DNA of 64,000 nucleotides. Source: Clostridia bacterium (GTDB lineage Bacteria; Bacillota; Clostridia; Oscillospirales; Acutalibacteraceae). Under the pieces are notes generated by a model. It was not told where the DNA came from, made no database searches, and saw only the letters and a program-made list of their open reading frames with translations. Shown in pieces: positions 1 through 64,000 of this stretch. The position numbers and the translations under genes were made by a program. How positions within the stretch are numbered: position 1 is the stretch's first letter; each line of letters opens with the position of its first letter. The DNA is taken from contig JAFRMR010000007.1 in assembly GCA_017430535.1 (NCBI GenBank), positions 125,817 through 189,816 of the forward strand. Direction: 5' to 3'.

Positions 1-1
1 C

Positions 2-187
2 ATGGCTTCGGTAATTGAACTTCAGCAGTACCCGGTAAACGCCAAATACCACATGACAAAAAGGGGAGTGGACATTTCCCTTAAAACCCGGGTCAGAGAC
101 TGCTCCGGTTTCAAAGAATGCAATAAAATGGAAATTGACGCCATGTATGAAACAGAAAAAATGATAGCCGCTCTTTTCGAGTTTTGA
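2..187 (+). CDS. C-terminal part of a winged-helix transcriptional regulator (HxlR-like)
   Basis: Only the last ~61 residues are inside the window; the reading frame is open to the left edge, so the ATG at position 2 need not be the start. The stretch around VNAKYHMTKRGVDI matches the wing and following helix of HxlR/MarR-type winged-helix regulators, where a Y-x-L/M-T-x-x-G pattern is typical. The remaining tail is helical and charged. Such proteins bind DNA as dimers and often control a nearby redox gene, so the SDR enzyme that follows could be a target, though that gene has its own promoter. The family call rests on a short segment and is tentative. Confidence 0.5.
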   Translation: MASVIELQQYPVNAKYHMTKRGVDISLKTRVRDCSGFKECNKMEIDAMYETEKMIAALFEF

Positions 188-225
188 ATTTATTGTATTT
201 TTTATCTGTTTTGCATAAAAATTTA

Positions 226-254
226 TTGATTTAGTTTTTTTAATATGTTAAAAT
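226..254 (+). promoter_or_regulatory. sigma-A promoter of the SDR gene
   Basis: TTGATT at 226-231 and TAAAAT at 249-254 are separated by 17 bases. The start codon lies 33 bases beyond the -10 box. Confidence 0.65.
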
Positions 255-286
255 AATTTGAAAATAAAAAAATGGAGGATTGTCAA

Positions 287-1834
287 ATGGCACAGAAAAA
301 AACAGTATTTCTCACCGGCGCATCAGGAAACATGGGCTACCAGAGTTTCCTGGAGTTTATGAAGCACAAAGATAAGTTCAATGTAGTTGTTCTTCTTCGT
401 GACAGTGAAAAGAACAGGAAAAAATTTGCAGCTTATCTCAATGATCCTTCAGTAAGAATCGTTTGGGGCGATCTTAAGGATTATGATGCTATTGAAAAGT
501 GTGTATCAGGTTCCGATTATGTTCTTCATGTTGGCGGCATGGTTTCTCCTTCTGCTGACTATTATCCCACAAAAACCATCGTTACCAATACCACCGCTGC
601 CAGGAATATAGTAAATGCGGTTAAGGCACAGCCCAATCCCGATGCCATCAAGGTTGTTTATATCGGCACCGTTGCCGAAACCGGCGACAGAAACGCTCCC
701 ATCCACTGGGCAAGAACCGGCGACCCCATCAAAATCAGCATTTACGATCACTATGCCTGCTCCAAAGTTCTCGCTGAAGAGATTTTTGCAGACAGCGGAC
801 TTAAATACTGGGTATCCTGCCGTCAGTCAGGTATCCTTTATGCAAATATCCTCAAGAATATGGATCCCATTATGTTCCATGTTCCCGTTAACGGAGTGCT
901 TGAGTGGGCAACAGTAGAGGATTCAGCCCGCCTTATGGTTAACATCTGCGGCGACGATATTCCCGAAGAATTCTGGAGAAGATTCTATAACATCGGCTCC
1001 GGTGAAGAATACAGGCTTACAAACTTTGAGTTTGAAGAGCTTCTTCTCGGTACTCTGGGCCTCGGCTCATCCAAGAAACTCTTCCAGCCCAACTGGTTCA
1101 CCACCAGGAATTTCCACGGTCAGTGGTACTACGACGGTGACGAGCTTGAGAAGTACTGCCACTTCAGAGCCAATGTTCCTGTTAAGGATTATTTCAAATC
1201 CCTTATGAATCAGGTTGAGCCCTATTTCAAGCTTGCATTCCTTGCAAAGCCCATAGCAGGCCTTCTCAGAAATACCTTTATGAAGAAGCTTGCCAATACC
1301 GAGATTTACGGTACTCAGTGGTGGATTAAAAATCAGATTCCCGAAAGAATCTCCGCTTACTACGGCTCAATGGAAGAGTACAATGCCATCCCCGAAAAAT
1401 GGGAAGATTTCAAAATTGTTATTCCTTCCAAGAAGACTACCGCCAGTGATGTTGTTGTTCTCGATCATGGTTATGATGAGAGCAAAGCAGTTGAAGATAT
1501 CACTCTTGAAGATCTTAAGAAGGCTGCAGCTTTCAGAGGCGGCGAATGCCTTGCCACCGAAGAAGAGTATGTTGATTTTTACACTCCCATCAAGTGGAAG
1601 TCAGCCCGCGGCAACGAGTTTATGATGAGCGCCAACCTTGTTCTCAAGGGCGGCCACTGGTGCCCCCAGGAATTCCCCACCGATTGCGAAGGCAAGAAGT
1701 TCTATTGGGATTATGATAAAGAAGCCTCAATCAATCCCTTCTTCGCTCAGGTATGGTATCCTCTTCATGACAAGAGCGAAAACAATGTTTATACCGAAGC
1801 AATCTTCAAGGGATTCGAAGGTTTTAAAGACTGA
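287..1834 (+). CDS. Long NAD(P)-dependent epimerase/dehydratase-family (extended SDR) protein
   Basis: This 515-residue protein begins with a Rossmann fold: the nucleotide motif TGASGNMG lies near residue 10 and the catalytic YxxxK (YACSK) near residue 160, so it is an extended short-chain dehydrogenase/reductase. The SDR part covers about 300 residues. The remaining ~200 residues have no motif I recognise and make it much longer than usual family members (300-350). I chose the ATG at 287 because GGAGG at 274-278 sits 8 bases before it; an ATG at 272 overlaps that ribosome binding site. It is alone between its own promoter and a strong terminator. The substrate cannot be read from the sequence. 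It is presumably cytoplasmic, as there is no signal peptide. Confidence 0.8.
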   Translation: MAQKKTVFLTGASGNMGYQSFLEFMKHKDKFNVVVLLRDSEKNRKKFAAYLNDPSVRIVWGDLKDYDAIEKCVSGSDYVLHVGGMVSPSADYYPTKTIVTNTTAARNIVNAVKAQPNPDAIKVVYIGTVAETGDRNAPIHWARTGDPIKISIYDHYACSKVLAEEIFADSGLKYWVSCRQSGILYANILKNMDPIMFHVPVNGVLEWATVEDSARLMVNICGDDIPEEFWRRFYNIGSGEEYRLTNFEFEELLLGTLGLGSSKKLFQPNWFTTRNFHGQWYYDGDELEKYCHFRANVPVKDYFKSLMNQVEPYFKLAFLAKPIAGLLRNTFMKKLANTEIYGTQWWIKNQIPERISAYYGSMEEYNAIPEKWEDFKIVIPSKKTTASDVVVLDHGYDESKAVEDITLEDLKKAAAFRGGECLATEEEYVDFYTPIKWKSARGNEFMMSANLVLKGGHWCPQEFPTDCEGKKFYWDYDKEASINPFFAQVWYPLHDKSENNVYTEAIFKGFEGFKD

Positions 1835-1842
1835 TTATATGA

Positions 1843-1866
1843 GGCAGAGGTTTTCCTCTGCCTTTT
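1843..1866 (+). terminator. Intrinsic terminator after the SDR gene
   Basis: Perfect 8-bp stem GGCAGAGG/CCTCTGCC with a TTTT loop, followed by TTTT, nine bases after the stop codon. Confidence 0.85.
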
Positions 1867-1908
1867 ATCATTATTAAACGGAGCGCGGTCCGTATCCGCA
1901 TATTTGAA

Positions 1909-3588
1909 ATGAAGTTTTTCAGTTTATCAAAAACAAGATATAAAGCCGTAATCTGCCTTGTGCTGATTGCGGCGTTGCTGCTTACCTGCGCCTGCGGCAA
2001 AAAAGAAAAAGAAACCGTAAAAGAGCTTAAAGTGGGCACAGAGAATATCACCGGCAACTTCAATCCCTTCTATGCCGAAAAAGAAGGAGACAAGGCCGTT
2101 GTTTCTCAGATTTTTCCTTCTCTTCAGGTGAAAAGCGCCAACAATAAGTTCATAAACAGATGCGGCAGCATTTCTTATGAATATGTAGAAGGCGAAAAGG
2201 TCAAGTATACCGTAACAATCCGCAATGATATTTACTTTTCGGACGGTACAAACGCCACAATAGACGATCTGCTTTTCTGGTATTATTTTATATCCGACGC
2301 TACTTATGACGGTGTATATAAAGATTTTTATCTTAATGATATAGAAGGTATAAAAGAATACTATTACGACAGTCAGAATTATCAGAGTGATATACAGCGT
2401 TTCAACGGTAATAAAAAGCTGATAAGCGAGTATATCAAGGAGAATTATGCCGACGGCATATCTGTTTCGGAAATAAGCGGAATAAAGCGCGTGGATAACT
2501 ATACCTGCACAATCCTTTTCAACAGCAGGAATATTAACGCTGTTTCAGAAATAAACGCTTTTCTTGTATCAAGGCTTTTTTACGGCAAGGATTATGTTAA
2601 GGGATCGGCAGACAAAGTCAAGGAAATAACTTCTTCGGCAATGGGTTGCGGAAAGTACTTTCTGTCATCATTCGGCAAAGGTGAGGCAGAGCTGCTTACT
2701 AATAAATTCTGCTACGGTGATTTGCCGGCTTTCAGAAAAGTAACCTTTATAGATCTTGCAGCAAAAAAGAAAGATCCGGTTGAAAGCGCAAAAAGCGGAT
2801 ATGTGGATATTGTCGGTGTTACAGCCGATAATAAAACGGTAACCTCACTTAACGGAGATAAGATTAAATATGTAACGGCAGCTGAAGACTGCTACTGCAG
2901 TATCTTTTTCAACAGCCGTTCTCTTGATACCGAAGTCAGAAAAATGTTGCAGAGTGCCTGTGATGTTTATTCTGTTATTGAGAGTGAATACGGCGGCAAC
3001 TATACAAAAGTATTTATGCCTCTGAGTGTCAGGTTTGAAGAGTCCCCCGATGTGGATGAAGCATATTACAGTCAGCTTCTTACAGCTCCGCTGCTCAGCC
3101 AGTATATAAAAACCCTGTCTGCATATTATGCCGGTGATAAGCAGGATCTTGAGTATAAAATACTTGAAAAATTCGGCGAGAATATTCAGCAGTACGGAGT
3201 AAAACTGAATATAACCGTCACCGATGCAAAAGATCTTAATGCTGCAATTAAAAACGGAAAGGCTCAGGTCTGGATAGGCTATACCGATGACGGTGATACC
3301 TGCGATAAATATGAATATTACCATACCGGCGGCAGTATGAATTTTACCGGCCTTTCTGATGCCGGAGTTGATGACCTTACGGAGAGGGTTAGAAAAGCCA
3401 CAGGATTTTCCGATAAAAAGGACCTTATGCAGCAGCTTATGAAGGCGGTTATGGAAACAGCTGTTGAAATGCCGCTGTTCCAGCAGAGAATGCTTATTAT
3501 CTATAACACCTCGATTTTTGATCAGAATTGCGTAAATCTTATGACTTCATACGATACAATATACAGTTGTATATCCGAATTATATTAA
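1909..3588 (+). CDS. Orphan solute-binding lipoprotein, peptide/nickel ABC family (SBP family 5)
   Basis: This 559-residue secreted lipoprotein has a basic N-terminus, a hydrophobic signal segment and a lipobox-like TCAC before Cys ~30, followed by a charged linker. The body has the layout of family 5 binding proteins (OppA/DppA): an early NFNPFY segment, YTVTIRNDIYFSDG near residue 105 (the usual 'F-R-x-G-V-x-F-x-D-G' region) and TIDDLLFWY. Such proteins deliver peptides or similar ligands to an ABC permease, but no permease or ATPase gene adjoins, so it must share a transporter encoded elsewhere or act as a sensor. No good ribosome binding site precedes the ATG (GGAG is about 26 bases away), so the start is uncertain. 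It is flanked by terminators on both sides. Confidence 0.8.
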   Translation: MKFFSLSKTRYKAVICLVLIAALLLTCACGKKEKETVKELKVGTENITGNFNPFYAEKEGDKAVVSQIFPSLQVKSANNKFINRCGSISYEYVEGEKVKYTVTIRNDIYFSDGTNATIDDLLFWYYFISDATYDGVYKDFYLNDIEGIKEYYYDSQNYQSDIQRFNGNKKLISEYIKENYADGISVSEISGIKRVDNYTCTILFNSRNINAVSEINAFLVSRLFYGKDYVKGSADKVKEITSSAMGCGKYFLSSFGKGEAELLTNKFCYGDLPAFRKVTFIDLAAKKKDPVESAKSGYVDIVGVTADNKTVTSLNGDKIKYVTAAEDCYCSIFFNSRSLDTEVRKMLQSACDVYSVIESEYGGNYTKVFMPLSVRFEESPDVDEAYYSQLLTAPLLSQYIKTLSAYYAGDKQDLEYKILEKFGENIQQYGVKLNITVTDAKDLNAAIKNGKAQVWIGYTDDGDTCDKYEYYHTGGSMNFTGLSDAGVDDLTERVRKATGFSDKKDLMQQLMKAVMETAVEMPLFQQRMLIIYNTSIFDQNCVNLMTSYDTIYSCISELY

Positions 3589-3614
3589 ACAATTGTACAA
3601 TATATAGTGTAATT

Positions 3615-3655
3615 AACCGGATTTTTGCGATATTTTCGTGAAAATCCGGTTTTTT
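3615..3655 (+). terminator. Intrinsic terminator after the solute-binding protein gene
   Basis: 11-bp perfect stem (AACCGGATTTT at 3615-3625 with AAAATCCGGTT at 3641-3651) running into a T tract. Confidence 0.85.
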
Positions 3656-3781
3656 GATTTTTTGCAATTTTAACCAAAAAAAGCGCTTGTAAAGTAAAAA
3701 CACTTGCAAATTATAGTTACGAAACAGAAAAATGCAGTGTGCTCTTTGTCAGTTTTGCACAATTTTAACATTTCAGATAAT

Positions 3782-3809
3782 TTGACAAATCGGCGAATTA
3801 TGGTATAAT
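3782..3809 (+). promoter_or_regulatory. Near-consensus sigma-A promoter of the G5/3D wall protein
   Basis: Perfect TTGACA (3782-3787) and perfect TATAAT (3804-3809), 16 bases apart, with a TG extension one base before the -10 box. Confidence 0.9.
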
Positions 3810-3866
3810 ACGCCCATCCCGAGAAAAATTGAATATGTTCCAAAATCAAATGAAAAGGAGAATTTT

Positions 3867-4847
3867 ATGCCGATAAAGACTAAATCGGGCTCCTTCTCCT
3901 CTGTAAAAGTAGGCTTAAGAATTATCTCCCTGATATTCTGCCTCATTTTCACCTTATCTTCGGGTGTTACCGTTTTTTCCGTTTCAGACAAGATTAAAGT
4001 TACTGTTGTTGACGGAAACGACAAGGTGACCGTTTATACAGAGCAGAGAGAACCCCGCAAAATTGTCGCAGAGGCAGGTTTCGATCTCGGTTCAAACGAC
4101 AAGTTAAACATTGAAGATTTTTCTGAAAAAACAGGCGGAAAAATAATTATTGAACACGGTATGATTTTTGATTTCGGTGTTAAAGGCAGCCCTTTGGCCG
4201 ATTTTAAAAAAGCCGTTGTACGTAAGGTCAGGTATGATCTGAGAAGCGAAAACGAACCCATACCTTATTCAACCAGAACTGTTATGGATAATTCCCTCGC
4301 CTTCAACACCACCAAGGTTGAATCCAAGGGCAAAAACGGAACTAAAAAGGTGCTCTATGTTGATAAATATGTTAACGGCGAGCTTGAGAGTTCCGAAATT
4401 AAATCCGAGGTTGTAGTTCGTAAGCCTCAGGACAGAGTTATTAAATTAGGTCCCGTTCAGTCCAATAAACTTGCAGATTATTACGGAAACGGAGTTCCCA
4501 TTTCCGAGCTTAAAGCACCCTCATCACTTAAACTGGATTCAGACGGTTCACCCGTAAACTACAAGAAATGCATCAAGGGCAAAGCCACCGCCTATGCCGG
4601 TGATGAAATCACCTCCACAGGCATCGTACCCAAGCCCGGCTATATTGCCGTTGATCCCAAAGAGATTCCTTACGGCACCGAGCTCTATGTAGTATCGGCC
4701 GACGGCAAGTATGTTTACGGTTACTGCATTGCTGCAGATACCGGCGGATTTGTAAAAATGGGCAATACCGATATTGACCTGTTTATGAATGATGAGCAGA
4801 TGTGCCGTGACTGGGGCAACAGAAAAGTAAATATCTATGTTCTTTAA
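3867..4847 (+). CDS. Secreted G5-like and 3D-domain cell-wall protein (YabE/YocH type)
   Basis: The 326-residue protein has an N-terminal membrane/signal segment (residues ~16-38), a middle region resembling DUF348/G5 repeats (VTVYTEQREPRKIVAEAG; VVRKPQDRVIKLG), and a C-terminal 3D domain from ~237, recognised by KATAY, GIVPKPGYIAVDPKEIPYGT and three aspartates in AADTGG and NTDIDLF. The 3D fold is shared with MltA-like lytic transglycosylases and is found in Firmicute resuscitation and wall-remodelling proteins, where these aspartates are catalytic. It should act on peptidoglycan outside the membrane. AAAAGGAG precedes the ATG. mltG, also a peptidoglycan lytic enzyme gene, follows directly, so wall turnover is the shared theme. 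Confidence 0.85.
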   Translation: MPIKTKSGSFSSVKVGLRIISLIFCLIFTLSSGVTVFSVSDKIKVTVVDGNDKVTVYTEQREPRKIVAEAGFDLGSNDKLNIEDFSEKTGGKIIIEHGMIFDFGVKGSPLADFKKAVVRKVRYDLRSENEPIPYSTRTVMDNSLAFNTTKVESKGKNGTKKVLYVDKYVNGELESSEIKSEVVVRKPQDRVIKLGPVQSNKLADYYGNGVPISELKAPSSLKLDSDGSPVNYKKCIKGKATAYAGDEITSTGIVPKPGYIAVDPKEIPYGTELYVVSADGKYVYGYCIAADTGGFVKMGNTDIDLFMNDEQMCRDWGNRKVNIYVL

Positions 4848-4854
4848 CAGATTA

Positions 4855-4887
4855 AAGCGCGTCTCCGCCGGAGGCGCGCTTATCTTT
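4855..4887 (+). terminator. Hairpin terminator between the 3D protein and mltG
   Basis: 12-bp stem with one G-T pair (4855-4866 with 4870-4881) and a GCC triloop, followed by a short T-rich run. It lies inside a possible N-terminal extension of the mltG frame, which argues against that extension. Confidence 0.7.
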
Positions 4888-4899
4888 ACATTATTGTTC

Positions 4900-4928
4900 T
4901 TGATTTTATCCTGCCTTTATGATATAAA
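4900..4928 (+). promoter_or_regulatory. Candidate promoter of mltG giving a leaderless transcript
   Basis: TTGATT (4900-4905) and TATAAA (4923-4928) are 17 bases apart. Transcription would start about 7 bases later, at or next to the ATG at 4936. Confidence 0.5.
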
Positions 4929-4935
4929 ATATAGT

Positions 4936-5766
4936 ATGAAAATATGTAAAAAAATAATATGTTTAATGCTGGTGACATCACTTTTATCGGTGCTTTGTTC
5001 CTGCAGTTTATCGGGAAGAGCAGAGCCCGATATCCGTTCTTCAGCAGAAGAAACAACTTCAAATACTGTAACCGTTACTTTTCCCGAAGGGTTTACCGTT
5101 TCCGAAATAGCTGCACGGCTTGAAGAGAACGGGGTTTGCTCTGCCGCAGATTTTATGGCGGAATGTAATAATACCGGATATCTTGATGAGTTCGAAATTG
5201 CAATAGAGCATCCCGAAAGCAGGGCTTTTGTGCTTGAAGGTTACCTTTTCCCTGATACTTATGAGTTTTACAGGAATGAAAATGTTTCTTCGGTTGTAAA
5301 AAGGTTTATCAGAAATTTCAAAAGCAGAATTACTGATGAAATGGCCGAAAGAGCATCCTCCCTCGGTTATACTCTTGATGAAATAATAACCCTTGCTTCC
5401 ATTATTCAGGAGGAAGCCGGCAACGCCGCCGATGGCAAGGTTTCTTCTGTTCTGCACAACCGGCTCAGCAGCCCGGATTTTCCGAAGCTTCAGTGCGATG
5501 CCTGCACATTTTACCTGAGAAACAGCGTTAAACCCTATGTTTCGGAAGAAAAGTATGAAGAGTATCTTCAGCTTTACAGCACATATAATTGTTACGGCCT
5601 TCCGGAAGGGCCCATTACAAATCCCGGTATTGACAGTATAAACGCCGCTCTTTATCCCGAAGAAACCGGCTATTATTATTTCATTACCGACAGTGAAAAT
5701 AATTATATTTTTGCCGAGACCTGGGAGCAGCATCAAAAGAATGTTGCCGAAGCAGGCCTTGGTTGA
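4936..5766 (+). CDS. mltG: Endolytic murein transglycosylase MltG, lipoprotein form
   Basis: The YceG/MltG family cuts nascent glycan strands near the membrane and sets peptidoglycan chain length. Diagnostic segments are VTFPEGFTVSEIAARLEENG (LysM-like part), LEGYLFPDTYEF, the catalytic-glutamate region IIQEEAG, and YNCYGLPEGPITNPG. The product is 276 residues from ATG 4936. From there a signal segment ends in LCSC, so it is probably a lipoprotein; most relatives have an N-terminal transmembrane helix instead. An upstream in-frame ATG at 4837 would add 33 residues but overlaps the previous gene's end and its terminator hairpin. No Shine-Dalgarno precedes 4936, while the promoter is placed so that the transcript could begin at the ATG. 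The body call is firm; the start is moderately sure. Confidence 0.85.
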   Translation: MKICKKIICLMLVTSLLSVLCSCSLSGRAEPDIRSSAEETTSNTVTVTFPEGFTVSEIAARLEENGVCSAADFMAECNNTGYLDEFEIAIEHPESRAFVLEGYLFPDTYEFYRNENVSSVVKRFIRNFKSRITDEMAERASSLGYTLDEIITLASIIQEEAGNAADGKVSSVLHNRLSSPDFPKLQCDACTFYLRNSVKPYVSEEKYEEYLQLYSTYNCYGLPEGPITNPGIDSINAALYPEETGYYYFITDSENNYIFAETWEQHQKNVAEAGLG

Positions 5767-5789
5767 AATAAAATCGGAGGATAATTATT

Positions 5790-6434
5790 ATGAAAAAGTT
5801 GCTCGCTGTTATTTTAGCTCTCTTAACCGTAATCTGCCTTTTTTCTGCCTGCTCCGGCAAAGATGATAAAGGCGGAGATACAAAGGAAGCTGAGGTTACC
5901 GAAGCTCTTACCGAGGGTGATTATACCTATGAGATTCTTGGAGATGATACCGTAAAAATCACCGGATTTACCGGCGGTCAGATTGCAGACCGTCTTGAAA
6001 TTCCCGATACCATAGCTGAGAAGAATGTTACTGTTATCGGTGAAAAAGCTTTTGCTCAGAGTGATAAGCTTGTGTATGTTGTTATGCCAAAACATATTGT
6101 TAAGATTGAAAATGAGGCTTTTAAGGGCTCTTCAATAAAAAACGCAATGATGACTTCCAGCAGAGAGCTTGTTTCCATAGGTGATGAAGCTTTTGCGGAT
6201 TGCGCCAAGCTTGTTCAGGTAGATATTCCCAATTCAGTGGAATCGATAGGCAAAGGTGCATTCAAAAATGCAGCAGCGCTTATGGTATTCACAATGAGAG
6301 GTGATACCGCCCTTACTCCCGAGCTGTTTGAGGGCGCCAGAAAGTTTGTTATCTGGGGTTATGAAGAGGCTGCAAATGCCGCAAAGTTCGCAAAAGATAA
6401 CGGCTATGAGTTCAAAACTCTTTCCAGAGGCTGA
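5790..6434 (+). CDS. Lipoprotein with BspA-type leucine-rich repeats (LRR_5)
   Basis: The 214-residue protein starts with a lipoprotein signal ending FSAC (Cys ~21) and an acidic linker. Then come short BspA-like repeats: VTVIGEKAFAQSDKLVYVVMP, ELVSIGDEAFADCAKLVQVDIP and SVESIGKGAFKNAAALMVFTM, each with the I-G-x-x-A-F and L-x-x-x-x-I-P signature. These repeats form solenoids used for surface binding, and in gut Firmicutes they are common on secreted proteins of unknown ligand. It follows mltG by 23 bases with a GGAGG site and precedes a secreted phosphoesterase by two bases, so the three probably form one transcript. No enzymatic motif is visible. Confidence 0.8.
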   Translation: MKKLLAVILALLTVICLFSACSGKDDKGGDTKEAEVTEALTEGDYTYEILGDDTVKITGFTGGQIADRLEIPDTIAEKNVTVIGEKAFAQSDKLVYVVMPKHIVKIENEAFKGSSIKNAMMTSSRELVSIGDEAFADCAKLVQVDIPNSVESIGKGAFKNAAALMVFTMRGDTALTPELFEGARKFVIWGYEEAANAAKFAKDNGYEFKTLSRG

Positions 6435-6436
6435 TT

Positions 6437-8146
6437 ATGAAAAAAGCTGTTTCACTTATTATTTCATTACTGATAATTCTTTCAGGCATCTCCTGCGCCG
6501 CTTATGCTTCAGGCGCAGGGGATGAAGCTTCATGCTTTGCCGTTGCATCGGATATTCATTTCAACCTTCCCCGTGAAGAGCTGGAGCATGATATTGATGA
6601 TGATATTTTCTTTTACGGCAACAGAAGGGCTGCAATGGAGGATGAGAGCGGATATATTCTTGATGAGTTCCTCTCGCAGTGTGCAGATGATGAAAAAACA
6701 GAATATGTGCTGATTTCCGGCGACCTTGCAGATGACGGCAGAATTGTTGCCGAGCAGCACGAAACCGTTGCCGCAAAGCTTCGTGATTTTGAAGAAAAAA
6801 CAGGTAAAAGCGTTTTTGTTTGTAACGGAAACCATGATACCGGCGCTGCCGAAAATGACTTTAAAAACGAGGATTTTCGCCGCGTTTACGGGGCTTTCGG
6901 TTATGATGAAGCATTGGATTCGGATCCCACCTGTCTTTCTTATACCGTTAATCTGGGCAAAAAATACCGCCTGATAGTCGGTGACAGCTGTGATCCGACA
7001 GTTTCAACAGAGGACGGCTTGACTCAGAGCAGACTTAACTGGATTATCAGGCAGGCGGAGAAAGCCTATGATGAGGGCAGGTATCCTGTTCTTATGATGC
7101 ACCATAACCTTCTTGCTCACATGCCTGCACAGAGGCTGATAAGCCATAATTTCATAGTCCGTAATCATACGGCCTATGCAGAGCAGATTGCGAATGCCGG
7201 TATCAGGGTTGTGCTTACCGGCCATGAGCACGGCAGTGACGCCATTTCCTATACCTCCGCTTCGGGTAATACCGTTACCGATTTTTCCACAACATCTCTT
7301 ACTATGTATCCTCTTGAATACAGGGTGTTTTCTTTTACAGATAACAGCATTGATTATTCAAAGCGCAGTATAGACATAATAGATACGGATGCCCTTGCTG
7401 CAAATACCGCAGGCTTCACCGATGAGCAGATAGCTCTTATGAACGAAGATTTCGGCAAGTACTCAAAGGATTTCTTCAAAGCCTGCATCAGGTATCGTCT
7501 TACCCTGGCTCTCAGCGCCGAAAAGCTCGGCATAAAAGAATCAGATTTTTATTACAATTTTGTTATGACTGCGGTAAATTCCCTTACCGATATACTTGCT
7601 ATGCCTCTTTACGGCCCTGGAAGTGTTGAGGAGCTGGCTGCAACATATAATATTGAAATACCTGCAAGCGATTATGCAGACGGCTGGGATGTTGTAACGG
7701 AGGTGCTCGCTCATCATTATGAGGGCGGTGAAAACTGCGATCTTGATTCTCCCGAGGTCCGCATTATTCTTAATATTGCCGACCTTGTTCTGCTCCACGG
7801 TTTGTCTGCCGTAAATGATGAAACCGCATTCAAGGGCCTTAATCTTATTTTTGATTCCCTTTTCGGAACAGGTGATTTATCCCGGGATTTTACAAGGTTT
7901 ATGGCAAACACAGCCGGGCCTGTTACAGTCGGCGAATATTTCCTGGTAGGCGTTGCTTCACCCCTGATTTACGGCCTTGCTTATGACAGAGACGGCCTTG
8001 ATGATAATAACGGCTCCATACCCGGCTATGGTGTCAATAATAAAACCGAAAACATTTCCGATAACCTCAGGAGTAAAATCGGTAATTTCTTTAAATACTT
8101 CTCGTTTTTCTTTAAGTATATCCTCAAGATTTTCCGTATAGGATAA
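6437..8146 (+). CDS. Secreted calcineurin-like metallophosphoesterase
   Basis: A 569-residue protein with a cleavable-looking signal peptide (residues 1-25, AAYASGA) and the full set of calcineurin-like motifs: SDIH (~38), GDLADDG (~95), GNHD (~130), MMHHN (~225) and GHEHG (~265). These residues hold a two-metal centre that hydrolyses phosphate esters. The C-terminal half (300-550) is helical with no motif I recognise, and the end is rich in Phe, Tyr and Lys, suggesting an amphipathic membrane-associated tail. It starts two bases after the LRR lipoprotein's stop and ends before a terminator. The substrate is unknown. It is one of four phosphoesterases of this fold in the window, each in a different transcription unit. 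Confidence 0.85.
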   Translation: MKKAVSLIISLLIILSGISCAAYASGAGDEASCFAVASDIHFNLPREELEHDIDDDIFFYGNRRAAMEDESGYILDEFLSQCADDEKTEYVLISGDLADDGRIVAEQHETVAAKLRDFEEKTGKSVFVCNGNHDTGAAENDFKNEDFRRVYGAFGYDEALDSDPTCLSYTVNLGKKYRLIVGDSCDPTVSTEDGLTQSRLNWIIRQAEKAYDEGRYPVLMMHHNLLAHMPAQRLISHNFIVRNHTAYAEQIANAGIRVVLTGHEHGSDAISYTSASGNTVTDFSTTSLTMYPLEYRVFSFTDNSIDYSKRSIDIIDTDALAANTAGFTDEQIALMNEDFGKYSKDFFKACIRYRLTLALSAEKLGIKESDFYYNFVMTAVNSLTDILAMPLYGPGSVEELAATYNIEIPASDYADGWDVVTEVLAHHYEGGENCDLDSPEVRIILNIADLVLLHGLSAVNDETAFKGLNLIFDSLFGTGDLSRDFTRFMANTAGPVTVGEYFLVGVASPLIYGLAYDRDGLDDNNGSIPGYGVNNKTENISDNLRSKIGNFFKYFSFFFKYILKIFRIG

Positions 8147-8162
8147 TAATTATATTTTTCGG

Positions 8163-8188
8163 AGACTGCCGTTCACACGGCAGTCTTT
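8163..8188 (+). terminator. Intrinsic terminator after the secreted phosphoesterase
   Basis: 9-bp perfect stem AGACTGCCG/CGGCAGTCT with a 6-base loop, then a short T stretch. Confidence 0.75.
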
Positions 8189-8206
8189 CATTATTTTTAA
8201 AAAATA

Positions 8207-8235
8207 TTGACAATTCAATATTTTTGCAATATATT
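8207..8235 (+). promoter_or_regulatory. sigma-A promoter of the potABCD operon
   Basis: TTGACA (8207-8212) and TATATT (8230-8235) with a 17-base spacer, directly upstream of potA. Confidence 0.85.
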
Positions 8236-8268
8236 ATTTATTAATATAAAATGAGAGGGGCTAGATAA

Positions 8269-9393
8269 TTGGAAAATAATGTTATAATAGCTTTAAAAAA
8301 TATCTCCGTTACTTTCGGCGATAATAATGTGTTAAAAGACCTTAACCTCAACATTCGCGATAAGGAATTTATTACCCTTCTCGGTCCTTCGGGCTGCGGC
8401 AAAACCACAACCCTGAGGATTATTGCCGGGTTTGTAAATCCGGATGAGGGTGAGGTTATTTTTGATGGTAAAAAAATCAATGATATACCTCCCCATAAAA
8501 GGCAGCTTAACACTATTTTTCAGCGTTATGCGTTGTTTCCCCATCTTAATGTTTATGAAAATATAGCTTTCGGTCTGAGGATCAGAAAACAGTCCGAAAA
8601 ACAGATAAAAGAAACCGTTGAGGAAATGCTTGAGCTTGTAAACCTCAAGGGCTTCAATAAGCGTAATATAACTTCCCTGTCCGGCGGCCAGCAACAGAGG
8701 GTTGCCATTGCCAGGGCCCTTGCTGTAAAGCCCAGAGTTCTTCTGCTTGATGAGCCCCTCGGCGCTCTTGACCTCAAGCTGCGCAAAGATATGCAGGTTG
8801 AGCTCAAAAATATCCAGCAGCGTCTCGGCATAACCTTTATCTATGTTACCCACGATCAGGAAGAAGCTCTGTCAATGAGCGATACCGTTGTGGTTATGGA
8901 CAGCGGTGTAATCCAGCAGATAGGCACACCGATTGATATTTATAATGAGCCCCGCAACGCCTTTGTTGCCGATTTCATCGGTGAAAGCAATATTATTGAC
9001 GGCGTAATGATTGATGACTGCCTTGTTGATTTTTCCGGCCACAGGTTTGTCTGCCTTGATAAGGGCTTTGATAAAAACGAAGCCGTTGATGTTGTTGTAA
9101 GGCCGGAGGATGTAGATGTTACCGAGCCTGAAAAGGGTATGCTCAGAGGCACTGTCACATCTGTTACTTTTAAAGGAGTTCATTTTGAGATTATAGTTGA
9201 TATAGGCGGCTTCAAGTGGATGATTCAGACCACCGATTATCATCCCGAGGGCGCAAACATCGGTCTTTATATTGAGCCGGATGCAATTCATATTATGAAA
9301 AAATCCGAGTATTCGGGAATGTTCGGCGATTACAGCTCGTTCAGCGAAGAGTTTGATGAGCTCTCCGAGATTGATGAGGAGGAAGAGGAATGA
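8269..9393 (+). CDS. potA: Spermidine/putrescine ABC transporter ATPase PotA
   Basis: This 374-residue ABC ATPase powers polyamine import. Walker [10 protein letters not shown] is at 39-47, the signature LSGGQQQR at 137-144, Walker B LLLDEP at ~158-163 and the switch H in THDQEEAL at ~193. The C-terminal ~130 residues form the TOBE/OB regulatory domain typical of PotA/MalK-type ATPases ([14 protein letters not shown]), ending in a very acidic tail. It uses a TTG start with GAGGGG about 9 bases upstream. It is first in a potABCD order, overlapping potB by four bases (ATGA). The complete gene set and the PotD-type binding protein make the polyamine call solid. Confidence 0.93.
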
Positions 9394-10208
9394 GGCGCTC
9401 CGGTACGGGCGCAAAGCTCATATCCGTTCCCTATGTGGTTTGGGCGGCTCTGTTTATAATTGCGCCTCTGTTTTTTGTTGTATATTATTCATTTACAAAT
9501 GCGGCAGGTCAGTTTACTCTTGATAATATTCATCTGCTTACAAAGTATATTCCCACATTTCTCCGCTCAATATGGTTCGGGATTGTGGCAACACTTATCT
9601 GCCTGCTTATAGCTTTTCCCACTGCTTATATCATTTCCCAGAAATCCGATAAAATTCAGCGCACTATGATTCTTCTGGTAATGCTTCCCATGTGGATGAG
9701 CTTTCTTATCAGGACTTATTCCTGGATGGCAATTCTGCAGGATACAGGCCTTATCAACAGCTTCCTTGTAAAAATCGGTATTGATCCGGTGCATATGATA
9801 AATACCGGCGGCGCAGTTATACTGGGTATGGTTTACAATTTCCTGCCCTATATGATTATGCCTATTTACTCCGTAATGGCAAAGCTGGATTTTTCAATGG
9901 TTGAGGCTGCGCAGGATCTGGGAAGCAACCGTATAAATGTTATAAGGCGCTGCATTATCCCCATGAGCATACCCGGCGTAATCAGCGGTATTACAATGGT
10001 GTTTGTTCCTTCTGTGAGCACCTTCTATATCTCCCAGAAGCTGGGCGGCGGTTCATTTGACCTTATAGGCGATGTTATTGAGCGCCAGTTCCAGCAGTCC
10101 TATAATTACAATCTCGGCGCCTCTCTTTCACTGGTGCTTATGATTCTTATTCTTCTCTCCATGGCGGTTATGAATCATTTTTCTGATGAGGGGGAGATGG
10201 TAATATGA
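9390..10208 (+). CDS. potB: Spermidine/putrescine ABC transporter permease PotB
   Basis: A 272-residue membrane protein with about six transmembrane helices and the binding-protein-dependent permease (BPD_transp_1) fold. The cytoplasmic coupling segment [20 protein letters not shown], which contacts the ATPase, is at ~172-191. The N-terminal [23 protein letters not shown] and [19 protein letters not shown] are characteristic of PotB. It pairs with PotC to form the channel through which polyamines delivered by PotD pass. It overlaps potA and potC by four bases each, so translation is probably coupled. Confidence 0.92.
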
Positions 10209-11014
10209 AAACATTGTCAAAGATATATGTTGCCCTGGTTTTCATCTTCCTTTATGCGCCTATAGCAGTGCTGATAGTTTTCTCGTTCAACGATTCCACA
10301 AGCACCGTTGTTATGAGCGGCTTTTCCCTCAGATGGTATAAAATACTACTTGCGGACGGCACAACCCTTAAGGCGGTTTACAACACCCTTATTCTTGCTG
10401 TTTGTTCTTCGGTTATTTCCACAGTTCTCGGTACTGCCGCATCAATCGGAATAGAAAAGTATAAAAAATCAATTTTTCGTTCTTCTGTTATGGCGGCAAC
10501 GAATGTGCCAATGATGAATCCGGAAATAGTTACCGGTGTTTCAATGATGCTTCTGTTTGTGTTTATAGGCAGGGCTCTGCGTATTGAATCGGTACTCGGT
10601 TTTGCCACGATTCTGATTGCCCATATTACCTTCAGCCTGCCCTATGTTATTTTAACTGTACTTCCCAAACTCAGGCAGACTGATAAAAACCTGGCTGAGG
10701 CGGCACAGGATCTGGGCTGCAAGCCGGTCAGCGCATTTTTCAAGGTTGTTCTTCCCGCCATTATGCCCGGTATTGTTACCGGTATGATAATGGCTTTTAC
10801 CCTTTCGCTTGATGATTTCATTATTACATATTTTACCAGCGGCCCCGGCTTCCAGACTTTGCCTATAGTAATATTCTCAATGACAAAGAAGAGGGTTAAG
10901 CCGGATATGTACGCCCTTTCGGCTCTCATTTTCCTGAGCATACTCATTCTGCTTATTCTCTATAATATCGCTCAGGTTAAAAGTGAAGAGAAAATAAAGA
11001 AAAAACGGGGGTGA
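10205..11014 (+). CDS. potC: Spermidine/putrescine ABC transporter permease PotC
   Basis: The 269-residue second permease subunit has six predicted helices, the coupling loop EAAQDLGCKPVSAFFKVVLP at ~166-185, and the PotC-typical segments LYAPIAVLIVFSFN near the N-terminus and FTLSLDDFIITYFTSGPG at ~198-215. It begins inside the end of potB with an ATGA overlap and ends five bases before potD. It acts in the cytoplasmic membrane with PotA and PotB. Confidence 0.92.
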   Translation: MKTLSKIYVALVFIFLYAPIAVLIVFSFNDSTSTVVMSGFSLRWYKILLADGTTLKAVYNTLILAVCSSVISTVLGTAASIGIEKYKKSIFRSSVMAATNVPMMNPEIVTGVSMMLLFVFIGRALRIESVLGFATILIAHITFSLPYVILTVLPKLRQTDKNLAEAAQDLGCKPVSAFFKVVLPAIMPGIVTGMIMAFTLSLDDFIITYFTSGPGFQTLPIVIFSMTKKRVKPDMYALSALIFLSILILLILYNIAQVKSEEKIKKKRG

Positions 11015-11019
11015 ATTGA

Positions 11020-12288
11020 ATGAAAAAGATTACGGCTGTTATACTGTCTGCTTTGATTATTGTCCTGTTTCCTTTTAACTTTGCCTTTGCGGCCGGAGAT
11101 GCCGAAATTGAGGCATTAAGGGGAACGAAACTTTATGTTTATAACTGGGGCGAGTATATATCTGACGGTGAGGACGGAACCCCGGATGTAAACGCTCTTT
11201 TTGAGGAAAAATACGGCATAAAAGTTGTATATGATACCTTTGACAATAATGAGTCAATGTATTCAAAGCTCAAGAGCGGGGGAGTATCTTACGATATTGT
11301 TATCCCTTCCGATTATATGATTGCCCGTATGATTAAGGAAGGAATGCTTGAAAAGATAAACTTTGACAATATACCAAATTACAAATACATTCCCGAAAAA
11401 TACAGAAATCTTGATTATGACCCCACAGGCGAATACAGCGTACCCTACACCGTTTCCTATGTAGGCCTTATTTACAATACCAAAATGGTTGAGGAAGCGC
11501 CGGACAGCTGGGCAGCTCTCTGGGATGAAAGATATACAAACAATATCCTTATGTTCAATAACCAGAGGGATGCTTTCGCAATAGCTCAGAGCCTTCTGGG
11601 TATGGATTATAATATGGAAAGCGAATATGCCTGGAGAACCGCCGCGGCCCTTCTCAAGGAGCAGAAAACCGTTAATCCGGTTTATGTAAATGATGAAGTG
11701 TTTCTTAAAATGGAATCCGGAGAGGCGGCCCTTGCGCCCTATTATGTAGGCGACTTCCTTACTATGTACGAAAACAACAATGATCTTGCTTTCGTATATC
11801 CCAAAGAAGGCGTTAATTATTTTGTTGATGCCGTATGTATTCTCAAAGGAGCTAAGCATAAGCGAGCGGCAGAGCTTTATATTGATTTCCTTTCGGATCC
11901 GGAGATAGCCCTTGCCAATGCGGAATATATCTGTTACGGCAGCCCGAATTCCGCGGTGTATGAAAATCCGGATTATGAGTACTATCAGGATGAGCTTCTT
12001 TACCCCGAGGAGGGAGCATTCAAAACCCAGCTTTTCCGGAATCTTTCACCGGAAACCCTGGCTCTTATGAGCACCCTCTGGGATGATGTTAAAAACTACA
12101 CCCCTTCTGGGTTTTCAAACCGTTCCCTGTTTTTCGGCGATGAAACAGCATCCTCCGGCTCTGCCGAAGGTGAAGCTATGACAAAGCAAACGGTAAAATA
12201 CGCAATCTATATCGGTATTTTCCTTCTTCTTTGCCTTGCCTATATCATCTTCAGATATGCAAGAAAGAAATACAGAGAAAGAGTATAA
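11020..12288 (+). CDS. potD: Polyamine-binding protein PotD with a C-terminal membrane anchor
   Basis: The 422-residue substrate receptor has an N-terminal signal peptide (to ~25) and PotD features: LYVYNWGEYI at ~37, YDTFDNNESMYSKLKSGG at ~66-83, and YDIVIPSDYMIARMIKEGMLEKI. The odd part is the end. Most Firmicute PotD proteins are lipoproteins, but here the signal has no lipobox, and residues ~390-410 (YAIYIGIFLLLCLAYIIF) form a hydrophobic helix followed by basic residues (RYARKKYRER). The receptor therefore appears tethered by a C-terminal helix, after a Ser/Gly/Glu-rich linker. GGGGGTG precedes the ATG. It closes the operon at a strong terminator. Confidence 0.9.
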   Translation: MKKITAVILSALIIVLFPFNFAFAAGDAEIEALRGTKLYVYNWGEYISDGEDGTPDVNALFEEKYGIKVVYDTFDNNESMYSKLKSGGVSYDIVIPSDYMIARMIKEGMLEKINFDNIPNYKYIPEKYRNLDYDPTGEYSVPYTVSYVGLIYNTKMVEEAPDSWAALWDERYTNNILMFNNQRDAFAIAQSLLGMDYNMESEYAWRTAAALLKEQKTVNPVYVNDEVFLKMESGEAALAPYYVGDFLTMYENNNDLAFVYPKEGVNYFVDAVCILKGAKHKRAAELYIDFLSDPEIALANAEYICYGSPNSAVYENPDYEYYQDELLYPEEGAFKTQLFRNLSPETLALMSTLWDDVKNYTPSGFSNRSLFFGDETASSGSAEGEAMTKQTVKYAIYIGIFLLLCLAYIIFRYARKKYRERV

Positions 12289-12294
12289 AAAACA

Positions 12295-12326
12295 GAGCAT
12301 CTGTTCTTGACAGATGCTCATTTTTT
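12295..12326. terminator. Bidirectional terminator between potD and the YgjP-like gene
   Basis: 10-bp perfect stem GAGCATCTGT/ACAGATGCTC with a 5-base loop. T6 follows on the plus strand, and the minus strand also has a T tract (TGTTTTTT), so it can serve both convergent genes. Confidence 0.88.
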
Positions 12327-12873
12327 ACAGCCTTCTCAGGTAGTTACCGCCGTTTGTTTTCAGCCAGCGGTCGTATTCATCATAATCCGGCATTACTTTG
12401 TATATCTCTGCATAAAACCTCTTTGAGTGATTCATTTCTTTCAGGTGGCAAAGTTCGTGCACAACAACGCTGTCCATAACCTTCTCCGGCATCAGCACAA
12501 GCAGGCAGCTGAAGTTTAGGTTTTTCTTTGATGAGCAGCTTCCCCACCGTGTTTTCGGTGTGCGTATGGTTATCCTGTTATATTCAACCCCCATAATTTC
12601 TGCATAATGTTTTACCCTTTCCGGTATAATCTTTTCCGCCGCTTTTGTATACTTTTTCAGCTCCTCCTCGGTAAATGGCACAGCAGGGGTTTCATCTTTG
12701 TTTGCAAATTTTTCAAGGGCTTTCTCAATCCAGGCGGATTTTGAATTAACATATTTTTCTATATCGCTGTAGGACATACGAAGGGGAGCCCTGACGGTAA
12801 GCTTGCCGTCGGGGCGTATTTCAAGCGATACGGTTTTCCTGTTTGATTTGATTATATCCGGGTTGTATTTCAT
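12325..12873 (-). CDS. YgjP-like (DUF45) zinc metallopeptidase-domain protein
   Basis: The conserved HELCHLKEMNHS motif near the C-terminus is the gluzincin HExxH zinc site of the YgjP/WLM (DUF45) family, with a further conserved KTRWGSCSS segment upstream. Family members resemble SprT/M48 peptidases; their substrates are not well established. The frame extends to an ATG at 12930, but that ATG falls within a good minus-strand promoter (-10 box at 12921-12926), so it cannot be in the mRNA. I therefore place the start at the ATG at 12873 (182 residues), although the GGAGG is rather far upstream (19 bases). It is a single-gene unit. Confidence 0.8.
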   Translation of the reverse strand: MKYNPDIIKSNRKTVSLEIRPDGKLTVRAPLRMSYSDIEKYVNSKSAWIEKALEKFANKDETPAVPFTEEELKKYTKAAEKIIPERVKHYAEIMGVEYNRITIRTPKTRWGSCSSKKNLNFSCLLVLMPEKVMDSVVVHELCHLKEMNHSKRFYAEIYKVMPDYDEYDRWLKTNGGNYLRRL

Positions 12874-12920
12874 AATTCGGCTTTCGGGGAATCCTCCGTA
12901 TTTTCGGTTATTACGGAATA

Positions 12921-12949
12921 ATAGTATCATAACAAAATAAAGCGGTCAA
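12921..12949 (-). promoter_or_regulatory. sigma-A promoter of the YgjP-like gene
   Basis: On the minus strand TTGACC (12949-12944) and TACTAT (12926-12921), 17 bases apart. Its -35 box abuts the -35 box of the plus-strand promoter at 12950. Confidence 0.75.
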
Positions 12950-12978
12950 TTGAAAAAGATGAAAATGTGTGGTACAAT
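12950..12978 (+). promoter_or_regulatory. sigma-A promoter of the second phosphoesterase gene
   Basis: TTGAAA (12950-12955) and TACAAT (12973-12978), 17 bases apart, arranged back to back with the minus-strand promoter. Confidence 0.75.
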
Positions 12979-13013
12979 CTAAAATCATATCATGTTTACG
13001 GGAGGCACAGCAA

Positions 13014-14018
13014 ATGACATTTTCCGTATTTGTAACCAAAGCGGTTACTTTTCTGATGACTCTTTTTATCACCCTTGTTCCCTATAACGGAATAGCGGAG
13101 CCCGTGCTCAAAACCGCTGAGGAAAACTGTGAGCTGAATATGGCTCTTATTTCCGATACCCACCTTGAAACAAAAGAAGTCCTCAGGCAGTTATTCCTTA
13201 AAGCCGGCCTATCAAATATGAGCAAGGCCGCTTCACCCATAGATGCGGTTGTGGTTGCCGGGGATCTTACAAATTATGCAGATGAAGAGTCCCTTGCCCT
13301 TTATTATGATATTATCCGCAACTATGCGCCTGAGAATGCAAGCGTAATAACTGTTGCCGGCAATCATGATATAGGCCACGCAGGTGACAGGGATGTTACG
13401 GATATAACCCGTGAGCAGGCCCTTGCCAATGTTATAAAGTACCATAATGATTATTACGGCGATAATACGGATAAAAACTACTATTCCATGGATGTTAAGG
13501 GCTATAAGTTTATAGTTCTCGGCGATGAAGTTGTTGACGGCGGCCACTGGGACGCTATTTCAATCACTCAGGAGCAGCTTGATTTTCTTGATGCTCAGCT
13601 TGCCGAGGGCACAGCCGAAGGGCTTCCCGTTTTTGTTTGCTGCCACTGGCCTTTTGTTGATGTAAACGGCTCGGAAACAATCTGGGAGGGCAGCGGAATT
13701 GAAGAGGATGAGCTTGCCTATCAGTTCAAATCCATAATGGAAAAGTACAAGAATGTATTTTATATCAGCGGCCATATTCACGGCGGCATAAGGGCCACCG
13801 CGGCGGCGGAAATGTATGATATACCTATGGCGGAGCAGGTTAACGGAGTTACCTATCTCAGCCTTCCCACCTTCGGCATAGTAAACTGGTACGGAATCAC
13901 CTGGTCCGGTACCGGAGCCCAGCTTGAGGTTTATAAGGATAAAGTAATATTCCGCCCGGTAAATTACCTTACCCAGAATTTCTACAAAAACACCGAATAT
14001 ACCTTCAATCTTAAATAA
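13014..14018 (+). CDS. Exported or membrane-anchored calcineurin-like metallophosphoesterase
   Basis: A 334-residue protein with a hydrophobic N-terminal segment (signal or anchor, residues ~5-25) and the metal motifs SDTHLE (~50), GDLTNY (~85), GNHDIGH (~122), CHWPF (~210) and GHIHGG (~255). I start it at the ATG at 13014, which has GGGAGG eight bases upstream; the frame also has a GTG at 12969, but that lies in the promoter. It is a single gene between a divergent promoter and a terminator. The short mature domain, about 300 residues without accessory regions, resembles extracellular phosphoesterases of unknown substrate. Confidence 0.85.
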   Translation: MTFSVFVTKAVTFLMTLFITLVPYNGIAEPVLKTAEENCELNMALISDTHLETKEVLRQLFLKAGLSNMSKAASPIDAVVVAGDLTNYADEESLALYYDIIRNYAPENASVITVAGNHDIGHAGDRDVTDITREQALANVIKYHNDYYGDNTDKNYYSMDVKGYKFIVLGDEVVDGGHWDAISITQEQLDFLDAQLAEGTAEGLPVFVCCHWPFVDVNGSETIWEGSGIEEDELAYQFKSIMEKYKNVFYISGHIHGGIRATAAAEMYDIPMAEQVNGVTYLSLPTFGIVNWYGITWSGTGAQLEVYKDKVIFRPVNYLTQNFYKNTEYTFNLK

Positions 14019-14022
14019 TCAA

Positions 14023-14059
14023 AACCGCAGCGGGCTGAAGTGAGCCGCTGCGGTTTTTT
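14023..14059. terminator. Strong terminator shared by convergent genes
   Basis: 11-bp perfect stem AACCGCAGCGG/CCGCTGCGGTT followed by T6 on the plus strand; the minus strand has a shorter T run. Confidence 0.87.
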
Positions 14060-14062
14060 ATG

Positions 14063-14584
14063 TTATTTATTGTTATTGCTGTCAATCACTTTTTTAAGTA
14101 TTTCTTTGTTTATGTTTCCGGATTCAATGGTTTTATCGAGCCAAAGCTTCAGTGAGCTTATGTTTGAGGAGATACTGTCAAGCCTGTTGCTTATTGAAAT
14201 AAAGTCCTCAATTTCATCATCGTGTATTATACCGTCCGAGGCAATTTCAATAAATCTGTTTTTGAAAGCGTCAATTTTATTCAGTGCCGAAAGAAGCTCC
14301 AGCACGATTTTTTCAATGGGTTTGTCTTCTACTTCCTTCACATCTTTTTTGCCTATGGCGCACTCGTGGCTGCAGTAATAGCTGCGAAGCTCCGGATACT
14401 TATAGGCTTTTGACATTGCCATAATTTCCTCAGGGGTGGCGGCGGATTTTTCGCTCTCTATTTTTTCTATGCGGCTTTCGGAAACCCACTCCATAAGCTC
14501 TGCGGCGGCAGCTCTTGTAAGGCCCCGCTCTTCTCTGCAGACCTGATAAATGTTTTTATTCTGTTTAACCGATCCTCTGCCCAT
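14063..14584 (-). CDS. XRE-family helix-turn-helix protein with a helical C-terminal region
   Basis: The first ~65 residues form an XRE/Cro helix-turn-helix (IYQVCREERGLTRAAAAELM, then SESRIEKIESEKSAATPEEI), the usual sequence-specific DNA-binding fold. A CSHEC segment at ~70 could help bind a metal but is short. The last ~90 residues look helical and coiled-coil-like (ALNKIDAFKNRFIEIASDG; SNRLDSISSNISSLKLWLDK). The gene is last in a three-gene unit after birA and the PPTase gene, 12 bases downstream, with AGGAG before the ATG. Its targets are unknown; it could regulate the carrier-protein modification genes upstream. Confidence 0.8.
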   Translation of the reverse strand: MGRGSVKQNKNIYQVCREERGLTRAAAAELMEWVSESRIEKIESEKSAATPEEIMAMSKAYKYPELRSYYCSHECAIGKKDVKEVEDKPIEKIVLELLSALNKIDAFKNRFIEIASDGIIHDDEIEDFISISNRLDSISSNISSLKLWLDKTIESGNINKEILKKVIDSNNNK

Positions 14585-14596
14585 ATTATTCTCCTG

Positions 14597-15193
14597 TCAG
14601 CTTATTTTTTCACATACGGCGGCTATGTAGCCCGGTATATTATCATAAAGGGTTGCTTTTACCGATTTATCCGAGCATATTACAGCTCCGCCATCTTCAA
14701 TTATAAATTCAGCATCTTTAAGGTTATCTCTTATTCCTGTCCCCAGGCATTTTAAATATGCCTCTTTCAGCACCCAGATTTTCAGCAGGTTTTCAAGAGA
14801 ATCTTCTATATATTCAAGTTCTGCTTCCGTTGCAAATTTTCTTGCAACATCCTGTGAGCGGGGCTTTATTTCTTCTATATCAACTCCGATTTCTTTATCG
14901 GATACAGCGCAGGCCGCCTTTGTGCCGGAGTGGCTGTAGTTGAATTTTACCAATGAATTCATGCACCTGGGCTTGCCGTATTTATCGGTATATATTGCCA
15001 CCATCTGCGGGCTCATATTGCCTTCTTCGGCAACCATACGCTTTGCAAGGTTGTCTGCCAGCAGGCAGAGTTTATAATCTTTTTCGTTTTTAAGCCTCGC
15101 TGCCTTTTCAAGTCTTTCCGGGTCAGCATCCATTTCAAAAAGCATATATTCCCCGGGGGAGTAATCATTTATATCTTCAATTTTCAGTTTCAA
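14597..15193 (-). CDS. 4'-phosphopantetheinyl transferase (Sfp type)
   Basis: This 198-residue enzyme moves the phosphopantetheine arm of CoA onto a serine of acyl or peptidyl carrier proteins. The three PPTase motifs are present: KYGKPR with FNYSHSG (~70-85), IGVDIE (~98-103, the magnesium-binding D-x-E), and WVLKEAYLK (~138-146). It is a single-domain-sized Sfp-like protein rather than the short AcpS. No polyketide or peptide synthetase is in the window, so it may serve the fatty-acid carrier protein or a cluster elsewhere. It overlaps birA by four bases, and both enzymes activate carrier proteins. Confidence 0.88.
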   Translation of the reverse strand: MKLKIEDINDYSPGEYMLFEMDADPERLEKAARLKNEKDYKLCLLADNLAKRMVAEEGNMSPQMVAIYTDKYGKPRCMNSLVKFNYSHSGTKAACAVSDKEIGVDIEEIKPRSQDVARKFATEAELEYIEDSLENLLKIWVLKEAYLKCLGTGIRDNLKDAEFIIEDGGAVICSDKSVKATLYDNIPGYIAAVCEKIS

Positions 15194-15894
15194 TTCTCTG
15201 CCGCCTTTACTGAGATTTCACCGGATTTAAGGGTAACTGTTTCGCCTTTGCCGTTTTCAACAAGCAGGTTGCACTCCTTGTTTATTCCCTTAACCCTGCC
15301 GGTGTATTTGCTGCCGTTTATTTCATATATAATATCTTTGCCCTTAAGGATAAGCCTGCTTCCATATTCCTCAAGTATCCTGTTTTTGCTGCTGTCGTTA
15401 TTCATATCAAGCAGCTTTTCGCTTATCAGCTCTGCAAGTTCCCTGCCGTTTATATCGCAGCCAAGGGAACCCGCTTCGGGAAGATAACCGGGGAATTCTT
15501 TTGTGTTCAGATTTATGCCTATGCCGGCGCAGGTGTATGTTCTGCCGCCCCGGATGAATCTTTCGGTAAGGATGCCGCACACCTTTTTGCCGCCGTAAAA
15601 AATATCGTTTACCCACTTTATTCCGGCTTCAATGCCGCACATTTCTTTAATTGCTTCACACACGCTTACTGCGCAGGCGGGGGTAACAAGTTCAAAGTTT
15701 TCATCTGCCTCAAAAAGCAGAGAAAAGTATATGCCCCCTTCGGGTGAATAAAAGCTTTTCCCTTTGCGCCCTCTGCCGCCGCTCTGGTAGCCGGCAATTA
15801 TCAGGGCAGGGGTTTCAAGTTTTTCTGCATTTTCTTTTGCATAGTCATTGGTAGAGGGACAGGTGTCAAAATAACATATTTCGGCGCATTTCAT
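15190..15894 (-). CDS. birA: Biotin-[acetyl-CoA-carboxylase] ligase BirA, catalytic-only form
   Basis: The 234-residue enzyme makes biotinyl-AMP and attaches biotin to the carrier domain of biotin-dependent carboxylases. Motifs are STNDYAKE (~13), the biotin/AMP loop GGRGRKGKSFYSPEGG (~39-54), and KWVNDIFYGGKKVCGIL (~98-114). The C-terminal SH3-like domain follows (~185-230). There is no N-terminal helix-turn-helix, so unlike E. coli BirA it cannot act as the biotin-operon repressor by itself. It is first in a birA-PPTase-XRE unit with an excellent promoter and GGGAGG before the ATG. Confidence 0.92.
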   Translation of the reverse strand: MKCAEICYFDTCPSTNDYAKENAEKLETPALIIAGYQSGGRGRKGKSFYSPEGGIYFSLLFEADENFELVTPACAVSVCEAIKEMCGIEAGIKWVNDIFYGGKKVCGILTERFIRGGRTYTCAGIGINLNTKEFPGYLPEAGSLGCDINGRELAELISEKLLDMNNDSSKNRILEEYGSRLILKGKDIIYEINGSKYTGRVKGINKECNLLVENGKGETVTLKSGEISVKAAEN

Positions 15895-15917
15895 TATCTT
15901 ATCCCTCCCGGGTTTTG

Positions 15918-15946
15918 ATTATACATTTTATCGCCTTTAAAGTCAA
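15918..15946 (-). promoter_or_regulatory. Consensus promoter of the birA operon
   Basis: Minus strand TTGACT (15946-15941) and perfect TATAAT (15923-15918), 17 bases apart, 24 bases before the birA start. Confidence 0.88.
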
Positions 15947-16001
15947 CAGAGCCGAAGCGGCCCTTTTGTAATTAACAATTTGTAAACACATCTTATTTCG
16001 G

Positions 16002-16030
16002 TTGACTAATCCCTGTTAAAAGATTAAAAT
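16002..16030 (+). promoter_or_regulatory. sigma-A promoter of the cyclophilin gene
   Basis: TTGACT (16002-16007) and TAAAAT (16025-16030) with a 17-base spacer. Confidence 0.8.
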
Positions 16031-16081
16031 AATATAGTAAAATACTTTTCCGGCACTGCCGGAAATGAAAGGACACCTGCT

Positions 16082-16723
16082 ATGAAAAAGATTATTGCGC
16101 TAATGCTTATTTCCCTTATTGTTTTATCCGCTTTCTGCGCCTGCGGCAAAAAGACAGAGGATGAAACCTATACCGATATAGTTACCGCCGCTCCCGGTGA
16201 AACCGCAAAAGCCGGTGAACACACCAGGATTCTCTTTACTATGGAAAACGGCGGCACTTTCACTATTGAGCTTTATCCCGAATATGCCCCCAAAACCTGT
16301 GAGAATTTTGAGAAACTTGTAAGGCAGGGATTTTATGACGGCCTTACCTTCCACAGAGTTATGGCCGGCTTTATGGCTCAGGGCGGCGACCCCAACGGCA
16401 ACGGTACCGGCGGCGCCCCTGAAACCATACCCGGCGAATTTGCAAATAACGGCTTTGAGCAGAATACCCTTTCACACACCCGCGGCGTTGTTTCAATGGC
16501 CAGGAATTCCTTTAATATGGATTCCGCTTCATCCCAGTTTTTCATCTGCTATACCGATAATCACACAAGTTCCCTTGACGGCAATTATGCTGCCTTCGGC
16601 AAGGTGATTGACGGTATGGAAACCGTAGATGATTTTCTTAAGGTTCAGATGCTGCCCAACGGCAATGAGGTTTCAAAGCCAGCAACCCCCATTGTTATAA
16701 AATCCGCCGTTGTTGTTGAGTGA
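16082..16723 (+). CDS. Cyclophilin-type peptidyl-prolyl cis-trans isomerase, lipoprotein
   Basis: A 213-residue lipoprotein (lipobox FCAC, Cys ~20) with a Thr/Ala-rich linker and then a complete small cyclophilin domain: YPEYAPKTCENFEKLVRQGFYDGLTFHRV, FMAQGGDPNGNGTGG, and SMARNSFNMDSASSQFFICY. The catalytic Arg of FHRV and the Q of FMAQGGD are present. It should catalyse proline isomerisation during folding of secreted proteins on the outer face of the membrane. It is followed 18 bases later by a SecB-like chaperone, so export and folding functions are adjacent. Confidence 0.9.
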   Translation: MKKIIALMLISLIVLSAFCACGKKTEDETYTDIVTAAPGETAKAGEHTRILFTMENGGTFTIELYPEYAPKTCENFEKLVRQGFYDGLTFHRVMAGFMAQGGDPNGNGTGGAPETIPGEFANNGFEQNTLSHTRGVVSMARNSFNMDSASSQFFICYTDNHTSSLDGNYAAFGKVIDGMETVDDFLKVQMLPNGNEVSKPATPIVIKSAVVVE

Positions 16724-16741
16724 TTAAGGGAGGTACTTGTT

Positions 16742-17131
16742 ATGGCAAATGTTAAAATGAGATATTATAAAGTCAGCGAGCTTACCTTTGTCAATAAACA
16801 CGAAAACGGCGCAAAGCTTCAGTTCGGCAATAAGATTTCCTATAATGTAAGGTATTCCAATACCAATGTCTGCGTCGGTCAGATTACCGCTGAGGCCTTT
16901 GATAAAGAGAATCCGGATAAATTCGGCGTAAAGATTGTGCTTGACGGTGTTTTTGAGTATGATACCGATATTAAAAAAGAGGCAATCCATGTTGAAACCT
17001 TTAAGGAGCTCTATCCTTTTGCAAAGAGCATAGTTTCCAGCGTTTCCGTTAACGCAGGCGTGCCTCAGATTATTCTTCCGCCATTTGATATTGAAAGCCA
17101 GAGTATTTATAAGTTTGAAAAAAATGTCTGA
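16742..17131 (+). CDS. SecB-like export chaperone domain protein
   Basis: The 129-residue protein ends with LYPFAKSIVSSVSVNAGVPQ and then LPPFDIES, closely resembling the SecB C-terminal region, where '(L/I)-F-P-Y-A-R-E-x-I-S-x-x-x-x-x-G-F-P-x-x-x-L-P-P' is characteristic. The N-terminal half has the alternating beta pattern of the SecB fold. SecB proper is mainly proteobacterial; SecB-like proteins do occur in Firmicutes, as export chaperones or as parts of toxin-antitoxin systems. No toxin pair is seen here. The neighbour is a secreted cyclophilin. GGGAGG lies upstream of the ATG, though rather far (9 bases). The fold call is good; the function is inferred. Confidence 0.7.
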   Translation: MANVKMRYYKVSELTFVNKHENGAKLQFGNKISYNVRYSNTNVCVGQITAEAFDKENPDKFGVKIVLDGVFEYDTDIKKEAIHVETFKELYPFAKSIVSSVSVNAGVPQIILPPFDIESQSIYKFEKNV

Positions 17132-17159
17132 TTTTGTTTAAGACCGGGGAGAAATAAAA

Positions 17160-18590
17160 ATGGATATTCTCGATTATGTAATGAAAGTGATTATCGGTGT
17201 TGACCACCGGTATGCAAAAAAAATAAAGAAAAACGGCCCCGCCCCCGAGATACCCGAGGTAAATCCCTCTGTTATCAAAGGCGATATTTACCGTATGGGC
17301 TTTTCCCGCGAAGAGGTTATGCCCGATGTTGACAGCGGCCGTGATTTCTGGATTGCCGGTCACGGCTCGGGCCATAAAATGGAGGGCATACTTTCAAAGG
17401 TATATGTCAATGCCCTTTGGGTTGACTGCGGCAATGAAGAAGGCATTCTCTGGCTTAACGGCGATTTTATCGGAATGACCCGTATTGAGATTAACAAAAT
17501 CCGCAGTATGATTGCACAGTCTCCCGTAATCAAGGGCTGCAAACTTGTTAATTTCAGCTGCACTCACAGCCACTCCGGTATAGATACCCTGGGCTACTGG
17601 GGCAAGCCTTTCGCCTCAATTCCTTCCGACGGCAAAGATCCTGAGTATATGGATACCCTTATGAAAAACTCCGTAAAAGTTGCGGAGCAGGCTTTTCTTA
17701 ACAGAAAACCCGGCAAGCTTTATAACGGCAGGGTTGAAATCAAAGACGGCCTTTTCACAAAAAGAGGATTTATTGATAAGCATGAGTTCCTTACCCGCCT
17801 TCGCTTTGCTCCCGATGACGGCAGCAATGAAATATGGGTAATGAATTTCGGCGGGCACCCCAATTCCCTTGGCGGCGGCAACAGAATGCTCAGCGGCGAA
17901 TACCCATATTTTATGCGTGAGCTTATTTCCAAAGAAAAGGGCGCAGATGTTATCTTTACCATAGGCGCCATCGGCGGTATGGATGTTGCCGAAATGGATG
18001 AGGATAAAGTGGAGTGCGTAAAGAAGCAGGGCGAAATGATTGCCCGCGCCGCTTTCACCATTGAAAACGAAACACAGCTTGAGCCGGTTATTAAGTATAT
18101 CCAGCAGCCGTTTTATATCCCTGTTGATAACTATGTGCTTACTCTTCTTGCAATTCTTCACAGGATGAGCTTCAAGGCCTATCCCTGGGATTCCCTTACC
18201 GGCGTTGCCACCGAATCTGAGCTTACCTATATGCTTATAGGCAGCCAGAAGTTCCTTATGCTTCCCGGCGAAAACTTTGTTTCAACTGTTTACGGCTCCT
18301 ATATGGATGCGGATACTTCACCCACAGGTGAGGGCGGGGAGATAAATCCCACACCCCTTTGCGAAATATGCGGTGACAGTGAAATGATTGCCGTGGGCGT
18401 TACCAATGATATGACGGGCTATGTTGTACCCCCCAACGATTTTATCCTTAACCCCACCCAGCCGTTCCTCAATACTTATAAAGATAAGCACGGCCTCAAT
18501 CATTATCACGAAACTAACTCAATGGGTATAAACACCCAGAAAGCCATTGCCGATACCTTTGCCGGTATGGTTGAAAGAATGAATAAATAA
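17160..18590 (+). CDS. Neutral/alkaline ceramidase-like protein, cytoplasmic form
   Basis: A 476-residue protein. NFSCTHSHSGIDTLGYWG (~137-154) matches the zinc-binding H-x-H-S-G region of the neutral ceramidase N-terminal domain, and FGGHPNSLGG (~228) and LMLPGENF (~368) fit the same family. Neutral ceramidases hydrolyse the N-acyl bond of ceramide and are usually secreted and over 600 residues. This one has no signal peptide and is shorter, lacking the usual C-terminal immunoglobulin-like domain, so a different amide substrate inside the cell is possible. It follows the SecB-like gene by 28 bases and ends at a terminator. Confidence 0.7.
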   Translation: MDILDYVMKVIIGVDHRYAKKIKKNGPAPEIPEVNPSVIKGDIYRMGFSREEVMPDVDSGRDFWIAGHGSGHKMEGILSKVYVNALWVDCGNEEGILWLNGDFIGMTRIEINKIRSMIAQSPVIKGCKLVNFSCTHSHSGIDTLGYWGKPFASIPSDGKDPEYMDTLMKNSVKVAEQAFLNRKPGKLYNGRVEIKDGLFTKRGFIDKHEFLTRLRFAPDDGSNEIWVMNFGGHPNSLGGGNRMLSGEYPYFMRELISKEKGADVIFTIGAIGGMDVAEMDEDKVECVKKQGEMIARAAFTIENETQLEPVIKYIQQPFYIPVDNYVLTLLAILHRMSFKAYPWDSLTGVATESELTYMLIGSQKFLMLPGENFVSTVYGSYMDADTSPTGEGGEINPTPLCEICGDSEMIAVGVTNDMTGYVVPPNDFILNPTQPFLNTYKDKHGLNHYHETNSMGINTQKAIADTFAGMVERMNK

Positions 18591-18606
18591 AAACTGATAA
18601 TAAACT

Positions 18607-18633
18607 AAAGGGCTGCCTAAGGGCAGCCCTTTT
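18607..18633. terminator. Terminator between convergent genes
   Basis: 10-11-bp stem AAAGGGCTGCC with GGCAGCCCTTT and a 4-base loop, followed by T on the plus strand; the minus strand also has T-rich sequence beyond the stem. Confidence 0.8.
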
Positions 18634-18651
18634 GCTGTATTTTAGTAATTA

Positions 18652-20508
18652 TCAGTCTTCTGCAGGTTCGGTGTTCTCTGCATCAGCTTCGGTGCCGTGG
18701 CGTTTGCTTATAAGCTCTGCAAGTATTTTCTTGTGCTCTTTATCGGGCAGAGCATATTTAAGCGTGGGGATAGCTGCAAGTATCATGCCTACAGCCGGGG
18801 GAATGGAGATAAGGAAGAACATTGCGGCAGCGTATTTACCGCCGTTATATGTTTTGAAATCTGCGCCGTTTACAAGGGCGTTGTTGAGCAGGGCAACGTT
18901 TTTATCAGAGAAGCCGACTATGGCATAAACAGCGCCGGAGATAAGGGACGCAATACCGGCGGAAAGCTTGGTGATAAATGACTGTCCGGAGAAGAAAACG
19001 CCGTCGGGGCGAACGCCTGTGTAGTATTCCTCATAGTCAACGCAGTCTGCAATCATAACGGACTGAAGCACATTCAGCGAGCCCATTGAGGCGGCCGCCA
19101 TAAAGAACAGAACTGACATTACGGTCATACCCACCCAGGTAAGAACATTGCCCTTTGAAATAAGGAAGAAACCGAAAATAAGGGCAAAGGGGATAGCGCC
19201 TATAAGGGAGAAGAAGTTGTAGAGCTTTTTCTTTTCGTATTTTCTTACAAGCCAGGGAACGCAGAGCGGGAAACCAATCATTCCGCCGAAAAGGCCTACA
19301 ACAAGTATAAGTATCTTAATAACCAGGTTTATGTTGATTGCTCCGTCAACAAACAGGGTTGCGCCAATATCGTTATTGAAGAAGTAATACATAACAAGTG
19401 TCATGGCAACAATGGCAAGCAGCTGTATTGGGCTCCTCAGTATGCCGGAAATAAGAATCTGGCGGAAGGGCTTGTTGCCGAACATAATTTTGAAGTTTTC
19501 TTTTATTGTGTACGTCTTTTCGCTCTTGTTTGAAACCTTTTCTTTTACGGAAAGGCCAGCAACCTGGAAAAGGGCTGAAGCAAACACGGTCATAACTATT
19601 GCAAGCAGTATGTAAGCTGCGCGCAGTGAATGCGCCTCATCCATGCCCCGGGCTTTGAATATGCCCTGGAAGGCGGGGGCAATCATGGTAAAGAGTGTGC
19701 CTATCATGCCCACGTTAGCCACGGCACGGGCAAGGGTAAGGGCCTTTGCGCGGTCCTCCTGGCTCTCGGTCATAAGTGAGGTAACACCCCACAGAGGAAT
19801 ATCGCCTATTGTGTAGGTCATACCCCAAAGGATGTATGAAATGGCAGCCCAGGCAATAATCAAAGCCGCTTTGCCGCCGGTCTTTTTCACAAAGCCAAGT
19901 TCGCTCTGGAAATCCTGCAGTATGGTTTCTGCAAGGGCTGTATCGGTAAGGGGCTGTTTATCGGCAGTGTAAATCATAACCTTTGTTTTAATAATACTGC
20001 CGTTTTCATCCAGCAGATTTCTGCCGTTTTCATCTTTCTGAAGGTCCCAGGAACCGCCTGCGGGTACCATATAATATGTTTCGCCGTCGTATTCATATTC
20101 CTTTGTAAGGTCGCTTTCAACAAAAGCAACATAAGCGTTCTGCTGCTGGAGCTCAACCTCGTGCAGGTCGTTGGGCTCGGCATACATATTGTTTATGAAG
20201 GGGAGTATTGTGGTCACCATAATAACGGCGGGCACAAAAAGAAGGTAGGGCTTGCACTTGCCCCATTTTGTGCGGGTTTTGTCAACTATAGTGCCCATCA
20301 TGGGGTCATTGACAGCATCCCATACCCTTGCAAGAGCAAAAATCAGCGAGCAGGCAATTGCCGGCAGAAAGATTACGCTCTGAAAATAAAATGCAAGGCC
20401 TGTGGCAATAATGTTGTAGATAATGTTCTGGCCAGCAAGGCCGGTGAGGTAGCCGGCAAGCTCCTTTTTTGTGTAGGTAGCTACATTACCGTTTTTTAAG
20501 TTGCTCAT
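18652..20508 (-). CDS. GPH-family (MelB-like) sugar symporter with a large extracytoplasmic insertion
   Basis: This is a 618-residue multi-helix transporter of the glycoside-pentoside-hexuronide family. YYNI-type helix 1 (NIIYNIIATGLAFYFQSV), the WDAVNDPMMGTIVDKTRTKWGKCKPY loop (~62-88) and DCVDYEEYYTGVRPDG (~500) are diagnostic. A stretch of ~90 polar residues (about 110-200) lies between early helices, where most relatives have a short loop; it is predicted to sit outside the membrane. I start it at ATG 20508, preceded by AAAGGAG, rather than at an upstream in-frame ATG. The substrate is likely a glycoside, with sodium or proton co-transport. Confidence 0.85.
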   Translation of the reverse strand: MSNLKNGNVATYTKKELAGYLTGLAGQNIIYNIIATGLAFYFQSVIFLPAIACSLIFALARVWDAVNDPMMGTIVDKTRTKWGKCKPYLLFVPAVIMVTTILPFINNMYAEPNDLHEVELQQQNAYVAFVESDLTKEYEYDGETYYMVPAGGSWDLQKDENGRNLLDENGSIIKTKVMIYTADKQPLTDTALAETILQDFQSELGFVKKTGGKAALIIAWAAISYILWGMTYTIGDIPLWGVTSLMTESQEDRAKALTLARAVANVGMIGTLFTMIAPAFQGIFKARGMDEAHSLRAAYILLAIVMTVFASALFQVAGLSVKEKVSNKSEKTYTIKENFKIMFGNKPFRQILISGILRSPIQLLAIVAMTLVMYYFFNNDIGATLFVDGAININLVIKILILVVGLFGGMIGFPLCVPWLVRKYEKKKLYNFFSLIGAIPFALIFGFFLISKGNVLTWVGMTVMSVLFFMAAASMGSLNVLQSVMIADCVDYEEYYTGVRPDGVFFSGQSFITKLSAGIASLISGAVYAIVGFSDKNVALLNNALVNGADFKTYNGGKYAAAMFFLISIPPAVGMILAAIPTLKYALPDKEHKKILAELISKRHGTEADAENTEPAED

Positions 20509-20554
20509 TTCATTCTCCTTTGGATTTATTCTAAGCCGCAAAGCTATAATTTAT

Positions 20555-20582
20555 TTTATAATATATTGCCTGTATAAGTCAA
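20555..20582 (-). promoter_or_regulatory. Promoter of the GPH symporter gene
   Basis: Minus strand TTGACT (20582-20577) and TATAAA (20560-20555), 16 bases apart; the -35 box overlaps the end of the acetyltransferase gene. Confidence 0.75.
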
Positions 20583-21208
20583 CCGAAAATCTGCCCGGGC
20601 AGTTTAAGTTTTTCTTTGGGCGGGAATTTTTTATCAAATTCTTCCACATCACTGTCGTCCACATAGTACCCCTGCGGGGTCTGATATACTCCCGTAACTC
20701 CGTCAAGGTAGCCGGGTTTAAGCTCTTTGCACAGGAAGAAGGATGAATCCGCATCCTCCGGCAGATCGTGGTATCTTATGCCAAATTTGCTTGCGTAGTC
20801 AAATCCGCTTTTGCCGTAAAAATCTATATTGCCTTCAAACAGCACCGCTCCGTACCCGAGAGCGGCTGCTTTTTCAAGTGAATAATCAAGCAGCATCTTA
20901 CCATAGCCCTTTCGCTTAAGCTCCGGGGCAATGCAGATAGGCCCCATTGTAAGCACCGGTATATCTCCGCCTTTATCGGAGTTTATTACGGTTTTCATAA
21001 ACATATTCTGGCCTATTATTCTGCCGCCCTTTTCCATAACAAAATCCAGCTCTTTCACAAAATCCGGGTTGTTTCTCAGGGTATGTAAAACATAGTGCTC
21101 GCTGCAGCCCGGGCGGTAAACATTCCAGAATGATTCCCTTACAAGGTTTTCGGTTTCTCTATAATCCTTTTCCGCTTCGGGGCGGATAAGTATATCATTG
21201 CTGTTCAT
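20579..21208 (-). CDS. GNAT-family N-acetyltransferase
   Basis: The 209-residue protein has the GNAT acetyl-CoA fold: motif A is PELKRKGYGKMLLDYSLEKA (~96-115, with the R/Q-x-x-G-x-G/A pyrophosphate loop RKGYGK), and motif B follows as VLFEGNIDFYGKSGFDYA. The family acetylates amines on small molecules or proteins; the substrate is not predictable. The C-terminal ~60 residues are an extension of unknown role. It lies 22 bases after a phosphoesterase gene on the same strand, with GAGGAG before its ATG, so the two are probably cotranscribed. Confidence 0.85.
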   Translation of the reverse strand: MNSNDILIRPEAEKDYRETENLVRESFWNVYRPGCSEHYVLHTLRNNPDFVKELDFVMEKGGRIIGQNMFMKTVINSDKGGDIPVLTMGPICIAPELKRKGYGKMLLDYSLEKAAALGYGAVLFEGNIDFYGKSGFDYASKFGIRYHDLPEDADSSFFLCKELKPGYLDGVTGVYQTPQGYYVDDSDVEEFDKKFPPKEKLKLPGQIFG

Positions 21209-21230
21209 TGTATCTCCTCGGTATTAAATC

Positions 21231-22310
21231 TTAATAATTTATAATTTCCCTGCCGCAGATTTTACCTTCGTTATCCGTAAATGTTATTTCGCAGCCGCTG
21301 CCATTGAATTCTATTCCTGCCCCCATAAAATAATCATTTTGTTTTGTGGTTCCCACAATCAGGGGGCAGGGCTGGCCCATTCCGTCCTCGGCGCAGCCGG
21401 GGCTGTATATTCCTGCTTTGTGGTTGTGGCCGCAGAGCATAAAGCCGGGCTTTATGTTTTCTTTAATGAGCGAAGCCCACTCGGAGTATATTTCTTTTTC
21501 AATATTGAAAGGGGCAGGGTAGTCAAAAGTAAAGGGAATGTGCGAAATAATTATTTTATGCTTTATTCCCGGGGCGTCGTATTCATTTTCTTTATTATTT
21601 ATTATTTCCTTGATATATTCCGTTTCTTTTCTGCGGAAGGCGTGAAAATCCGCTGTAAGGCCGTATTCCTCGTGGCTGTCAACCTTATCCTCTCCGCAGT
21701 CAAGGCATAAAAACCAGATGCTGCCCAGTCTTCCGGAATAATAGGGGTTGCCGTTCATCAGGGGGATATAATTTGCAAGCAGTTCTGCAAGCTTTCCTCT
21801 TAAATCGTGGTTTCCTCTTGTAACAATAACAGGTATTTCTCCGCCGGTTATTTCAGAAGCGATTTTATATATTACATAAAAGTTCTCTTCAGTATCACTG
21901 TTTTCAATTATATCTCCGTTAAGTATCAGAAAATCTATTTTGCCGTATACCTTTGCGGCCGCAACCGCTCTGCCTGTGTCATTGTGAGAGTCTGCAATAT
22001 GGTAGCATCTCGGGTTTTCCGGCACGGGTCTGAAATCAAAGCTGTATTCTTTTTCGGGTTTTGTCTCGGTGCAGTAAGCTTTTCTTTTTATTATTTCTCT
22101 TTCAATAACAGTGTATTTCTTTTCCCTGTCAAGTATTTCGCCGGGCACCTCAATAATGTGCGTTTTGCAGGCAGAGCGTATTATGCCGCAGGAGTTATCG
22201 GTATAAATATCATCGCCTGCCTTTACGGCTGCAAGGGAATAATTATCACTTGTAACGGCAATTTTATAGTTGCTGCCGCATCTGAAAACACAGGGTTTGA
22301 AAATCAGCAT
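21231..22310 (-). CDS. Cytoplasmic calcineurin-like metallophosphoesterase with an N-terminal extension
   Basis: A 359-residue protein without a signal peptide. After a ~110-residue beta-rich N-terminal region come the metal motifs ADSHND (~111), NGDIIEN (~137), TRGNHDLRG (~170), ISHIPF (~260) and GHNHKAG (~298). That N-terminal region may resemble the purple-acid-phosphatase-like fibronectin domain. I choose ATG 22310, with GAGGTG seven bases before it; an upstream in-frame ATG would begin inside the promoter. It shares a divergent control region with hrcA. The substrate is unknown. Confidence 0.82.
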   Translation of the reverse strand: MLIFKPCVFRCGSNYKIAVTSDNYSLAAVKAGDDIYTDNSCGIIRSACKTHIIEVPGEILDREKKYTVIEREIIKRKAYCTETKPEKEYSFDFRPVPENPRCYHIADSHNDTGRAVAAAKVYGKIDFLILNGDIIENSDTEENFYVIYKIASEITGGEIPVIVTRGNHDLRGKLAELLANYIPLMNGNPYYSGRLGSIWFLCLDCGEDKVDSHEEYGLTADFHAFRRKETEYIKEIINNKENEYDAPGIKHKIIISHIPFTFDYPAPFNIEKEIYSEWASLIKENIKPGFMLCGHNHKAGIYSPGCAEDGMGQPCPLIVGTTKQNDYFMGAGIEFNGSGCEITFTDNEGKICGREIINY

Positions 22311-22328
22311 AACAAGCACCTCAACTGT

Positions 22329-22357
22329 ATGATAGCACAAAAAAAGAAAAGGTTAAA
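22329..22357 (-). promoter_or_regulatory. Promoter of the phosphoesterase-acetyltransferase pair
   Basis: Minus strand TTTAAC (22357-22352) and TATCAT (22334-22329) 17 bases apart, with a TG extension before the -10 box. Confidence 0.65.
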
Positions 22358-22396
22358 GTATTATTTGAAATTCACAAAGTGTTTACAATTGAATTA

Positions 22397-22425
22397 TTGA
22401 CAAAAGGGCACGGAAGTATTATTAT
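22397..22425 (+). promoter_or_regulatory. Heat-shock operon promoter
   Basis: Perfect TTGACA (22397-22402) and TATTAT (22420-22425), 17 bases apart; the CIRCE operator starts 12 bases after the -10 box. Confidence 0.9.
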
Positions 22426-22436
22426 ATGACCATAGA

Positions 22437-22463
22437 TTAGCACTCCAAGGCTAAGAGTGCTAA
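22437..22463. promoter_or_regulatory. CIRCE operator (HrcA binding site)
   Basis: Perfect CIRCE: TTAGCACTC, nine bases, GAGTGCTAA. It covers the start region of the hrcA transcript, so HrcA should repress its own operon. Confidence 0.98.
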
Positions 22464-22492
22464 CGCAAGCACTCCCGGGAAAGGAGGTTATT

Positions 22493-23527
22493 ATGGCTGA
22501 CTTAAGCGAACGCAAAAAGAAAATACTTGCTTCTGTTATTGAGCTCTATACCAAAACCGGCGAGCCCGTGGGCTCCAAAGGTCTTATTGCCGCCACCGGT
22601 ATGAACTGTTCTTCCGCCACGGTTCGTAATGAAATGAATGAGCTTGTTTCCATGGGCTATCTTGAGCAGCCTCACACCTCCGCAGGCCGTATTCCCACAC
22701 AGACGGGCTACAGATACTATGTGGATAACCTTATGGTAAACCGTCAGATTGATGAGCTCACAAAGCGTATTATTGATTCCGGCCTTTCTTCCTCTGTGGG
22801 CGATCCCGAAAAGCTTATTGAAAAATCCGGCCAGATCCTTGCGGAGATTACAAAATGCGCCTGCATTTCAACCGGCCCTTCCGGTGATATTAACCTAATA
22901 AGGCGTATTGAGCTTGTTCCCGTAGGCCACCATACGGCAATGATGGTGCTGCTTACTTCAAACGGCATCCTCAAAAGCCGCCTTTGCCGGCTTGACAGTG
23001 AGATGAGCGTAGAAGTTCTTGAAAAGTTTTATAATATAGTTCAGAATTTCTTTATTGATAAGCCCGCCGCGGATATTGACACCGCCTCGGTCCAGACCGT
23101 TGCAGCTTCCGTAGATGTGGATTATTTCACCATGCTTCCTCTTATGGCTGCTGTCAGCGAGCTTGCGGTTAGCACCAAGGATTCAAAACCGGTGCTTGGC
23201 GGCAGCTCAAATATTCTCAATACCGTTGATTATTCGGGCTACGGCGCTGCGCTTCTTGATTTTCTCAGCCGTAAAGAGCCGGTTTCCGAAATTATCAAGT
23301 CCGCTAAAGGATCCCTTGATATTAAAATCGGCACCGAAAACGAATTCAAGCAGCTTGAAAAATCCAGCGTAATTGTTTCAAAATATGCAGTAAACGGCAA
23401 CCGTAACAATACAGGCGCCGTAAGCGTTGTGGGCCCCGTGCGTATGGATTATGAAAATATAATCCCCAGCGTCAGGTATATGAGCAGCGTGCTGGGCACC
23501 CTTATTACACAGGCCCTTGAGGAATAG
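22493..23527 (+). CDS. hrcA: Heat-inducible transcription repressor HrcA
   Basis: The 344-residue repressor has the winged-helix N-terminus (LSERKKKILASVIELYTKTG, GEPVGSKGL, CSSATVRNEMNELVSMGYLEQPHTSAGRIPT) and the GAF-like regulatory domain (FSRKEPVSE, DIKIGTEN, SSVIVSKYAVNG). It binds CIRCE and depends on GroEL for activity in studied species. The ATG at 22493 with AAAGGAGG is preferred to an upstream in-frame ATG that lies within the CIRCE region. It is the first gene of hrcA-grpE-dnaK-dnaJ. Confidence 0.97.
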   Translation: MADLSERKKKILASVIELYTKTGEPVGSKGLIAATGMNCSSATVRNEMNELVSMGYLEQPHTSAGRIPTQTGYRYYVDNLMVNRQIDELTKRIIDSGLSSSVGDPEKLIEKSGQILAEITKCACISTGPSGDINLIRRIELVPVGHHTAMMVLLTSNGILKSRLCRLDSEMSVEVLEKFYNIVQNFFIDKPAADIDTASVQTVAASVDVDYFTMLPLMAAVSELAVSTKDSKPVLGGSSNILNTVDYSGYGAALLDFLSRKEPVSEIIKSAKGSLDIKIGTENEFKQLEKSSVIVSKYAVNGNRNNTGAVSVVGPVRMDYENIIPSVRYMSSVLGTLITQALEE

Positions 23528-23537
23528 GGAGGTTTAT

Positions 23538-24092
23538 ATGAAAGATAAAGATAATAAAAAAGCAAAAGAGAATGAGAATATTGAAGATGTAAAAGAAGAA
23601 AAAGAAGTCAAATCCGGAGAAAAGGCTTCGGAAGAGGCAAAAGAAGTATCGGAAACCGATAAGCTTAAAGCGGAGTTAGCGGAAAAAGAAGATAAGTTTT
23701 TACGGCTTTATGCCGAGTATGATAATTTCCGCAAGCGTTCACAAAAAGAAAAATCCGATATTTACGAGTCATCCAAAGCAGATATCATCAAAGAACTTTT
23801 ACCCGTGCTTGATAACTTTGACAGAGCCGCGGCAAATGCTGAAGCGGATTTCGAAGGTTACCGCAAAGGTATTGAAATAATCTTTTCACAGTTTCTCCAG
23901 TTCCTTGAAAAATTCGGTGTGGAGAGCTACGGCGAAAAGGGAGATAAGTTCGACCCCAATATCCATTCAGCCGTAATGGTTATTGAGGATGAGAATTTCG
24001 GCGAAAATGAAATTGCCGAAGTTTTCAGCAAAGGCTACAGACTGGGCGATAAAATCATAAGAGAAGCCGTAGTTAAAGTAGCAAATTCTTAA
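23538..24092 (+). CDS. grpE: DnaK nucleotide exchange factor GrpE
   Basis: A 184-residue protein: a very charged Lys/Glu N-terminus (1-45), a long coiled coil (LKAELAEKEDKFLRLYAEYDNFRKR, split at ~50-75), and the beta domain with the GrpE signature (YRKGIEIIFSQFLQFLEKFG; FDPNIHSAVM). The dimer opens the DnaK nucleotide cleft to release ADP. It begins ten bases after hrcA with GGGAGG; I use the ATG at 23538, since an in-frame ATG further upstream overlaps hrcA. Confidence 0.96.
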   Translation: MKDKDNKKAKENENIEDVKEEKEVKSGEKASEEAKEVSETDKLKAELAEKEDKFLRLYAEYDNFRKRSQKEKSDIYESSKADIIKELLPVLDNFDRAAANAEADFEGYRKGIEIIFSQFLQFLEKFGVESYGEKGDKFDPNIHSAVMVIEDENFGENEIAEVFSKGYRLGDKIIREAVVKVANS

Positions 24093-24125
24093 TTTACAAA
24101 TTATTCAGTCAGGAGGATAAATATT

Positions 24126-25946
24126 ATGGCAAAGATTATAGGTATTGATTTAGGTACAACCAATTCATGCGTAGCGGTTATCGAAGGCGGTGAGCCTGTT
24201 GTAATCGCCAATGCAGAGGGCGCAAGAACCACACCTTCCGTAGTTGCTTTCGGCAAAAACGGCGAAAGGATGGTAGGCCAGGTAGCCAAGAGGCAGGCTA
24301 TCACAAACCCGGATAAAACCGTATCTTCCATCAAAAGGCAGATGGGTTCCGATTACAAAGTAACCATCGATGATAAAAAGTTTACCCCTCAGGAAATTTC
24401 CGCAATGATTCTTCAGAAGCTCAAGACCGATGCCGAAGCATATCTCGGCGATAAGGTTACCGAGGCTGTTATCACCGTTCCCGCTTACTTTACGGATTCC
24501 CAGCGCCAGGCCACCAAGGATGCAGGCAAAATTGCCGGCCTTGATGTTAAAAGAATTATAAATGAGCCCACAGCCGCAGCTCTCGCTTACGGTATTGATA
24601 AAGAAACCGAGCAGAAAATAATGGTTTATGACCTTGGCGGCGGCACCTTCGATGTTTCAATTATCGATATGGGCGACGGCGTGCAGGAAGTTCTTGCAAC
24701 TGCCGGTAACAACCGCCTTGGCGGCGATGATTTTGACCAGAGAATAATTGACTGGCTTGTTGAGGAGTTCAAGAAAGACCAGGGCTTTGACCTTCGCAGT
24801 GATAAAATGGCTATGCAGAGGCTTAAGGAAGCTGCAGAAAAGGCTAAAATCGAGCTTTCCGGCGTAACCTCAAGTTCCATCAGCCTTCCCTATATCACAG
24901 CAGACGCAACAGGCCCCAAGCACCTTGAAACCACCCTTACCAGAGCTAAGTTCAATGAGCTTACAGCTGACCTTGTTGAGGCTACCATGGGCCCCGTTCG
25001 CCAGGCAATGAGCGATTCCGGCCTTAAGAACAGCGAAATCAATAAGGTTCTTATGGTAGGCGGTTCTTCAAGAATCCCCGCCGTACAGGAAGCCGTTAAA
25101 AAGTTTATGGGCATTGAGCCCTTCAAGGGCATCAACCCCGATGAATGCGTTGCCATGGGCGCAGCCCTTCAGGCAGGCGTTATCGGCGGCGATGTAACAG
25201 GTCTTCTTCTTCTTGATGTTACCCCGCTTTCACTGGGTATTGAAACCATGGGCGGCATCAACACCAAGATTATTGAAAGAAACACCACCATCCCCGTAAA
25301 GAAGAGCCAGATTTTCTCCACTGCGGCCGATAATCAGCCCAGCGTTGAGGTTCATGTTCTTCAGGGCGAAAGAGAGTTTGCAAAGGATAACAAAACCCTC
25401 GGCGTATTCCACCTTGACGGCATTCTTCCCGCCCGCCGCGGTGTTCCTCAGATAGAGGTTACATTTGATATTGATGCAAACGGCATAGTTCATGTTTCTG
25501 CAAAGGATCTCGGCACGCAGAAGGAGCAGTCCATTTCAATCACCGCTTCCTCAAATATGTCCAAAGAGGATATTGATAAGGCCGTTGCCGAGGCAGAAAG
25601 ATTTGCCGAGGAGGATAAGAAGCAGCGCGAGGCCGTTGATACCCGCAATGAGGCGGATCAGATGGTTTACCAGTGCGAAAAGCTTATGAACGAAGAGGGC
25701 GAAAAGTTTGATGATTCGGATAAATCCGCTCTCAATGAGAAGATTGAGTCTCTCAAGGAAGCACTTAAAGGCGAGGATATCAATCTTATAAAGTCCCGCA
25801 AGGATGAGCTTACCGCCAAGTTCTATGAAATAAGCGAAAAGATGTATAAGGCCGCCGGCGGAGCAGAAGGTCAGCCCGATATGGGCGGCGCTCCCGGTGC
25901 CGATGATACAAACTACACCGATTTCACCGAGGCAGGCGACCAGTAA
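24126..25946 (+). CDS. dnaK: Molecular chaperone DnaK (Hsp70)
   Basis: A complete 606-residue Hsp70. The ATPase domain has [14 protein letters not shown] (~5-18), the second signature [15 protein letters not shown] (~165) and [14 protein letters not shown] (~305). The linker [14 protein letters not shown] (~357) joins the peptide-binding domain and the helical lid. The tail is Gly/Ala-rich and acidic, typical of Firmicute DnaK. It binds exposed hydrophobic segments in an ATP cycle with DnaJ and GrpE. AGGAGG precedes the ATG. Confidence 0.98.
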
Positions 25947-25983
25947 TTAAACCTTAAATCTGTTAATTTAGGAGATTTTAACC

Positions 25984-27144
25984 TTGGCAGATAAAAGAGA
26001 TTATTATGAAGTGCTCGGCTTAAGCAAAGGCGCTTCAGATGATGAAATAAAAAGAGCATACAGAAAAAAGGCAAAGGAATATCACCCTGACCTTAATCCG
26101 GATAATCCTGCTGCCGAGGCTAAATTCAAAGAAGTCAACGAGGCCTATGAGGTTTTGTCGGACAGTGAGAAAAAAGCCCGTTACGATCAGTTCGGCCACG
26201 CCGGTGTTGATCCCAATTACGGCGCAGGCGGCCCCGGCGGAGGGTTCGGCGCAGAGGGCTTTGACTTTGATCTGGGCGATATTTTCGGCTCCTTCTTCGG
26301 CGGCGGTTTCGGCGGCTTCGGCGGCCAGAGGTCCAACCCCGCAGGCCCCAGGAGAGGCGAGGATGTGCAGACCCGCATTACCTTATCTTTTGAGGAGGCC
26401 GCAAAGGGCTGCACCAAAAAGGTTGATATCAACCGCGTTGATGAATGCCCGGATTGCCACGGCACAGGCGCAGCCCCAGGCACAGGCGCAAAATCCTGCC
26501 CGGACTGCGGCGGCAGGGGTTATGTAACCGTATCCCAGCGGACCGCTTTCGGCACTATTCAGACTCAGAAGGCCTGCCCCAAGTGCGGCGGCAAGGGTAA
26601 ATATATTGAAACACCCTGCTCAAAATGCCACGGTCAGGGCCGTGTTTCCAAAAAAGTCACCGTTGATGTCAATGTTCCCGCCGGTATTGATGACAGGCAG
26701 ATTTTTGCCGTAAGCGGCGCAGGCAATGCAGGCATTAACGGCGGCCCCAAAGGGGATTTGCGTGTGGGCGTATTTGTAAGGCCCCATCCCTATTTCGGCC
26801 GTGACGGTTATACCGTACTGCTCGAGCATCATATTTCATTTACCCAGGCGGCTCTCGGCGATAAGCAGAGAATCCCCACCCTCTACGGCGATGTTTTTGT
26901 TGATATCCCCGCAGGCACTCAGTCCGGCGAGGAGTTCACCCTCAGAGGCAAGGGAATCCAGATTCTCAACGGCAGGGGAAAGGGAGACCAGAAAATCCGC
27001 ATTATAGTTGATATTCCCAAGAATCTCACCCCCCGCCAGAAAGAGCTTATGATGCAGCTTGAAGCCGAAATGGGCGTCAAAAGAGGCGCCGGCGTAAGCG
27101 GCAAAGATAAAAAAACAAATTTCTTTGATAAATTCAAAACCTGA
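25984..27144 (+). CDS. dnaJ: Chaperone protein DnaJ (Hsp40)
   Basis: A 386-residue type I J-protein. The J domain carries YHPDLNPDN with the DnaK-activating HPD at ~34. A Gly/Phe-rich region follows (~75-110), then four zinc-binding C-x-x-C-x-G-x-G repeats (CPDCHGTG, CPDCGGRG, CPKCGGKG, CSKCHGQG; ~148-218), and the C-terminal substrate domains. It uses a TTG start (LADKRDYYEVLG, read as Met) with GGAG upstream. It is the last gene of the heat-shock operon, before a terminator. Confidence 0.97.
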   Translation: MADKRDYYEVLGLSKGASDDEIKRAYRKKAKEYHPDLNPDNPAAEAKFKEVNEAYEVLSDSEKKARYDQFGHAGVDPNYGAGGPGGGFGAEGFDFDLGDIFGSFFGGGFGGFGGQRSNPAGPRRGEDVQTRITLSFEEAAKGCTKKVDINRVDECPDCHGTGAAPGTGAKSCPDCGGRGYVTVSQRTAFGTIQTQKACPKCGGKGKYIETPCSKCHGQGRVSKKVTVDVNVPAGIDDRQIFAVSGAGNAGINGGPKGDLRVGVFVRPHPYFGRDGYTVLLEHHISFTQAALGDKQRIPTLYGDVFVDIPAGTQSGEEFTLRGKGIQILNGRGKGDQKIRIIVDIPKNLTPRQKELMMQLEAEMGVKRGAGVSGKDKKTNFFDKFKT

Positions 27145-27155
27145 TAAATATACCG

Positions 27156-27185
27156 CAGGGCGTGCTTTTGTGCGCCCTGTTTTTT
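27156..27185 (+). terminator. Terminator of the heat-shock operon
   Basis: 7-bp GC-rich stem CAGGGCG/CGCCCTG with a 10-base loop, followed by T6. Confidence 0.85.
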
Positions 27186-27196
27186 CTGCTGCAAAC

Positions 27197-27226
27197 TGTT
27201 ACCTTTTTCATTTTTTGTTCGTATAA
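27197..27226 (+). promoter_or_regulatory. Candidate ECF-type promoter of the sigma factor gene
   Basis: TGTTAC (27197-27202) and CGTATA (27220-27225) are 17 bases apart, similar to the TGAAAC/CGTATA layout of many ECF promoters and so suggesting autoregulation. The same -10 region also reads TATAAT, but I see no good sigma-A -35 box. Confidence 0.4.
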
Positions 27227-27231
27227 TAGGT

Positions 27232-27260
27232 GAAAGAACAAATGAAAACTTCGTTCTTTC
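27232..27260 (+). promoter_or_regulatory. Inverted repeat in the sigma factor leader
   Basis: Perfect 8-bp inverted repeat GAAAGAAC / GTTCTTTC separated by 13 bases, between the promoter and the ribosome binding site. It may be an operator or an mRNA hairpin. Confidence 0.45.
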
Positions 27261-27275
27261 GGAAAGGAGAAGCCT

Positions 27276-27830
27276 ATGGATAACGGTGCAAGTAGCTACC
27301 GCCGTTTTCTTGATGGTGATAATTCAGGCCTTGCAAAACTGATAGAAGAGTACCGTATGCCTTTACAGATGTTTATTCTTTCTTTTACCGGCAGTAATGA
27401 AACCGCTGAAGAAGCGACAATTGAAACATTTGTTAAGCTTGCAACAAAAAAACCGAAATACAGCGGTAAGGCATCATTCAAAACCTGGTTGTTCAGGATA
27501 GGCCGTAATACTGCTTTGGATTTTATCAGAAAAACTTCAAAATATAATTTTGCAGATATTGAGGAGATACCTGAAGCCGAATCCTGTGTTCCGTCACCTG
27601 AAGAACAGTATCTTAAGGATGAAAGGGACAAATCTCTTTATTTATCAATGAAAAAAATAAAGCAGGAATACTATACGGTATTGTGGCTTATGTATTTTGA
27701 AGAGCTGCGGATTAAGGAAATCGCTGTGATAATGAATAAAAGCGAAGGCAATACAAAGGTTCTTCTGAGCAGAGCCCGTGAGGCACTGAAGGTTCAGCTT
27801 GGAAAGGATGGTTTTGATTATGAAAACTGA
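27276..27830 (+). CDS. ECF-family RNA polymerase sigma factor
   Basis: The 184-residue protein has the two sigma-70 regions that define the ECF group: region 2 (LIEEYRMPLQMFILSFTGSN ... SFKTWLFRIGRNTALDFIRK, ~18-85) and region 4 (YYTVLWLMYFEELRIKEIAV, then MNKSEGNTKVLLSRAREALK, ~130-172). It directs RNA polymerase to a small regulon, probably a cell-envelope stress response. The next gene overlaps its end and encodes a single-span membrane protein with a short cytoplasmic N-terminus, the usual sigma/anti-sigma arrangement. GGAG lies 7 bases before the ATG. Confidence 0.9.
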   Translation: MDNGASSYRRFLDGDNSGLAKLIEEYRMPLQMFILSFTGSNETAEEATIETFVKLATKKPKYSGKASFKTWLFRIGRNTALDFIRKTSKYNFADIEEIPEAESCVPSPEEQYLKDERDKSLYLSMKKIKQEYYTVLWLMYFEELRIKEIAVIMNKSEGNTKVLLSRAREALKVQLGKDGFDYEN

Positions 27831-28812
27831 CGGCGAAATTTTTGAAATTGTTTTGGAAAGAAAAAAAGAATACGATTTGCATAAAAAAGAGGTTAGCAGG
27901 CGTGTTGCCGGCCTGAGCGCGGGTATAATTGCGTTTGCCGTGTGTATAACCGCAGGCGTTATGGCAAACAGAAACACCGTTACAGAGTCAGAGGGCGGTT
28001 TGGGCAACCGGTCGTCACCGGAGTCGGGCGGCGTTTCCGGATTTACAGAGGAGCAAACTGCGGTAACATATCCCGCTGAGGCTCATACTGTTCACGATAT
28101 TCTGTCTGCCGATGAATATACAGGTAAGGAAATGCAGACGACCGGGAAAATATATTCAGGAGCGAATATCGGCCCTGGCAGCGATGAAATGCCAGAACCC
28201 ACGCAGGTTCCGTCCACAGAAAGCGAAAAGGATGCTTCCGGGGGTATATACGGTGGTGATTCACCCTCCGGCGGCGTAATGATTCCCGCTGTTCCTTCAG
28301 TTGTCGGGGCAAAGTCCGGTGTTGCGGAAACCGGAGAAAAAATAACAGATGCCGAGGCAAAAGAATACCTTGAAAAAAATAAGACCTCTATCGCTTCCTC
28401 GCTTTCTGCCAGCGGTGTCCCTGCGGAAAACCTTACTTTTTCCGAAAAAGGGTACAGCCATGTATCCTATGACGGTACCGAAGGAAAACAGCTTGAGGTA
28501 AGGGAGAATTTCAGAGATTACCTTGCGTATAATAACGGTAAGCTTGTTGCGATAATTACCGTAACCAAAGATAACGGTCGGCTTTCCTCCACTCCCGCCT
28601 TCGGAGGACCGTGGTTTGATGATTATAACAACTTTCTGCAGACCCATAAGGGCGAAAAGTTGCTTTATGTTTATGCGGGCTTTATGGAAATAATCATTAC
28701 CCCGGATAATAAGTGCTATAACCCTCAGGGCTCGGATGTCTCCGATTATTTGCAGGGCGTTGATAATCCCTATGAGTATTTCTACACCGAATCCGCAACA
28801 TATGTTCCTTGA
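27820..28812 (+). CDS. Single-span membrane protein, probable anti-sigma partner
   Basis: A 330-residue protein beginning with ~28 charged cytoplasmic residues, one transmembrane helix (VAGLSAGIIAFAVCITAGVM, ~30-49), then a long extracytoplasmic region: a Ser/Gly/Pro/Glu-rich disordered linker (50-165) and a compact domain (~170-325, YGSHVSY-like and TVTKDNGRLSSTPAFGGPWF). I place the start at ATG 27820, inside the last 11 bases of the sigma gene. Position and topology suggest an anti-sigma factor with an external sensor domain. No zinc-binding anti-sigma motif (H-x3-C-x2-C) is present, so this role is inference. Confidence 0.65.
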   Translation: MKTDGEIFEIVLERKKEYDLHKKEVSRRVAGLSAGIIAFAVCITAGVMANRNTVTESEGGLGNRSSPESGGVSGFTEEQTAVTYPAEAHTVHDILSADEYTGKEMQTTGKIYSGANIGPGSDEMPEPTQVPSTESEKDASGGIYGGDSPSGGVMIPAVPSVVGAKSGVAETGEKITDAEAKEYLEKNKTSIASSLSASGVPAENLTFSEKGYSHVSYDGTEGKQLEVRENFRDYLAYNNGKLVAIITVTKDNGRLSSTPAFGGPWFDDYNNFLQTHKGEKLLYVYAGFMEIIITPDNKCYNPQGSDVSDYLQGVDNPYEYFYTESATYVP

Positions 28813-28874
28813 TTATACCGGACCTCTGCGACACTTTATCCAACGTCCGCAGTCTGTCATCCGGTACCCCAAAT

Positions 28875-28903
28875 ACCATCCGTTTTTCGGGTGGTAATTT
28901 TTT
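28875..28903 (+). terminator. Terminator after the sigma/anti-sigma pair
   Basis: 8-bp stem with one G-T pair (ACCATCCG with CGGGTGGT), a T5 loop, then AA and T6. Confidence 0.75.
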
Positions 28904-28912
28904 CTTGTATCA

Positions 28913-28940
28913 TTGACTTTACATTATATGTTGCTATAAT
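28913..28940 (+). promoter_or_regulatory. Promoter of the fourth phosphoesterase gene
   Basis: TTGACT (28913-28918) and perfect TATAAT (28935-28940), 16 bases apart, with a TG extension before the -10 box. Confidence 0.85.
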
Positions 28941-28976
28941 TATTTTGTAATCCTCTTTTTGAAAGGAGCTATATAA

Positions 28977-30167
28977 ATGAAAAAACTCATCTCCGTCTGT
29001 CTTGTGCTTGCCATGCTTGCAGGCGCGCTTGTTATTGCAAACGGCGCAACGGCAGAGAAAAAACTGCAGTTCAATAAGGACGGCAAATTCACAATCATCA
29101 ACCTTTGCGACTGCCAGGACGGTTATCCCGCAGATCAGAGAATGTTCACCTTTATTTATAAGGTTATTGATACATATCATCCCGACCTTGTTATTCTTGG
29201 CGGCGATAATACCGTAGGCCCCCAGGAAACAAAAGAACAGGCTGTTGAAGAGCTTGTGAAACCTTTTGTTGAAACCGGCACATATTTTACCATGGTTTTC
29301 GGCAACCACGATCATCAGCAGGGCTGGTCAAATTATGAGCTTTTTGACCTTTATGTAAGGTACGGCGGCGAATACTTCCTCGGCAGCAACGAGCTTGACC
29401 CGGTGGATTCCCGCAAGGCAGGCACCCACTGGCTTCCCGTTTATTCTTCATCCGATGCCGAAAAAGTAGCTTATGCTCTCTATATGTTTGATTCCGGCAA
29501 CTATGTTTATGATGATAAGGGCGAGGAGTTGGGCTACGGCTGCGTTGAACCTTATCAGATAGAATGGTATAAGGGCGTAAGGGATTCTCTTAAAGAGGAG
29601 ACCGGCGCTTATGTGCCCTCAATGGCTTTTCAGCATATTATTGTAGGCGATGTTTACGATTATCTTTATTACAAATCTCCCGTTGATTTAGGCGACCTCG
29701 GCAGAAGCTTTTACGGCAACTATTATACCTTTGTGCCCAAAACACAGAACTTTACCGGCTTTTTAAGTGAGCCGCCCTGCCCGGGTTATTATAACTACGG
29801 CCAGCTTGACGCTATGGCAGAAAAAGGCGATACCAAAGCCATATTCTCCGGCCACGATCACACAAATTCCTTTGATGTTGAAATCAAGGGCGTTCATGTT
29901 ATCAATACCCCGGCTTGCACTTATAATTCTTACAGCGATGAACTTAACCACGGCTGCCGCCTTATTGTGCTTGATGAAAAAACCGGCGGATATGAAACAG
30001 AGGTTGTTACCATAAACGGCTTTGTGCTCAATGACAGCGCCTATGCCGAAAAGATGCAGATAAATACCGCCACCGCTTCATTTTATGAAACTGTGGGTCC
30101 GGCGCTTATCTCCCTTGCAAAAGCCCTTTCCGTATTCGGAACGGTTCTTGATTTGTTTGTAAAATAA
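28977..30167 (+). CDS. Secreted calcineurin-like metallophosphoesterase
   Basis: A 396-residue exported protein (signal peptide ending near ATAEKK, ~27). The first metal site reads LCDCQDG (~42), where most relatives have D-x-H: the second ligand position is Cys or Gln. The other motifs are present: GGDNTVG (~75), FGNHDHQQG (~104), FQHI (~220) and SGHDHTN (~290). This pattern resembles the Icc/PhoD-like 'purple acid phosphatase 29-like' subgroup, where the first motif also varies. AAAGGAG precedes the ATG. A GH43 gene follows 47 bases later behind a strong hairpin. Confidence 0.8.
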   Translation: MKKLISVCLVLAMLAGALVIANGATAEKKLQFNKDGKFTIINLCDCQDGYPADQRMFTFIYKVIDTYHPDLVILGGDNTVGPQETKEQAVEELVKPFVETGTYFTMVFGNHDHQQGWSNYELFDLYVRYGGEYFLGSNELDPVDSRKAGTHWLPVYSSSDAEKVAYALYMFDSGNYVYDDKGEELGYGCVEPYQIEWYKGVRDSLKEETGAYVPSMAFQHIIVGDVYDYLYYKSPVDLGDLGRSFYGNYYTFVPKTQNFTGFLSEPPCPGYYNYGQLDAMAEKGDTKAIFSGHDHTNSFDVEIKGVHVINTPACTYNSYSDELNHGCRLIVLDEKTGGYETEVVTINGFVLNDSAYAEKMQINTATASFYETVGPALISLAKALSVFGTVLDLFVK

Positions 30168-30176
30168 TAACTCATT

Positions 30177-30202
30177 GGGCGAAAACAGAAATGTTTTCGC
30201 CC
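30177..30202 (+). repeat. Intercistronic hairpin before the GH43 ribosome binding site
   Basis: Perfect 10-bp stem GGGCGAAAAC/GTTTTCGCCC with a 6-base loop. It ends three bases before GGAGG and has no T tract, so it may stabilise or separate the mRNA rather than end it. Confidence 0.6.
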
Positions 30203-30214
30203 TTGGAGGTTTAT

Positions 30215-31156
30215 ATGCAGTTATTGGAAGTTAAAAAAGATAATTACATAGGTCAGGCAGATCCCTTCATCCTTGAATCCGGCGGCAGATTTTATATCTA
30301 CACAACCGGGGATGACGGAATTTACGCTTATTCATCGGATGAGCTCCTTTCCGGCTGGAAGTTTGAGGGTATGGTGTTTACCTTCCCTGATGTCCGTGAC
30401 TTCTGGGCGCCCAGCGTAATTGAGCTGGACGGTAAGTTTTATATGTATTGCTCATTTGAGTTTTACGGCGATACTCCCGATAAAGGCGGCCACAGGCAGA
30501 CTATGCATGTTTCCGTTTCTGATAACCCTCTGGGGCCTTTCACCGGGGCAAAGCAGCTGCTTCATCCCTTTTCCATTGATTCTCATGTTGTGAAAAATGA
30601 ATCCGGTCTGTTCATTTTCTATTCCACCAATAATTTTGAGTGGGAAAGGCCCGGCACCCATATTGTGGTTGACCGCCTGCTTGACCCCTTTACCGCCGCA
30701 GGGAAGCCGGTTACTCTTGTGGTACCCACTCTTGATGAAGAAATCTATATGCGTGACAGATATGTTAAAGGAACTCACTGGCACACAATAGAGGGCGCCT
30801 TCTATTTCAGGGAAGGGGACTGGCATTATCTTATGTACAGCGGCTCCTGCTATCAGAATGAGCACTATTTTATCGGATATGCCCGGGCAAAAACAGATGA
30901 AACGGATCTTACAAAGATAAAGTTTGAAAAATACCCGGATGATAAAACTTATGCCCCCGTATTCTGCTCCAACGAATGGGAAGAAGGCGCGGGACACCAC
31001 TCTATGATTAAATACAAGGGTGAGTGGTACGCGGTTTATCACGCCAGAAACCGTGAATTTGACGGCCTTGACGGGGACCGCAGAAACGCAAGGATCTGTA
31101 AAATGAAGGTTGATGACGGAATTATAACCGCTCTGAGGAAACCGGACAGAATATGA
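30215..31156 (+). CDS. Glycoside hydrolase family 43 protein (arabinosidase/xylosidase type)
   Basis: The 313-residue protein has the five-bladed beta-propeller pattern of GH43: GQADPFIL (~13, general-base Asp), FWAPSVIELDGKFYMYCSF (~68), FSIDSHVV (~118, Asp that tunes the acid) and HTIEGAFYFREGDWHYLMYSG (~190, acid Glu). These enzymes release arabinose or xylose from plant polysaccharides; linkage cannot be predicted. It has no signal peptide, so it probably cuts imported oligosaccharides. I start at ATG 30215 with GGAGG nearby, not the upstream in-frame ATG inside the hairpin. It is likely cotranscribed with the phosphoesterase gene. Confidence 0.88.
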   Translation: MQLLEVKKDNYIGQADPFILESGGRFYIYTTGDDGIYAYSSDELLSGWKFEGMVFTFPDVRDFWAPSVIELDGKFYMYCSFEFYGDTPDKGGHRQTMHVSVSDNPLGPFTGAKQLLHPFSIDSHVVKNESGLFIFYSTNNFEWERPGTHIVVDRLLDPFTAAGKPVTLVVPTLDEEIYMRDRYVKGTHWHTIEGAFYFREGDWHYLMYSGSCYQNEHYFIGYARAKTDETDLTKIKFEKYPDDKTYAPVFCSNEWEEGAGHHSMIKYKGEWYAVYHARNREFDGLDGDRRNARICKMKVDDGIITALRKPDRI

Positions 31157-31202
31157 ACAATATGTAAATTCTACAAAAAATCAAAAAAATGTGAAAAAAT
31201 AC

Positions 31203-31231
31203 TTGACAATATAAACAAACGGTGCTATATT
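31203..31231 (+). promoter_or_regulatory. Strong promoter of the orphan structured transcript
   Basis: Perfect TTGACA (31203-31208) and TATATT (31226-31231), 17 bases apart. No long ORF follows on this strand before the terminator at 31591. Confidence 0.85.
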
Positions 31232-31237
31232 ATAGTT

Positions 31238-31620
31238 GAAGTTAAGGTTGGTAGTTTTCCAAGGGTTGTGGTTGGAGTTACACCAATTTATCAAGAAAAG
31301 GGGGCGATTCCATTGGTAACAGTTTACAGTGGTTTCGCACCGGCTCAGCTCAGTAAATAATGCCGGCTGTCCGCAAGGAGCCGGGATGTTCCAAGGGGAA
31401 CAAAAAATGAGCGGCTGCTGCGAAACAAAAGGTTTACAATTGAATAGTATAAAAGTTTTAAAAAAAGGATACGTGAATTCCGATGTACAGTTTATTCTGA
31501 AATAAGTATTATGAAAGCAGTGATTCCATTGTTCGGTTTATCCTAGTTTCGTAATAGTTCAGAGGTTTTTTGTACGAAATATAAAACTTTACCGGCGCCT
31601 GTAAAAAGGCGCCGGTTTTT
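31238..31620 (+). ncRNA. Orphan structured RNA of about 380 nt, family not recognised
   Basis: The stretch between the GH43 gene and the convergent ECF gene forms a complete transcription unit: promoter at 31203-31231, terminator at 31591-31620, no normal ORF. Visible structure: two similar hairpins TTGG-N7-CCAA (31248-31262 and 31272-31286); an 8-bp stem GTTTCGCA (31332-31339) with TGCGAAAC (31419-31426) enclosing CCGGCTC/GAGCCGG (31340-31346/31378-31384) and TGTTCC-AAGG-GGAACA (31387-31402); and TTTCGTA/TACGAAA (31547-31553/31573-31579). GATTCCATTG occurs twice (31306, 31522). Short ORFs with GGGGG- or GGAG-like sites lie inside, so a peptide product is possible. It lacks the tmRNA tRNA-like end and the RNase P core GAGGAAAGTCC. 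Confidence 0.6.
31591..31620 (+). terminator. Terminator of the orphan structured transcript
   Basis: 9-bp perfect GC-rich stem ACCGGCGCC/GGCGCCGGT with an 8-base loop, then T5. Confidence 0.88.
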
Positions 31621-31627
31621 CTTTTTG

Positions 31628-32317
31628 TTAAACACCGTATTTTATTTTTATTCTGCCTAATTTTTCGCTGAACGGTTTTGCCAGCAGGAAGGCGAAAACA
31701 GCATTTGATACGGCATATATTGCCGTGTAGGGCAGTGCCGTGGTTATTGCCGCAAGGTATGCCTTGAGGTTAAATGAGTTGTAAGCCCATATTACAGTCC
31801 ATATATCCATTATTGCGGAGTAAACTATGCCTGCAAAAAATGAGTAAACGCACATTTTTACCCTGCTGCCCATAAGCTGCTTTGATAAAAGCCCTGCAAA
31901 GGTGCCTATAAGCCCCCAGGCGAACATCTGGAAGGGAGTCCATACCCCCATGCCGGCAAACAGGTTTGATGTCAGTGCGGAGAAGGCACCGACCGCAAAG
32001 CCCGCTTCGCTGCCGAGGTAAACGGCAGCCAGCACCGTAATTGCCGTTACGGGATTTACACCCGGCAAAGGGGAGCATATAACCCTGCCTATTGAGGCAA
32101 TGGCAATAAATGCAGCGCATAGCACCAGTCGGCGGGTGCCTGTTTTTTTCTGCTCAAAACCGCAGGCAAAAAGAATCAGGGTAAATAGGGCGGTTGCCAT
32201 TATTATATAAGAGTAGCTTCTGTCCCTGAATACAAAAGCACCGGAAATCACAATAAGCGGAATGATAAGGAAGGGGATTGCTTTTGAAAAAACAGATTTT
32301 ATGCCGCTTAAGGTCAC
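31628..32317 (-). CDS. ECF transporter S component, probably for a corrinoid
   Basis: This 229-residue membrane protein has about seven to eight helices: two N-terminal hydrophobic segments, then a core like vitamin-binding S components, with PLPGVNPVTAITVLAAVYLGSEAG (split around ~82-105) and WTPFQMFAWGLIGTFAGLL (~125-143). The S component captures the vitamin and docks on EcfT. Riboswitch control of the operon points to cobalamin or a precursor (compare CbrT), an inference from context. Its start overlaps the EcfA stop by four bases, and it is the last gene of the operon. Confidence 0.82.
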   Translation of the reverse strand: MTLSGIKSVFSKAIPFLIIPLIVISGAFVFRDRSYSYIIMATALFTLILFACGFEQKKTGTRRLVLCAAFIAIASIGRVICSPLPGVNPVTAITVLAAVYLGSEAGFAVGAFSALTSNLFAGMGVWTPFQMFAWGLIGTFAGLLSKQLMGSRVKMCVYSFFAGIVYSAIMDIWTVIWAYNSFNLKAYLAAITTALPYTAIYAVSNAVFAFLLAKPFSEKLGRIKIKYGV

Positions 32318-33936
32318 CGGCTCCGGTCCTCCGGTTTAATATATTTTGCCAGGTCGTTATCGGTTATTATTCCTTCAGCGTAATCCCTTGTTATCTTGCT
32401 TATTGATGTTGTGTAATATATGTTTTCCGAGAAAAATTCCCGGGGCTTATCTGTGCAGGTAACGGCCCCTCTGAAAAACATTGCTGCTCTGTCTGCGCAA
32501 AGTGCGGCAAATTCCACATCGTGGGTTACCGCAATAATTGTTATGCCATCTTCTTTAAGCTTTTTCAGCACTTCGCATATATCCCGTTTAGCCTTCGGGT
32601 CAAGCCCTTTTGTAGGCTCGTCAAGCAGCAGTATTTCCGGCTTTGATGCCATCACTTTGGCAATGGCCGCCATCTGCCTCTCGCCGCCGCTTAAATCGTA
32701 TGGGTGTATATCCGCCGCATAAGAAAGATCAAAGGGAATATCTTTGAAATCTATACCGGATTCTTCCATTTCCTCACGCAGAGTGTTTTTCATAAACAGT
32801 ATTTCCGGGTTCTGGGGCAGATAAGAAATAACTCCGCCGTAGAGCTCGCTGTTTTTGTATTTTTTTATATCTTTGCCGAATAGGCGGATTTTTCCGCTGT
32901 AAGGGGTAAGAAGCCCTGCGGCACAGCAAAGCATGGTTGTTTTTCCGCTGCCGTTTGCTCCCAGTATACACAGTATTTCGTTTTTATATGCGGTTATATC
33001 CGTGCCTCTGAGCACATCGTCGCTGTCTTTATCATATCTGAAATATACTTTTTTGAATTCAACAGCCGGCTCTTTTTCTGCTTTATCATCAGATGCTTTT
33101 TCTTCAGTAAACAAAGGCAGGGTATTTTTTTTCAGGTATGTCCGTCCTTCTGTTACGCTGAGGGGGCAGGGGCCTTCGCCGCCCAGCAGGCTGTAAAGCC
33201 TTGCGCTTCCCGGCAGATAAGGTAGCATTTTACTGTCTTTCAGAAGCTTTTCCGCCGTTTCTCTTACAGGGCCGTATGCTTTTATTTCTCCGCCGTCAAT
33301 AGCACAGATTTTGCTGCACAGCGGTATTACATTTTCAAGCCGGTGCTCGGAAATTATTATTGTTACGCCGCTTTCGCTGTTCAGCTTTTTCAGCGCATTT
33401 AAAAACTCGTTTGCAGATATGGGGTCAAGCTGTGATGTGGGTTCATCCAGAATTATTACTTCCGGGTCAAGGGCGGCAATGCTGGCAAGGGCAACAAGCT
33501 GCTTCTGCCCCCCGGATATCTCCGAGGTTTTGCTTTCAAATATTCCGTCAATTCCGAAATAAGCCGATACCTCAGCCATTCTCCGGCTCATAAGCCCCTG
33601 GCTGTAATTCAGGTTTTCCATGCCAAAAGCAATCTCGTGCCATACCTTGTCCGTAACAGTCTGATGTTCTGTTGACTGCTGCACAAAGCCTATGGCGGAG
33701 CTTTCAGCCTGGGAAAGCTCTTTTATTTCTTTTCCGCCGAATAGTATACTGCCTTCTGTTTCTCCCAGGGGTGAAAGCTCGGGCTTCAGCAATCTGAGCA
33801 GTGTTGTTTTGCCGCTGCCGGTGGGGCCGAAAAGCGCAACAAAATCACCCTGTTCCACGCTCAGGTTTATGTTCTTTATTGTTTCTGAGCAACCGGGGTA
33901 TGAGAAGGAGAGATTTTTGATTTCAATAAGCGCCAT
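32314..33936 (-). CDS. ecfA: ECF transporter ATPase, two fused ABC domains (EcfA1-EcfA2)
   Basis: The 540-residue protein contains two complete ABC ATPase domains. Domain 1: Walker A GPTGSGKTT (~36-44), signature SGGQKQ (~142), Walker B VIILDEP (~160). Domain 2: Walker A GANGSGKTT (~327), signature LSGGERQM (~420) and ILLLDEPTKGLDP (~442). EcfA1 and EcfA2 are usually separate genes; a fusion makes the heterodimer in one chain. It energises the transporter with EcfT. It starts 61 bases before the end of ecfT and overlaps the S-component gene by four bases. Confidence 0.92.
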   Translation of the reverse strand: MALIEIKNLSFSYPGCSETIKNINLSVEQGDFVALFGPTGSGKTTLLRLLKPELSPLGETEGSILFGGKEIKELSQAESSAIGFVQQSTEHQTVTDKVWHEIAFGMENLNYSQGLMSRRMAEVSAYFGIDGIFESKTSEISGGQKQLVALASIAALDPEVIILDEPTSQLDPISANEFLNALKKLNSESGVTIIISEHRLENVIPLCSKICAIDGGEIKAYGPVRETAEKLLKDSKMLPYLPGSARLYSLLGGEGPCPLSVTEGRTYLKKNTLPLFTEEKASDDKAEKEPAVEFKKVYFRYDKDSDDVLRGTDITAYKNEILCILGANGSGKTTMLCCAAGLLTPYSGKIRLFGKDIKKYKNSELYGGVISYLPQNPEILFMKNTLREEMEESGIDFKDIPFDLSYAADIHPYDLSGGERQMAAIAKVMASKPEILLLDEPTKGLDPKAKRDICEVLKKLKEDGITIIAVTHDVEFAALCADRAAMFFRGAVTCTDKPREFFSENIYYTTSISKITRDYAEGIITDNDLAKYIKPEDRSR

Positions 33937-34787
33937 TTCAGTTTGTCACCTGCCTCAATTATGGTGGGTATCAGGCACAGAATAAAGTAGCCCGAGTATG
34001 CGGCAACAGCCGCCGTTTCAAAACCGGGGAGTTTCATTGAAGGGTAAAAGGAATAGTCAAGGAAACCGAAAGCGGATACTGCAATATATATTCCGCCTAT
34101 AACCGCCGTAACTGCCGTAAGAGCACAATCTGCGGTGTCAAATGAGAATATCCGGTAACGGCTTCTTTTACCGCCGCCGTAACCCCTTGCGGCCATACTG
34201 TCCGAGGTTATGATTGTGTTTTCAATCATATAGGATATCATTACGGAAAAAACTCTCATTACCGATTTTACTTTATATACAATTGAGTCTGTTTTAAAAG
34301 TTCCAAGAGTTTTCTGAACCGCTATGGCTTCTTTTGATTTTTTTATGTAAACCGGAATAAATCTTAAAGCAAGGGTAAGCATTAGGGCGGATTTCGGGAA
34401 GAATCTGCCTACGGAATAAACCACCTTATCCGCCGTCATTATTTCGGAATAAACCGCAAACCAGTAAAGAGCGCCTGCAACCATAATCCCCATAAAAAGG
34501 CCGTAAACCAGCGCCTCTGCCGTTACCGCATTATTGTTGATAAACAGCAGGGGAGTTTTGCCGTTATGGCTGAAAATCGGGTTAAGAATTGTGCAGCCCG
34601 CAATGATTATAAAAACGGAAATATGTATTTTTTTGCTTTTGCAGTAGGGTGTTGAGCAGTAAAGAATAAGCCCTCCTGTAAAAGAGAGCATAATGATAAT
34701 AGGATTCAATGAAAACATTGATATTAAAATAACCGATAAAAAACAGACTGAAACCGAGAGAGGATTGTAAGATTTAAGGCTCTTCAT
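33876..34787 (-). CDS. ecfT: ECF transporter transmembrane scaffold EcfT
   Basis: A 303-residue protein with about six to seven helices and the EcfT coupling motif SMAARGYGGG (~205-214), the Ala-Arg-Gly signature that binds the ATPase groove; a second partial motif (AIAVQKTLG) lies at ~160. EcfT links the S component to the two ATPase domains. It begins with an ATGA overlap to the toroid/DUF4430 protein gene, so its synthesis is probably coupled to that of the secreted protein. Confidence 0.9.
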   Translation of the reverse strand: MKSLKSYNPLSVSVCFLSVILISMFSLNPIIIMLSFTGGLILYCSTPYCKSKKIHISVFIIIAGCTILNPIFSHNGKTPLLFINNNAVTAEALVYGLFMGIMVAGALYWFAVYSEIMTADKVVYSVGRFFPKSALMLTLALRFIPVYIKKSKEAIAVQKTLGTFKTDSIVYKVKSVMRVFSVMISYMIENTIITSDSMAARGYGGGKRSRYRIFSFDTADCALTAVTAVIGGIYIAVSAFGFLDYSFYPSMKLPGFETAAVAAYSGYFILCLIPTIIEAGDKLKWRLLKSKISPSHTPVAQKQ

Positions 34788-36952
34788 TTCAGATCCTCTC
34801 CCAGGTTACAGGTATATTCCCATTTGATTTTATCGCCGTCGCTCAGCAGATACTGGCCGCAGCCTACATCGGCCTGCACTCCGTTTACGCTGTAAATCCA
34901 GCCGGAAAGCTCGCCGTAGTCAAATTCATAAAGGTTGTTTATACCTGCTATGTAGGCGTTACTGTGGTCAGCGGCACCGGCGGATTTATCATCCACCTGA
35001 ATCTGCAGCTCTCTGGCTATGAAGATAAGGCAGTCATATACCGTGGCGCCTTCATAAAGCTTAACTTTGGTTTTGGGCAGGATAACGCCTTTTTTGGGCG
35101 TTATCTCTTCATCGCCCTGGCCTTTGACCGTGTCGCAGCGGATGCTGATGGTAACAATTATTGTTCCGTCGCCGTCTGCTTTTGTGGGTGAGTAGAATTC
35201 ACCGGGTGTCTGTATATTGATAAGCAATGCGCAGGCGGTGATAATACCGGCAACTGCGGCAATTGCCACATAGTTTTCAGGTTTTCTCTTCTTGAGGGCT
35301 GTTATAACAGCTGCGGAGATTGCGGCAAGCCCCCAGGCAACGCATATTGCAATTATTCTGAAAATAAACGATGTGCTTTTTCTCGGGCCTGTTTTTTCGC
35401 CCGTGTTTTCGCTTTCGTATAAATCCGTATATTCGGATGCGCTTGTTTCCCCGCCGTAATATGTTGTTGAATAATCATCGGTTTCATCGTTGAATGTTAC
35501 GGTTTCAAAGCTCTGGTAATTTCCTGTTGTTGTGTATGCCTCGGTAGCATCATAATAGGGAACGGTATTGAGAGCCGGGGCAAGTGTATAAGTAACTGTT
35601 TCGGGTGTGACTGTGGGCACTATCGGTTCAGTGTCAGCTTCCGTTGCGGCTTTTTTTGCTGCTTTTGTTGTAGTTGTTGTGGATTCTCTTTCTTTTCTTG
35701 AGCCGTTGGTAAACCCGCCGTTCGGCGAAACATTGCCGCCGTTTGCGGGCTTATTGTTCGGGCTTATGGTAGTGGGTGAAAAATTGTTTGTAAGGTTATT
35801 TTCTCTGCTCCCCGAACCTGTGGGATTTGTAAATTTCTGTGATGATTTTGAAGATGAACTTTCGCTTTCATCTGTGCTGTCGGATGTATCGGCGACTGCA
35901 GTAGATGCAGTTGTGGCAGTGCTGTCGGTATCGCTTGCGCTGCCTGCCTGGCCGCTGCCTGAGTTGGATTTTGAAGCGGAACCTGTCTGAAGGTTCAGGC
36001 TTTTTGGCGAAAGATTATATGCGTAAAGTCCACCTCCGCCCTGATTGAAAACATAAAGAGCCACGCTTGCATAAAGCACCTGTGCCGTGGCGTTGAGGTT
36101 ATAATCACCGCCTGCTGTGTGTGAGTAGCCTTTTGAGGCTTTGTAGGCAAGCATTGCCTCGTATGGATTTTTACCGCCTTTTATGAATCTTGAATCACTC
36201 AGGGGGTTAATTCCCAGTGAAGTCAGGGCAACCACAACCTGTGCGGCGCTCTCCGGGTTCTCAGCGCCGTAGCTGGCAAATCCGCCGTTGCTCTTTTGGC
36301 TTCCGGAAAGAAAGGTCAGGGCTTTGCTTACTGCGCCGGCAACGGTTTTGTTACCTGCATTGTAAGGCGCAAGTGCCTGAAGCACCATGGCGGTTACATC
36401 CACATCTGAGCTGCCCTTTGATATTGCCCAGCCGCCGTCGCTCTGCTGAGCATCAAGCAGGGTTTTTACCGCGACATCGGCGCTTGTGCCGGCTGTGTTA
36501 TTTATAAGATGCAGGCCGAAAACCCAGCTCATAATGCCCATGGCGCCTGTATCTTCGCTTATAACCTTTTTAACATAATCCGAGTGTACGCCCATTATGG
36601 AAAACAGAAGGGCTATCCGCTCTCTTGTTACGGCATTTCCGCTGAAGCTTGAAGAGGTTGCTCTGCTGTAAAGGGCCTCATTGAATATTGTGAAATCATA
36701 ACTGCTGTCAAAACGCCTCAGGGAATATACAAACCAGTCGGAAGAAACTCCTGCATTTTCGGCATATTTGCCGTCAAGAAGCGCCTGTACATTTTTTACT
36801 CCCGCTGTGCTTTTTTCATCATTGTATATGCCTGTAATTACTTTATCCGGGCTTGTATCGGAAGCAGCATCGGCCGGAAGTAAAAATACCCCCGGCAAAA
36901 CGATTGAAAAAATCAGCAATAATGAAATTGTCAGTCGTCTGATTCTGCTCAT
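34784..36952 (-). CDS. Secreted alpha/alpha-toroid plus DUF4430 protein with transcobalamin-like domain plan
   Basis: A 722-residue protein: signal peptide (1-30); helical toroid domain (~55-305) with prenyltransferase/squalene-cyclase-type repeats (DGGWAISKGSSDVDVTAMVL at 172-191; NGGFASYGAENPESAAQVVV at 222-241); Ser/Thr/Asn-rich linker (~320-525); two hydrophobic helices (529-551, 561-580); and a C-terminal DUF4430 domain (~597-714) ending SGWIYSVNGVQADVGCGQYL and DGDKIKWEY. Mammalian intrinsic factor and transcobalamin combine the same alpha barrel with a DUF4430-like beta domain to enclose cobalamin. Being in a cobalamin-riboswitch operon with an ECF transporter, it is a good candidate corrinoid-binding surface protein. 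Binding is inferred; the two helices between the domains are unusual. Confidence 0.8.
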   Translation of the reverse strand: MSRIRRLTISLLLIFSIVLPGVFLLPADAASDTSPDKVITGIYNDEKSTAGVKNVQALLDGKYAENAGVSSDWFVYSLRRFDSSYDFTIFNEALYSRATSSSFSGNAVTRERIALLFSIMGVHSDYVKKVISEDTGAMGIMSWVFGLHLINNTAGTSADVAVKTLLDAQQSDGGWAISKGSSDVDVTAMVLQALAPYNAGNKTVAGAVSKALTFLSGSQKSNGGFASYGAENPESAAQVVVALTSLGINPLSDSRFIKGGKNPYEAMLAYKASKGYSHTAGGDYNLNATAQVLYASVALYVFNQGGGGLYAYNLSPKSLNLQTGSASKSNSGSGQAGSASDTDSTATTASTAVADTSDSTDESESSSSKSSQKFTNPTGSGSRENNLTNNFSPTTISPNNKPANGGNVSPNGGFTNGSRKERESTTTTTKAAKKAATEADTEPIVPTVTPETVTYTLAPALNTVPYYDATEAYTTTGNYQSFETVTFNDETDDYSTTYYGGETSASEYTDLYESENTGEKTGPRKSTSFIFRIIAICVAWGLAAISAAVITALKKRKPENYVAIAAVAGIITACALLINIQTPGEFYSPTKADGDGTIIVTISIRCDTVKGQGDEEITPKKGVILPKTKVKLYEGATVYDCLIFIARELQIQVDDKSAGAADHSNAYIAGINNLYEFDYGELSGWIYSVNGVQADVGCGQYLLSDGDKIKWEYTCNLGEDLK

Positions 36953-36991
36953 AGTCTCCTTAAACTCTTTCGGTTTTATGAAAGCCTTAAA

Positions 36992-37813
36992 TTATACTTT
37001 GGGTGCAATATTGGGAAAAATCTCAGTGATTTTGCTGAGAAATGATGAAAAGATATCTGTAAAAAATGCCTTGATACTTTCAATTATATCATTGAAAATG
37101 TCGCTTGCATCCTGGCCTGTGGTGGTAAGAATGCATACCGGGGGAGTGATTATTGTTCCTGAGGGGGATTTTGCGCTTACAGTGTATGTACCGCCTCTGG
37201 GTGCGGTGAATGTAGCGTTGCCTTTTTTGTCGGTATAGCAGCCGGTGCCTTCGCCGTCAATGGTGATTTCAGCTTTTTCAACGGGTTTTGTAACGGGATT
37301 ATAGTTGTCATCAAAGCCGGCAATTGAAAGTGTAAGGGTTATTTCGTCGCCCTTTTCGGCTTCGGCAGTGTTTTTGTTGAAATATGAATATGTATCGGAA
37401 AAATCTTTTGTATCGGTATAAGTGAATGCGTAAACATGGTCATTGGTTTTTACTGCATCTGCCAGAGACCAGGCTGCTGCGTTGTTCAGATAGTATCCGA
37501 ATCCCATATTGTTTTCTTCACCCCAGAGTTTGGTAAGTGAAAGGCCGTACTGTGTTTCGGATGTGCCGTAGCCTTTTGCGGCTTTGCCGTCGAATTTTGC
37601 ATCGTGAGCGCAGTACAGGGCGTCATTGATTGTAAGCTGGCCGTCCTTATCGGTATCGGTAACTTTAATCTTCTCATAAGCCAGCGCAAGCTTGCCGGAT
37701 TTTGTGGCAATGCTTACAAAAAGCTCGGCTTCGGGTGAAGTGGCTGCAAAAGCTACTGTGAGTGTGCCGAAAATCATAATAACGGCAATTGCGAGTGATA
37801 AAAACCTTTTCAT
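36992..37813 (-). CDS. Secreted protein with EF-hand/dockerin-like loop and DUF4430-like segment
   Basis: A 273-residue exported protein (signal peptide to ~23). DTDKDGQLTIND at 53-64 is a perfect calcium-binding EF-hand loop, with Asp at 1, 3, 5 and 12 and Gly at 6. After it, MGFGYYLNNAAAWSLADAVK and DHVYAFTYTD (~103-132) resemble the end of a DUF4430 domain (G-Y-Y/W-x-x-N-G ... D-x-V-x-F-x-Y). A beta-sandwich-like region follows (PVEKAEITIDGEGTGCYTDK, ~175-225), then an amphipathic Phe/Ile-rich tail (~240-268) that could lie on the membrane. AAGGAG precedes the ATG. Between the riboswitch and the toroid protein, it may be a second corrinoid-capture protein; this is inference. Confidence 0.65.
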   Translation of the reverse strand: MKRFLSLAIAVIMIFGTLTVAFAATSPEAELFVSIATKSGKLALAYEKIKVTDTDKDGQLTINDALYCAHDAKFDGKAAKGYGTSETQYGLSLTKLWGEENNMGFGYYLNNAAAWSLADAVKTNDHVYAFTYTDTKDFSDTYSYFNKNTAEAEKGDEITLTLSIAGFDDNYNPVTKPVEKAEITIDGEGTGCYTDKKGNATFTAPRGGTYTVSAKSPSGTIITPPVCILTTTGQDASDIFNDIIESIKAFFTDIFSSFLSKITEIFPNIAPKV

Positions 37814-38098
37814 TTAATTTTGCTCCTTTTTTTTATTTTTGTCAAGTTTATATTCACGCATCTTTATTTTATGTTGGATGCGTTTTTTCTGTTTCTTTTC
37901 TTCTTTTTCACTGTCTTTCGGTTTTATTCCCACCTCGGTCAGTGCCTTGGGCCAGGGGCCGTAAAATGATTTTATTGCCGCAACCTGCTCCGGGGTAAAA
38001 TCTCCCTTTTTAGGGTAACGGTTTTCTCCCGAAAGCAGTATGGAATCATATTTCTGCCGGAGCAGTTCTTTGCATTTGTCTTTTGTCAGGTTTTCCAT
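37814..38098 (-). CDS. Small basic protein with homing-endonuclease-associated-type repeat
   Basis: A 94-residue protein, very rich in Lys and Glu. The segment YPKKGDFTPEQVAAIKSFYG and PWPKALTEVGIKP (~28-59) resembles the short helical repeat found next to some HNH/homing endonucleases (W-P-x-x-x-D-F ... F-G-x-W-x-x-A-L-x-x-A-G), thought to bind DNA. The C-terminal third is almost only charged residues. It is the first gene behind the cobalamin riboswitch; its ATG directly abuts the T7 of the terminator and has no separate ribosome binding site, so it would be made only when the terminator is read through. Its role in the operon is unknown. Confidence 0.6.
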   Translation of the reverse strand: MENLTKDKCKELLRQKYDSILLSGENRYPKKGDFTPEQVAAIKSFYGPWPKALTEVGIKPKDSEKEEKKQKKRIQHKIKMREYKLDKNKKKEQN

Positions 38099-38134
38099 AA
38101 AAAAACACGCCTTTCAACTTAAGCTGAAAAGCGC
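38099..38134 (-). terminator. Riboswitch-controlled terminator
   Basis: Minus strand 10-bp stem with two G-T pairs (GCGCTTTTCA at 38134-38125, TGAAAGGCGT as the other arm), followed by T7 touching the start codon of the 94-residue gene. An upstream segment (38192-38183, TGAAAAGAGC) can pair with the first arm instead and would act as antiterminator. Confidence 0.8.
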
Positions 38135-38218
38135 AACCCGAATAAAACCCCGGCACTGCTGTACCAAAGTTTCTATACGGCTGCTCTTTTCATTCCCAAA
38201 AGATACAATACCAATGTT

Positions 38219-38325
38219 TACACCCGCGGGCATTCCGGCTTACGGCAGAGCCGATTACGGTAATGGATGTTGCGACGGATTTGCACCGAACTTCCCCCTT
38301 ATCCTCATAAAAAGGAGCGGGTGTA
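38219..38325 (-). promoter_or_regulatory. Cobalamin riboswitch aptamer, compact type
   Basis: Read on the minus strand, the element is closed by a 9-bp P1 stem (TACACCCGC at 38325-38317 with GCGGGTGTA at 38227-38219). Inside are the conserved cobalamin segments: GGGGAAGTTCGGTGCAAATC, a B12-box region (CATCCATTACCG) and AAGCCGGAATGCCC. The short size (~107 nt) and CCGGAATGCCC resemble the compact class II aptamers rather than the long AdoCbl class. It precedes a terminator with a possible antiterminator, so cobalamin should switch the downstream transporter operon off. A TACC in the B12-box loop could pair with GGTA just downstream as a kissing loop; that is tentative. Confidence 0.88.
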
Positions 38326-38343
38326 TACTTAATTTTCACAATA

Positions 38344-38372
38344 ATTTTATGCCTTTTGCACGTCATTGTCAA
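38344..38372 (-). promoter_or_regulatory. Promoter of the cobalamin-riboswitch operon
   Basis: Minus strand perfect TTGACA (38372-38367) and TAAAAT (38349-38344), 17 bases apart; the aptamer starts about 12 bases after the expected transcription start. The rest of the gap up to the next plus-strand gene (38373-38467) shows only an ill-defined control region. Confidence 0.85.
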
Positions 38373-38467
38373 GTGCAGCGGTTATTGTCCGTTATTTTGT
38401 ACACACCTTGGGTTAAAATGAAACTGCAGGGTATGTTGATATCTTTATGAAATCGGAGGTGTATCAA

Positions 38468-38992
38468 ATGATTAACTGGCCCGTATATCTGAGAATAGCC
38501 GGCGATGATTACCTGCACACATTCAAAACCTCGGTACCCGTAAGTGATGATATCTACCGCAAGATGATTATTGCTGCAGATCTGAGAAAGCCCTTCAGTT
38601 CATGTGAGTTTTACGAAACGGTAAAAGAAAAAATGAATTCTATTCTTAAAAAGGGGCAGACAGCCGATGAAACCGTACTCAGCAGCGCCGTTATCTGCGA
38701 CCCCGGCGATATCAAGCGGCTGCGGGAAAAATTCAGGGGCAGAACCTATGGCTGGTATGCGGATAAAACCGCCAACGAGTGTGAGTTTGATTATTATTCC
38801 CCGGAGTATCCCTTTGAGGAATACTGCCTTACGGTCTGCTTTGATAAAAACGGAACCGTAACGGATATAAAGGATGTTATCGCTTTCTGCCCGGAAATAA
38901 GGAACGGCATTGAAACCGGAAAAGCCGAATGTTACCCGGATTTTGTGTCAATTTCCCTCTGCCTTGAAAATGAATTGGAAAAGACAGGCTGA
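38468..38992 (+). CDS. Conserved-looking protein of unknown function
   Basis: I do not recognise this 174-residue protein. It has no signal peptide or membrane helix. The composition is mixed alpha/beta, with several aromatic and acidic patches (GWYADKTANECEFDYYSPEY around ~100-118). The ATG at 38468 follows a very good GGAGGTG site by six bases; an in-frame ATG at 38447 lies upstream of that site. It stands alone between the divergent riboswitch operon and the phosphate transporter gene. Codon use resembles its neighbours, so it is very probably a real gene. Confidence 0.75.
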   Translation: MINWPVYLRIAGDDYLHTFKTSVPVSDDIYRKMIIAADLRKPFSSCEFYETVKEKMNSILKKGQTADETVLSSAVICDPGDIKRLREKFRGRTYGWYADKTANECEFDYYSPEYPFEEYCLTVCFDKNGTVTDIKDVIAFCPEIRNGIETGKAECYPDFVSISLCLENELEKTG

Positions 38993-38998
38993 TTACTG

Positions 38999-39027
38999 TT
39001 TACTTATTTCTTTCTCTGTGTTAAAAT
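38999..39027 (+). promoter_or_regulatory. Promoter of the Na/Pi cotransporter gene
   Basis: TTTACT (38999-39004) and TAAAAT (39022-39027), 17 bases apart. Confidence 0.6.
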
Positions 39028-39057
39028 AAACTGTAATATTTTGATTTGGAGACAGAA

Positions 39058-40803
39058 ATGGATTTTTTTGATGTTTTAACCCTTGCCGGCGGTCTCGCCC
39101 TGTTCCTGTTCGGTATGAATGTAATGGGCGCGGCTCTTGAGAAAAGGGCCGGCGGCAATCTCAAAAACCTTCTGGGTAAAATAACAGGCAGCAAAGCCGG
39201 CGGCATAGCCACCGGCGCGGGTATAACCGTTGTTACTCAGTCCTCCTCCGCCACCACGGTTATGGTTGTGGGTTTTGTCAACTCCGGCATAATCACCCTG
39301 GCTCAGGCAATAAATGTAATTATAGGCGCCAATGTGGGTACCACCGTAACGGGCTGGATTCTGTCCCTTAACGGTATAAGCGGCGAAAGCGCATTTCTGC
39401 TTAAAATGCTCAAGCCCACGTCTTTCACCCCGGTGCTCGCCTTTATCGGCGTTATTCTTTTTATGTTCTCAAAGCAGACAAAAAAGAAGGACATAGGCAC
39501 CATTCTGCTTGGATTTGCAACCCTTATGTCCGGTATGTCGGCTATGTCCGGGGCAGTTGAGGGGCTCAAGGAGCTTCCCCAGTTCGGCAGAATTCTTCTT
39601 ATCTTCAACAATCCGCTTCTGGGTGTGCTTATCGGTACCCTTATCACCGCCGCAATTCAGTCCTCCGCCGCATCAATCGGTATGTTGCAGTCTCTTGCTC
39701 TTACCGGTCAGGTTACCTGGGGTGCCGCAATACCCATTGTTATGGGTCAGAATATCGGCACCACAATCACAGCCCTTATCTCCGCCGTAGGTGCAACCAA
39801 AAACGGTAAAAGAGCCGCCCTTGCCCACCTTACATTCAATGTTTTCGGCACCGTAATATGGACCGCTGTTTTCTGGCTTGTCAAAATTTTTGTGCAGCCG
39901 GTTTTCCTTACGGAAAGCATTTCAATTTACAGCGTTGCTCTTTGCCACACGGTTTTCAATGTTCTCACTATGTTGCTGGTGCTTCCGATTACAGGCCTGC
40001 TCCAGAAGTTTGTTGAAAAGATTGTTCCCGATAAAAAGGGTGGGGATAATGAGATTGAGCTTGATGAGCGTCTTCTTGTTACTCCGGCCCTTGCTGTGGA
40101 GCAGTGCCGCATCCTTACTGTGGATATGGCCTCCCTTGCAGTTGAGTCTTTAAGCAACTCCATGAAATGCCTTTTTGATTACAGCAAAGAGAGAGCGGAT
40201 GCAATCCTTGAGGATGAGGAGCGCACCGACCACTATGAAGATGTTATCAGCTCCTTCCTTGTCAAAGTCAGCCGTTATGATATCAGCAACCGTGACAGCC
40301 GCGAGGCAGCAATGCTTCTTAAGGCCATCGGTGATTTTGAAAGGATTTCGGATCACGCAGTCAATCTGCTTGAAGCCGCCCAGGAGATTAAAGAAAAGAA
40401 TATTCAGTTCAGCGGCGGGGCTGAAAAGGAGCTTAAAACCATTACATCTGCCGTTGATGAAATACTTAACCTTTCCTATCTTTCTTTTGTGAATAATTCT
40501 CTTGATATCGCCCTGACCGTCGAGCCCCTTGAGTCCGTAATAGACGACCTCAGGGATGAGCTCAGGGGCAGGCATATAGAAAGGCTCCAGCGCGGTGAGT
40601 GCACCGTTGACGCAGGCTTTGTATGGTCCGATATTCTTACGGACCTTGAAAGAACATCCGACCACTGCTCAAATGTTGCCGGCGCCGTAATTGATATCTC
40701 CCACCACAATATGAACCTGCACGAATCCCTCAGAACACTTAAGAGTGACAGTGAAGAATACAGAAGAGAATACGCCGCCTACAGCGAAAAATATTCCGTT
40801 TAA
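39058..40803 (+). CDS. Na+/phosphate cotransporter (NptA/YjbB type) with C-terminal PhoU-like domain
   Basis: A 581-residue protein. The membrane half carries the two inverted repeats of the Na/Pi family, each with the substrate-loop signature: TVVTQSSSATTVMVVGFVNSG (split, ~58-78) and AAIQSSAASIGMLQSLA (~201-217), each followed by a GxNxGTT motif. The cytoplasmic C-terminal half (~340-575) is helical with two PhoU-like bundles (AIGDFERISDHAVNL, DLERTSDHCSNVAG). It should use the sodium gradient to move phosphate, with the PhoU part regulating. I use ATG 39058 with GGAG six bases upstream rather than the in-frame TTG at 39046. The gene heads a long plus-strand series with short gaps. Confidence 0.9.
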   Translation: MDFFDVLTLAGGLALFLFGMNVMGAALEKRAGGNLKNLLGKITGSKAGGIATGAGITVVTQSSSATTVMVVGFVNSGIITLAQAINVIIGANVGTTVTGWILSLNGISGESAFLLKMLKPTSFTPVLAFIGVILFMFSKQTKKKDIGTILLGFATLMSGMSAMSGAVEGLKELPQFGRILLIFNNPLLGVLIGTLITAAIQSSAASIGMLQSLALTGQVTWGAAIPIVMGQNIGTTITALISAVGATKNGKRAALAHLTFNVFGTVIWTAVFWLVKIFVQPVFLTESISIYSVALCHTVFNVLTMLLVLPITGLLQKFVEKIVPDKKGGDNEIELDERLLVTPALAVEQCRILTVDMASLAVESLSNSMKCLFDYSKERADAILEDEERTDHYEDVISSFLVKVSRYDISNRDSREAAMLLKAIGDFERISDHAVNLLEAAQEIKEKNIQFSGGAEKELKTITSAVDEILNLSYLSFVNNSLDIALTVEPLESVIDDLRDELRGRHIERLQRGECTVDAGFVWSDILTDLERTSDHCSNVAGAVIDISHHNMNLHESLRTLKSDSEEYRREYAAYSEKYSV

Positions 40804-40815
40804 CAGGAGGATAAT

Positions 40816-41781
40816 ATGGATTACATTACCTATCCGGGCAGAGATTATGCCGATATGTACTGCATAATCAAAACCGTTGAAGTAAAACCCAATAAAAAAG
40901 GCGTTGATTACCTTGATATGGAGCTTGCGGATAAAACCGGAAGCATAAACGCAAAAAAATGGACCGTGAATCCCGAGGACAGAGACTTGCAGCCCGGTGA
41001 TTTTGTCAAGGTAAGGGGAACCGAAACCTCATTCAACGGCCAGCCCCAGCTTAAAGTTGATATAATTCGGAAGGTTACGGAAAACGACGGAATTGATATT
41101 TCCGAGTATGTGCCCGTTGCCTGCCTTCCAGGTGAAGTTATGCTCTCCGAAATAGAGCAGGTTGTGGCTTCTTTTAAGGATGAGGATTTCAAATCGCTTG
41201 TAAATGCAATGCTCAATAAATACAAGTCACGCCTGGTTTACTGGCCTGCGGCTCAGGGCTTCCATCACGCCGTCAGGGGTGGGCTGCTTATGCACACTCT
41301 CTCAATTGTCCGTGTGGCTGAAGCGATTACGGGCATTTATACTTACCTCAACAGCGATCTGCTCCTGTCGGGTATAATCCTTCATGATATTGCGAAAATT
41401 GAAGAGATCAGTTCTTCCGATTTAGGCGTTCCCGGCGAATATACCCCCAGAGGCAATCTTATAGGCCACCTTGTTATCGGTGCCATTGAAATTGAAGAAA
41501 CAGGCAAAATGCTGGGTATTCCCGAAGAAAAGACAGTGCTTCTTGAGCATATGCTTATTTCCCATCACGGCATACCGGAATTCGGTGCCGCAAAATATCC
41601 CATGTTCAGCGAGGCCCTTGTGCTTTCCCTTCTTGATGATCTTGATGCAAAGCTCTATGAATTCAGGGAGCTTACGGGGGAACTTGAAGAAGGTAAATTC
41701 ACAAAGAAGCTGGATTTCCTTGACAGACGCAAGCTTTATAAACATCCCCTTGAAAATCCGGGAAAAATAAAACTTATTTGA
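40816..41781 (+). CDS. YhaM-like 3'-5' exoribonuclease (OB fold plus HD domain)
   Basis: The 321-residue protein begins with an OB-fold nucleic-acid-binding domain (~10-95, MELADKTGSINAKKWTVNPED, GDFVKVRGT, FNGQPQLKV) and continues with an HD metal-dependent phosphohydrolase domain: FHHAVRGGLLMHTLSIV (~150-166), LHDIAKIEEI (~193-202) and LLEHMLISHHG (~242-252). This is the architecture of B. subtilis YhaM, which degrades RNA and single-stranded DNA from the 3' end. AGGAGG lies before the ATG, 12 bases after the phosphate transporter; prmA follows seven bases later. Confidence 0.88.
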   Translation: MDYITYPGRDYADMYCIIKTVEVKPNKKGVDYLDMELADKTGSINAKKWTVNPEDRDLQPGDFVKVRGTETSFNGQPQLKVDIIRKVTENDGIDISEYVPVACLPGEVMLSEIEQVVASFKDEDFKSLVNAMLNKYKSRLVYWPAAQGFHHAVRGGLLMHTLSIVRVAEAITGIYTYLNSDLLLSGIILHDIAKIEEISSSDLGVPGEYTPRGNLIGHLVIGAIEIEETGKMLGIPEEKTVLLEHMLISHHGIPEFGAAKYPMFSEALVLSLLDDLDAKLYEFRELTGELEEGKFTKKLDFLDRRKLYKHPLENPGKIKLI

Positions 41782-41788
41782 GGTAAAT

Positions 41789-42715
41789 ATGGCAGACTGG
41801 ACTGAAATCATTATTACCGTAAACGCAGATAATGTTGACCTTGCCGGGGATATCGCCCAGATGGTGGTTCCCTACGGTATTTATACCGAGGATTACCGCT
41901 TCCTTGAGCAGGAGGCCCGTGAAATAGCAAATATAGACCTTATTGATGAAGAACTCCTTGCAAAGGACAGAAGCATCGGTAAGGTGCATATTTATATTTC
42001 CCCCGAAGAGAATCCGGCGGAGGCCGTCTCCTTTCTTCGGGAGCGTTTTCAGAGCGAAGGCATAGATTACAGCATTGATGAATCCCTGTGCAAAAATGCA
42101 GATTGGGAAAATAACTGGAAAAAGTATTTCAAACCTATGCCCGTAGGTGAGCGCCTGCTTATTCACCCTATATGGGAGCAGGAGTATGAAGCCGGCGGCA
42201 GAGCCGTTATTCACCTTGAGCCGGGCCTTGCTTTCGGCTCCGGAACCCACGATACCACCCGCCTGTGCCTTGAGACTATAGAAAAATACGCATATCCCGG
42301 CAAAACCATGCTGGATGTTGGCTGCGGCAGTGGCATACTTTCCGTTTCCGCCCTTTTGCTCGGGGCTGACAGCGCCGTGGCAGTGGATATTGACCCGCTG
42401 GCAGTTAAAACCGCAAAGGAAAACGGAAAAAGTAACGGTTTTGATGAACCCGTCTACAAAGTGCTCCAGGGTTCTCTTACGGATAAAGTAACCGGCAGGT
42501 ATGATATTATTGCGGCAAATATTGTTGCGGATATTGTTATTCTGCTGTGCAGTGATGTTAAAAGCTTTATGAAGGAAGATGCAGTTTTCATTACTTCCGG
42601 TATCATAGAGCAGAGGGAGCAGGATGTGCTTGCCGCCTTTGAAAAAAACGGTCTTAAAGTAATTGAAAGGCACGAAAGCGGCGGCTGGCTCTGCTTTGAG
42701 GCAAAAGCAAAATGA
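41789..42715 (+). CDS. prmA: Ribosomal protein L11 methyltransferase PrmA
   Basis: A 308-residue SAM-dependent methyltransferase. The N-terminal substrate domain (~1-100) is followed by the Rossmann part with FGSGTHDTTRLCLE (~150-163), motif I MLDVGCGSGILSV (~173-185), AVDIDPLAV, and AANIVADI (the N-I/P-x-x motif of this family, ~248). PrmA trimethylates L11 on the ribosome. It overlaps the next gene by four bases (ATGA). Confidence 0.93.
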   Translation: MADWTEIIITVNADNVDLAGDIAQMVVPYGIYTEDYRFLEQEAREIANIDLIDEELLAKDRSIGKVHIYISPEENPAEAVSFLRERFQSEGIDYSIDESLCKNADWENNWKKYFKPMPVGERLLIHPIWEQEYEAGGRAVIHLEPGLAFGSGTHDTTRLCLETIEKYAYPGKTMLDVGCGSGILSVSALLLGADSAVAVDIDPLAVKTAKENGKSNGFDEPVYKVLQGSLTDKVTGRYDIIAANIVADIVILLCSDVKSFMKEDAVFITSGIIEQREQDVLAAFEKNGLKVIERHESGGWLCFEAKAK

Positions 42716-43386
42716 GTATTTCAACCGAACTTAAAGATTATCTCATTTCCGAAGGCGCATCGGATGTCGGCTTTTTTAAGTGCGAAGGCGGACCTCTGCC
42801 TTACGGAATAACCGTGGTTCTTCGTCTTTCCCCCGAAATTGTGCGGGAAATTGACGGCAAACCCACATTAACCTATTTCAACCATTACAGGCAGGTTAAT
42901 GCTTATATAGACCGCCTGCTGCTTCAGGCCGGGCTTTATCTGCAGAAAAAGGGATACGGTTATATTACCGTAGCTGCTTCCCAGAGTATGAATGAAGAGG
43001 GCTGGAATTTTAAAGGCAGATTTTCCCATAAAGAGGGCGCCTGCCTTGCTGGTCTCGGGGGCATAGGCAGAAACTCCCTTTTTTATCATAAAGAATGGGG
43101 CAGCCTCGTTCGGCTTGGTACTGTGTTTACGGATTGCCCGCTTGAAACGGGAGAAAGGATACCTCTTGATATCTGCGGAAGCTGCCGCAAATGTGTTGAT
43201 GCCTGCCCTGCAGGCGCAATCAAATTTACAGAGTTTCACTACGGCATTGAAAGAGAAGATATTTTCGATCCTCAGGCCTGCAGTGAACATATGAAAAAGG
43301 CATATCAGAAAATCGGCAGGGGAGCCGTATGCGGAATATGTATGCGGGTCTGTCCGAAAAATAAACTGGATAAGAAAGAAGGTTAA
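42712..43386 (+). CDS. QueG-like protein with two [4Fe-4S] clusters, lacking the longer QueG parts
   Basis: A 224-residue protein carrying ferredoxin-type motifs CGSCRKCVDACP (~154-165) and CGICMRVCP (~208-216), plus GLGGIGRNSLFYHKEWGSLV (~118-137), a segment typical of the epoxyqueuosine reductase/reductive-dehalogenase-like group. True QueG is about 310-380 residues with a cobalamin-binding domain and HEAT repeats; this one is shorter, so queuosine function is doubtful. It starts in the prmA stop codon and ends four bases before the GH38 gene. Confidence 0.75.
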   Translation: MSISTELKDYLISEGASDVGFFKCEGGPLPYGITVVLRLSPEIVREIDGKPTLTYFNHYRQVNAYIDRLLLQAGLYLQKKGYGYITVAASQSMNEEGWNFKGRFSHKEGACLAGLGGIGRNSLFYHKEWGSLVRLGTVFTDCPLETGERIPLDICGSCRKCVDACPAGAIKFTEFHYGIEREDIFDPQACSEHMKKAYQKIGRGAVCGICMRVCPKNKLDKKEG

Positions 43387-43390
43387 GGCA

Positions 43391-46300
43391 ATGCTGACTC
43401 AGAAACAGGTAAACCGTATGTATTCAAAGATGAAACGGTTTGAAAACACTCTTGAACCTATGATTTTTACCAAGGTGGGTGAAACCCCTGCAAGGGTTTA
43501 CGAAACACCGGAGCGGCTCTATGAAATTCCCGATGATTCTCTTTTTGCTCCTGTTGAAAAAGGCCATATTTGGGGCGGAGAAGAGCATTTCTGCTGGTTT
43601 AAATCAGAGTTCACCGTGCCGGAAAATCTTGCCGGCAGGGATTTATTCATAATGCCCCATACTCAGGGCTATGAAACCCTTCTCTGGGTAAACGGAAAAC
43701 CCTTCGGCACCTTTGCCACCAAAATTGTATTTACCGGCCACGGCAATCATTACTGCGATCTGCTCAGGCAGAATGCGCAGGCCGGTGAAAAAATAGATAT
43801 TGCTCTTGAGGTTTACAGCGGCCATTCATATAAGGGCTGTTCACCCCTTTCGCAGGATCCTCTGCTTGATTATAAATTCCTTTATAACGGCATAGACATC
43901 TGCGTTAAGGATTATTATATTCAGGAGTTCTATTTTGACCTTAAAACCGTTAATGAGCTGTTTGAGTGCCTGCCCGATGATTCCTTCCGCAAAGGCGAAA
44001 TAGCAAACGCTTATTATGAAATGCATAAGGTTCTGTATTATTCCTTTGAAGATACAGACAGCGACACCTTCCTTTCTGCCCTCAAGGCGGCCCATCCCTT
44101 CCTCAAAGAAATACTTGCAGTCAAAAACGGTCCGGAGGCGCCGATTGCAGGTGTTATGGGCCACAGCCATATGGATACCGCCTGGCTCTGGAAATCAACC
44201 GAAACCATCAAGAAATGCGCAAGAACCTACTCCAACCAGATTTCCCTTATGGAGCAGTACCCCGAGTATACTTTTGTGCAATCCTCAGCCTGCCACGGCA
44301 ATATGATTCTTAAGCACTATCCGGCGCTGTTTGAGGATATAAAACAGAAGGTCAAAGAAGGCAGATATGAACCCAACGGCGGTGTTTGGGTTGAGTGCGA
44401 CTGCAATATCACCTCCGGCGAAAGTATGGTGCGTCAGTTCCTCTGGGGTCAGAGGTTTACAAGAAAGCATTTCGGCTATACATCCAACACCTTCTGGCTG
44501 CCGGATACCTTCGGATATTCCGCCGCAATTCCCCAGATAATGAAGGGCTGCGGTGTTGACTATTTCTGCACCACCAAGCTGGACTGGAACGATACCAATG
44601 TTTTCCCCTATGATACATTTTACTGGCAGGGGCTTGACGGCACAAAGGTATTCACCCATTTCAACAGAACCCACTGCTGGCCCGCACCCAAAGCCCTTAC
44701 CGAGCTTGTGGCTAAGGACAGATACCCGGGTTCCTCAATCAAAGAAAAAAGCGTTACCAACAAGCGCCTTATTGTTTACGGTTACGGTGACGGCGGCGGC
44801 GGACCTCAGTTTGAAATGATTGAAATGGGCCGGCGCTGCAGAGACCTTAACGGCTGCCCCAAAGCCGAACCTACCACTGTGGGAAAGTTTATGCAGGAAC
44901 TTGAGAGGGATGCAAAGAATCCTTCCACATATAAGGGCGAGCTCTACCTTGAGCTTCACAGAGGCACCCTCACAAACCAACACAGCATAAAGCACAATAA
45001 CAGAAAGTCCGAGCTTGCTTTAAGGGATCTTGAGTTCCTTACCGTTAATAATGCAGTCAAAGCAGGCGTTACAGCGGATAATAAAGATATAAGCCCACTA
45101 TGGGAAACTCTCCTTTTAAACCAGTTCCACGATATTCTACCGGGCACCTGTATTCCTTCCGCCCATAAGCTTTCCCTTGAGCAGACCGGCAAGCTTCTTG
45201 AAACCGCATCCGCTCTTATCAAAGGCCTTACCGCCGGAGAAGGGGAAGAGATAACTCTTACCAATACCCTTTCCTTTGACAGATGCGACCCTGTTTTCCT
45301 TGAATGTGAAGAAGGCCTTGTTGCGGATTTAAACTGCAAACAGCAGCGTTACACAAATCTTGACGGTAAATCTGTGCTTATACTTTCCGGTATAGTTATC
45401 CCTGCTTTTTCCACAGTAAGGTTCAGGCTAATTAAGGGCGAACCCGAAAGCACAAGTGCATTTTCCTTCAGCGGCAATAAACTTTCGGCACCAAATGCCG
45501 AAATTGTATTTGATGAAAAGAAGTATATTTCATCTCTGTTTGATAAAAACACAGGCCGTGAAATAAGAGGCGAGGGCTATCCTCTCGGCACTCTTATCAC
45601 GGCAGAGGACTTACCCTCCGATTGGGATAACTGGGATGTGGATGCCGACCTTGAGCTTAAATTCAGGGATAATTCTGAGCTGATTGAAAGTGAAGTTATT
45701 TCCCGGGGCAGTGTTGCCTTCATAATCAGAAATACATATAAAGTAACCGCAAAATCTACCGTTAAGCAGGATGTTATCGTGTTTGCGGATTCTTCCGAAA
45801 TACGCTATGATACCCTTATGAACTGGCAGGATGACCACCGCTTTATGAAAGCCGCGTTTGATACATCAATCTGCAGCGATTTTGCCCGCTCCGAGATTCA
45901 GTACGGTAATGTATTAAGGCCCACCACCAGAAACAATTCCCTTGAAAAAGCCAAGTTTGAAGTGGTGAACCATAAATACACCGATTTATCCGAAACAAGA
46001 AACGGTGTTGCAGTGCTTAATGACAGCAAATATGCCATCGGTGTTGAGGGCGGCAAAATGCGTCTTTCCCTGCACAAAGGCGGCAACAGGCCCGATTTCA
46101 CAGGCGACCACGGCCTTCACAGAACAGTTTATTCCCTGCTTCCCCATAAAGATGCTTTTAATGCGGAAAATGTTATAAGGCCTGCTTATGAGCTGAATAT
46201 TCCCGCCGTTGCCGGCAAAGGTGATTTTGACTCAGTTGCCCTTATCGTTCCTGCGCAGAGCAATATAATTGTTGAGAGCATCAAACCCTGCGAGGATTGT

Positions 46301-46486
46301 GAAAAGGCCTTTATAGCCCGCCTTTATGAGGCAGAGGGCTCCCGCACCCACTGCAACCTTGATATTTTCAGCGGCGCAAAGAAGGTTGAAATCACAAATA
46401 TGCTTGAAGAGGTTACCGGCGAATATGACGGCTGCGGTCTTGTGTTCAGACCCTTCGAGATAAAAACCCTTAAAATCAGCTATTGA
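43391..46486 (+). CDS. Glycoside hydrolase family 38 alpha-mannosidase
   Basis: A 1031-residue enzyme. Zinc-binding GHSHMDTAWLW is at ~257-267 and the catalytic-nucleophile segment FWLPDTFGYSAAIPQIM at ~368-384. A third zinc-ligand region NQHSIKHNNRKSE is at ~535, followed by the middle helical and C-terminal beta domains of GH38. It hydrolyses alpha-linked mannose, for example from N-glycans or mannans. No signal peptide is visible, so it acts on imported oligosaccharides. The ATG follows a weak AAGG. An esterase gene follows eight bases later, consistent with a decorated-glycan substrate. Confidence 0.93.
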   Translation: MLTQKQVNRMYSKMKRFENTLEPMIFTKVGETPARVYETPERLYEIPDDSLFAPVEKGHIWGGEEHFCWFKSEFTVPENLAGRDLFIMPHTQGYETLLWVNGKPFGTFATKIVFTGHGNHYCDLLRQNAQAGEKIDIALEVYSGHSYKGCSPLSQDPLLDYKFLYNGIDICVKDYYIQEFYFDLKTVNELFECLPDDSFRKGEIANAYYEMHKVLYYSFEDTDSDTFLSALKAAHPFLKEILAVKNGPEAPIAGVMGHSHMDTAWLWKSTETIKKCARTYSNQISLMEQYPEYTFVQSSACHGNMILKHYPALFEDIKQKVKEGRYEPNGGVWVECDCNITSGESMVRQFLWGQRFTRKHFGYTSNTFWLPDTFGYSAAIPQIMKGCGVDYFCTTKLDWNDTNVFPYDTFYWQGLDGTKVFTHFNRTHCWPAPKALTELVAKDRYPGSSIKEKSVTNKRLIVYGYGDGGGGPQFEMIEMGRRCRDLNGCPKAEPTTVGKFMQELERDAKNPSTYKGELYLELHRGTLTNQHSIKHNNRKSELALRDLEFLTVNNAVKAGVTADNKDISPLWETLLLNQFHDILPGTCIPSAHKLSLEQTGKLLETASALIKGLTAGEGEEITLTNTLSFDRCDPVFLECEEGLVADLNCKQQRYTNLDGKSVLILSGIVIPAFSTVRFRLIKGEPESTSAFSFSGNKLSAPNAEIVFDEKKYISSLFDKNTGREIRGEGYPLGTLITAEDLPSDWDNWDVDADLELKFRDNSELIESEVISRGSVAFIIRNTYKVTAKSTVKQDVIVFADSSEIRYDTLMNWQDDHRFMKAAFDTSICSDFARSEIQYGNVLRPTTRNNSLEKAKFEVVNHKYTDLSETRNGVAVLNDSKYAIGVEGGKMRLSLHKGGNRPDFTGDHGLHRTVYSLLPHKDAFNAENVIRPAYELNIPAVAGKGDFDSVALIVPAQSNIIVESIKPCEDCEKAFIARLYEAEGSRTHCNLDIFSGAKKVEITNMLEEVTGEYDGCGLVFRPFEIKTLKISY

Positions 46487-46494
46487 GGTGAATT

Positions 46495-47232
46495 ATGAAA
46501 GTATTTACCATTCCCCTTAGCAATGAGAATACGTCCCTGACCTGTTATATACCGGATTATTCGGATGAAATGCCACACATGAAAAAAAGAAGGGCAATCC
46601 TTGTAATTCCCGGGGGCGCTTACCGTTTCTGCTCCGCCCGCGAAGCCGAGCCGGTGGCTTTCAAATTTCTCGGCAAGGGTTATGCCGCATTTATCCTGCA
46701 GTATTCGCTCAATGAAAATGCTGCGTTCCCCAAACCTCTTGACGATGCCGTTGAAGCCCTGAGATATATCAGAGCAAATGCCGAAGAACTGTATGTTGAT
46801 AAGAATAAAGTTGCGGCAATCGGATTTTCTGCCGGCGGGCATCTTGCAGCGGCGCTTTCCGTGATGGGTGATGAACGGCCCGATGCTCAGATACTCGGCT
46901 ATCCCTGCATCCTTGAAGAGATTGGCGAAATTCTTGCGGCTCCCGTACCTTCCCTTGAAAAGGAAGTGGATGAAAAAACCCCGCCCGCCTTCATATTCTC
47001 ATCTGCCGAGGACGGGTGTGTACCAATAAGAAATTCCCTTGAATATGCAAAAGCGCTTGACAGCAAAGGAATTCCTTTTGATATGCATATTTTCAACCGC
47101 GGCTATCACGGATTTTCCGTTGCAGACCCCTGCGTTTTCACTGAGGAAAAGGATTGGAAGTATAACAGCGATAACGCAGTTTGGTTTGAGCTGTGCGAAA
47201 AATTCCTTGACAGGATTTTCGGAATATATTAA
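46495..47232 (+). CDS. Alpha/beta-hydrolase esterase (BD-FAE/acetyl xylan esterase-like)
   Basis: A 245-residue alpha/beta hydrolase: the oxyanion segment VIPGGAYRFCS (~36), the nucleophile elbow GFSAGGHLA (~105-113), the acid near EDGCVPIRNS (~170) and the catalytic His in GYHGFSVAD (~203). Close relatives remove acetyl or feruloyl groups from hemicelluloses. No signal peptide, so it is probably cytoplasmic, acting with the preceding GH38 enzyme on imported fragments. GAGG lies before the ATG. Confidence 0.85.
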   Translation: MKVFTIPLSNENTSLTCYIPDYSDEMPHMKKRRAILVIPGGAYRFCSAREAEPVAFKFLGKGYAAFILQYSLNENAAFPKPLDDAVEALRYIRANAEELYVDKNKVAAIGFSAGGHLAAALSVMGDERPDAQILGYPCILEEIGEILAAPVPSLEKEVDEKTPPAFIFSSAEDGCVPIRNSLEYAKALDSKGIPFDMHIFNRGYHGFSVADPCVFTEEKDWKYNSDNAVWFELCEKFLDRIFGIY

Positions 47233-47244
47233 AAGGTGGATATA

Positions 47245-47919
47245 ATGGCGAAATTAAAAATAATATTATTGGGATTGTTTTCAATCTCAATTCTTATGGT
47301 TTTTACTTCTTGTGCCGATAAATTTAATTCATCGGTCTCATTGGAGAGAGATAATGAATATGAGACTGAAGAGTATTCAGGAAATATATCAAAATTTGAG
47401 GACAATAATGATTTGTTAGATTCCAGTGATATTTTATATTCATCTGAAAATAAAACATCAACCGTGAATGTTTCTTCTGTTGATATTTACTATCCTACTA
47501 TCATAAATTATTCAAAAAAAAGAATTGAACTTGCTTCTGAACTGGGATACATAGTTGAATCTCATGAATATAAATATGCAATTAAAGACATAAATTTTGA
47601 CGGAACAGATGAGCTGGTTATTTTTGATACTACTGATGAAAAAATTATAGGTGCGATTTATACCCTTGATGGGAATCAACCTGTTGAATTGTACTTTATT
47701 GGAAGACACGGTCAATTCTCAATTAGTTCAGATGGATATTTTATTTTTTCATATCATAATATAACAATTTATAAACTTGTCGGAAAAGAATTGGTTGTTG
47801 TAGCAGAAAGTGACAGAGTTAATTATGAGGACTGGGATAATGAAAGAGACAATTTTCTTCGTGATAACAAAGTGTCAACCGATATAATGCAATTTGTTTG
47901 TAAGACAATAAAAATTTAA
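47245..47919 (+). CDS. AT-rich lipoprotein of unknown function
   Basis: A 224-residue protein with a lipoprotein signal ending FTSC (Cys ~24) and an acidic, Ser-rich linker. The C-terminal part (DINFDGTDELVIFDTT, AIYTLDGNQPVELYFIG) has the FG-GAP/integrin-like or 'DxDxDG'-like calcium-loop look (D-x-N-x-D-G-x-x-E), seen in many extracytoplasmic proteins. Its codon use is much more AT-rich than that of the enzymes before it. Start at ATG 47245 with GGTGG upstream. Function not recognised. Confidence 0.7.
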   Translation: MAKLKIILLGLFSISILMVFTSCADKFNSSVSLERDNEYETEEYSGNISKFEDNNDLLDSSDILYSSENKTSTVNVSSVDIYYPTIINYSKKRIELASELGYIVESHEYKYAIKDINFDGTDELVIFDTTDEKIIGAIYTLDGNQPVELYFIGRHGQFSISSDGYFIFSYHNITIYKLVGKELVVVAESDRVNYEDWDNERDNFLRDNKVSTDIMQFVCKTIKI

Positions 47920-47985
47920 ATAAAAAGATTTTATTAACCTTCAAACCCGTTATTGCAGGTTTATTCAAATTTGTTTAAATATGTA

Positions 47986-48014
47986 TGGACATTTTAACTA
48001 CAATCGATTATAAT
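47986..48014 (+). promoter_or_regulatory. Promoter of the second AT-rich lipoprotein
   Basis: TGGACA (47986-47991) and perfect TATAAT (48009-48014), 17 bases apart. Confidence 0.75.
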
Positions 48015-48062
48015 ATTAATACAGTGCATTAGGCTGTTCTATTTAAAAAACTGGAGGGTAAT

Positions 48063-49316
48063 ATGAAAAAGATTGTATCTGTTTTTTTGGTGTTGAGTTT
48101 AACTGTAATGCTGTTTGTTTCATGCGGTAAAAAGGATGATTCTATCCGTGATCTTGGTGGAGTGGATTCCGGTGCGCAGCAAACTCAGATGAACAATCAG
48201 ACTGCTATGCAAAGTGAAACTGAATCGGTATGGGTTCCGGCGACAACATTGTCCGGGGATTATCATTCAGGTCAGATTCAGATTGATGGAACAATTTACG
48301 ATTTTCCTATAAAAGGCTCTGATTTTATGAGTCACGGTTGGCAGATAGTTAATAGTTGGGATATGGGCGCAACATATGATCCGGATGATGAAGAAAAAGT
48401 AAACCTGTCCAATGGTACTACCAAAGTTATGGTTGATGTAAAAAATTATTCTAATCAACCTCTTTCAATAGACAACTGCTATTTTATGGGTGTTAATGTT
48501 TCTGTAGCAACCGGTGATCCGGTTGGAAATGTAATTATGCCCGGCGGTCTTGATTTTAAAACAGCTTCTTATTATGACTTTATAAATAAGTGGGGAAAAC
48601 CCAGCTTCGATGGCGTTGCGCTGACATCAAATGATATTTCATATACTATTTCAGAATCCGGTGAAACATATAAGTATATGATAGATTTTTATGATAATTT
48701 AAGTGTAAAATCTGTTTGGCTGTTAAATGAAAACAGACCTGCCTATGTCTCTTTAAACAACAATATCGCTCCTTCAGCTGAATCTTCTTATGCTGAGAGT
48801 ACATATGCACAGACTGAATATGTCGAAACAACAACCAGTGCCCCGGTGGCATTTATCAATCTCACGGGTTTGAAAGAGATTGAAAATAACGATAATTGTG
48901 ATGTAAAAATCACCAAAAAAGAACTTATAAATGATTATTACAAGGGAAAACTTGTTAATATTGGCGAAACCGGTGATGATGCTTGCGTTTTCACCATTGA
49001 GAATAATACAGGATCAGATTTGAAACAGGTTGTATTTCTGGCAGTTGGTTATAAGAGCAATAATGAATTAATGAAAATCGGAGGTACCATAACCTTTTTT
49101 GGTAATGATAAGTATGTTGTTCAGTTTACTACCCAGGATAGCACAATTAAGTCCGGGTCAAGTGAAAAAATTGGTGTTAGATGCGAGGGTGATGAATTAG
49201 CTGGTGTTTGTGCTATAGTGTATTCTTACACAACAGCTGATGGCGTTGAGCATATAAATGAAAATGCAACCCAGTGGTACCAGAATGTGTATCAAAGCAG
49301 TAAAACTTTCAGCTGA
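48063..49316 (+). CDS. Lipoprotein of unknown function with a C-terminal beta domain
   Basis: A 417-residue lipoprotein (signal ending FVSC, Cys ~21) with a Gln/Thr/Ser-rich linker. The middle domain (~65-235) has repeated beta patterns (DGTIYDFPIKGSDFM, FDGVALTSNDISYTI), and after a Ser/Thr/Tyr-rich hinge (~240-262) the last ~150 residues look like an immunoglobulin-like beta domain (CVFTIENNTGSDLKQVVFLA, TIKSGSSEKIGVRCEG). This last part resembles DUF5780/telomeric-repeat-type secreted beta domains of Firmicutes, but I do not recognise the family. GGAGGG precedes the ATG. AT-rich like its neighbour. Confidence 0.7.
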   Translation: MKKIVSVFLVLSLTVMLFVSCGKKDDSIRDLGGVDSGAQQTQMNNQTAMQSETESVWVPATTLSGDYHSGQIQIDGTIYDFPIKGSDFMSHGWQIVNSWDMGATYDPDDEEKVNLSNGTTKVMVDVKNYSNQPLSIDNCYFMGVNVSVATGDPVGNVIMPGGLDFKTASYYDFINKWGKPSFDGVALTSNDISYTISESGETYKYMIDFYDNLSVKSVWLLNENRPAYVSLNNNIAPSAESSYAESTYAQTEYVETTTSAPVAFINLTGLKEIENNDNCDVKITKKELINDYYKGKLVNIGETGDDACVFTIENNTGSDLKQVVFLAVGYKSNNELMKIGGTITFFGNDKYVVQFTTQDSTIKSGSSEKIGVRCEGDELAGVCAIVYSYTTADGVEHINENATQWYQNVYQSSKTFS

Positions 49317-49354
49317 TTTTTGATTAATAAATGAATTGATATAACTATTAAAAT

Positions 49355-49395
49355 CTCCGGGCAGAGCCTTTCGGCTTTGCCCGGAGTTAATTTTT
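49355..49395. terminator. Long-stem terminator between convergent genes
   Basis: 14-bp stem with one G-T pair (49355-49368 with 49373-49386) and a 4-base loop, followed by TTAATTTTT. The minus side is also AT-rich. Confidence 0.85.
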
Positions 49396-49401
49396 GTTAT
49401 A

Positions 49402-50943
49402 CTATTTTTCAAATCTTCCGTAATATTCAGGCAGGTAGCTGAGTAAATCGGTTGCCGTCATACCCCGCATAGATGTTTTCTCTGCCAGTATATCCGCAGC
49501 ATTGCCGTGCATATAAACTGCGGCTGCGCTTGCATCTTCGGGGCTCATTCCCTGGGCAAGCAGAGAAACAATCATACCGGCCAGTAAATCTCCGCTGCCT
49601 CCTTTTGCAAGGCCCGCATTCCCTGTGGTGTTTATATATGTGGGTTTATCCGGGCTGCATATTACGGTATTTGCTGTTTTCAGCACAACGGTGCATCTGT
49701 ATTTATCAGAGAATTCTTTTGCCGTTTCAACAGGATTAAGCAGTATTTCCTTTATTGTTTTTCCCGTAAGCCGGCTGAATTCTCCGGGGTGTGGGGTAAG
49801 GATTACCGGAGCAATTATATCTCTTATAAGGTCGGGATTCTTGCTCAGGATATTCAGCGCATCTGCATCAATTACAACAGGCACGGATATTTCCTTCAGG
49901 AAGCTTTCCGTAAGTCTTTCCGTTTCTCTGTTGAATCCGATGCCGCAACCGATCAGCACCGCAGTGCACTTTTTTGCCGCCTCAATAATAGCAGGCAAAG
50001 CCGTAAAGCTGAATGTGCCGTCAAAGGTTTCCTCTGCAGGTAAAAACAGGCACTCGCTGAGCTTTGATACCATGGCAGGGTAAGCGCCTTTTGGGAATGC
50101 CGCCGTAACAAGGCCTGCTCCCGTGCGTATTGCTCCCTGCACGCTCATAAACGCCGCTCCCGGCATTCTCAGGCTGCCGCAGATGCAAAGAGCGTGGCCG
50201 TAGGTGCCTTTGTTTGATACCGGCTTTCTTTTAGGCAGCAGTTCCTTTATGTCTTTTTCTTCGCAAGTGTAATAAGCCGGGGGAGTAATGCTCTCATAAT
50301 CCGCGCTCTTAATGCCAATATCCGCATTTTTTATTTCACCGCAGAGCTGATTTGCCGGCTTCATTATATGAACGGGTTTAAGTGCAGATATTGCAATAGT
50401 CATATCCGGCAGGAAAACCTCTCCCTCGGCAGTGGCATTATCGCAGTCCGCACCCGAGGGTACATCAATGCTGATAAGTGTTTTGCCGAAGGCATTAATG
50501 CTTTTTGCCAGCAGTGAAAGGTCATCATCCAGCTTCCCTTTGAATCCTGTCCCGAAAACCGCATCAACAAAAATATCGTTGCTTTTCAGCAGGTCGGATA
50601 CCGCTACTGCACTGCCGTTGTAGCGGCGCACCTGTATTCCTGCGCTCTCAAGCAGATTAAAGTTCTCCTTAGAATCACTGTCACGGGGCTCTCCGCAGGC
50701 AAGCAGCACGGAAACCTCGCAGCCTTTTTCCCAAAGGGAGCGGGCAATCACAAAGCCGTCGCCGCCGTTTTTACCCTTGCCGCAGATTATAAGCACTTTC
50801 TTTTTTTTATCGGCGCAATATGTATCATATATTATTTTTGCGCAGGCGTTGCCTGCTTTTTCCATAAGCTCGTGAAAGCTGCCGCCTCTTTTTACTGCGC
50901 TGAGTTCGGCGGCGTACATCTGCTTACTTGTAACTATAAACAA
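49402..50943 (-). CDS. nnr: Bifunctional NAD(P)HX epimerase/dehydratase
   Basis: The 513-residue fusion repairs damaged (hydrated) NADH and NADPH. The N-terminal epimerase domain (~1-215) has VLIICGKGKNGGDGFVIAR (~50-68). The C-terminal ribokinase-like dehydratase domain (~225-510) has LTPHPGEFSRLTG (~383) and NAGLAKGGSGDLLAGMI (~441-457), the ADP-binding and catalytic region. It is the third gene of a minus-strand unit with GH29 and a GPH symporter, but its job is housekeeping. It begins four bases after the fucosidase stop. Confidence 0.94.
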   Translation of the reverse strand: MFIVTSKQMYAAELSAVKRGGSFHELMEKAGNACAKIIYDTYCADKKKKVLIICGKGKNGGDGFVIARSLWEKGCEVSVLLACGEPRDSDSKENFNLLESAGIQVRRYNGSAVAVSDLLKSNDIFVDAVFGTGFKGKLDDDLSLLAKSINAFGKTLISIDVPSGADCDNATAEGEVFLPDMTIAISALKPVHIMKPANQLCGEIKNADIGIKSADYESITPPAYYTCEEKDIKELLPKRKPVSNKGTYGHALCICGSLRMPGAAFMSVQGAIRTGAGLVTAAFPKGAYPAMVSKLSECLFLPAEETFDGTFSFTALPAIIEAAKKCTAVLIGCGIGFNRETERLTESFLKEISVPVVIDADALNILSKNPDLIRDIIAPVILTPHPGEFSRLTGKTIKEILLNPVETAKEFSDKYRCTVVLKTANTVICSPDKPTYINTTGNAGLAKGGSGDLLAGMIVSLLAQGMSPEDASAAAVYMHGNAADILAEKTSMRGMTATDLLSYLPEYYGRFEK

Positions 50944-50947
50944 GTTA

Positions 50948-52246
50948 TCACTCCTTATAAACTATGGGCCTGTATTTGCCGCCGTTAAGCTGGGGGAAAT
51001 ATGAGGCAAACATATGCTCAGGTTCAGTATCAAATGATACTTTTATTATAGGAATGCCGAGAATGGGGTCGGGGTTTTCTTTCGGCAGACCGCTCAGGAA
51101 AATCCTGTCGCCCTTTATTTCATAATCAATGGGTGTGCCATCTATAAAAGTTATGGATTTGGGCTCTGTAATAAGCCCTGAAAGGGTCATTTTACCGTCG
51201 ATGGGGTTCCAGATTTTATTCCACATATAAATTGTTTTGTCTTTATAAGAAGGTCTGGAAACACCGTTAAGCTGGTACTGATTGCCGTAAAGCTTTTTAA
51301 GCTTTCCGTAAACCGCTTCACCGTTTATCTCAAGCCAGCGTCCGATTTTTTCCATTGGTTCAAAAGCATCGCCGGGTATTGAACCGTCAGGCCTCGGGCC
51401 TACATTCAGCAGCAGGTTTCCGCCTCTTTCACAGCATATCTGCAGCATTTTTGCAATCTGCTGGGCAGAATAGCAATAGGGCGCCGTCTGGTTTTCATCA
51501 ATATATCCCCAGCTTATGCCGTTGAAGGTCATGCAGGCCTCCCAGTCTCTTTTACAGGGGCGTATATCCTCTTCCGGTGTGCCGAAGTCCTCATCAAGGC
51601 GGCTCCTGTCATTTATGATAATATGGGGCTGAAGCTCGCGCATATACTGGTTTCTCTCAAGTGAATCCCAGCCTTCCCAGGATTCCATGGGGGATGGAAC
51701 ATCATACCATAAAATATCAATTTTGCCATACTGTGTTAAAAGCTCTTCGTTAAGGGCTCTTATATACTTTGTAAACCTGCTTCTTGCTTCGGTATCATAG
51801 GCGGCAATTCCCGCATCCGGGTGGTGCCAGTCCATGCAGGATGTGTAAAAGCCGATTTTTAAATCATACTCACGGCAGGCCTCAACAAATTCCTTTACTA
51901 TATCTCTGTGAGGTCCGTAATTCACCGAGTTATAAGGGTTTGCCTTGGAATCCCAAAGGCTGAATCCCTCGTGGTGCCTTGAGGTAAGCACCATGTATTT
52001 ACAGCCCGCTTTTTTTGCAAGGGCCGCCCATTCACGGCAGCAGCCCTCTTTGGGGGCAAAAGTTTCGGCATATTTTTCATATTCTTTCGGCGGTATGTTT
52101 TCGCAGGCCATGGCCCACTCGTTTCTGCCTATCTGCGAATAAAGGCCGTAGTGTATAAACATACCGAAGCGGGCTTCCCGCCACCAGGTCATTCTTTCAT
52201 CTCTTGATTCTGCAATCTTCTGCTCATATTCGGGTTTTGAAATCAT
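50948..52246 (-). CDS. Glycoside hydrolase family 29 alpha-L-fucosidase
   Basis: The 432-residue protein has GH29 features: WWREARFGMFIHYGLYS (~18-34), the active-site loop ILTSRHHEGFSLWDS-like segment (~84, read as LTSRHHEGFSLW), and KIDILWYD (~188-195) with the catalytic nucleophile Asp. It removes alpha-L-fucose from glycans. The chain is shorter than secreted relatives and has no signal peptide, so it acts on imported oligosaccharides, likely supplied by the GPH symporter encoded just upstream. Start chosen at ATG 52246 with AAAGGA; an in-frame ATG further upstream lies close to the previous gene's end. Confidence 0.92.
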   Translation of the reverse strand: MISKPEYEQKIAESRDERMTWWREARFGMFIHYGLYSQIGRNEWAMACENIPPKEYEKYAETFAPKEGCCREWAALAKKAGCKYMVLTSRHHEGFSLWDSKANPYNSVNYGPHRDIVKEFVEACREYDLKIGFYTSCMDWHHPDAGIAAYDTEARSRFTKYIRALNEELLTQYGKIDILWYDVPSPMESWEGWDSLERNQYMRELQPHIIINDRSRLDEDFGTPEEDIRPCKRDWEACMTFNGISWGYIDENQTAPYCYSAQQIAKMLQICCERGGNLLLNVGPRPDGSIPGDAFEPMEKIGRWLEINGEAVYGKLKKLYGNQYQLNGVSRPSYKDKTIYMWNKIWNPIDGKMTLSGLITEPKSITFIDGTPIDYEIKGDRIFLSGLPKENPDPILGIPIIKVSFDTEPEHMFASYFPQLNGGKYRPIVYKE

Positions 52247-52320
52247 AACGGTTTCCTTTCTTAAAAAAGTCATATCAGCCGAAGCAGCCCCCGATAATAT
52301 CAAGGGCTGCTCTGTTTACA

Positions 52321-53754
52321 TCAGTTGTTTTCTTCTTTTGCCGCAGCATCTCTGCGCGTATTGAGCTCTGCGGAAATCTTTGCCTTCTTTTCACCGTAAA
52401 GGTCATATTTGAAAATGGGTATTGCTGAAAGAAGGGCAAGTATGCCGGGCATAGCGGTATATGCAAAGAATATCATATTCTTTGTGGAGGCGGTAAATGC
52501 CTGGCCGCTTGCAAGAGCTTCGGAGTAGCCGGATTTGCTTACAAAGATAAGGCCAAGTGCGGTGCCCAGAGCAAGGCAGACCTTGATTGTAAGTGAAAGC
52601 AGGGCGTAAACAGGTCCTTCTTTTCTTTTGCCTGTTTCGTATTCATACCAGTCCACACAGTCGGCGGTCATAATCATAGGCATAAGGGTTACGGCGCTGA
52701 ACTGAAGGCCGATGAGGAACAGGAACACATACATTACTATCTGATTCTGTGTTACAAATGCAAACACAACATAGGCCAGCACCGAAACAACAAATCCGTA
52801 AATTGAAAGCGCAAGGTATGTAACCTTTTCACCCAGTTTCTTTATAAGCATCGGTGTTATTGCCATTGAAATCATTGAACCGATTGCGGTTGTAATGCCG
52901 AGAATTATTACAAGATTCTGGCTGCCGATAAGGGCGTTTGCCGCCTGAACCTGAATACCCATAGCCATCTGCCTGCCGAAGCCGAGGAAGTAGGAAACAA
53001 TTACAAGGATAAGGGGCTTGTTGCCTTTAATTGCGCTTACCATATCCTTAAAGCTGTTCTTTTCGCCTGCGGTGTAGGGTACTCTCTCTTTATTCCACAG
53101 CACTATAAGGGCCATAAGTATGCAGCCGGCTGCCGCAGTTGCCAGTGCGGACCAGAAGTATTCCCCGGCAATCATCGGGGTATCGGTTTCGCCTTTCTTT
53201 ACAAGAACCTTTGAGCCCTCGGGGATAATAAGGCAGATAACGGGTACTATTACCGCGCAGGCTGCAAAACCAATCTGCTTTGCAGTGTTGGCAATTGAAA
53301 CCACGTTTGTTCTCTCATTTGCATCCGGGGTAAGCACGGCGGCTATTCCCTGGGTGGGAACATCGGCCAGGGTCATACCCAGGCACCAGATAAGGAAGGT
53401 AATGAAAATATAAACATACAGCTTGTTTCCTGCCACATCAAGATGAAGGCCGGGAATATCAAAGAACACAACAGCCGTGAATATAAGGAGAATGGGGATG
53501 GAAATAAGGATAAAGGGCTTGAATTTGCCCATTTTGCTGTTTGTGCCTTCAATCTTGTTACCTACTATCGGGTCAAATATGGCGGAAACAACTTTTGCCA
53601 CAAGAATTATTACGCCAACAACAGCGAGGCTTGCGCCCATTATTGAGCCGTAAAATTCTGCCTGATAGGAGTTCAGCAATCCCACTATTGCCTGAAAGCC
53701 GAAAAGGCCCAGGGAATAAGCCAGGATTTCCTTAAGGTTCATATACTTTTTCAT
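52321..53754 (-). CDS. GPH-family sugar symporter
   Basis: A 477-residue transporter with about 12 helices and the GPH signatures FDPIVGNKIEGTNSKMGKFKP (split, ~61-81) and DCVDWYEYETGKRKEGPVY (~365-383). It has the normal short loops, unlike the other GPH symporter in this window. Its position directly before an alpha-L-fucosidase on the same transcript suggests a fucosylated oligosaccharide as substrate; this is inference. GGAGG precedes the ATG. Confidence 0.88.
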   Translation of the reverse strand: MKKYMNLKEILAYSLGLFGFQAIVGLLNSYQAEFYGSIMGASLAVVGVIILVAKVVSAIFDPIVGNKIEGTNSKMGKFKPFILISIPILLIFTAVVFFDIPGLHLDVAGNKLYVYIFITFLIWCLGMTLADVPTQGIAAVLTPDANERTNVVSIANTAKQIGFAACAVIVPVICLIIPEGSKVLVKKGETDTPMIAGEYFWSALATAAAGCILMALIVLWNKERVPYTAGEKNSFKDMVSAIKGNKPLILVIVSYFLGFGRQMAMGIQVQAANALIGSQNLVIILGITTAIGSMISMAITPMLIKKLGEKVTYLALSIYGFVVSVLAYVVFAFVTQNQIVMYVFLFLIGLQFSAVTLMPMIMTADCVDWYEYETGKRKEGPVYALLSLTIKVCLALGTALGLIFVSKSGYSEALASGQAFTASTKNMIFFAYTAMPGILALLSAIPIFKYDLYGEKKAKISAELNTRRDAAAKEENN

Positions 53755-53786
53755 AGTTTCCTCCCAAAAATATATTTCTCTTTTCC

Positions 53787-53802
53787 GGGGTATGCTTACC
53801 CG
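53787..53802. promoter_or_regulatory. Palindrome at the transcription start of the fucosidase operon
   Basis: GGGTA-TGCT-TACCC inverted repeat 3 bases past the -10 box on the minus strand, covering the expected start. A repressor operator is plausible. Confidence 0.45.
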
Positions 53803-53805
53803 ATT

Positions 53806-53834
53806 ATTTTATATTAAATTTTTTTCAAAGTCAA
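53806..53834 (-). promoter_or_regulatory. Promoter of the GPH symporter-fucosidase operon
   Basis: Minus strand TTGACT (53834-53829) and TAAAAT (53811-53806), 17 bases apart. Confidence 0.8.
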
Positions 53835-53842
53835 TGAAACTA

Positions 53843-53870
53843 TTGCATTTTTATAACTTTATGATAAAAT
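53843..53870 (+). promoter_or_regulatory. Promoter of the HGSNAT-like gene giving a leaderless transcript
   Basis: TTGCAT (53843-53848) and TAAAAT (53865-53870), 16 bases apart. Transcription would begin about 7 bases later, at the ATG at 53878. Confidence 0.5.
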
Positions 53871-53877
53871 GTTGACT

Positions 53878-54669
53878 ATGGAAAATTCAGGGTCAGTCAA
53901 AAAAAGAATTCATCTGCTTGATGAAATAAGAGGGCTTGCGGTTTTCTGCATGGTTATTTACCACGCATTCTTTATCCTCGGCGAGTTATTTGAGGTTGAG
54001 ATTGCAAACCGCTTGTTCGATTTTTTTGTGCCCGTGGAGCCCTTTTTTGCCTGCCTGTTTATCGGCGTATGCGGCCTTTCCTGCTCCCTTTCCCGCAGTA
54101 ATCTCAAAAGGGGAATCAAAATCGCAGCCGCTGCCGCCGCCTTCACGCTGGTTACCGTTTTTATACTGCCGGCATTCGGCGTAACCGGGCTTGAGATTTA
54201 TTTCGGTATTCTGCATTTTCTCGGCTTCTGTGTTATCCTTTATTCACTTACTTCAAAAAAGGTTAACCGGATTAACCCCTATGTAGGCATACTTGCCTGC
54301 GCTGTTCTCTACCCGTTTTTCAGCGGGATTGAGCAGGGGGTGCTCAGCTACGGCAGTCTGTTTGTCCTGAAACTTCCTCAGGTTCTTTACACTGTAAACT
54401 GGTTTGTTCCTCTGGGCATTTATTCGCCCTCCTTTGCCTCTGCCGATTATTTTCCCATTTTCCCCGATATATTCGTTTTCTTTGCAGGGGTTTTTATCGG
54501 CCGGCTTCTTTCCGAAAAGGGTTTTCCGGAGTATTCCTATAAGCAGAGAATTAAATTTTTCGGCTTTTTAGGCAGAAAGGCCTTTATAATCTACATTATC
54601 CACATGCCTCTCATTGCCGGTATCGCATATGTGATTTCGGCTGTAATAAACAGCATTATTTCCCGATAA
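53878..54669 (+). CDS. Heparan-alpha-glucosaminide N-acetyltransferase-like membrane protein (DUF1624)
   Basis: A 263-residue protein with about seven helices. RIHLLDEIRGLAVFCMVIYHAFF (split, ~9-31) is the signature of the HGSNAT/DUF1624 family, with the catalytic-type His in YHAFF and a conserved Asp-x-x-R-G. Human HGSNAT acetylates the glucosamine end of heparan sulfate across the membrane; bacterial relatives are mostly uncharacterised acyltransferases. There is no Shine-Dalgarno, and the -10 box overlaps the first in-frame ATG (53869), so I start at ATG 53878 as a leaderless mRNA. It is followed 11 bases later by an Mrp ATPase gene. Confidence 0.78.
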   Translation: MENSGSVKKRIHLLDEIRGLAVFCMVIYHAFFILGELFEVEIANRLFDFFVPVEPFFACLFIGVCGLSCSLSRSNLKRGIKIAAAAAAFTLVTVFILPAFGVTGLEIYFGILHFLGFCVILYSLTSKKVNRINPYVGILACAVLYPFFSGIEQGVLSYGSLFVLKLPQVLYTVNWFVPLGIYSPSFASADYFPIFPDIFVFFAGVFIGRLLSEKGFPEYSYKQRIKFFGFLGRKAFIIYIIHMPLIAGIAYVISAVINSIISR

Positions 54670-54680
54670 GGAGTGTTAGT

Positions 54681-55514
54681 ATGAGCGAATCCTGCAGCGG
54701 TAACTGCGCAAGCTGTGCCAGTAACTGCTCATCAAGGGACCCCAAGGATATGCACATTCCCTGCGGCCCTTACAGCAATATCAAAAAAGTAATAGGTGTT
54801 GTCAGCGGTAAAGGCGGCGTAGGCAAATCTCTTGTAACCTCAATGCTTGCCTGCGCAGTTCAGAGCAAAGGCCGTTCCGCCGCAATTCTTGATGCCGATG
54901 TCACAGGCCCTTCAATTCCTAAAAGCTTCGGTCTTTCCGGCAGAGCTCAGGGCAATGATGAGTATCTTTTCCCGGTTGAAAGCAAAACAGGCGTAAAAAT
55001 AATGAGCGTCAATTTCCTTCTTGAAACAGAGGATTCTCCTGTTGTGTGGAGGGGACCGGTTATCAGCGGAGTTGTTCAGCAGTTCTGGAAGGATGTTGCC
55101 TGGGGCGATGTTGACTATATGTTTGTTGATATGCCTCCCGGCACCGGTGATGTTCCCCTTACCGTATTTCAGAGCATTCCTCTTTCCGGTATAATAGTTG
55201 TTACCACTCCTCAGGATCTGGTTACAATGATTGTTAAAAAAGCTTTCAATATGGCAAAGCTTATGAATATCCCCGTGTTGGGTATTATTGAGAATATGAG
55301 CTACGCTCTGTGCCCCGACTGCGGCAAAAGAATAGATATTTTCGGCGAAAGCAAAGCCGAGGCTGTTGCATCGGAGCTGGGTGTTCCCGTGCTTGCTCAG
55401 ATACCCGTAAACCCTGCCACCGCCGCCCTTGTGGATAAAGGCGCCGTGGAACTTGCCGGGGATGAATATATTTCAAAGGCAGTAGAACTACTTGAAAGGT
55501 TGGATTCAGAATGA
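54681..55514 (+). CDS. Mrp/NBP35-family Fe-S cluster carrier ATPase
   Basis: A 277-residue P-loop ATPase. A Cys-rich N-terminus (CSGNCASCASNC, ~5-16) resembles the Nbp35 cluster site. Deviant Walker A SGKGGVGKSLVTS is at ~40-52, and a second conserved CPDCGK (~212) is the C-x-x-C that binds a bridging Fe-S cluster in ApbC/Mrp. DMPPGTGD (~150) is the family Walker B region. It inserts or carries [4Fe-4S] clusters in the cytoplasm. It overlaps serS by four bases. Confidence 0.9.
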   Translation: MSESCSGNCASCASNCSSRDPKDMHIPCGPYSNIKKVIGVVSGKGGVGKSLVTSMLACAVQSKGRSAAILDADVTGPSIPKSFGLSGRAQGNDEYLFPVESKTGVKIMSVNFLLETEDSPVVWRGPVISGVVQQFWKDVAWGDVDYMFVDMPPGTGDVPLTVFQSIPLSGIIVVTTPQDLVTMIVKKAFNMAKLMNIPVLGIIENMSYALCPDCGKRIDIFGESKAEAVASELGVPVLAQIPVNPATAALVDKGAVELAGDEYISKAVELLERLDSE

Positions 55515-56800
55515 TTGATATTAAATTTTTAAGAGAGAACCCCGATGTTGTTAAGGAAAACATAAAAAAGAAATTTCAGGATTCCAAGCTTCCCCTTGTT
55601 GATGAAGTGATAGAGCTTGATTCAAAGCTCAGGTCAGCCAAAACTGAGGCGGACGGCCTGAGAGCCAACAGAAACAAGGTTTCAAAAGAAATCGGCGCTC
55701 TTATGGCTCAGGGCAAAAAAGACGAAGCAATGGAAGCAAAGGCAAAGGTAACCGAGTTTTCCGAGCGCCTTGCTCAGTGTGAACAGCTTGAAGAAGAGCT
55801 GGGCGAAAAGGTCACAAAGATTATGATGACCATTCCCAATATCATTGATGATTCTGTTCCCATCGGCAAAGATGATACCGAAAATGTAGAGGTTACCAAA
55901 TACGGCGAGCCCCTTGTTCCCGATTTTGAAATCCCTTATCATACCGATATTATGGAAAGGTTCAACGGCATTGACCTTGATGCTGCAAGAAGAGTTGCAG
56001 GCAACGGCTTTTACTATCTTATGGGCGATATTGCCCGCCTTCATTCCGCCTGCATTGCCTATGCCAGAGATTTTATGATTGACAGAGGCTTCACTTACTG
56101 TGTGCCTCCCTTTATGATCCGCTCCAATGTTGTTACCGGCGTTATGAGCTTTGCCGAAATGGATGCAATGATGTATAAAATCGAGGGTGAAGATCTTTAC
56201 CTTATCGGTACCAGCGAGCATTCAATGATAGGCAAGTATATTGATACTATCGTTGAGGAGGATACTCTGCCCCATACCCTTACCTCTTATTCACCCTGCT
56301 TCCGCAAAGAAAAGGGCGCCCACGGCATAGAGGAGAGAGGCGTTTACAGAATCCACCAGTTTGAAAAGCAGGAAATGATTGTTGTCTGCAAACCCGAGGA
56401 CAGCAAAATGTGGTTTGATAAACTGTGGCAGAATACCGTTGATCTTTTCAGAAGCATGGATATCCCCGTAAGAACTCTGGAGTGCTGCTCCGGCGACCTT
56501 GCAGATCTCAAAGTTAAAAGCTTTGATGTTGAGGCCTGGTCACCCAGGCAGAAGAAGTATTTTGAGGTCGGCTCCTGCTCAAATCTGGGCGATGCTCAGG
56601 CCCGCAGGCTTAAGATAAGGGTAAACGGCAAGGACGGCAAAAAGTATTATGCCCATACCCTTAACAATACCGTTGTGGCTCCCCCCAGAATGCTTATTGC
56701 CCTGCTTGAAAATAATCTTAATGAAGACGGCAGCGTAAACATTCCCAAGAGCCTTCAGCCCTATATGGGCGGCAAGGAAAAGCTTGTTCCCGTTAAATAA
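55511..56800 (+). CDS. serS: Seryl-tRNA synthetase
   Basis: A complete 429-residue class II synthetase. The N-terminal tRNA-binding coiled coil spans ~27-100. Motif 2 is CFRKEKGAHGIEERGVYRIH (~267-286), with the ATP-binding Arg and Glu; motif 3 is TVVAPPRMLIALLENN (~388-403), whose final Arg-x-x-x-A-L-L-E is normal. It charges tRNA-Ser. Its start lies inside the mrp stop codon (ATGA). Confidence 0.97.
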   Translation: MIDIKFLRENPDVVKENIKKKFQDSKLPLVDEVIELDSKLRSAKTEADGLRANRNKVSKEIGALMAQGKKDEAMEAKAKVTEFSERLAQCEQLEEELGEKVTKIMMTIPNIIDDSVPIGKDDTENVEVTKYGEPLVPDFEIPYHTDIMERFNGIDLDAARRVAGNGFYYLMGDIARLHSACIAYARDFMIDRGFTYCVPPFMIRSNVVTGVMSFAEMDAMMYKIEGEDLYLIGTSEHSMIGKYIDTIVEEDTLPHTLTSYSPCFRKEKGAHGIEERGVYRIHQFEKQEMIVVCKPEDSKMWFDKLWQNTVDLFRSMDIPVRTLECCSGDLADLKVKSFDVEAWSPRQKKYFEVGSCSNLGDAQARRLKIRVNGKDGKKYYAHTLNNTVVAPPRMLIALLENNLNEDGSVNIPKSLQPYMGGKEKLVPVK

Positions 56801-56806
56801 AAAATA

Positions 56807-56840
56807 TGTCCGAAGACCTCAGGGCCTTCGGACATTCTTT
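56807..56840. terminator. Terminator after serS
   Basis: 9-bp perfect stem TGTCCGAAG/CTTCGGACA extended by a CC/GG pair after one mismatch, then TTCTTTATTT. Confidence 0.82.
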
Positions 56841-57735
56841 ATTTCTGTTCTATTTTTACATCGGCGTAAATCGGGAAGTGGTCTGAAACAAAACGCCCGT
56901 CAATTCCGTCGGTAACCGTTCTGTAAACAAGGGGAGTAACACTTTCCGAGTAAAGGATATAATCTATAATATCGTCGGTGTGCTCTTCCGGCTTTGCATC
57001 GTGGTAAGTGCCGAAGGACTTGCAGTCCGGTGCAGTTTCTCTTGCGTCTGAAAGCTGCGCGGTCATTATTCTGTAAGCTTCGCTGTCCCTTTGGGTATTC
57101 ATATCCGCTGTGAATACAACGGGTATATTACTGAATTTGTCCTTAATAAACTTTGCAATCTGCTTTGCCTCTTCGGGCACGGCTTTGATGCCTGCATTGT
57201 CAAAATGGCTGTTAACATGAACATATCTCAGCCCTGTGTTTATATCCTCAAGCAGAGCCCAGGTGCACACCCTTCTGCAGGCTGCATCCCATCCGAAAGA
57301 TACTTTATCCGGGGTTTCGGAAAGCCAGAATGTATCGCTGTCAATGAGTTTATATTTTGTTTTGTTATAAAGAACAGGGCAGTGCTCGCCTAATTTGCCG
57401 CCGTCCCTGCCTTCGCCTACAATTCCGTAGTCCTCAAGGGTGCCCAGCCAGGTCATCCACTGGGGTGTTGCCTCCTGCAGGCCGAGAGAATCCGGAGCAG
57501 CTTTGACTATTTCCTCAAGCACTATTAAGCGGCGGTTGATTGCCGGGTTTCCGCCTACATCGGTGCAGCGCACATTGAATGACATCACCCGGATTGCATC
57601 ATCTGCCTTCTGCTCAATGCCGATTACGGGGAATTCGTGCCCTTCCATACTGTCGCCCAGGGGAATACCCAGAGCGGTTATTGCAGCTGTTATTACGCTC
57701 ATCAGCGTGCTGATTGCCTTAAATAAAAAGCTCAT
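56839..57735 (-). CDS. Endonuclease/exonuclease/phosphatase-family hydrolase
   Basis: A 298-residue protein with a hydrophobic N-terminal segment (signal or anchor, ~5-27) and EEP-fold motifs: MSFNVRC (~50, metal Asn), LGLQEATP (~85, metal Glu), HVNSHFDNAG (~178), VFTADMNTQ (~209) and SDHFPIYADV (~283, catalytic Asp-His). Members are phosphodiesterases or phosphatases such as sphingomyelinases and DNases. Its export suggests an outside substrate. It overlaps the next gene upstream by four bases. Confidence 0.85.
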   Translation of the reverse strand: MSFLFKAISTLMSVITAAITALGIPLGDSMEGHEFPVIGIEQKADDAIRVMSFNVRCTDVGGNPAINRRLIVLEEIVKAAPDSLGLQEATPQWMTWLGTLEDYGIVGEGRDGGKLGEHCPVLYNKTKYKLIDSDTFWLSETPDKVSFGWDAACRRVCTWALLEDINTGLRYVHVNSHFDNAGIKAVPEEAKQIAKFIKDKFSNIPVVFTADMNTQRDSEAYRIMTAQLSDARETAPDCKSFGTYHDAKPEEHTDDIIDYILYSESVTPLVYRTVTDGIDGRFVSDHFPIYADVKIEQK

Positions 57736-58604
57736 TGTTCTTGCTCCTCATTCTCATTTTCATCTTCGTTTTTTGCGCAGGGCTCGGTATCGCTTATCTT
57801 GCTGTCGCCGTGAAGCACAATGCCTTCTTTGCCCTTTTCTGTTGCTTCCGGTCCGAAATAATATTCAAGCTCCTGCTTGTATCTTTCAAGGTTAAAGTTC
57901 GGGTATCTTCTTTTGATTCTGTCCAGTACATTATATTCTGTTTTTATACTGTTTGTAATTGTGCTCAGGGATTCGCTTTCCTTGATTTTACCTTTCGTTT
58001 TGTCAACAGCAGTGGTTATTACATTGCTTATATCGTCAAGGCCTTCCTGGCCTTTGTTGATGGTGTTTGAAAGAAAACTTTTCAGAGTGTTTACCGTATC
58101 CTTAAGGTCCGCAATGGTTGTTGTAATGTCAACAACCAACAAGGTGTAAATAACAAAGGTAATAAGCCCCAACGCCCATACGGGCAGCATATCCATTACT
58201 GCGTAGATAGGGGGTAGCAGGTATTTAACCATAAACAGCATACCGAAGCCGAAGAAAATAAGCCCCTTGATATAAACCCTGCCGTTTATGTTGAACATTC
58301 TGTCGCTGTAATCCCACCACATTGCTTTAAAAGCTTTTTCCATAACAAAATGGGTTATGTATTCCATTATTCCGCAAAGCACCATACCTATATAAAAAAT
58401 CCAGAATGAATTTGTTATTCCGGTTTTTATTATTATGGTGGCCATAAGAGCCCCCACGCCGTAAATCGGGCATACGGGGCCGAAAAGGAACCCTCTTTTT
58501 ACAACTTTTCTGTCCCTTATCACATAAAGCAGCGTTTCAACATCCCAGCCGATAAAGGCAAAGAGGATAAAACACAGAAACAGTTTACAGCACAGTTCCA
58601 GCAT
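57732..58604 (-). CDS. CmpB-like (ABC-transporter type IV, PF06541) membrane protein
   Basis: A 290-residue protein. About 150 N-terminal residues hold four to five helices with the family pattern FIGWDVETLLYVIRDRK (~17-33), KRGFLFGPVCPIYGVGA (~36-52) and GMEYITHFVMEKAFKAMWWDYSD (split, ~78-100, read as IMEYITHF). The remaining half is a long charged helical tail (~170-270). The family is annotated as putative ABC permease, but its function is unproven and no ATPase is adjacent. I use ATG 58604 with AAGGAG; an in-frame ATG at 58664 lies inside the next upstream gene. Confidence 0.78.
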   Translation of the reverse strand: MLELCCKLFLCFILFAFIGWDVETLLYVIRDRKVVKRGFLFGPVCPIYGVGALMATIIIKTGITNSFWIFYIGMVLCGIMEYITHFVMEKAFKAMWWDYSDRMFNINGRVYIKGLIFFGFGMLFMVKYLLPPIYAVMDMLPVWALGLITFVIYTLLVVDITTTIADLKDTVNTLKSFLSNTINKGQEGLDDISNVITTAVDKTKGKIKESESLSTITNSIKTEYNVLDRIKRRYPNFNLERYKQELEYYFGPEATEKGKEGIVLHGDSKISDTEPCAKNEDENENEEQEQ

Positions 58605-59097
58605 CGTCAATCTCCTTGTCAATATCGTTATATATTGCCCTGAAGCACTTTTCGCCCTCCACAAGTTCCCTTGTGGCGCAGTATTTATCGGCGGCGGTGA
58701 GAATCCACCCGCCTAAGCTTCTCGGCATCTGAGCCGCAGGGAACATATGGTTGAGAATCATATTTTTCTGCATATAGTTCAGCTTGATTATGCCGGTTTT
58801 TTCTATGTTTTTGACTGCTTCTTTGGGGTGATAAAATATATGGTATTCCTCGTGCTTTTCCGTAGGCCAGTCGTAAAGATAAAAATCGTGCAGCAGTGAT
58901 GCCCTTGTTATATCATCGGTAAGCTGTTTTTCCATATTTCGCCTTGCGCAGTATTTGTAAACCGTGTATGAAACATAAACCGAGTGAAAGTGCGTGCTTA
59001 TCCCGGCGTGGTGGTTATACTGCTTCATTGATATTACCAGAGGGTTTCTCAGCACATCATCAACCGTATCAAGATAACCTCTTACATATTTATCCAT
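58585..59097 (-). CDS. HD-domain protein (predicted phosphohydrolase)
   Basis: The 170-residue protein has an HD-like metal site: STHFHSVYVSYTVYK (His ~36-38), LLHDFYLYDWP (~68-78) and NHMFP (~115), then ILTAADKYCATRE (~131), matching the H...HD...D pattern. It would hydrolyse a phosphate ester or nucleotide; the substrate is unknown. It overlaps the CmpB-like gene by 20 bases and starts with a weak GGAAAG site. It may be first in the three-gene unit with the EEP hydrolase. Confidence 0.8.
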   Translation of the reverse strand: MDKYVRGYLDTVDDVLRNPLVISMKQYNHHAGISTHFHSVYVSYTVYKYCARRNMEKQLTDDITRASLLHDFYLYDWPTEKHEEYHIFYHPKEAVKNIEKTGIIKLNYMQKNMILNHMFPAAQMPRSLGGWILTAADKYCATRELVEGEKCFRAIYNDIDKEIDDAGTVL

Positions 59098-59231
59098 AAT
59101 AAATCTTTCTTTCCTGTTTTTTAATTCAACATACTATACCACAGATTCCGCCCGCTTTTCAATGGACAGATTGTAAAAATATAAACAAATGAGAATTTGA
59201 TTACTGTAGCAATAATATAATATGCAAAAAT

Positions 59232-59280
59232 AGACAAGGTCATCAACATGCTTGCAGTAGCAAACATATCTCGCTTGTCT
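59232..59280 (-). terminator. Possible terminator of the helicase-nuclease transcript
   Basis: AGACAAG / CTTGTCT inverted repeat (59232-59238, 59274-59280) with a 35-base loop holding a smaller TTGC/GCAA hairpin; on the minus strand ATTTTTGC follows. The long loop makes it weak. Confidence 0.35.
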
Positions 59281-59294
59281 TATATCAATTATAG

Positions 59295-62200
59295 TTAGGA
59301 TTTATTACCAATCCATTTTTTTATTTCGTTTACGCACCAAGCCAAATCATCTCTTATTTGATAAACCCAAAATCTTCTTACATCCCAGCCAAGTTCAAAT
59401 AGTCTTTGATTTCTTAGATAGTCCCTGTAACATAGTTCACCGTTCCAATCACTATGATAGTGTTCGCCGTCAATTTCAATATCCAGTTTTCTGTTTGAAT
59501 CAAAAATGGCTAAGTCTAGCTTATATTTATCAGCGGGGTATTGTGGAAATGATTTAATTCCAGCATCATAAAGAGCAGTATAGAATAGTTTTTCCCATTC
59601 AGAAACGCTACTGTCATCTATTGATACAGGATATTGCCTATCAAAATTATCAATGATATTATCTATTGGTTGTGAGTTGATATTCATATCATTAACATAA
59701 GATACAAAATGCTCAAGATAAGATACCCCACAATTGAGACAGTATTCCATGTTACCTGTAACAATCAGCAATGCCCGTGCTCTTGTAATTGCAACGTTAA
59801 AAAGATTACCAGTATTTTTTAAAAATGAAATTGCTGATGATGAACATCCGTCTGAAATAACAGGTGAAAAAATAATAATATCTTTTTCATCGCCCTGAAA
59901 TTTATGAACAGTATCGACCCAAAACTCATTATTCTTATATAAGTATTCGCTTAAATTTGATCTTTTCTCAATCAGTTCTCTTATATAATCTGCTTGAGCA
60001 CGAAATGGGGTTACAACGCCGACTGAACCTGAATATTCTTTGTCTACAATTTGTGATTCGAGTAGTGTAATTAAATATTCAGCCTCTTCTTTGTTAATTG
60101 CAGACCCATTTAAAGGCTTTTCTGTATTGCCTTTAACATCACACCACTTTATTCCCAATTCAAGTCCGCTGGGAACGGTTAAATTGCTGTGGTTTGTAGC
60201 TACTCTCAATTTTCCGTCATAAAACTCTGAATTTGAAAAATTGATTATTCTATCATAACTTCTGTGATGATCTCGAAGGGTGATAATGTTTTCATGGTCG
60301 GCGACACTAATTGCTCTGTCATAGATTGAATTTGCAACATATGACCATTCAAATCCAACATCATATTTACTCAATAAACTTACGTCTTGCTTTCTGCTAA
60401 TTGAGCAAATGTGACGCAATTGCTTTGAATCCCCTATAATAACAGCACTTTTTGCGCGGTATAATAAAGGGATAATTGAAGCAATATCGCACTGGCTTGC
60501 CTCATCAATTATCAGCAAATCAATTTTCCCGGCTTCAAAAGGAACCCTCCCTTTTACAGATAGAGAAGTAACCGCCCAACATGGTAAAAGATTTGATAAA
60601 CACTTTTGTAGATTTTTAAACTCCTTTTGCAGTTCTGGATAATCTGAAATATCCTCATCGTTGAATAATCTCATAGCAGCTGCAAATCTACTTATTCTTT
60701 CTCTTAATTCGCTATCGATTTTAATGTTTCTAACATTTAAATAGTCTTTCCAAAGATTGCTCGATAATTCAGAAATATTGTGCTTATACTCAATCAAAAG
60801 CTTATCAATTTTTTCAAGCGGAATACTTTTTTTAAATTCAGTCTGTAAATGTTTGTATTCAAGTGTCAAATCGATAATGTCAATCAAATCATTTATATCT
60901 GATTCAATCAAATCTATTGAAAAATTGTTTGACTTAAGTTTATCGAGAATTGAATTACTTTTATACTCAGAAAGAATAGTGTATAAAGATTCTTCTTTTT
61001 CTTTTAAAATCTCATATCTTTTTTTGGAAATAAATTTCCAAAAAGCTCGAACTATGAGTGATTGCTCTTCTTTTTGAGCCATAAGATAAGAGCTTTTAAA
61101 TTCATCAAATGAATCTTTTAGTAATTGTTTATCATTTTCGTTTATTAAATCATATATAGGAATAACTGTTTCGCGTATTTCACAAAATTTCTGTTCTAGC
61201 GAATCAAGTTTATTTCTAAGTTCTATAAAAGATTGCTTATAGTTTTTTTCTTTTTCATATTTTTCAACTATTTGCAAATATTTCTTTTTTTCTTTTTCAT
61301 ATTTTTCTTTGTCATTCTGATTGCTTGAGGTTCTAATCATTCCTTCGGCAATTTCAGCAAATCGCTGAGAGATAGAATCCGCACCCAATCTAAAAAGAAT
61401 TGGATTATTAGCTAATTTATTTACCCTTGACTCTACAACATCAACAGCTTTATTGTTTTTGCTTGCAAACAATGCGGTTTTTCCTTGCCAAGCTGCATTG
61501 ATAAGCAAATCTGTAACAACCTGAGATTTGCCAGTTCCGGGAGGGCCTGTGACAATGGTAAGCTTTGATGACAAAGATTTTTGAATAGCTTCTTCCTGCT
61601 CTGAATTTAAAGGTAAAACTTCAAGTAAAACTTTTTCTTTCGAAGCAGAATCATCTTTGATATTTTTACTATTTCCTGGATAAATCCAATCGTGCAACGC
61701 GGTTTCTTTATATTCATCCTCAGATAAGTCTGAAAGTGCTTTTAGCTCACTTTCCAAACCAATTGTAAATGGTGAGCGTTCGGAAGAAATAATGATAGCC
61801 TTGTTGTATATACCACATTCACTAATTGATAATAAACTTTTATCATTATTTATGTAATTTGGGTTAATTCTTTCTTTCCAATTCCATTGCCTAACAGACT
61901 GGATACGTTCAACCAAATCCTCAATATCATATTCAATTTCAGATGTGTTCAAACCGAGTTCATCCTCAAGGGCGATTAAGTCATAGACAAAAGAATTGCT
62001 GTCACTATTCGAATACTCTTTAATAATTTCTGCGTTTATTATAGGGTATTTATTAACGGAAACCTTACCTACATCGTACTCGATGTGAAATAAAAATAGT
62101 GGTTTTATAGTTTTGTATTTTTTATTGTATTTAATTGAGTAGCATTCACTTATTTTTATTGGATATCCCATATATATGTTTGAATATCTATCGGAGGACG

Positions 62201-62579
62201 CTTCTTTAATAAACTCTATAGTATCGGAATTCAAGAAGTGGGTTGGGTCTGTTGTGTTAATCTCTATATACTTTTTGTTATCAGGTTTTAATATAGTCGA
62301 AATGCCTTTATCCTGCTCCAAGCTCAGACAATTTAAATAGTATTCACAAAGTGAGGAAAGCTTTTTATCAACTGATTTATCATTAGTTTTATAATCGGAC
62401 TTAGCAACTGAACCATAATACCATTTGTAATTACGCTGAAAACAAAACTCATTTAATGAGCCGTTTAGTGCATCATACACTTTTGAACGGTCACAGTTTA
62501 ATATGGTGGCAATTTCAGCCGCCCTTACGCCATTCCTATCTTTAATAATATCTATGATTTGTTTTTCAAAATCTGTCAT
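59295..62579 (-). CDS. Superfamily 1 helicase with C-terminal DUF559/Vsr-like nuclease, AT-rich
   Basis: A 1094-residue protein. Residues ~1-55 form a winged-helix-like DNA-binding domain (IIDIIKDRNGVRAAEIATIL, DRSKVYDALNG). The Upf1/AAA_11-AAA_12 helicase core has Walker A VTGPPGTGKSQ (~343-353), a long coiled-coil insertion (~420-640), Walker B LLIIDEASQCD (~685), GDSKQLR (~716), HKFQGDEKDI (~893) and NVAITRARAL (~930). The C-terminus (~985-1090) has a DUF559/Vsr-type nuclease: LDLAIFDSNRKLDIEIDGEH (D, then E-x-D) and GWDVRRFWVYQI. Its base composition is far more AT-rich than its neighbours', suggesting transfer. Architecture fits a single-gene anti-phage or plasmid defence nuclease; this role is inferred. 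GGTG precedes the ATG. Confidence 0.82.
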   Translation of the reverse strand: MTDFEKQIIDIIKDRNGVRAAEIATILNCDRSKVYDALNGSLNEFCFQRNYKWYYGSVAKSDYKTNDKSVDKKLSSLCEYYLNCLSLEQDKGISTILKPDNKKYIEINTTDPTHFLNSDTIEFIKEASSDRYSNIYMGYPIKISECYSIKYNKKYKTIKPLFLFHIEYDVGKVSVNKYPIINAEIIKEYSNSDSNSFVYDLIALEDELGLNTSEIEYDIEDLVERIQSVRQWNWKERINPNYINNDKSLLSISECGIYNKAIIISSERSPFTIGLESELKALSDLSEDEYKETALHDWIYPGNSKNIKDDSASKEKVLLEVLPLNSEQEEAIQKSLSSKLTIVTGPPGTGKSQVVTDLLINAAWQGKTALFASKNNKAVDVVESRVNKLANNPILFRLGADSISQRFAEIAEGMIRTSSNQNDKEKYEKEKKKYLQIVEKYEKEKNYKQSFIELRNKLDSLEQKFCEIRETVIPIYDLINENDKQLLKDSFDEFKSSYLMAQKEEQSLIVRAFWKFISKKRYEILKEKEESLYTILSEYKSNSILDKLKSNNFSIDLIESDINDLIDIIDLTLEYKHLQTEFKKSIPLEKIDKLLIEYKHNISELSSNLWKDYLNVRNIKIDSELRERISRFAAAMRLFNDEDISDYPELQKEFKNLQKCLSNLLPCWAVTSLSVKGRVPFEAGKIDLLIIDEASQCDIASIIPLLYRAKSAVIIGDSKQLRHICSISRKQDVSLLSKYDVGFEWSYVANSIYDRAISVADHENIITLRDHHRSYDRIINFSNSEFYDGKLRVATNHSNLTVPSGLELGIKWCDVKGNTEKPLNGSAINKEEAEYLITLLESQIVDKEYSGSVGVVTPFRAQADYIRELIEKRSNLSEYLYKNNEFWVDTVHKFQGDEKDIIIFSPVISDGCSSSAISFLKNTGNLFNVAITRARALLIVTGNMEYCLNCGVSYLEHFVSYVNDMNINSQPIDNIIDNFDRQYPVSIDDSSVSEWEKLFYTALYDAGIKSFPQYPADKYKLDLAIFDSNRKLDIEIDGEHYHSDWNGELCYRDYLRNQRLFELGWDVRRFWVYQIRDDLAWCVNEIKKWIGNKS

Positions 62580-62632
62580 ACATTATCACCTATCTACAAA
62601 TAATTAAACAAACAGTTATTTTCTTGATAGAA

Positions 62633-62641
62633 ATAATACCA
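62633..62641 (-). promoter_or_regulatory. Extended -10 element upstream of the helicase-nuclease
   Basis: Minus strand TGG-TATTAT (62641-62633). No convincing -35 box is visible. Confidence 0.35.
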
Positions 62642-62709
62642 TATTTAATTGAAAAATAAAAGCTTGTTGCGTATCATTTTTTATAATTAAAAATTGTAAT
62701 CATAGTTTA

Positions 62710-62738
62710 TTGCCAATTGCAAAGCTATGTGGTATAAT
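62710..62738 (+). promoter_or_regulatory. Promoter of the Lrp-aminotransferase unit
   Basis: TTGCCA (62710-62715) and perfect TATAAT (62733-62738), 17 bases apart, with a TG extension one base before the -10. Confidence 0.85.
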
Positions 62739-62766
62739 ACGGAAAATTATTTGAAGGAGAAAAATC

Positions 62767-63252
62767 ATGAATGTTCAGATATTAAAGCTTCTTGCAAAGG
62801 ATGCCAGGATGTCCGCAAGCGATATTTCCACCGTTACCGGGCTCCCCGAAATCGAAGTTGTAAACGAGATACAGCAGATGAAAAAGGACGGCCTTATCAG
62901 AGGCTTCAGAACAGTTATTGACTGGGAAAAGCTTGATGAATTCTATGTTTCCGCCATCGTTGAAATCAAGGTTACTCCAAAGGCAGGCCTCGGCTTTGAA
63001 GATGTGGCAAAAAAGATAGCCCGCTTCCACGAGGTTGAAAGCGTTTATCTGCTTTCCGGAGATTCCGATTTAAGCGTAATAGTAAAATGCAAGTCCTTCC
63101 AGGATGTTTCAAGGTTCGTTGCAAAGGAGCTTGCCACTATAGAGAGCGTAACCTCAACCAAAACCCAGTTTGTTATGAGGCGCTATAAAGAGCTGGATGT
63201 TGACCTTGACGTTACCGATCCGGATCAGCGGGGAGTTGTTTCATCTTGCTGA
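62767..63252 (+). CDS. Lrp/AsnC-family transcriptional regulator
   Basis: The 161-residue protein has an N-terminal helix-turn-helix (LLAKDARMSASDISTVTGLPEIEVVNEI, split, ~7-34, then MKKDGLIRGF) and a C-terminal RAM ligand-binding domain (VSAIVEIKVTP, VESVYLLSGDSDLSVIVKCKSF). Lrp-type regulators sense amino acids and often control a neighbouring amino-acid enzyme, which fits the aminotransferase gene that overlaps its end. AAGGAG lies before the ATG. Confidence 0.9.
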   Translation: MNVQILKLLAKDARMSASDISTVTGLPEIEVVNEIQQMKKDGLIRGFRTVIDWEKLDEFYVSAIVEIKVTPKAGLGFEDVAKKIARFHEVESVYLLSGDSDLSVIVKCKSFQDVSRFVAKELATIESVTSTKTQFVMRRYKELDVDLDVTDPDQRGVVSSC

Positions 63253-64000
63253 ATTACGAGGCTGTATTAAACAATACAATAACAGAAATTCAGCCTTCCG
63301 GAATACGCAAGTTTTTTGATATAGCCGCCACTATGAAAGATGTAATCTCTCTTGGCGTAGGCGAGCCGGATTTTCCCACACCGTGGAAGATAAGAAACGC
63401 CGCCATAAAATCCCTTGAGAGGGGCAGAACCGGTTATTCATCCAACAGGGGTCTGAACGAGCTCAGAGCCGAAATATCCCGGTATATGCTCAGGAAATAC
63501 GCCCTCAGGTATAATCCGGATACGGAGATACTTGTAACCGTAGGCGGCAGCGAAGCTATTGATGCCGCACTCCGCTCTGTTATAAACCCCGGTGATGAGG
63601 TTATCGTGCCTCAGCCCAGCTATGTCTGCTATGTTCCTATGGTAAAGATGGCCGGGGGCGTGCCGGTTATAGTCAATAACAGGGCTGAAAATGATTTTAA
63701 ACTTAAAGCGGAAGAGCTGAAAGAAAAAATCACGGATAAAACCAAGGCGATTATTCTGCCATACCCCTCAAATCCTACCGGCGCAATTATGGAAAAAAAG
63801 GATTATGAGGAAATTGAGCAGGTAATAAAAGACACATCAATTGTGCTTATATCCGATGAGATATATTCCGAGCTTACTTTTAACGGCAAACGCCACGTTT
63901 CACCGGCTTCCGTGGGCAGTCTCAAGGAGCGGACCGTGGTTATCAACGGCTTTTCCAAGGCCTTTTCAATGACCGGATGGCGCCTTGGGTATACCTGCGG
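63246..64000 (+). CDS. Class I/II aminotransferase, 3' end cut by the window
   Basis: About 251 residues are visible. I take the TTG at 63246 as start (LLNYEAVLNNTITEIQPSG), overlapping the Lrp gene by seven bases, with GGGGAG upstream; no ATG is nearby. Fold-type I motifs are ISLGVGEPDFPTPW (~35), YSSNRGLNELR (~68), VGGSEAIDAALR (~101), LPYPSNPTGA (~173), the Asp in LISDEIYSEL (~200) and NGFSKAFSMTGWRLGY (~230) with the PLP-binding Lys. It transfers amino groups between an amino acid and a 2-oxo acid; aromatic or aspartate-type substrates are usual. The Lrp partner is its likely regulator. Confidence 0.9.
   Translation, partial: MLNYEAVLNNTITEIQPSGIRKFFDIAATMKDVISLGVGEPDFPTPWKIRNAAIKSLERGRTGYSSNRGLNELRAEISRYMLRKYALRYNPDTEILVTVGGSEAIDAALRSVINPGDEVIVPQPSYVCYVPMVKMAGGVPVIVNNRAENDFKLKAEELKEKITDKTKAIILPYPSNPTGAIMEKKDYEEIEQVIKDTSIVLISDEIYSELTFNGKRHVSPASVGSLKERTVVINGFSKAFSMTGWRLGYTC

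Follow-up and report, generated by a model that had tools for sequence, protein, structure and literature searches.

Does a cobalamin riboswitch in a Gram-positive bacterium control an importer that captures corrinoids outside the cell with a protein of the transcobalamin type? The question is raised by a locus of a Clostridia bacterium (Acutalibacteraceae) within the 64,000-nucleotide stretch of DNA analysed here, which we call the window. An initial annotation had proposed such a capture system. We computed the operon, the aptamer, predicted folds, the topology pattern, conservation and the genome context. The proposal is supported by the riboswitch, the fold model, a CbrT-like EcfS, the genome context and recurrence in relatives, with a corrinoid as the probable ligand.

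The minus-strand unit and its riboswitch

Read on the minus strand, the unit runs from a promoter-like site through a cobalamin aptamer and a terminator-like hairpin to the genes for a small protein, a 273-aa protein (sec273), a 722-aa protein (torD), EcfT, a fused EcfA-EcfA and EcfS (Table 1). The gene content and order first described were found again, but the ECF genes lie beyond the interval first drawn and reach down to 31628. The stop codon of torD is overlapped by the start codon of EcfT. The promoter-like site is a consensus match and by itself no evidence of function; the region holds 22 promoter-like and 18 terminator-like consensus matches, against 12.3 and 10.3 in shuffles.

Table 1. 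Features of the unit, with positions in the window
Feature	Positions	Strand	Basis
Promoter-like site TTGACA-17-TAAAAT	38344..38372	-	consensus scan, 11/12 matches, best of 22 regional sites
Cobalamin riboswitch aptamer	38208..38337	-	RF00174 42.2 bits (gathering score 31.5), E 2.9e-7; also local model R1
Terminator-like hairpin before first start codon	38106..38135	-	13 pairs and T run
Small basic protein, 94 aa	37814..38098	-	ORF
sec273, 273 aa	36992..37813	-	ORF
torD, 722 aa: toroid, disordered linker, membrane hairpin, DUF4430	34784..36952	-	ORF, Pfam, model, Foldseek
torD alpha/alpha toroid lobe, residues 35-303	36044..36850	-	helical repeats in model; squalene-cyclase toroid profile matches
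torD low-complexity disordered linker, about residues 316-505	35438..36007	-	pLDDT < 50
torD predicted membrane hairpin, helices 527-552 and 558-577	35222..35374	-	model; hydrophobic segments
torD DUF4430 (transcobalamin beta-type) lobe, residues 597-714	34811..35164	-	PF14478 60.4 bits (cut-off 23.8), profile match residues 656-714
EcfT	33876..34787	-	PF02361 CbiQ 28.8 bits, cut-off 25
EcfA-EcfA fused double ATPase, 540 aa	32314..33936	-	two ABC_tran stretches
EcfS, CbrT-like S-component	31628..32317	-	Pfam ECF families; best PDB chain 6fnp_A
Terminator-like hairpin after EcfS	31591..31616	-	10 pairs, 8 G-C

The cobalamin riboswitch called initially was confirmed by the covariance model, with a score for the element that exceeds the gathering threshold. 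It is the sole RNA family above threshold in the window and the sole RF00174 match genome-wide, and the leader has a folding z of -3.7. The terminator-like hairpin ahead of the first gene is likely, judging from its sequence and position, the expression platform of a switch that we infer to be of the OFF type.

We compared the locus with the best 80 of 453 relatives, a choice that biases the set to close architectures. Toroid and DUF4430 occurred in one ORF in 71 of the 80 loci, and EcfS lay within 9 kb in 64, so that the recurrence of toroid-DUF4430 genes beside ECF genes and cobalamin riboswitches, which the annotation had suggested looking for, was observed. For the aptamers we used a local covariance model (R1), which includes the window aptamer as one training row and, with only seven pairs, leans on sequence. 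With it, 21 held-out aptamers scored E 4.3e-6 or better in a search of the window and 74 loci, the next match being at E 0.29. Across the 80 loci it gave 63 matches in 60 loci, always on the operon strand (five of the 60 were taken as the same contigs as training rows). Of the 58 loci with EcfS, EcfT and EcfA all present, 47 had an aptamer, and in four relatives an AdoCbl-II aptamer lies upstream of the same genes. The operon and aptamer are also present in Ruminococcus flavefaciens FD-1 and MC2020.

Twenty of the 80 loci had no R1 aptamer. In four of these the locus starts within the operon; in the remaining 16, no cobalamin family reached the Rfam gathering score. All six loci in which torD, or in L133 a split toroid and DUF4430 pair, is followed by EcfS without EcfT or EcfA fall among these 16; B12 control is therefore not general. 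Regex searches for aptamers were noisy and served only to place candidates, which were scored afterwards by the covariance model. One locus (L164) showed an aptamer-like core ahead of EcfT as a regex match; a c-di-GMP riboswitch was also seen there. In a separate survey of 60 genomes, 37 of 55 cobalamin aptamers were followed within 6 kb by a DUF4430 gene on the same strand, while 14 of the 55 had no DUF4430 match within 6 kb; small contigs limit this view, and 6 of 56 listed aptamers and 2 of 78 DUF4430 matches are below the family cut-off.

Toroid and DUF4430 were separate neighbouring ORFs in 8 of 74 loci. DUF4430 proteins with lipobox-like starts adjoin toroid genes in L033, L049, L059 and L062 (signal peptides and lipoboxes were judged by eye throughout). 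No ECF gene was present within 9 kb in 12 of the 80 loci; some of these end soon after the toroid, and L127, L137, L142 and L177 extend several kilobases beyond it.

Domains and predicted topology and fold of torD

The larger protein had been described as a toroid joined to a C-terminal DUF4430 domain, and here the Pfam match and the model agree. The toroid lies in the region indicated, but its limits shifted from residues 55-305 to 35-303 in the model, where block pLDDT is mostly > 90. A squalene-cyclase-type toroid family matches torD at 26.8 bits, barely above the cut-off of 26.1. For the relatives we aligned 67 proteins (alignment A7; the window and 66 of the 71 fused-ORF loci), leaving out L158 and also L111, L117, L146 and L147, whose contigs break off within the gene or next to it. 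DUF4430 was matched in 67/67 at E 0.01, the proteins having been chosen for that fusion, and the linker varies from 6 to 218 aa. In another alignment (A6) the coordinate ranges were set by eye and the row identities were checked.

We observed that all 67 proteins carry two hydrophobic segments between the lobes, with a loop of net charge +3 to +5 (the segments were called by hydropathy, with cut-offs of our own choosing). Both secreted proteins of the annotation have to be read with this in mind: sec273 has a signal-peptide-like start, but torD, with two predicted membrane helices between its lobes, is probably anchored and not freely secreted. The model and the sequences suggest that torD probably forms a membrane hairpin with a positive loop and has both lobes outside. 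Separately, a thioester protein was ruled out by the absence of the GCGEQ motif from the toroid in 67/67.

The annotation had likened the two domains to those of mammalian intrinsic factor and transcobalamin, and structure prediction followed by Foldseek bore this out over both lobes. The torD model aligns with transcobalamin, haptocorrin and intrinsic factor across about 700 columns, and the carrier chains among the top 50 matches have TMt 0.43-0.59. Compared with the beta domain of human transcobalamin, the predicted DUF4430 lobe gave TMt 0.73 (5no0, E 1.0e-3) and 0.72 (5np4, E 1.8e-3). The relative placement of the lobes is not fixed by the model (pTM 0.61) or by the superpositions (rmsd to the carriers 8-18 A), and for this reason we did not take Foldseek as evidence for lobe closure.

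The lowest Foldseek E-values belong to terpene cyclases (drimenyl diphosphate synthases) and not to the carriers. The toroid profile likewise matches squalene-hopene and related cyclases, and 5 of the 67 proteins match Pec_lyase at E 0.01. However, the last Asp of DXDD, the catalytic motif of class II terpene cyclases, is missing in 67/67 (V, I, A or T stands at position 186). The sequence profiles of the two lobes match no carrier chain in the PDB, and sequence proof of kinship with the solved carriers was accordingly given up. PF01122, the Pfam family of the animal carriers' toroid, is absent both from the families that torD matches at E up to 1 and from the 20 families listed when the 67 proteins were searched at E 0.01.

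The partner proteins and the apparent corrinoid need of the genome

Besides its signal-peptide-like start, sec273 has an alpha/beta domain at the N terminus, with a DxDxDG loop that resembles an EF-hand, as well as an Ig-like domain and a helix at the C terminus (AlphaFold model, pLDDT 93.4); its CarboxypepD_reg match is below threshold. A relative is present in 68 of the best 80 of 453 loci, 57 of which were aligned with the window (alignment A8), and two of the loci with split toroid and DUF4430 have a toroid fused to the sec273 domain. In the model, strands and helix follow one another in a beta-grasp-like order. We considered sec273 as a second DUF4430 protein and rejected it, as profile comparison gave a probability of 0.25% (0.5-0.8% with deeper alignments). 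The best 50 of 1963 Foldseek matches are mostly Ig-type and phi29 capsid chains, with no carrier beta domain. The 94-aa protein has a weak HNH_repeat match (19.6 bits, below the threshold of 26) and a relative in 36 of the same 80 loci.

The single operon holds EcfT, two EcfA domains and EcfS. EcfA reaches 313.8 bits with the ECF_ATPase models, slightly below the cut-off of 315. When EcfS was searched against the PDB as a single sequence, 6fnp_A (E 9.4e-8) was the only S-component among the matches. A profile from 26 rows (alignment A9; the window and 25 of the 64 EcfS loci) gave 6fnp_A at E 6.6e-15, the next chain being 4hzu_S at E 0.0028. 6FNP is ECF-CbrT (PMC5997447; this and the other papers are cited from excerpts). 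By sequence, EcfS is thus closest to the cobalamin S-component CbrT among solved S-components.

We further looked at the ability of the genome to make and use corrinoids. A MetH-type protein with two B12-binding domains and the pterin and methyltransferase parts is encoded, and the genome has no match to PF01717/MetE. There is no FecCD (BtuC-type permease) match and no match to PF01923 or PF02572, the adenosyltransferase families of PduO and CobA type. The single TP_methylase looks like RsmI, as judged by eye. The assembly comprises 27 contigs and is 96.88% complete, so these absences are not absolute. As judged from its genome, the bacterium seems to depend on corrinoid without being able to synthesise it.

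Probable corrinoid capture, its alternatives and known systems

We think it likely that the unit is a corrinoid uptake operon in which torD captures, EcfSTA imports and sec273 is accessory. At low cytoplasmic corrinoid the riboswitch leader would be read through and the six genes made. TorD would be held in the membrane by its helical hairpin, with the toroid on a flexible tether and the DUF4430 lobe at the membrane surface, both outside. Like animal transcobalamin, it would enclose the corrinoid between its lobes, and it would then hand it over to the CbrT-like EcfS. Turning of EcfS by the EcfT/EcfA motor would set the corrinoid free in the cytoplasm, where methionine synthase would be its main user, and sec273 may assist this machine as an accessory part at the cell surface.

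A more detailed form of this reading is possible, although we hold it with less than even confidence. Here torD would be an opened transcobalamin stapled to the membrane, with the positive-inside hairpin in place of the inter-lobe linker of the animal carriers, so that the beta lobe can sit on EcfS. The tethered toroid would reach into the wall, close over the corrinoid and release it when the S-component topples. The third part, sec273, would be extracellular and calcium-binding, and might be a diverged beta-grasp corrinoid binder (an idea only). Extracellular substrate capture in ECF importers is usually ascribed to the S-component alone; if the reading is true, an importer of this class would here have its own device dedicated to capture outside the cell.

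We consider it unlikely that what the operon takes up is a precursor of corrinoids, or some other compound of the cobalt or tetrapyrrole kind (cobinamide, cobalt, heme), in place of complete corrinoids. EcfT does match the "cobalt transport protein" family of Pfam, cobinamide is accepted by CbrT itself (PMC5997447), and a reviewer warned that some DUF4430 proteins may bind other ligands (PMC1796856). However, the fold partners of torD are cobalamin carriers and the S-component is CbrT-like by sequence. A bare precursor would probably also be hard to finish, since the two adenosyltransferase families are unmatched and the sole TP_methylase is RsmI-like.

That torD is a corrinoid sensor or an adhesin, not a feeder of the transporter, seems very improbable. 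Transcobalamin-like domains do occur in transcription factors (PMC1796856), the long low-complexity linker recalls cell-surface proteins, and at a few toroid or torD loci no ECF gene is present within 9 kb. Yet torD has no signalling or DNA-binding domain above the Pfam cut-off, and EcfS follows alone, without EcfT or EcfA, in L152, L154, L163, L167 and L158 (in L158 the contig stops within EcfS) and, after a split toroid/DUF4430 pair, in L133, which ties torD to the substrate-specific subunit. Finally, a secreted terpene-cyclase-like or polysaccharide-lyase-like enzyme that merely shares a promoter with a B12 importer, as the cyclase and Pec_lyase matches might suggest, is hardly credible given the missing Asp of DXDD, the DUF4430 fusion in all 67 aligned proteins (chosen for it) and the recurrence of toroid, EcfS and aptamer together across species.

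In the corrinoid-capture reading, torD shares with the animal carriers an N-terminal alpha/alpha toroid and a C-terminal beta-grasp lobe. Those carriers are soluble and their uptake route is endocytosis, whereas in torD a linker and a predicted membrane hairpin connect the lobes, and an importer is encoded next to it. TCN proteins have a C-terminal DUF4430 (PMC4350170). An inter-lobe membrane hairpin is not named in the excerpts used of PMC1796856, PMC5997447, PMC4350170, PMC9963975, PMC2667541, PMC3766115 and PMC9600662, and this mode of holding two lobes at the membrane looks new.

As is proposed for the present operon, ECF-CbrT of Lactobacillus delbrueckii is an ECF-type cobalamin importer of a B12 auxotroph, with a homologous S-component (PMC5997447). 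Its gene lies in the cluster nrdJ-cbrS-cbrT-pduO (cbrS is named, not described, in the excerpts), whereas the present operon includes EcfT and EcfA genes of its own, and methionine synthase is the corrinoid user that we found; the excerpts make no mention of a toroid protein. For Lacticaseibacillus rhamnosus, LGG_02295 is given as a DUF4430 protein, and a table has an entry for a further lipoprotein component of a putative cobalamin ECF transporter (PMC9963975); the likeness to torD is DUF4430, and the difference is that a toroid is not mentioned in the excerpts.

The idea of B12 scavenging goes back to Burroughs et al. (2007), who reported toroid-SLBB fusions from Gram-positive bacteria and predicted this role for them. 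As a rule the fusions belong to predicted operons that include CbiO/CbiQ-like genes, in organisms usually without key B12 synthesis enzymes; such operons may encode a second extracellular SLBB protein (PMC1796856). We read SLBB and Pfam DUF4430 as the same domain, so that torD and these fusions have in common a toroid and a DUF4430-type domain on one chain. For the toroid-SLBB proteins, signal peptides and C-terminal Gram-positive anchors are named, and the excerpts mention no inter-lobe membrane hairpin, riboswitch or S-component (PMC1796856). Riboswitch control, a CbrT-type partner, the hairpin topology and a conserved third extracellular protein are added here, and the 2007 bioinformatic prediction would thereby become a concrete, testable machine with a defined topology, a CbrT-type importer partner, riboswitch control and named relatives (R. 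flavefaciens FD-1 is L173 and MC2020 is L183 in our set).

Organization of the operon and its leader

The operon comprises six genes that follow one leader, in the order small protein, sec273 (273 aa, with an N-terminus that resembles a signal peptide), torD (the 722-aa toroid-DUF4430 protein), EcfT, a fused EcfA-EcfA and EcfS. The leader had initially been annotated as a cobalamin riboswitch, and the covariance model search agreed with this, RF00174 scoring 42.2 bits. Folding of the leader gave a z of -3.7, with 1 of 200 shuffles at least equally stable. A search of the whole genome yielded this aptamer as the sole RF00174 match, and torD as the sole DUF4430 match at E 0.001.

Features of the operon and its surroundings
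Feature	Position	Strand	Remarks
Promoter-like site	38372-38344	minus	consensus-type match
Cobalamin aptamer	38337-38208	minus	RF00174, 42.2 bits
Terminator-like hairpin	38135-38106	minus	just ahead of first start codon
Small basic protein, 94 aa	37814-38098	minus	ORF, first gene; weak sub-threshold match to homing-endonuclease-associated repeat
Terminator-like hairpin	31616-31591	minus	closes the unit after six genes
ORF, 181 aa	38447-38992	plus	diverges from the riboswitch promoter; unmatched in Pfam and NCBIfam at the cut-offs applied
Short 4Fe-4S protein	42712-43386	plus	like the C-terminal part of QueG/reductive dehalogenases, far under their cut-offs

Conservation and aptamers among relatives

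We scanned relatives at one genome per species, and in the best 80 of 453 counted neighbours on the strand of the toroid within 9 kb. DUF4430 was found in 72 of these 80 loci (in 71 sharing the toroid ORF), sec273 in 68, EcfS in 64, EcfT and EcfA in 62 each, and relatives of the small protein in 36. R1, a local covariance model of cobalamin-type aptamer leaders, gave 63 matches in 60 of the 80 loci, every one on the operon strand (five of the 60 were taken as identical to R1 training rows). Toroid-DUF4430 genes recur beside ECF genes and cobalamin riboswitches. By title, the relatives are Clostridia-type taxa or bacteria left unspecified. Ruminant gut samples are the source of many, and Ruminococcus flavefaciens FD-1 and MC2020 are among them. 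No ECF gene lay within 9 kb in 12 of the 80; several of these loci end soon after the toroid, while L127, L137, L142 and L177 do not.

R1 was built from 15 leaders and, with only seven pairs, leans on sequence. In the window and 74 loci, 36 matches reached E ≤4.3e-6, of which 21 were held out; the next lay at E 0.29. The held-out matches included the leaders of L046, L048 and L051, in which the Rfam search reported nothing, and of L058, where the Rfam AdoCbl match was sub-threshold (29.4 bits vs 50). These four R1 matches (L046 10331-10460, L048 6700-6837, L051 6630-6776, L058 3201-3346) had E ≤3.3e-11, none being over the Rfam threshold. Four further loci (L047, L053, L054 and L056) lacked an RF00174 match, and ahead of the operon they carried an AdoCbl-II aptamer (38.7-56.7 bits). 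Two cobalamin-type aptamers were seen in one operon in L032, L034, L035, L036, L038, L162, L168 and L172, one ahead of sec273 and the other between torD and the small protein or EcfT.

We also surveyed 60 genomes (the window's own and 59 relatives), in which DUF4430 matched in 53, RF00174 in 27 and RF01689 in 21. With the two families pooled, 55 distinct aptamers were listed. For 37 of them a DUF4430 match followed on the same strand at no more than 6 kb, and for 14 there was none within that distance. Of the other four, three were second aptamers directly behind their operon's toroid-DUF4430 gene, and one was on the opposite strand.

Among loci holding EcfS, EcfT and EcfA together, 47 of 58 carried an aptamer; four of the 11 lacking one begin inside the operon. 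Sixteen of the 20 R1-negative loci did not begin inside the operon and had no cobalamin family at the Rfam gathering score. In six loci (L133, L152, L154, L158, L163 and L167) torD, or the split pair in L133, precedes EcfS, and neither EcfT nor EcfA is close by (L158 running to the contig end), which ties torD to the S-component. No aptamer was detected in any of the six; therefore B12 control is not universal, and these loci perhaps have different regulation and a shared motor.

The torD protein and its partners

We aligned 67 torD proteins, picked for having the toroid-DUF4430 fusion. DUF4430 matched in 67/67 and the squalene-cyclase toroid model in 54/67. The AlphaFold model of torD placed the toroid at 35-303, a disordered stretch at 316-505, helices at 527-552 and 558-577, and DUF4430 at 597-714. 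Exactly two hydrophobic segments separate the lobes in all 67, with a linker of 6 to 218 residues ahead of the first helix. The loop between these segments has a net charge of +3 in 26 proteins, +4 in 26 and +5 in 15. Since the loop is positive, the positive-inside rule predicts that both lobes are outside with a helical hairpin between them, and the AlphaFold model agrees.

In Foldseek, the top matches to the torD model by E-value were terpene cyclases (1.4e-5 over 272 columns). Class II terpene cyclases have a characteristic catalytic motif. This motif was broken in 67/67, so a cyclase function of the toroid is unlikely. The resemblance to mammalian carriers, which had been put forward for structural comparison, was recovered: among the matches listed, transcobalamin, haptocorrin and intrinsic factor aligned over ~700 columns (E 4.5e-5 to 8.1e-4, TMt 0.43-0.59, the relative placement of the lobes not being fixed). 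The beta domain of human transcobalamin alone gave a TMt of 0.73. Another match was PDB 3u7z (Ruminococcus gnavus RUMGNA_00854), titled a putative metal binding protein (TMt 0.70 over 120 columns). It presumably lies at the DUF4430 lobe, and 3u7z may be a domain that binds corrinoid instead of metal.

Toroid and DUF4430 were separate adjoining ORFs in 8 of 74 loci. In L033, L049, L059 and L062 the start of the separate DUF4430 protein looks, by eye, like a lipobox; in L041, L042, L045 and L055 the protein has a single hydrophobic segment near the N-terminus. The L062 toroid protein also has its own weak DUF4430-like stretch, and the toroid of L042 and L055 is joined to the sec273 domain. The occurrence of the same parts both fused and split argues that they function jointly on the outside of the membrane. 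In L060, a toroid protein that has a hydrophobic segment at its C-terminus (8437-10440, minus) adjoins a cobalamin riboswitch, with a DUF4430 match ~0.3 kb behind the aptamer.

Besides an Ig-like part, sec273 contains a domain whose DxDxD loop is almost invariant (D53 in 58/58 sequences, D55 and D57 in 57/58, G58 in 48/58). A Gram-positive anchor model was matched by 4/58.

Probable corrinoid uptake and earlier proposals

A single-sequence search with EcfS matched CbrT and no other S-component, and the profile gave CbrT at E 6.6e-15, the next chain being at 0.0028; the CbrT entry, 6fnp, is the ECF-CbrT structure (PMC5997447). The genome encodes a single clear B12-binding protein. It is of MetH type, combining a pterin part, two B12-binding parts and a homocysteine methyltransferase part; a second match is weak and falls under the cut-off. 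Genome searches for MetE (PF01717), FecCD, PduO-type and CobA-type adenosyltransferases and the class II reductase model TIGR02504 gave no match (contig gaps could hide genes), and the sole TP_methylase resembles RsmI. Taken together, these results suggest a cell that requires corrinoid for methionine and cannot produce it. Three further ECF S-type proteins are encoded elsewhere, and this operon is the best candidate corrinoid importer found in the genome.

In the mechanism that we propose, low corrinoid would let transcription pass through the leader. TorD would present its tethered toroid and beta lobe at the membrane, where they would trap a corrinoid and hand it to EcfS, driven by the EcfT/EcfA motor. 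We consider this putative corrinoid uptake function quite probable. A rival explanation, much less probable, is that cobinamide, cobalt, heme or a like compound is imported instead of a complete corrinoid; the six aptamer-less torD-EcfS loci slightly lower our confidence in corrinoid uptake and favor this rival slightly more.

The finding holds up and has good support; as an idea, it refines an earlier proposal and is not a discovery. Burroughs et al. 2007 (PMC1796856) already reported toroid-SLBB fusions in Gram-positive bacteria, where CbiO/CbiQ genes and, in some cases, another extracellular SLBB protein belong to the operon. The hosts usually lack key B12 synthesis enzymes, and scavenging of B12 or a precursor was predicted. 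A paper on Lacticaseibacillus rhamnosus (PMC9963975) lists an extra lipoprotein as a component of the organism's putative cobalamin ECF transporter, and the CbrT importer has been characterized (PMC5997447). As far as literature searches show, three features appear new in this clade: a membrane hairpin lying between the two lobes, control by more than one type of aptamer, and a partner of CbrT type.
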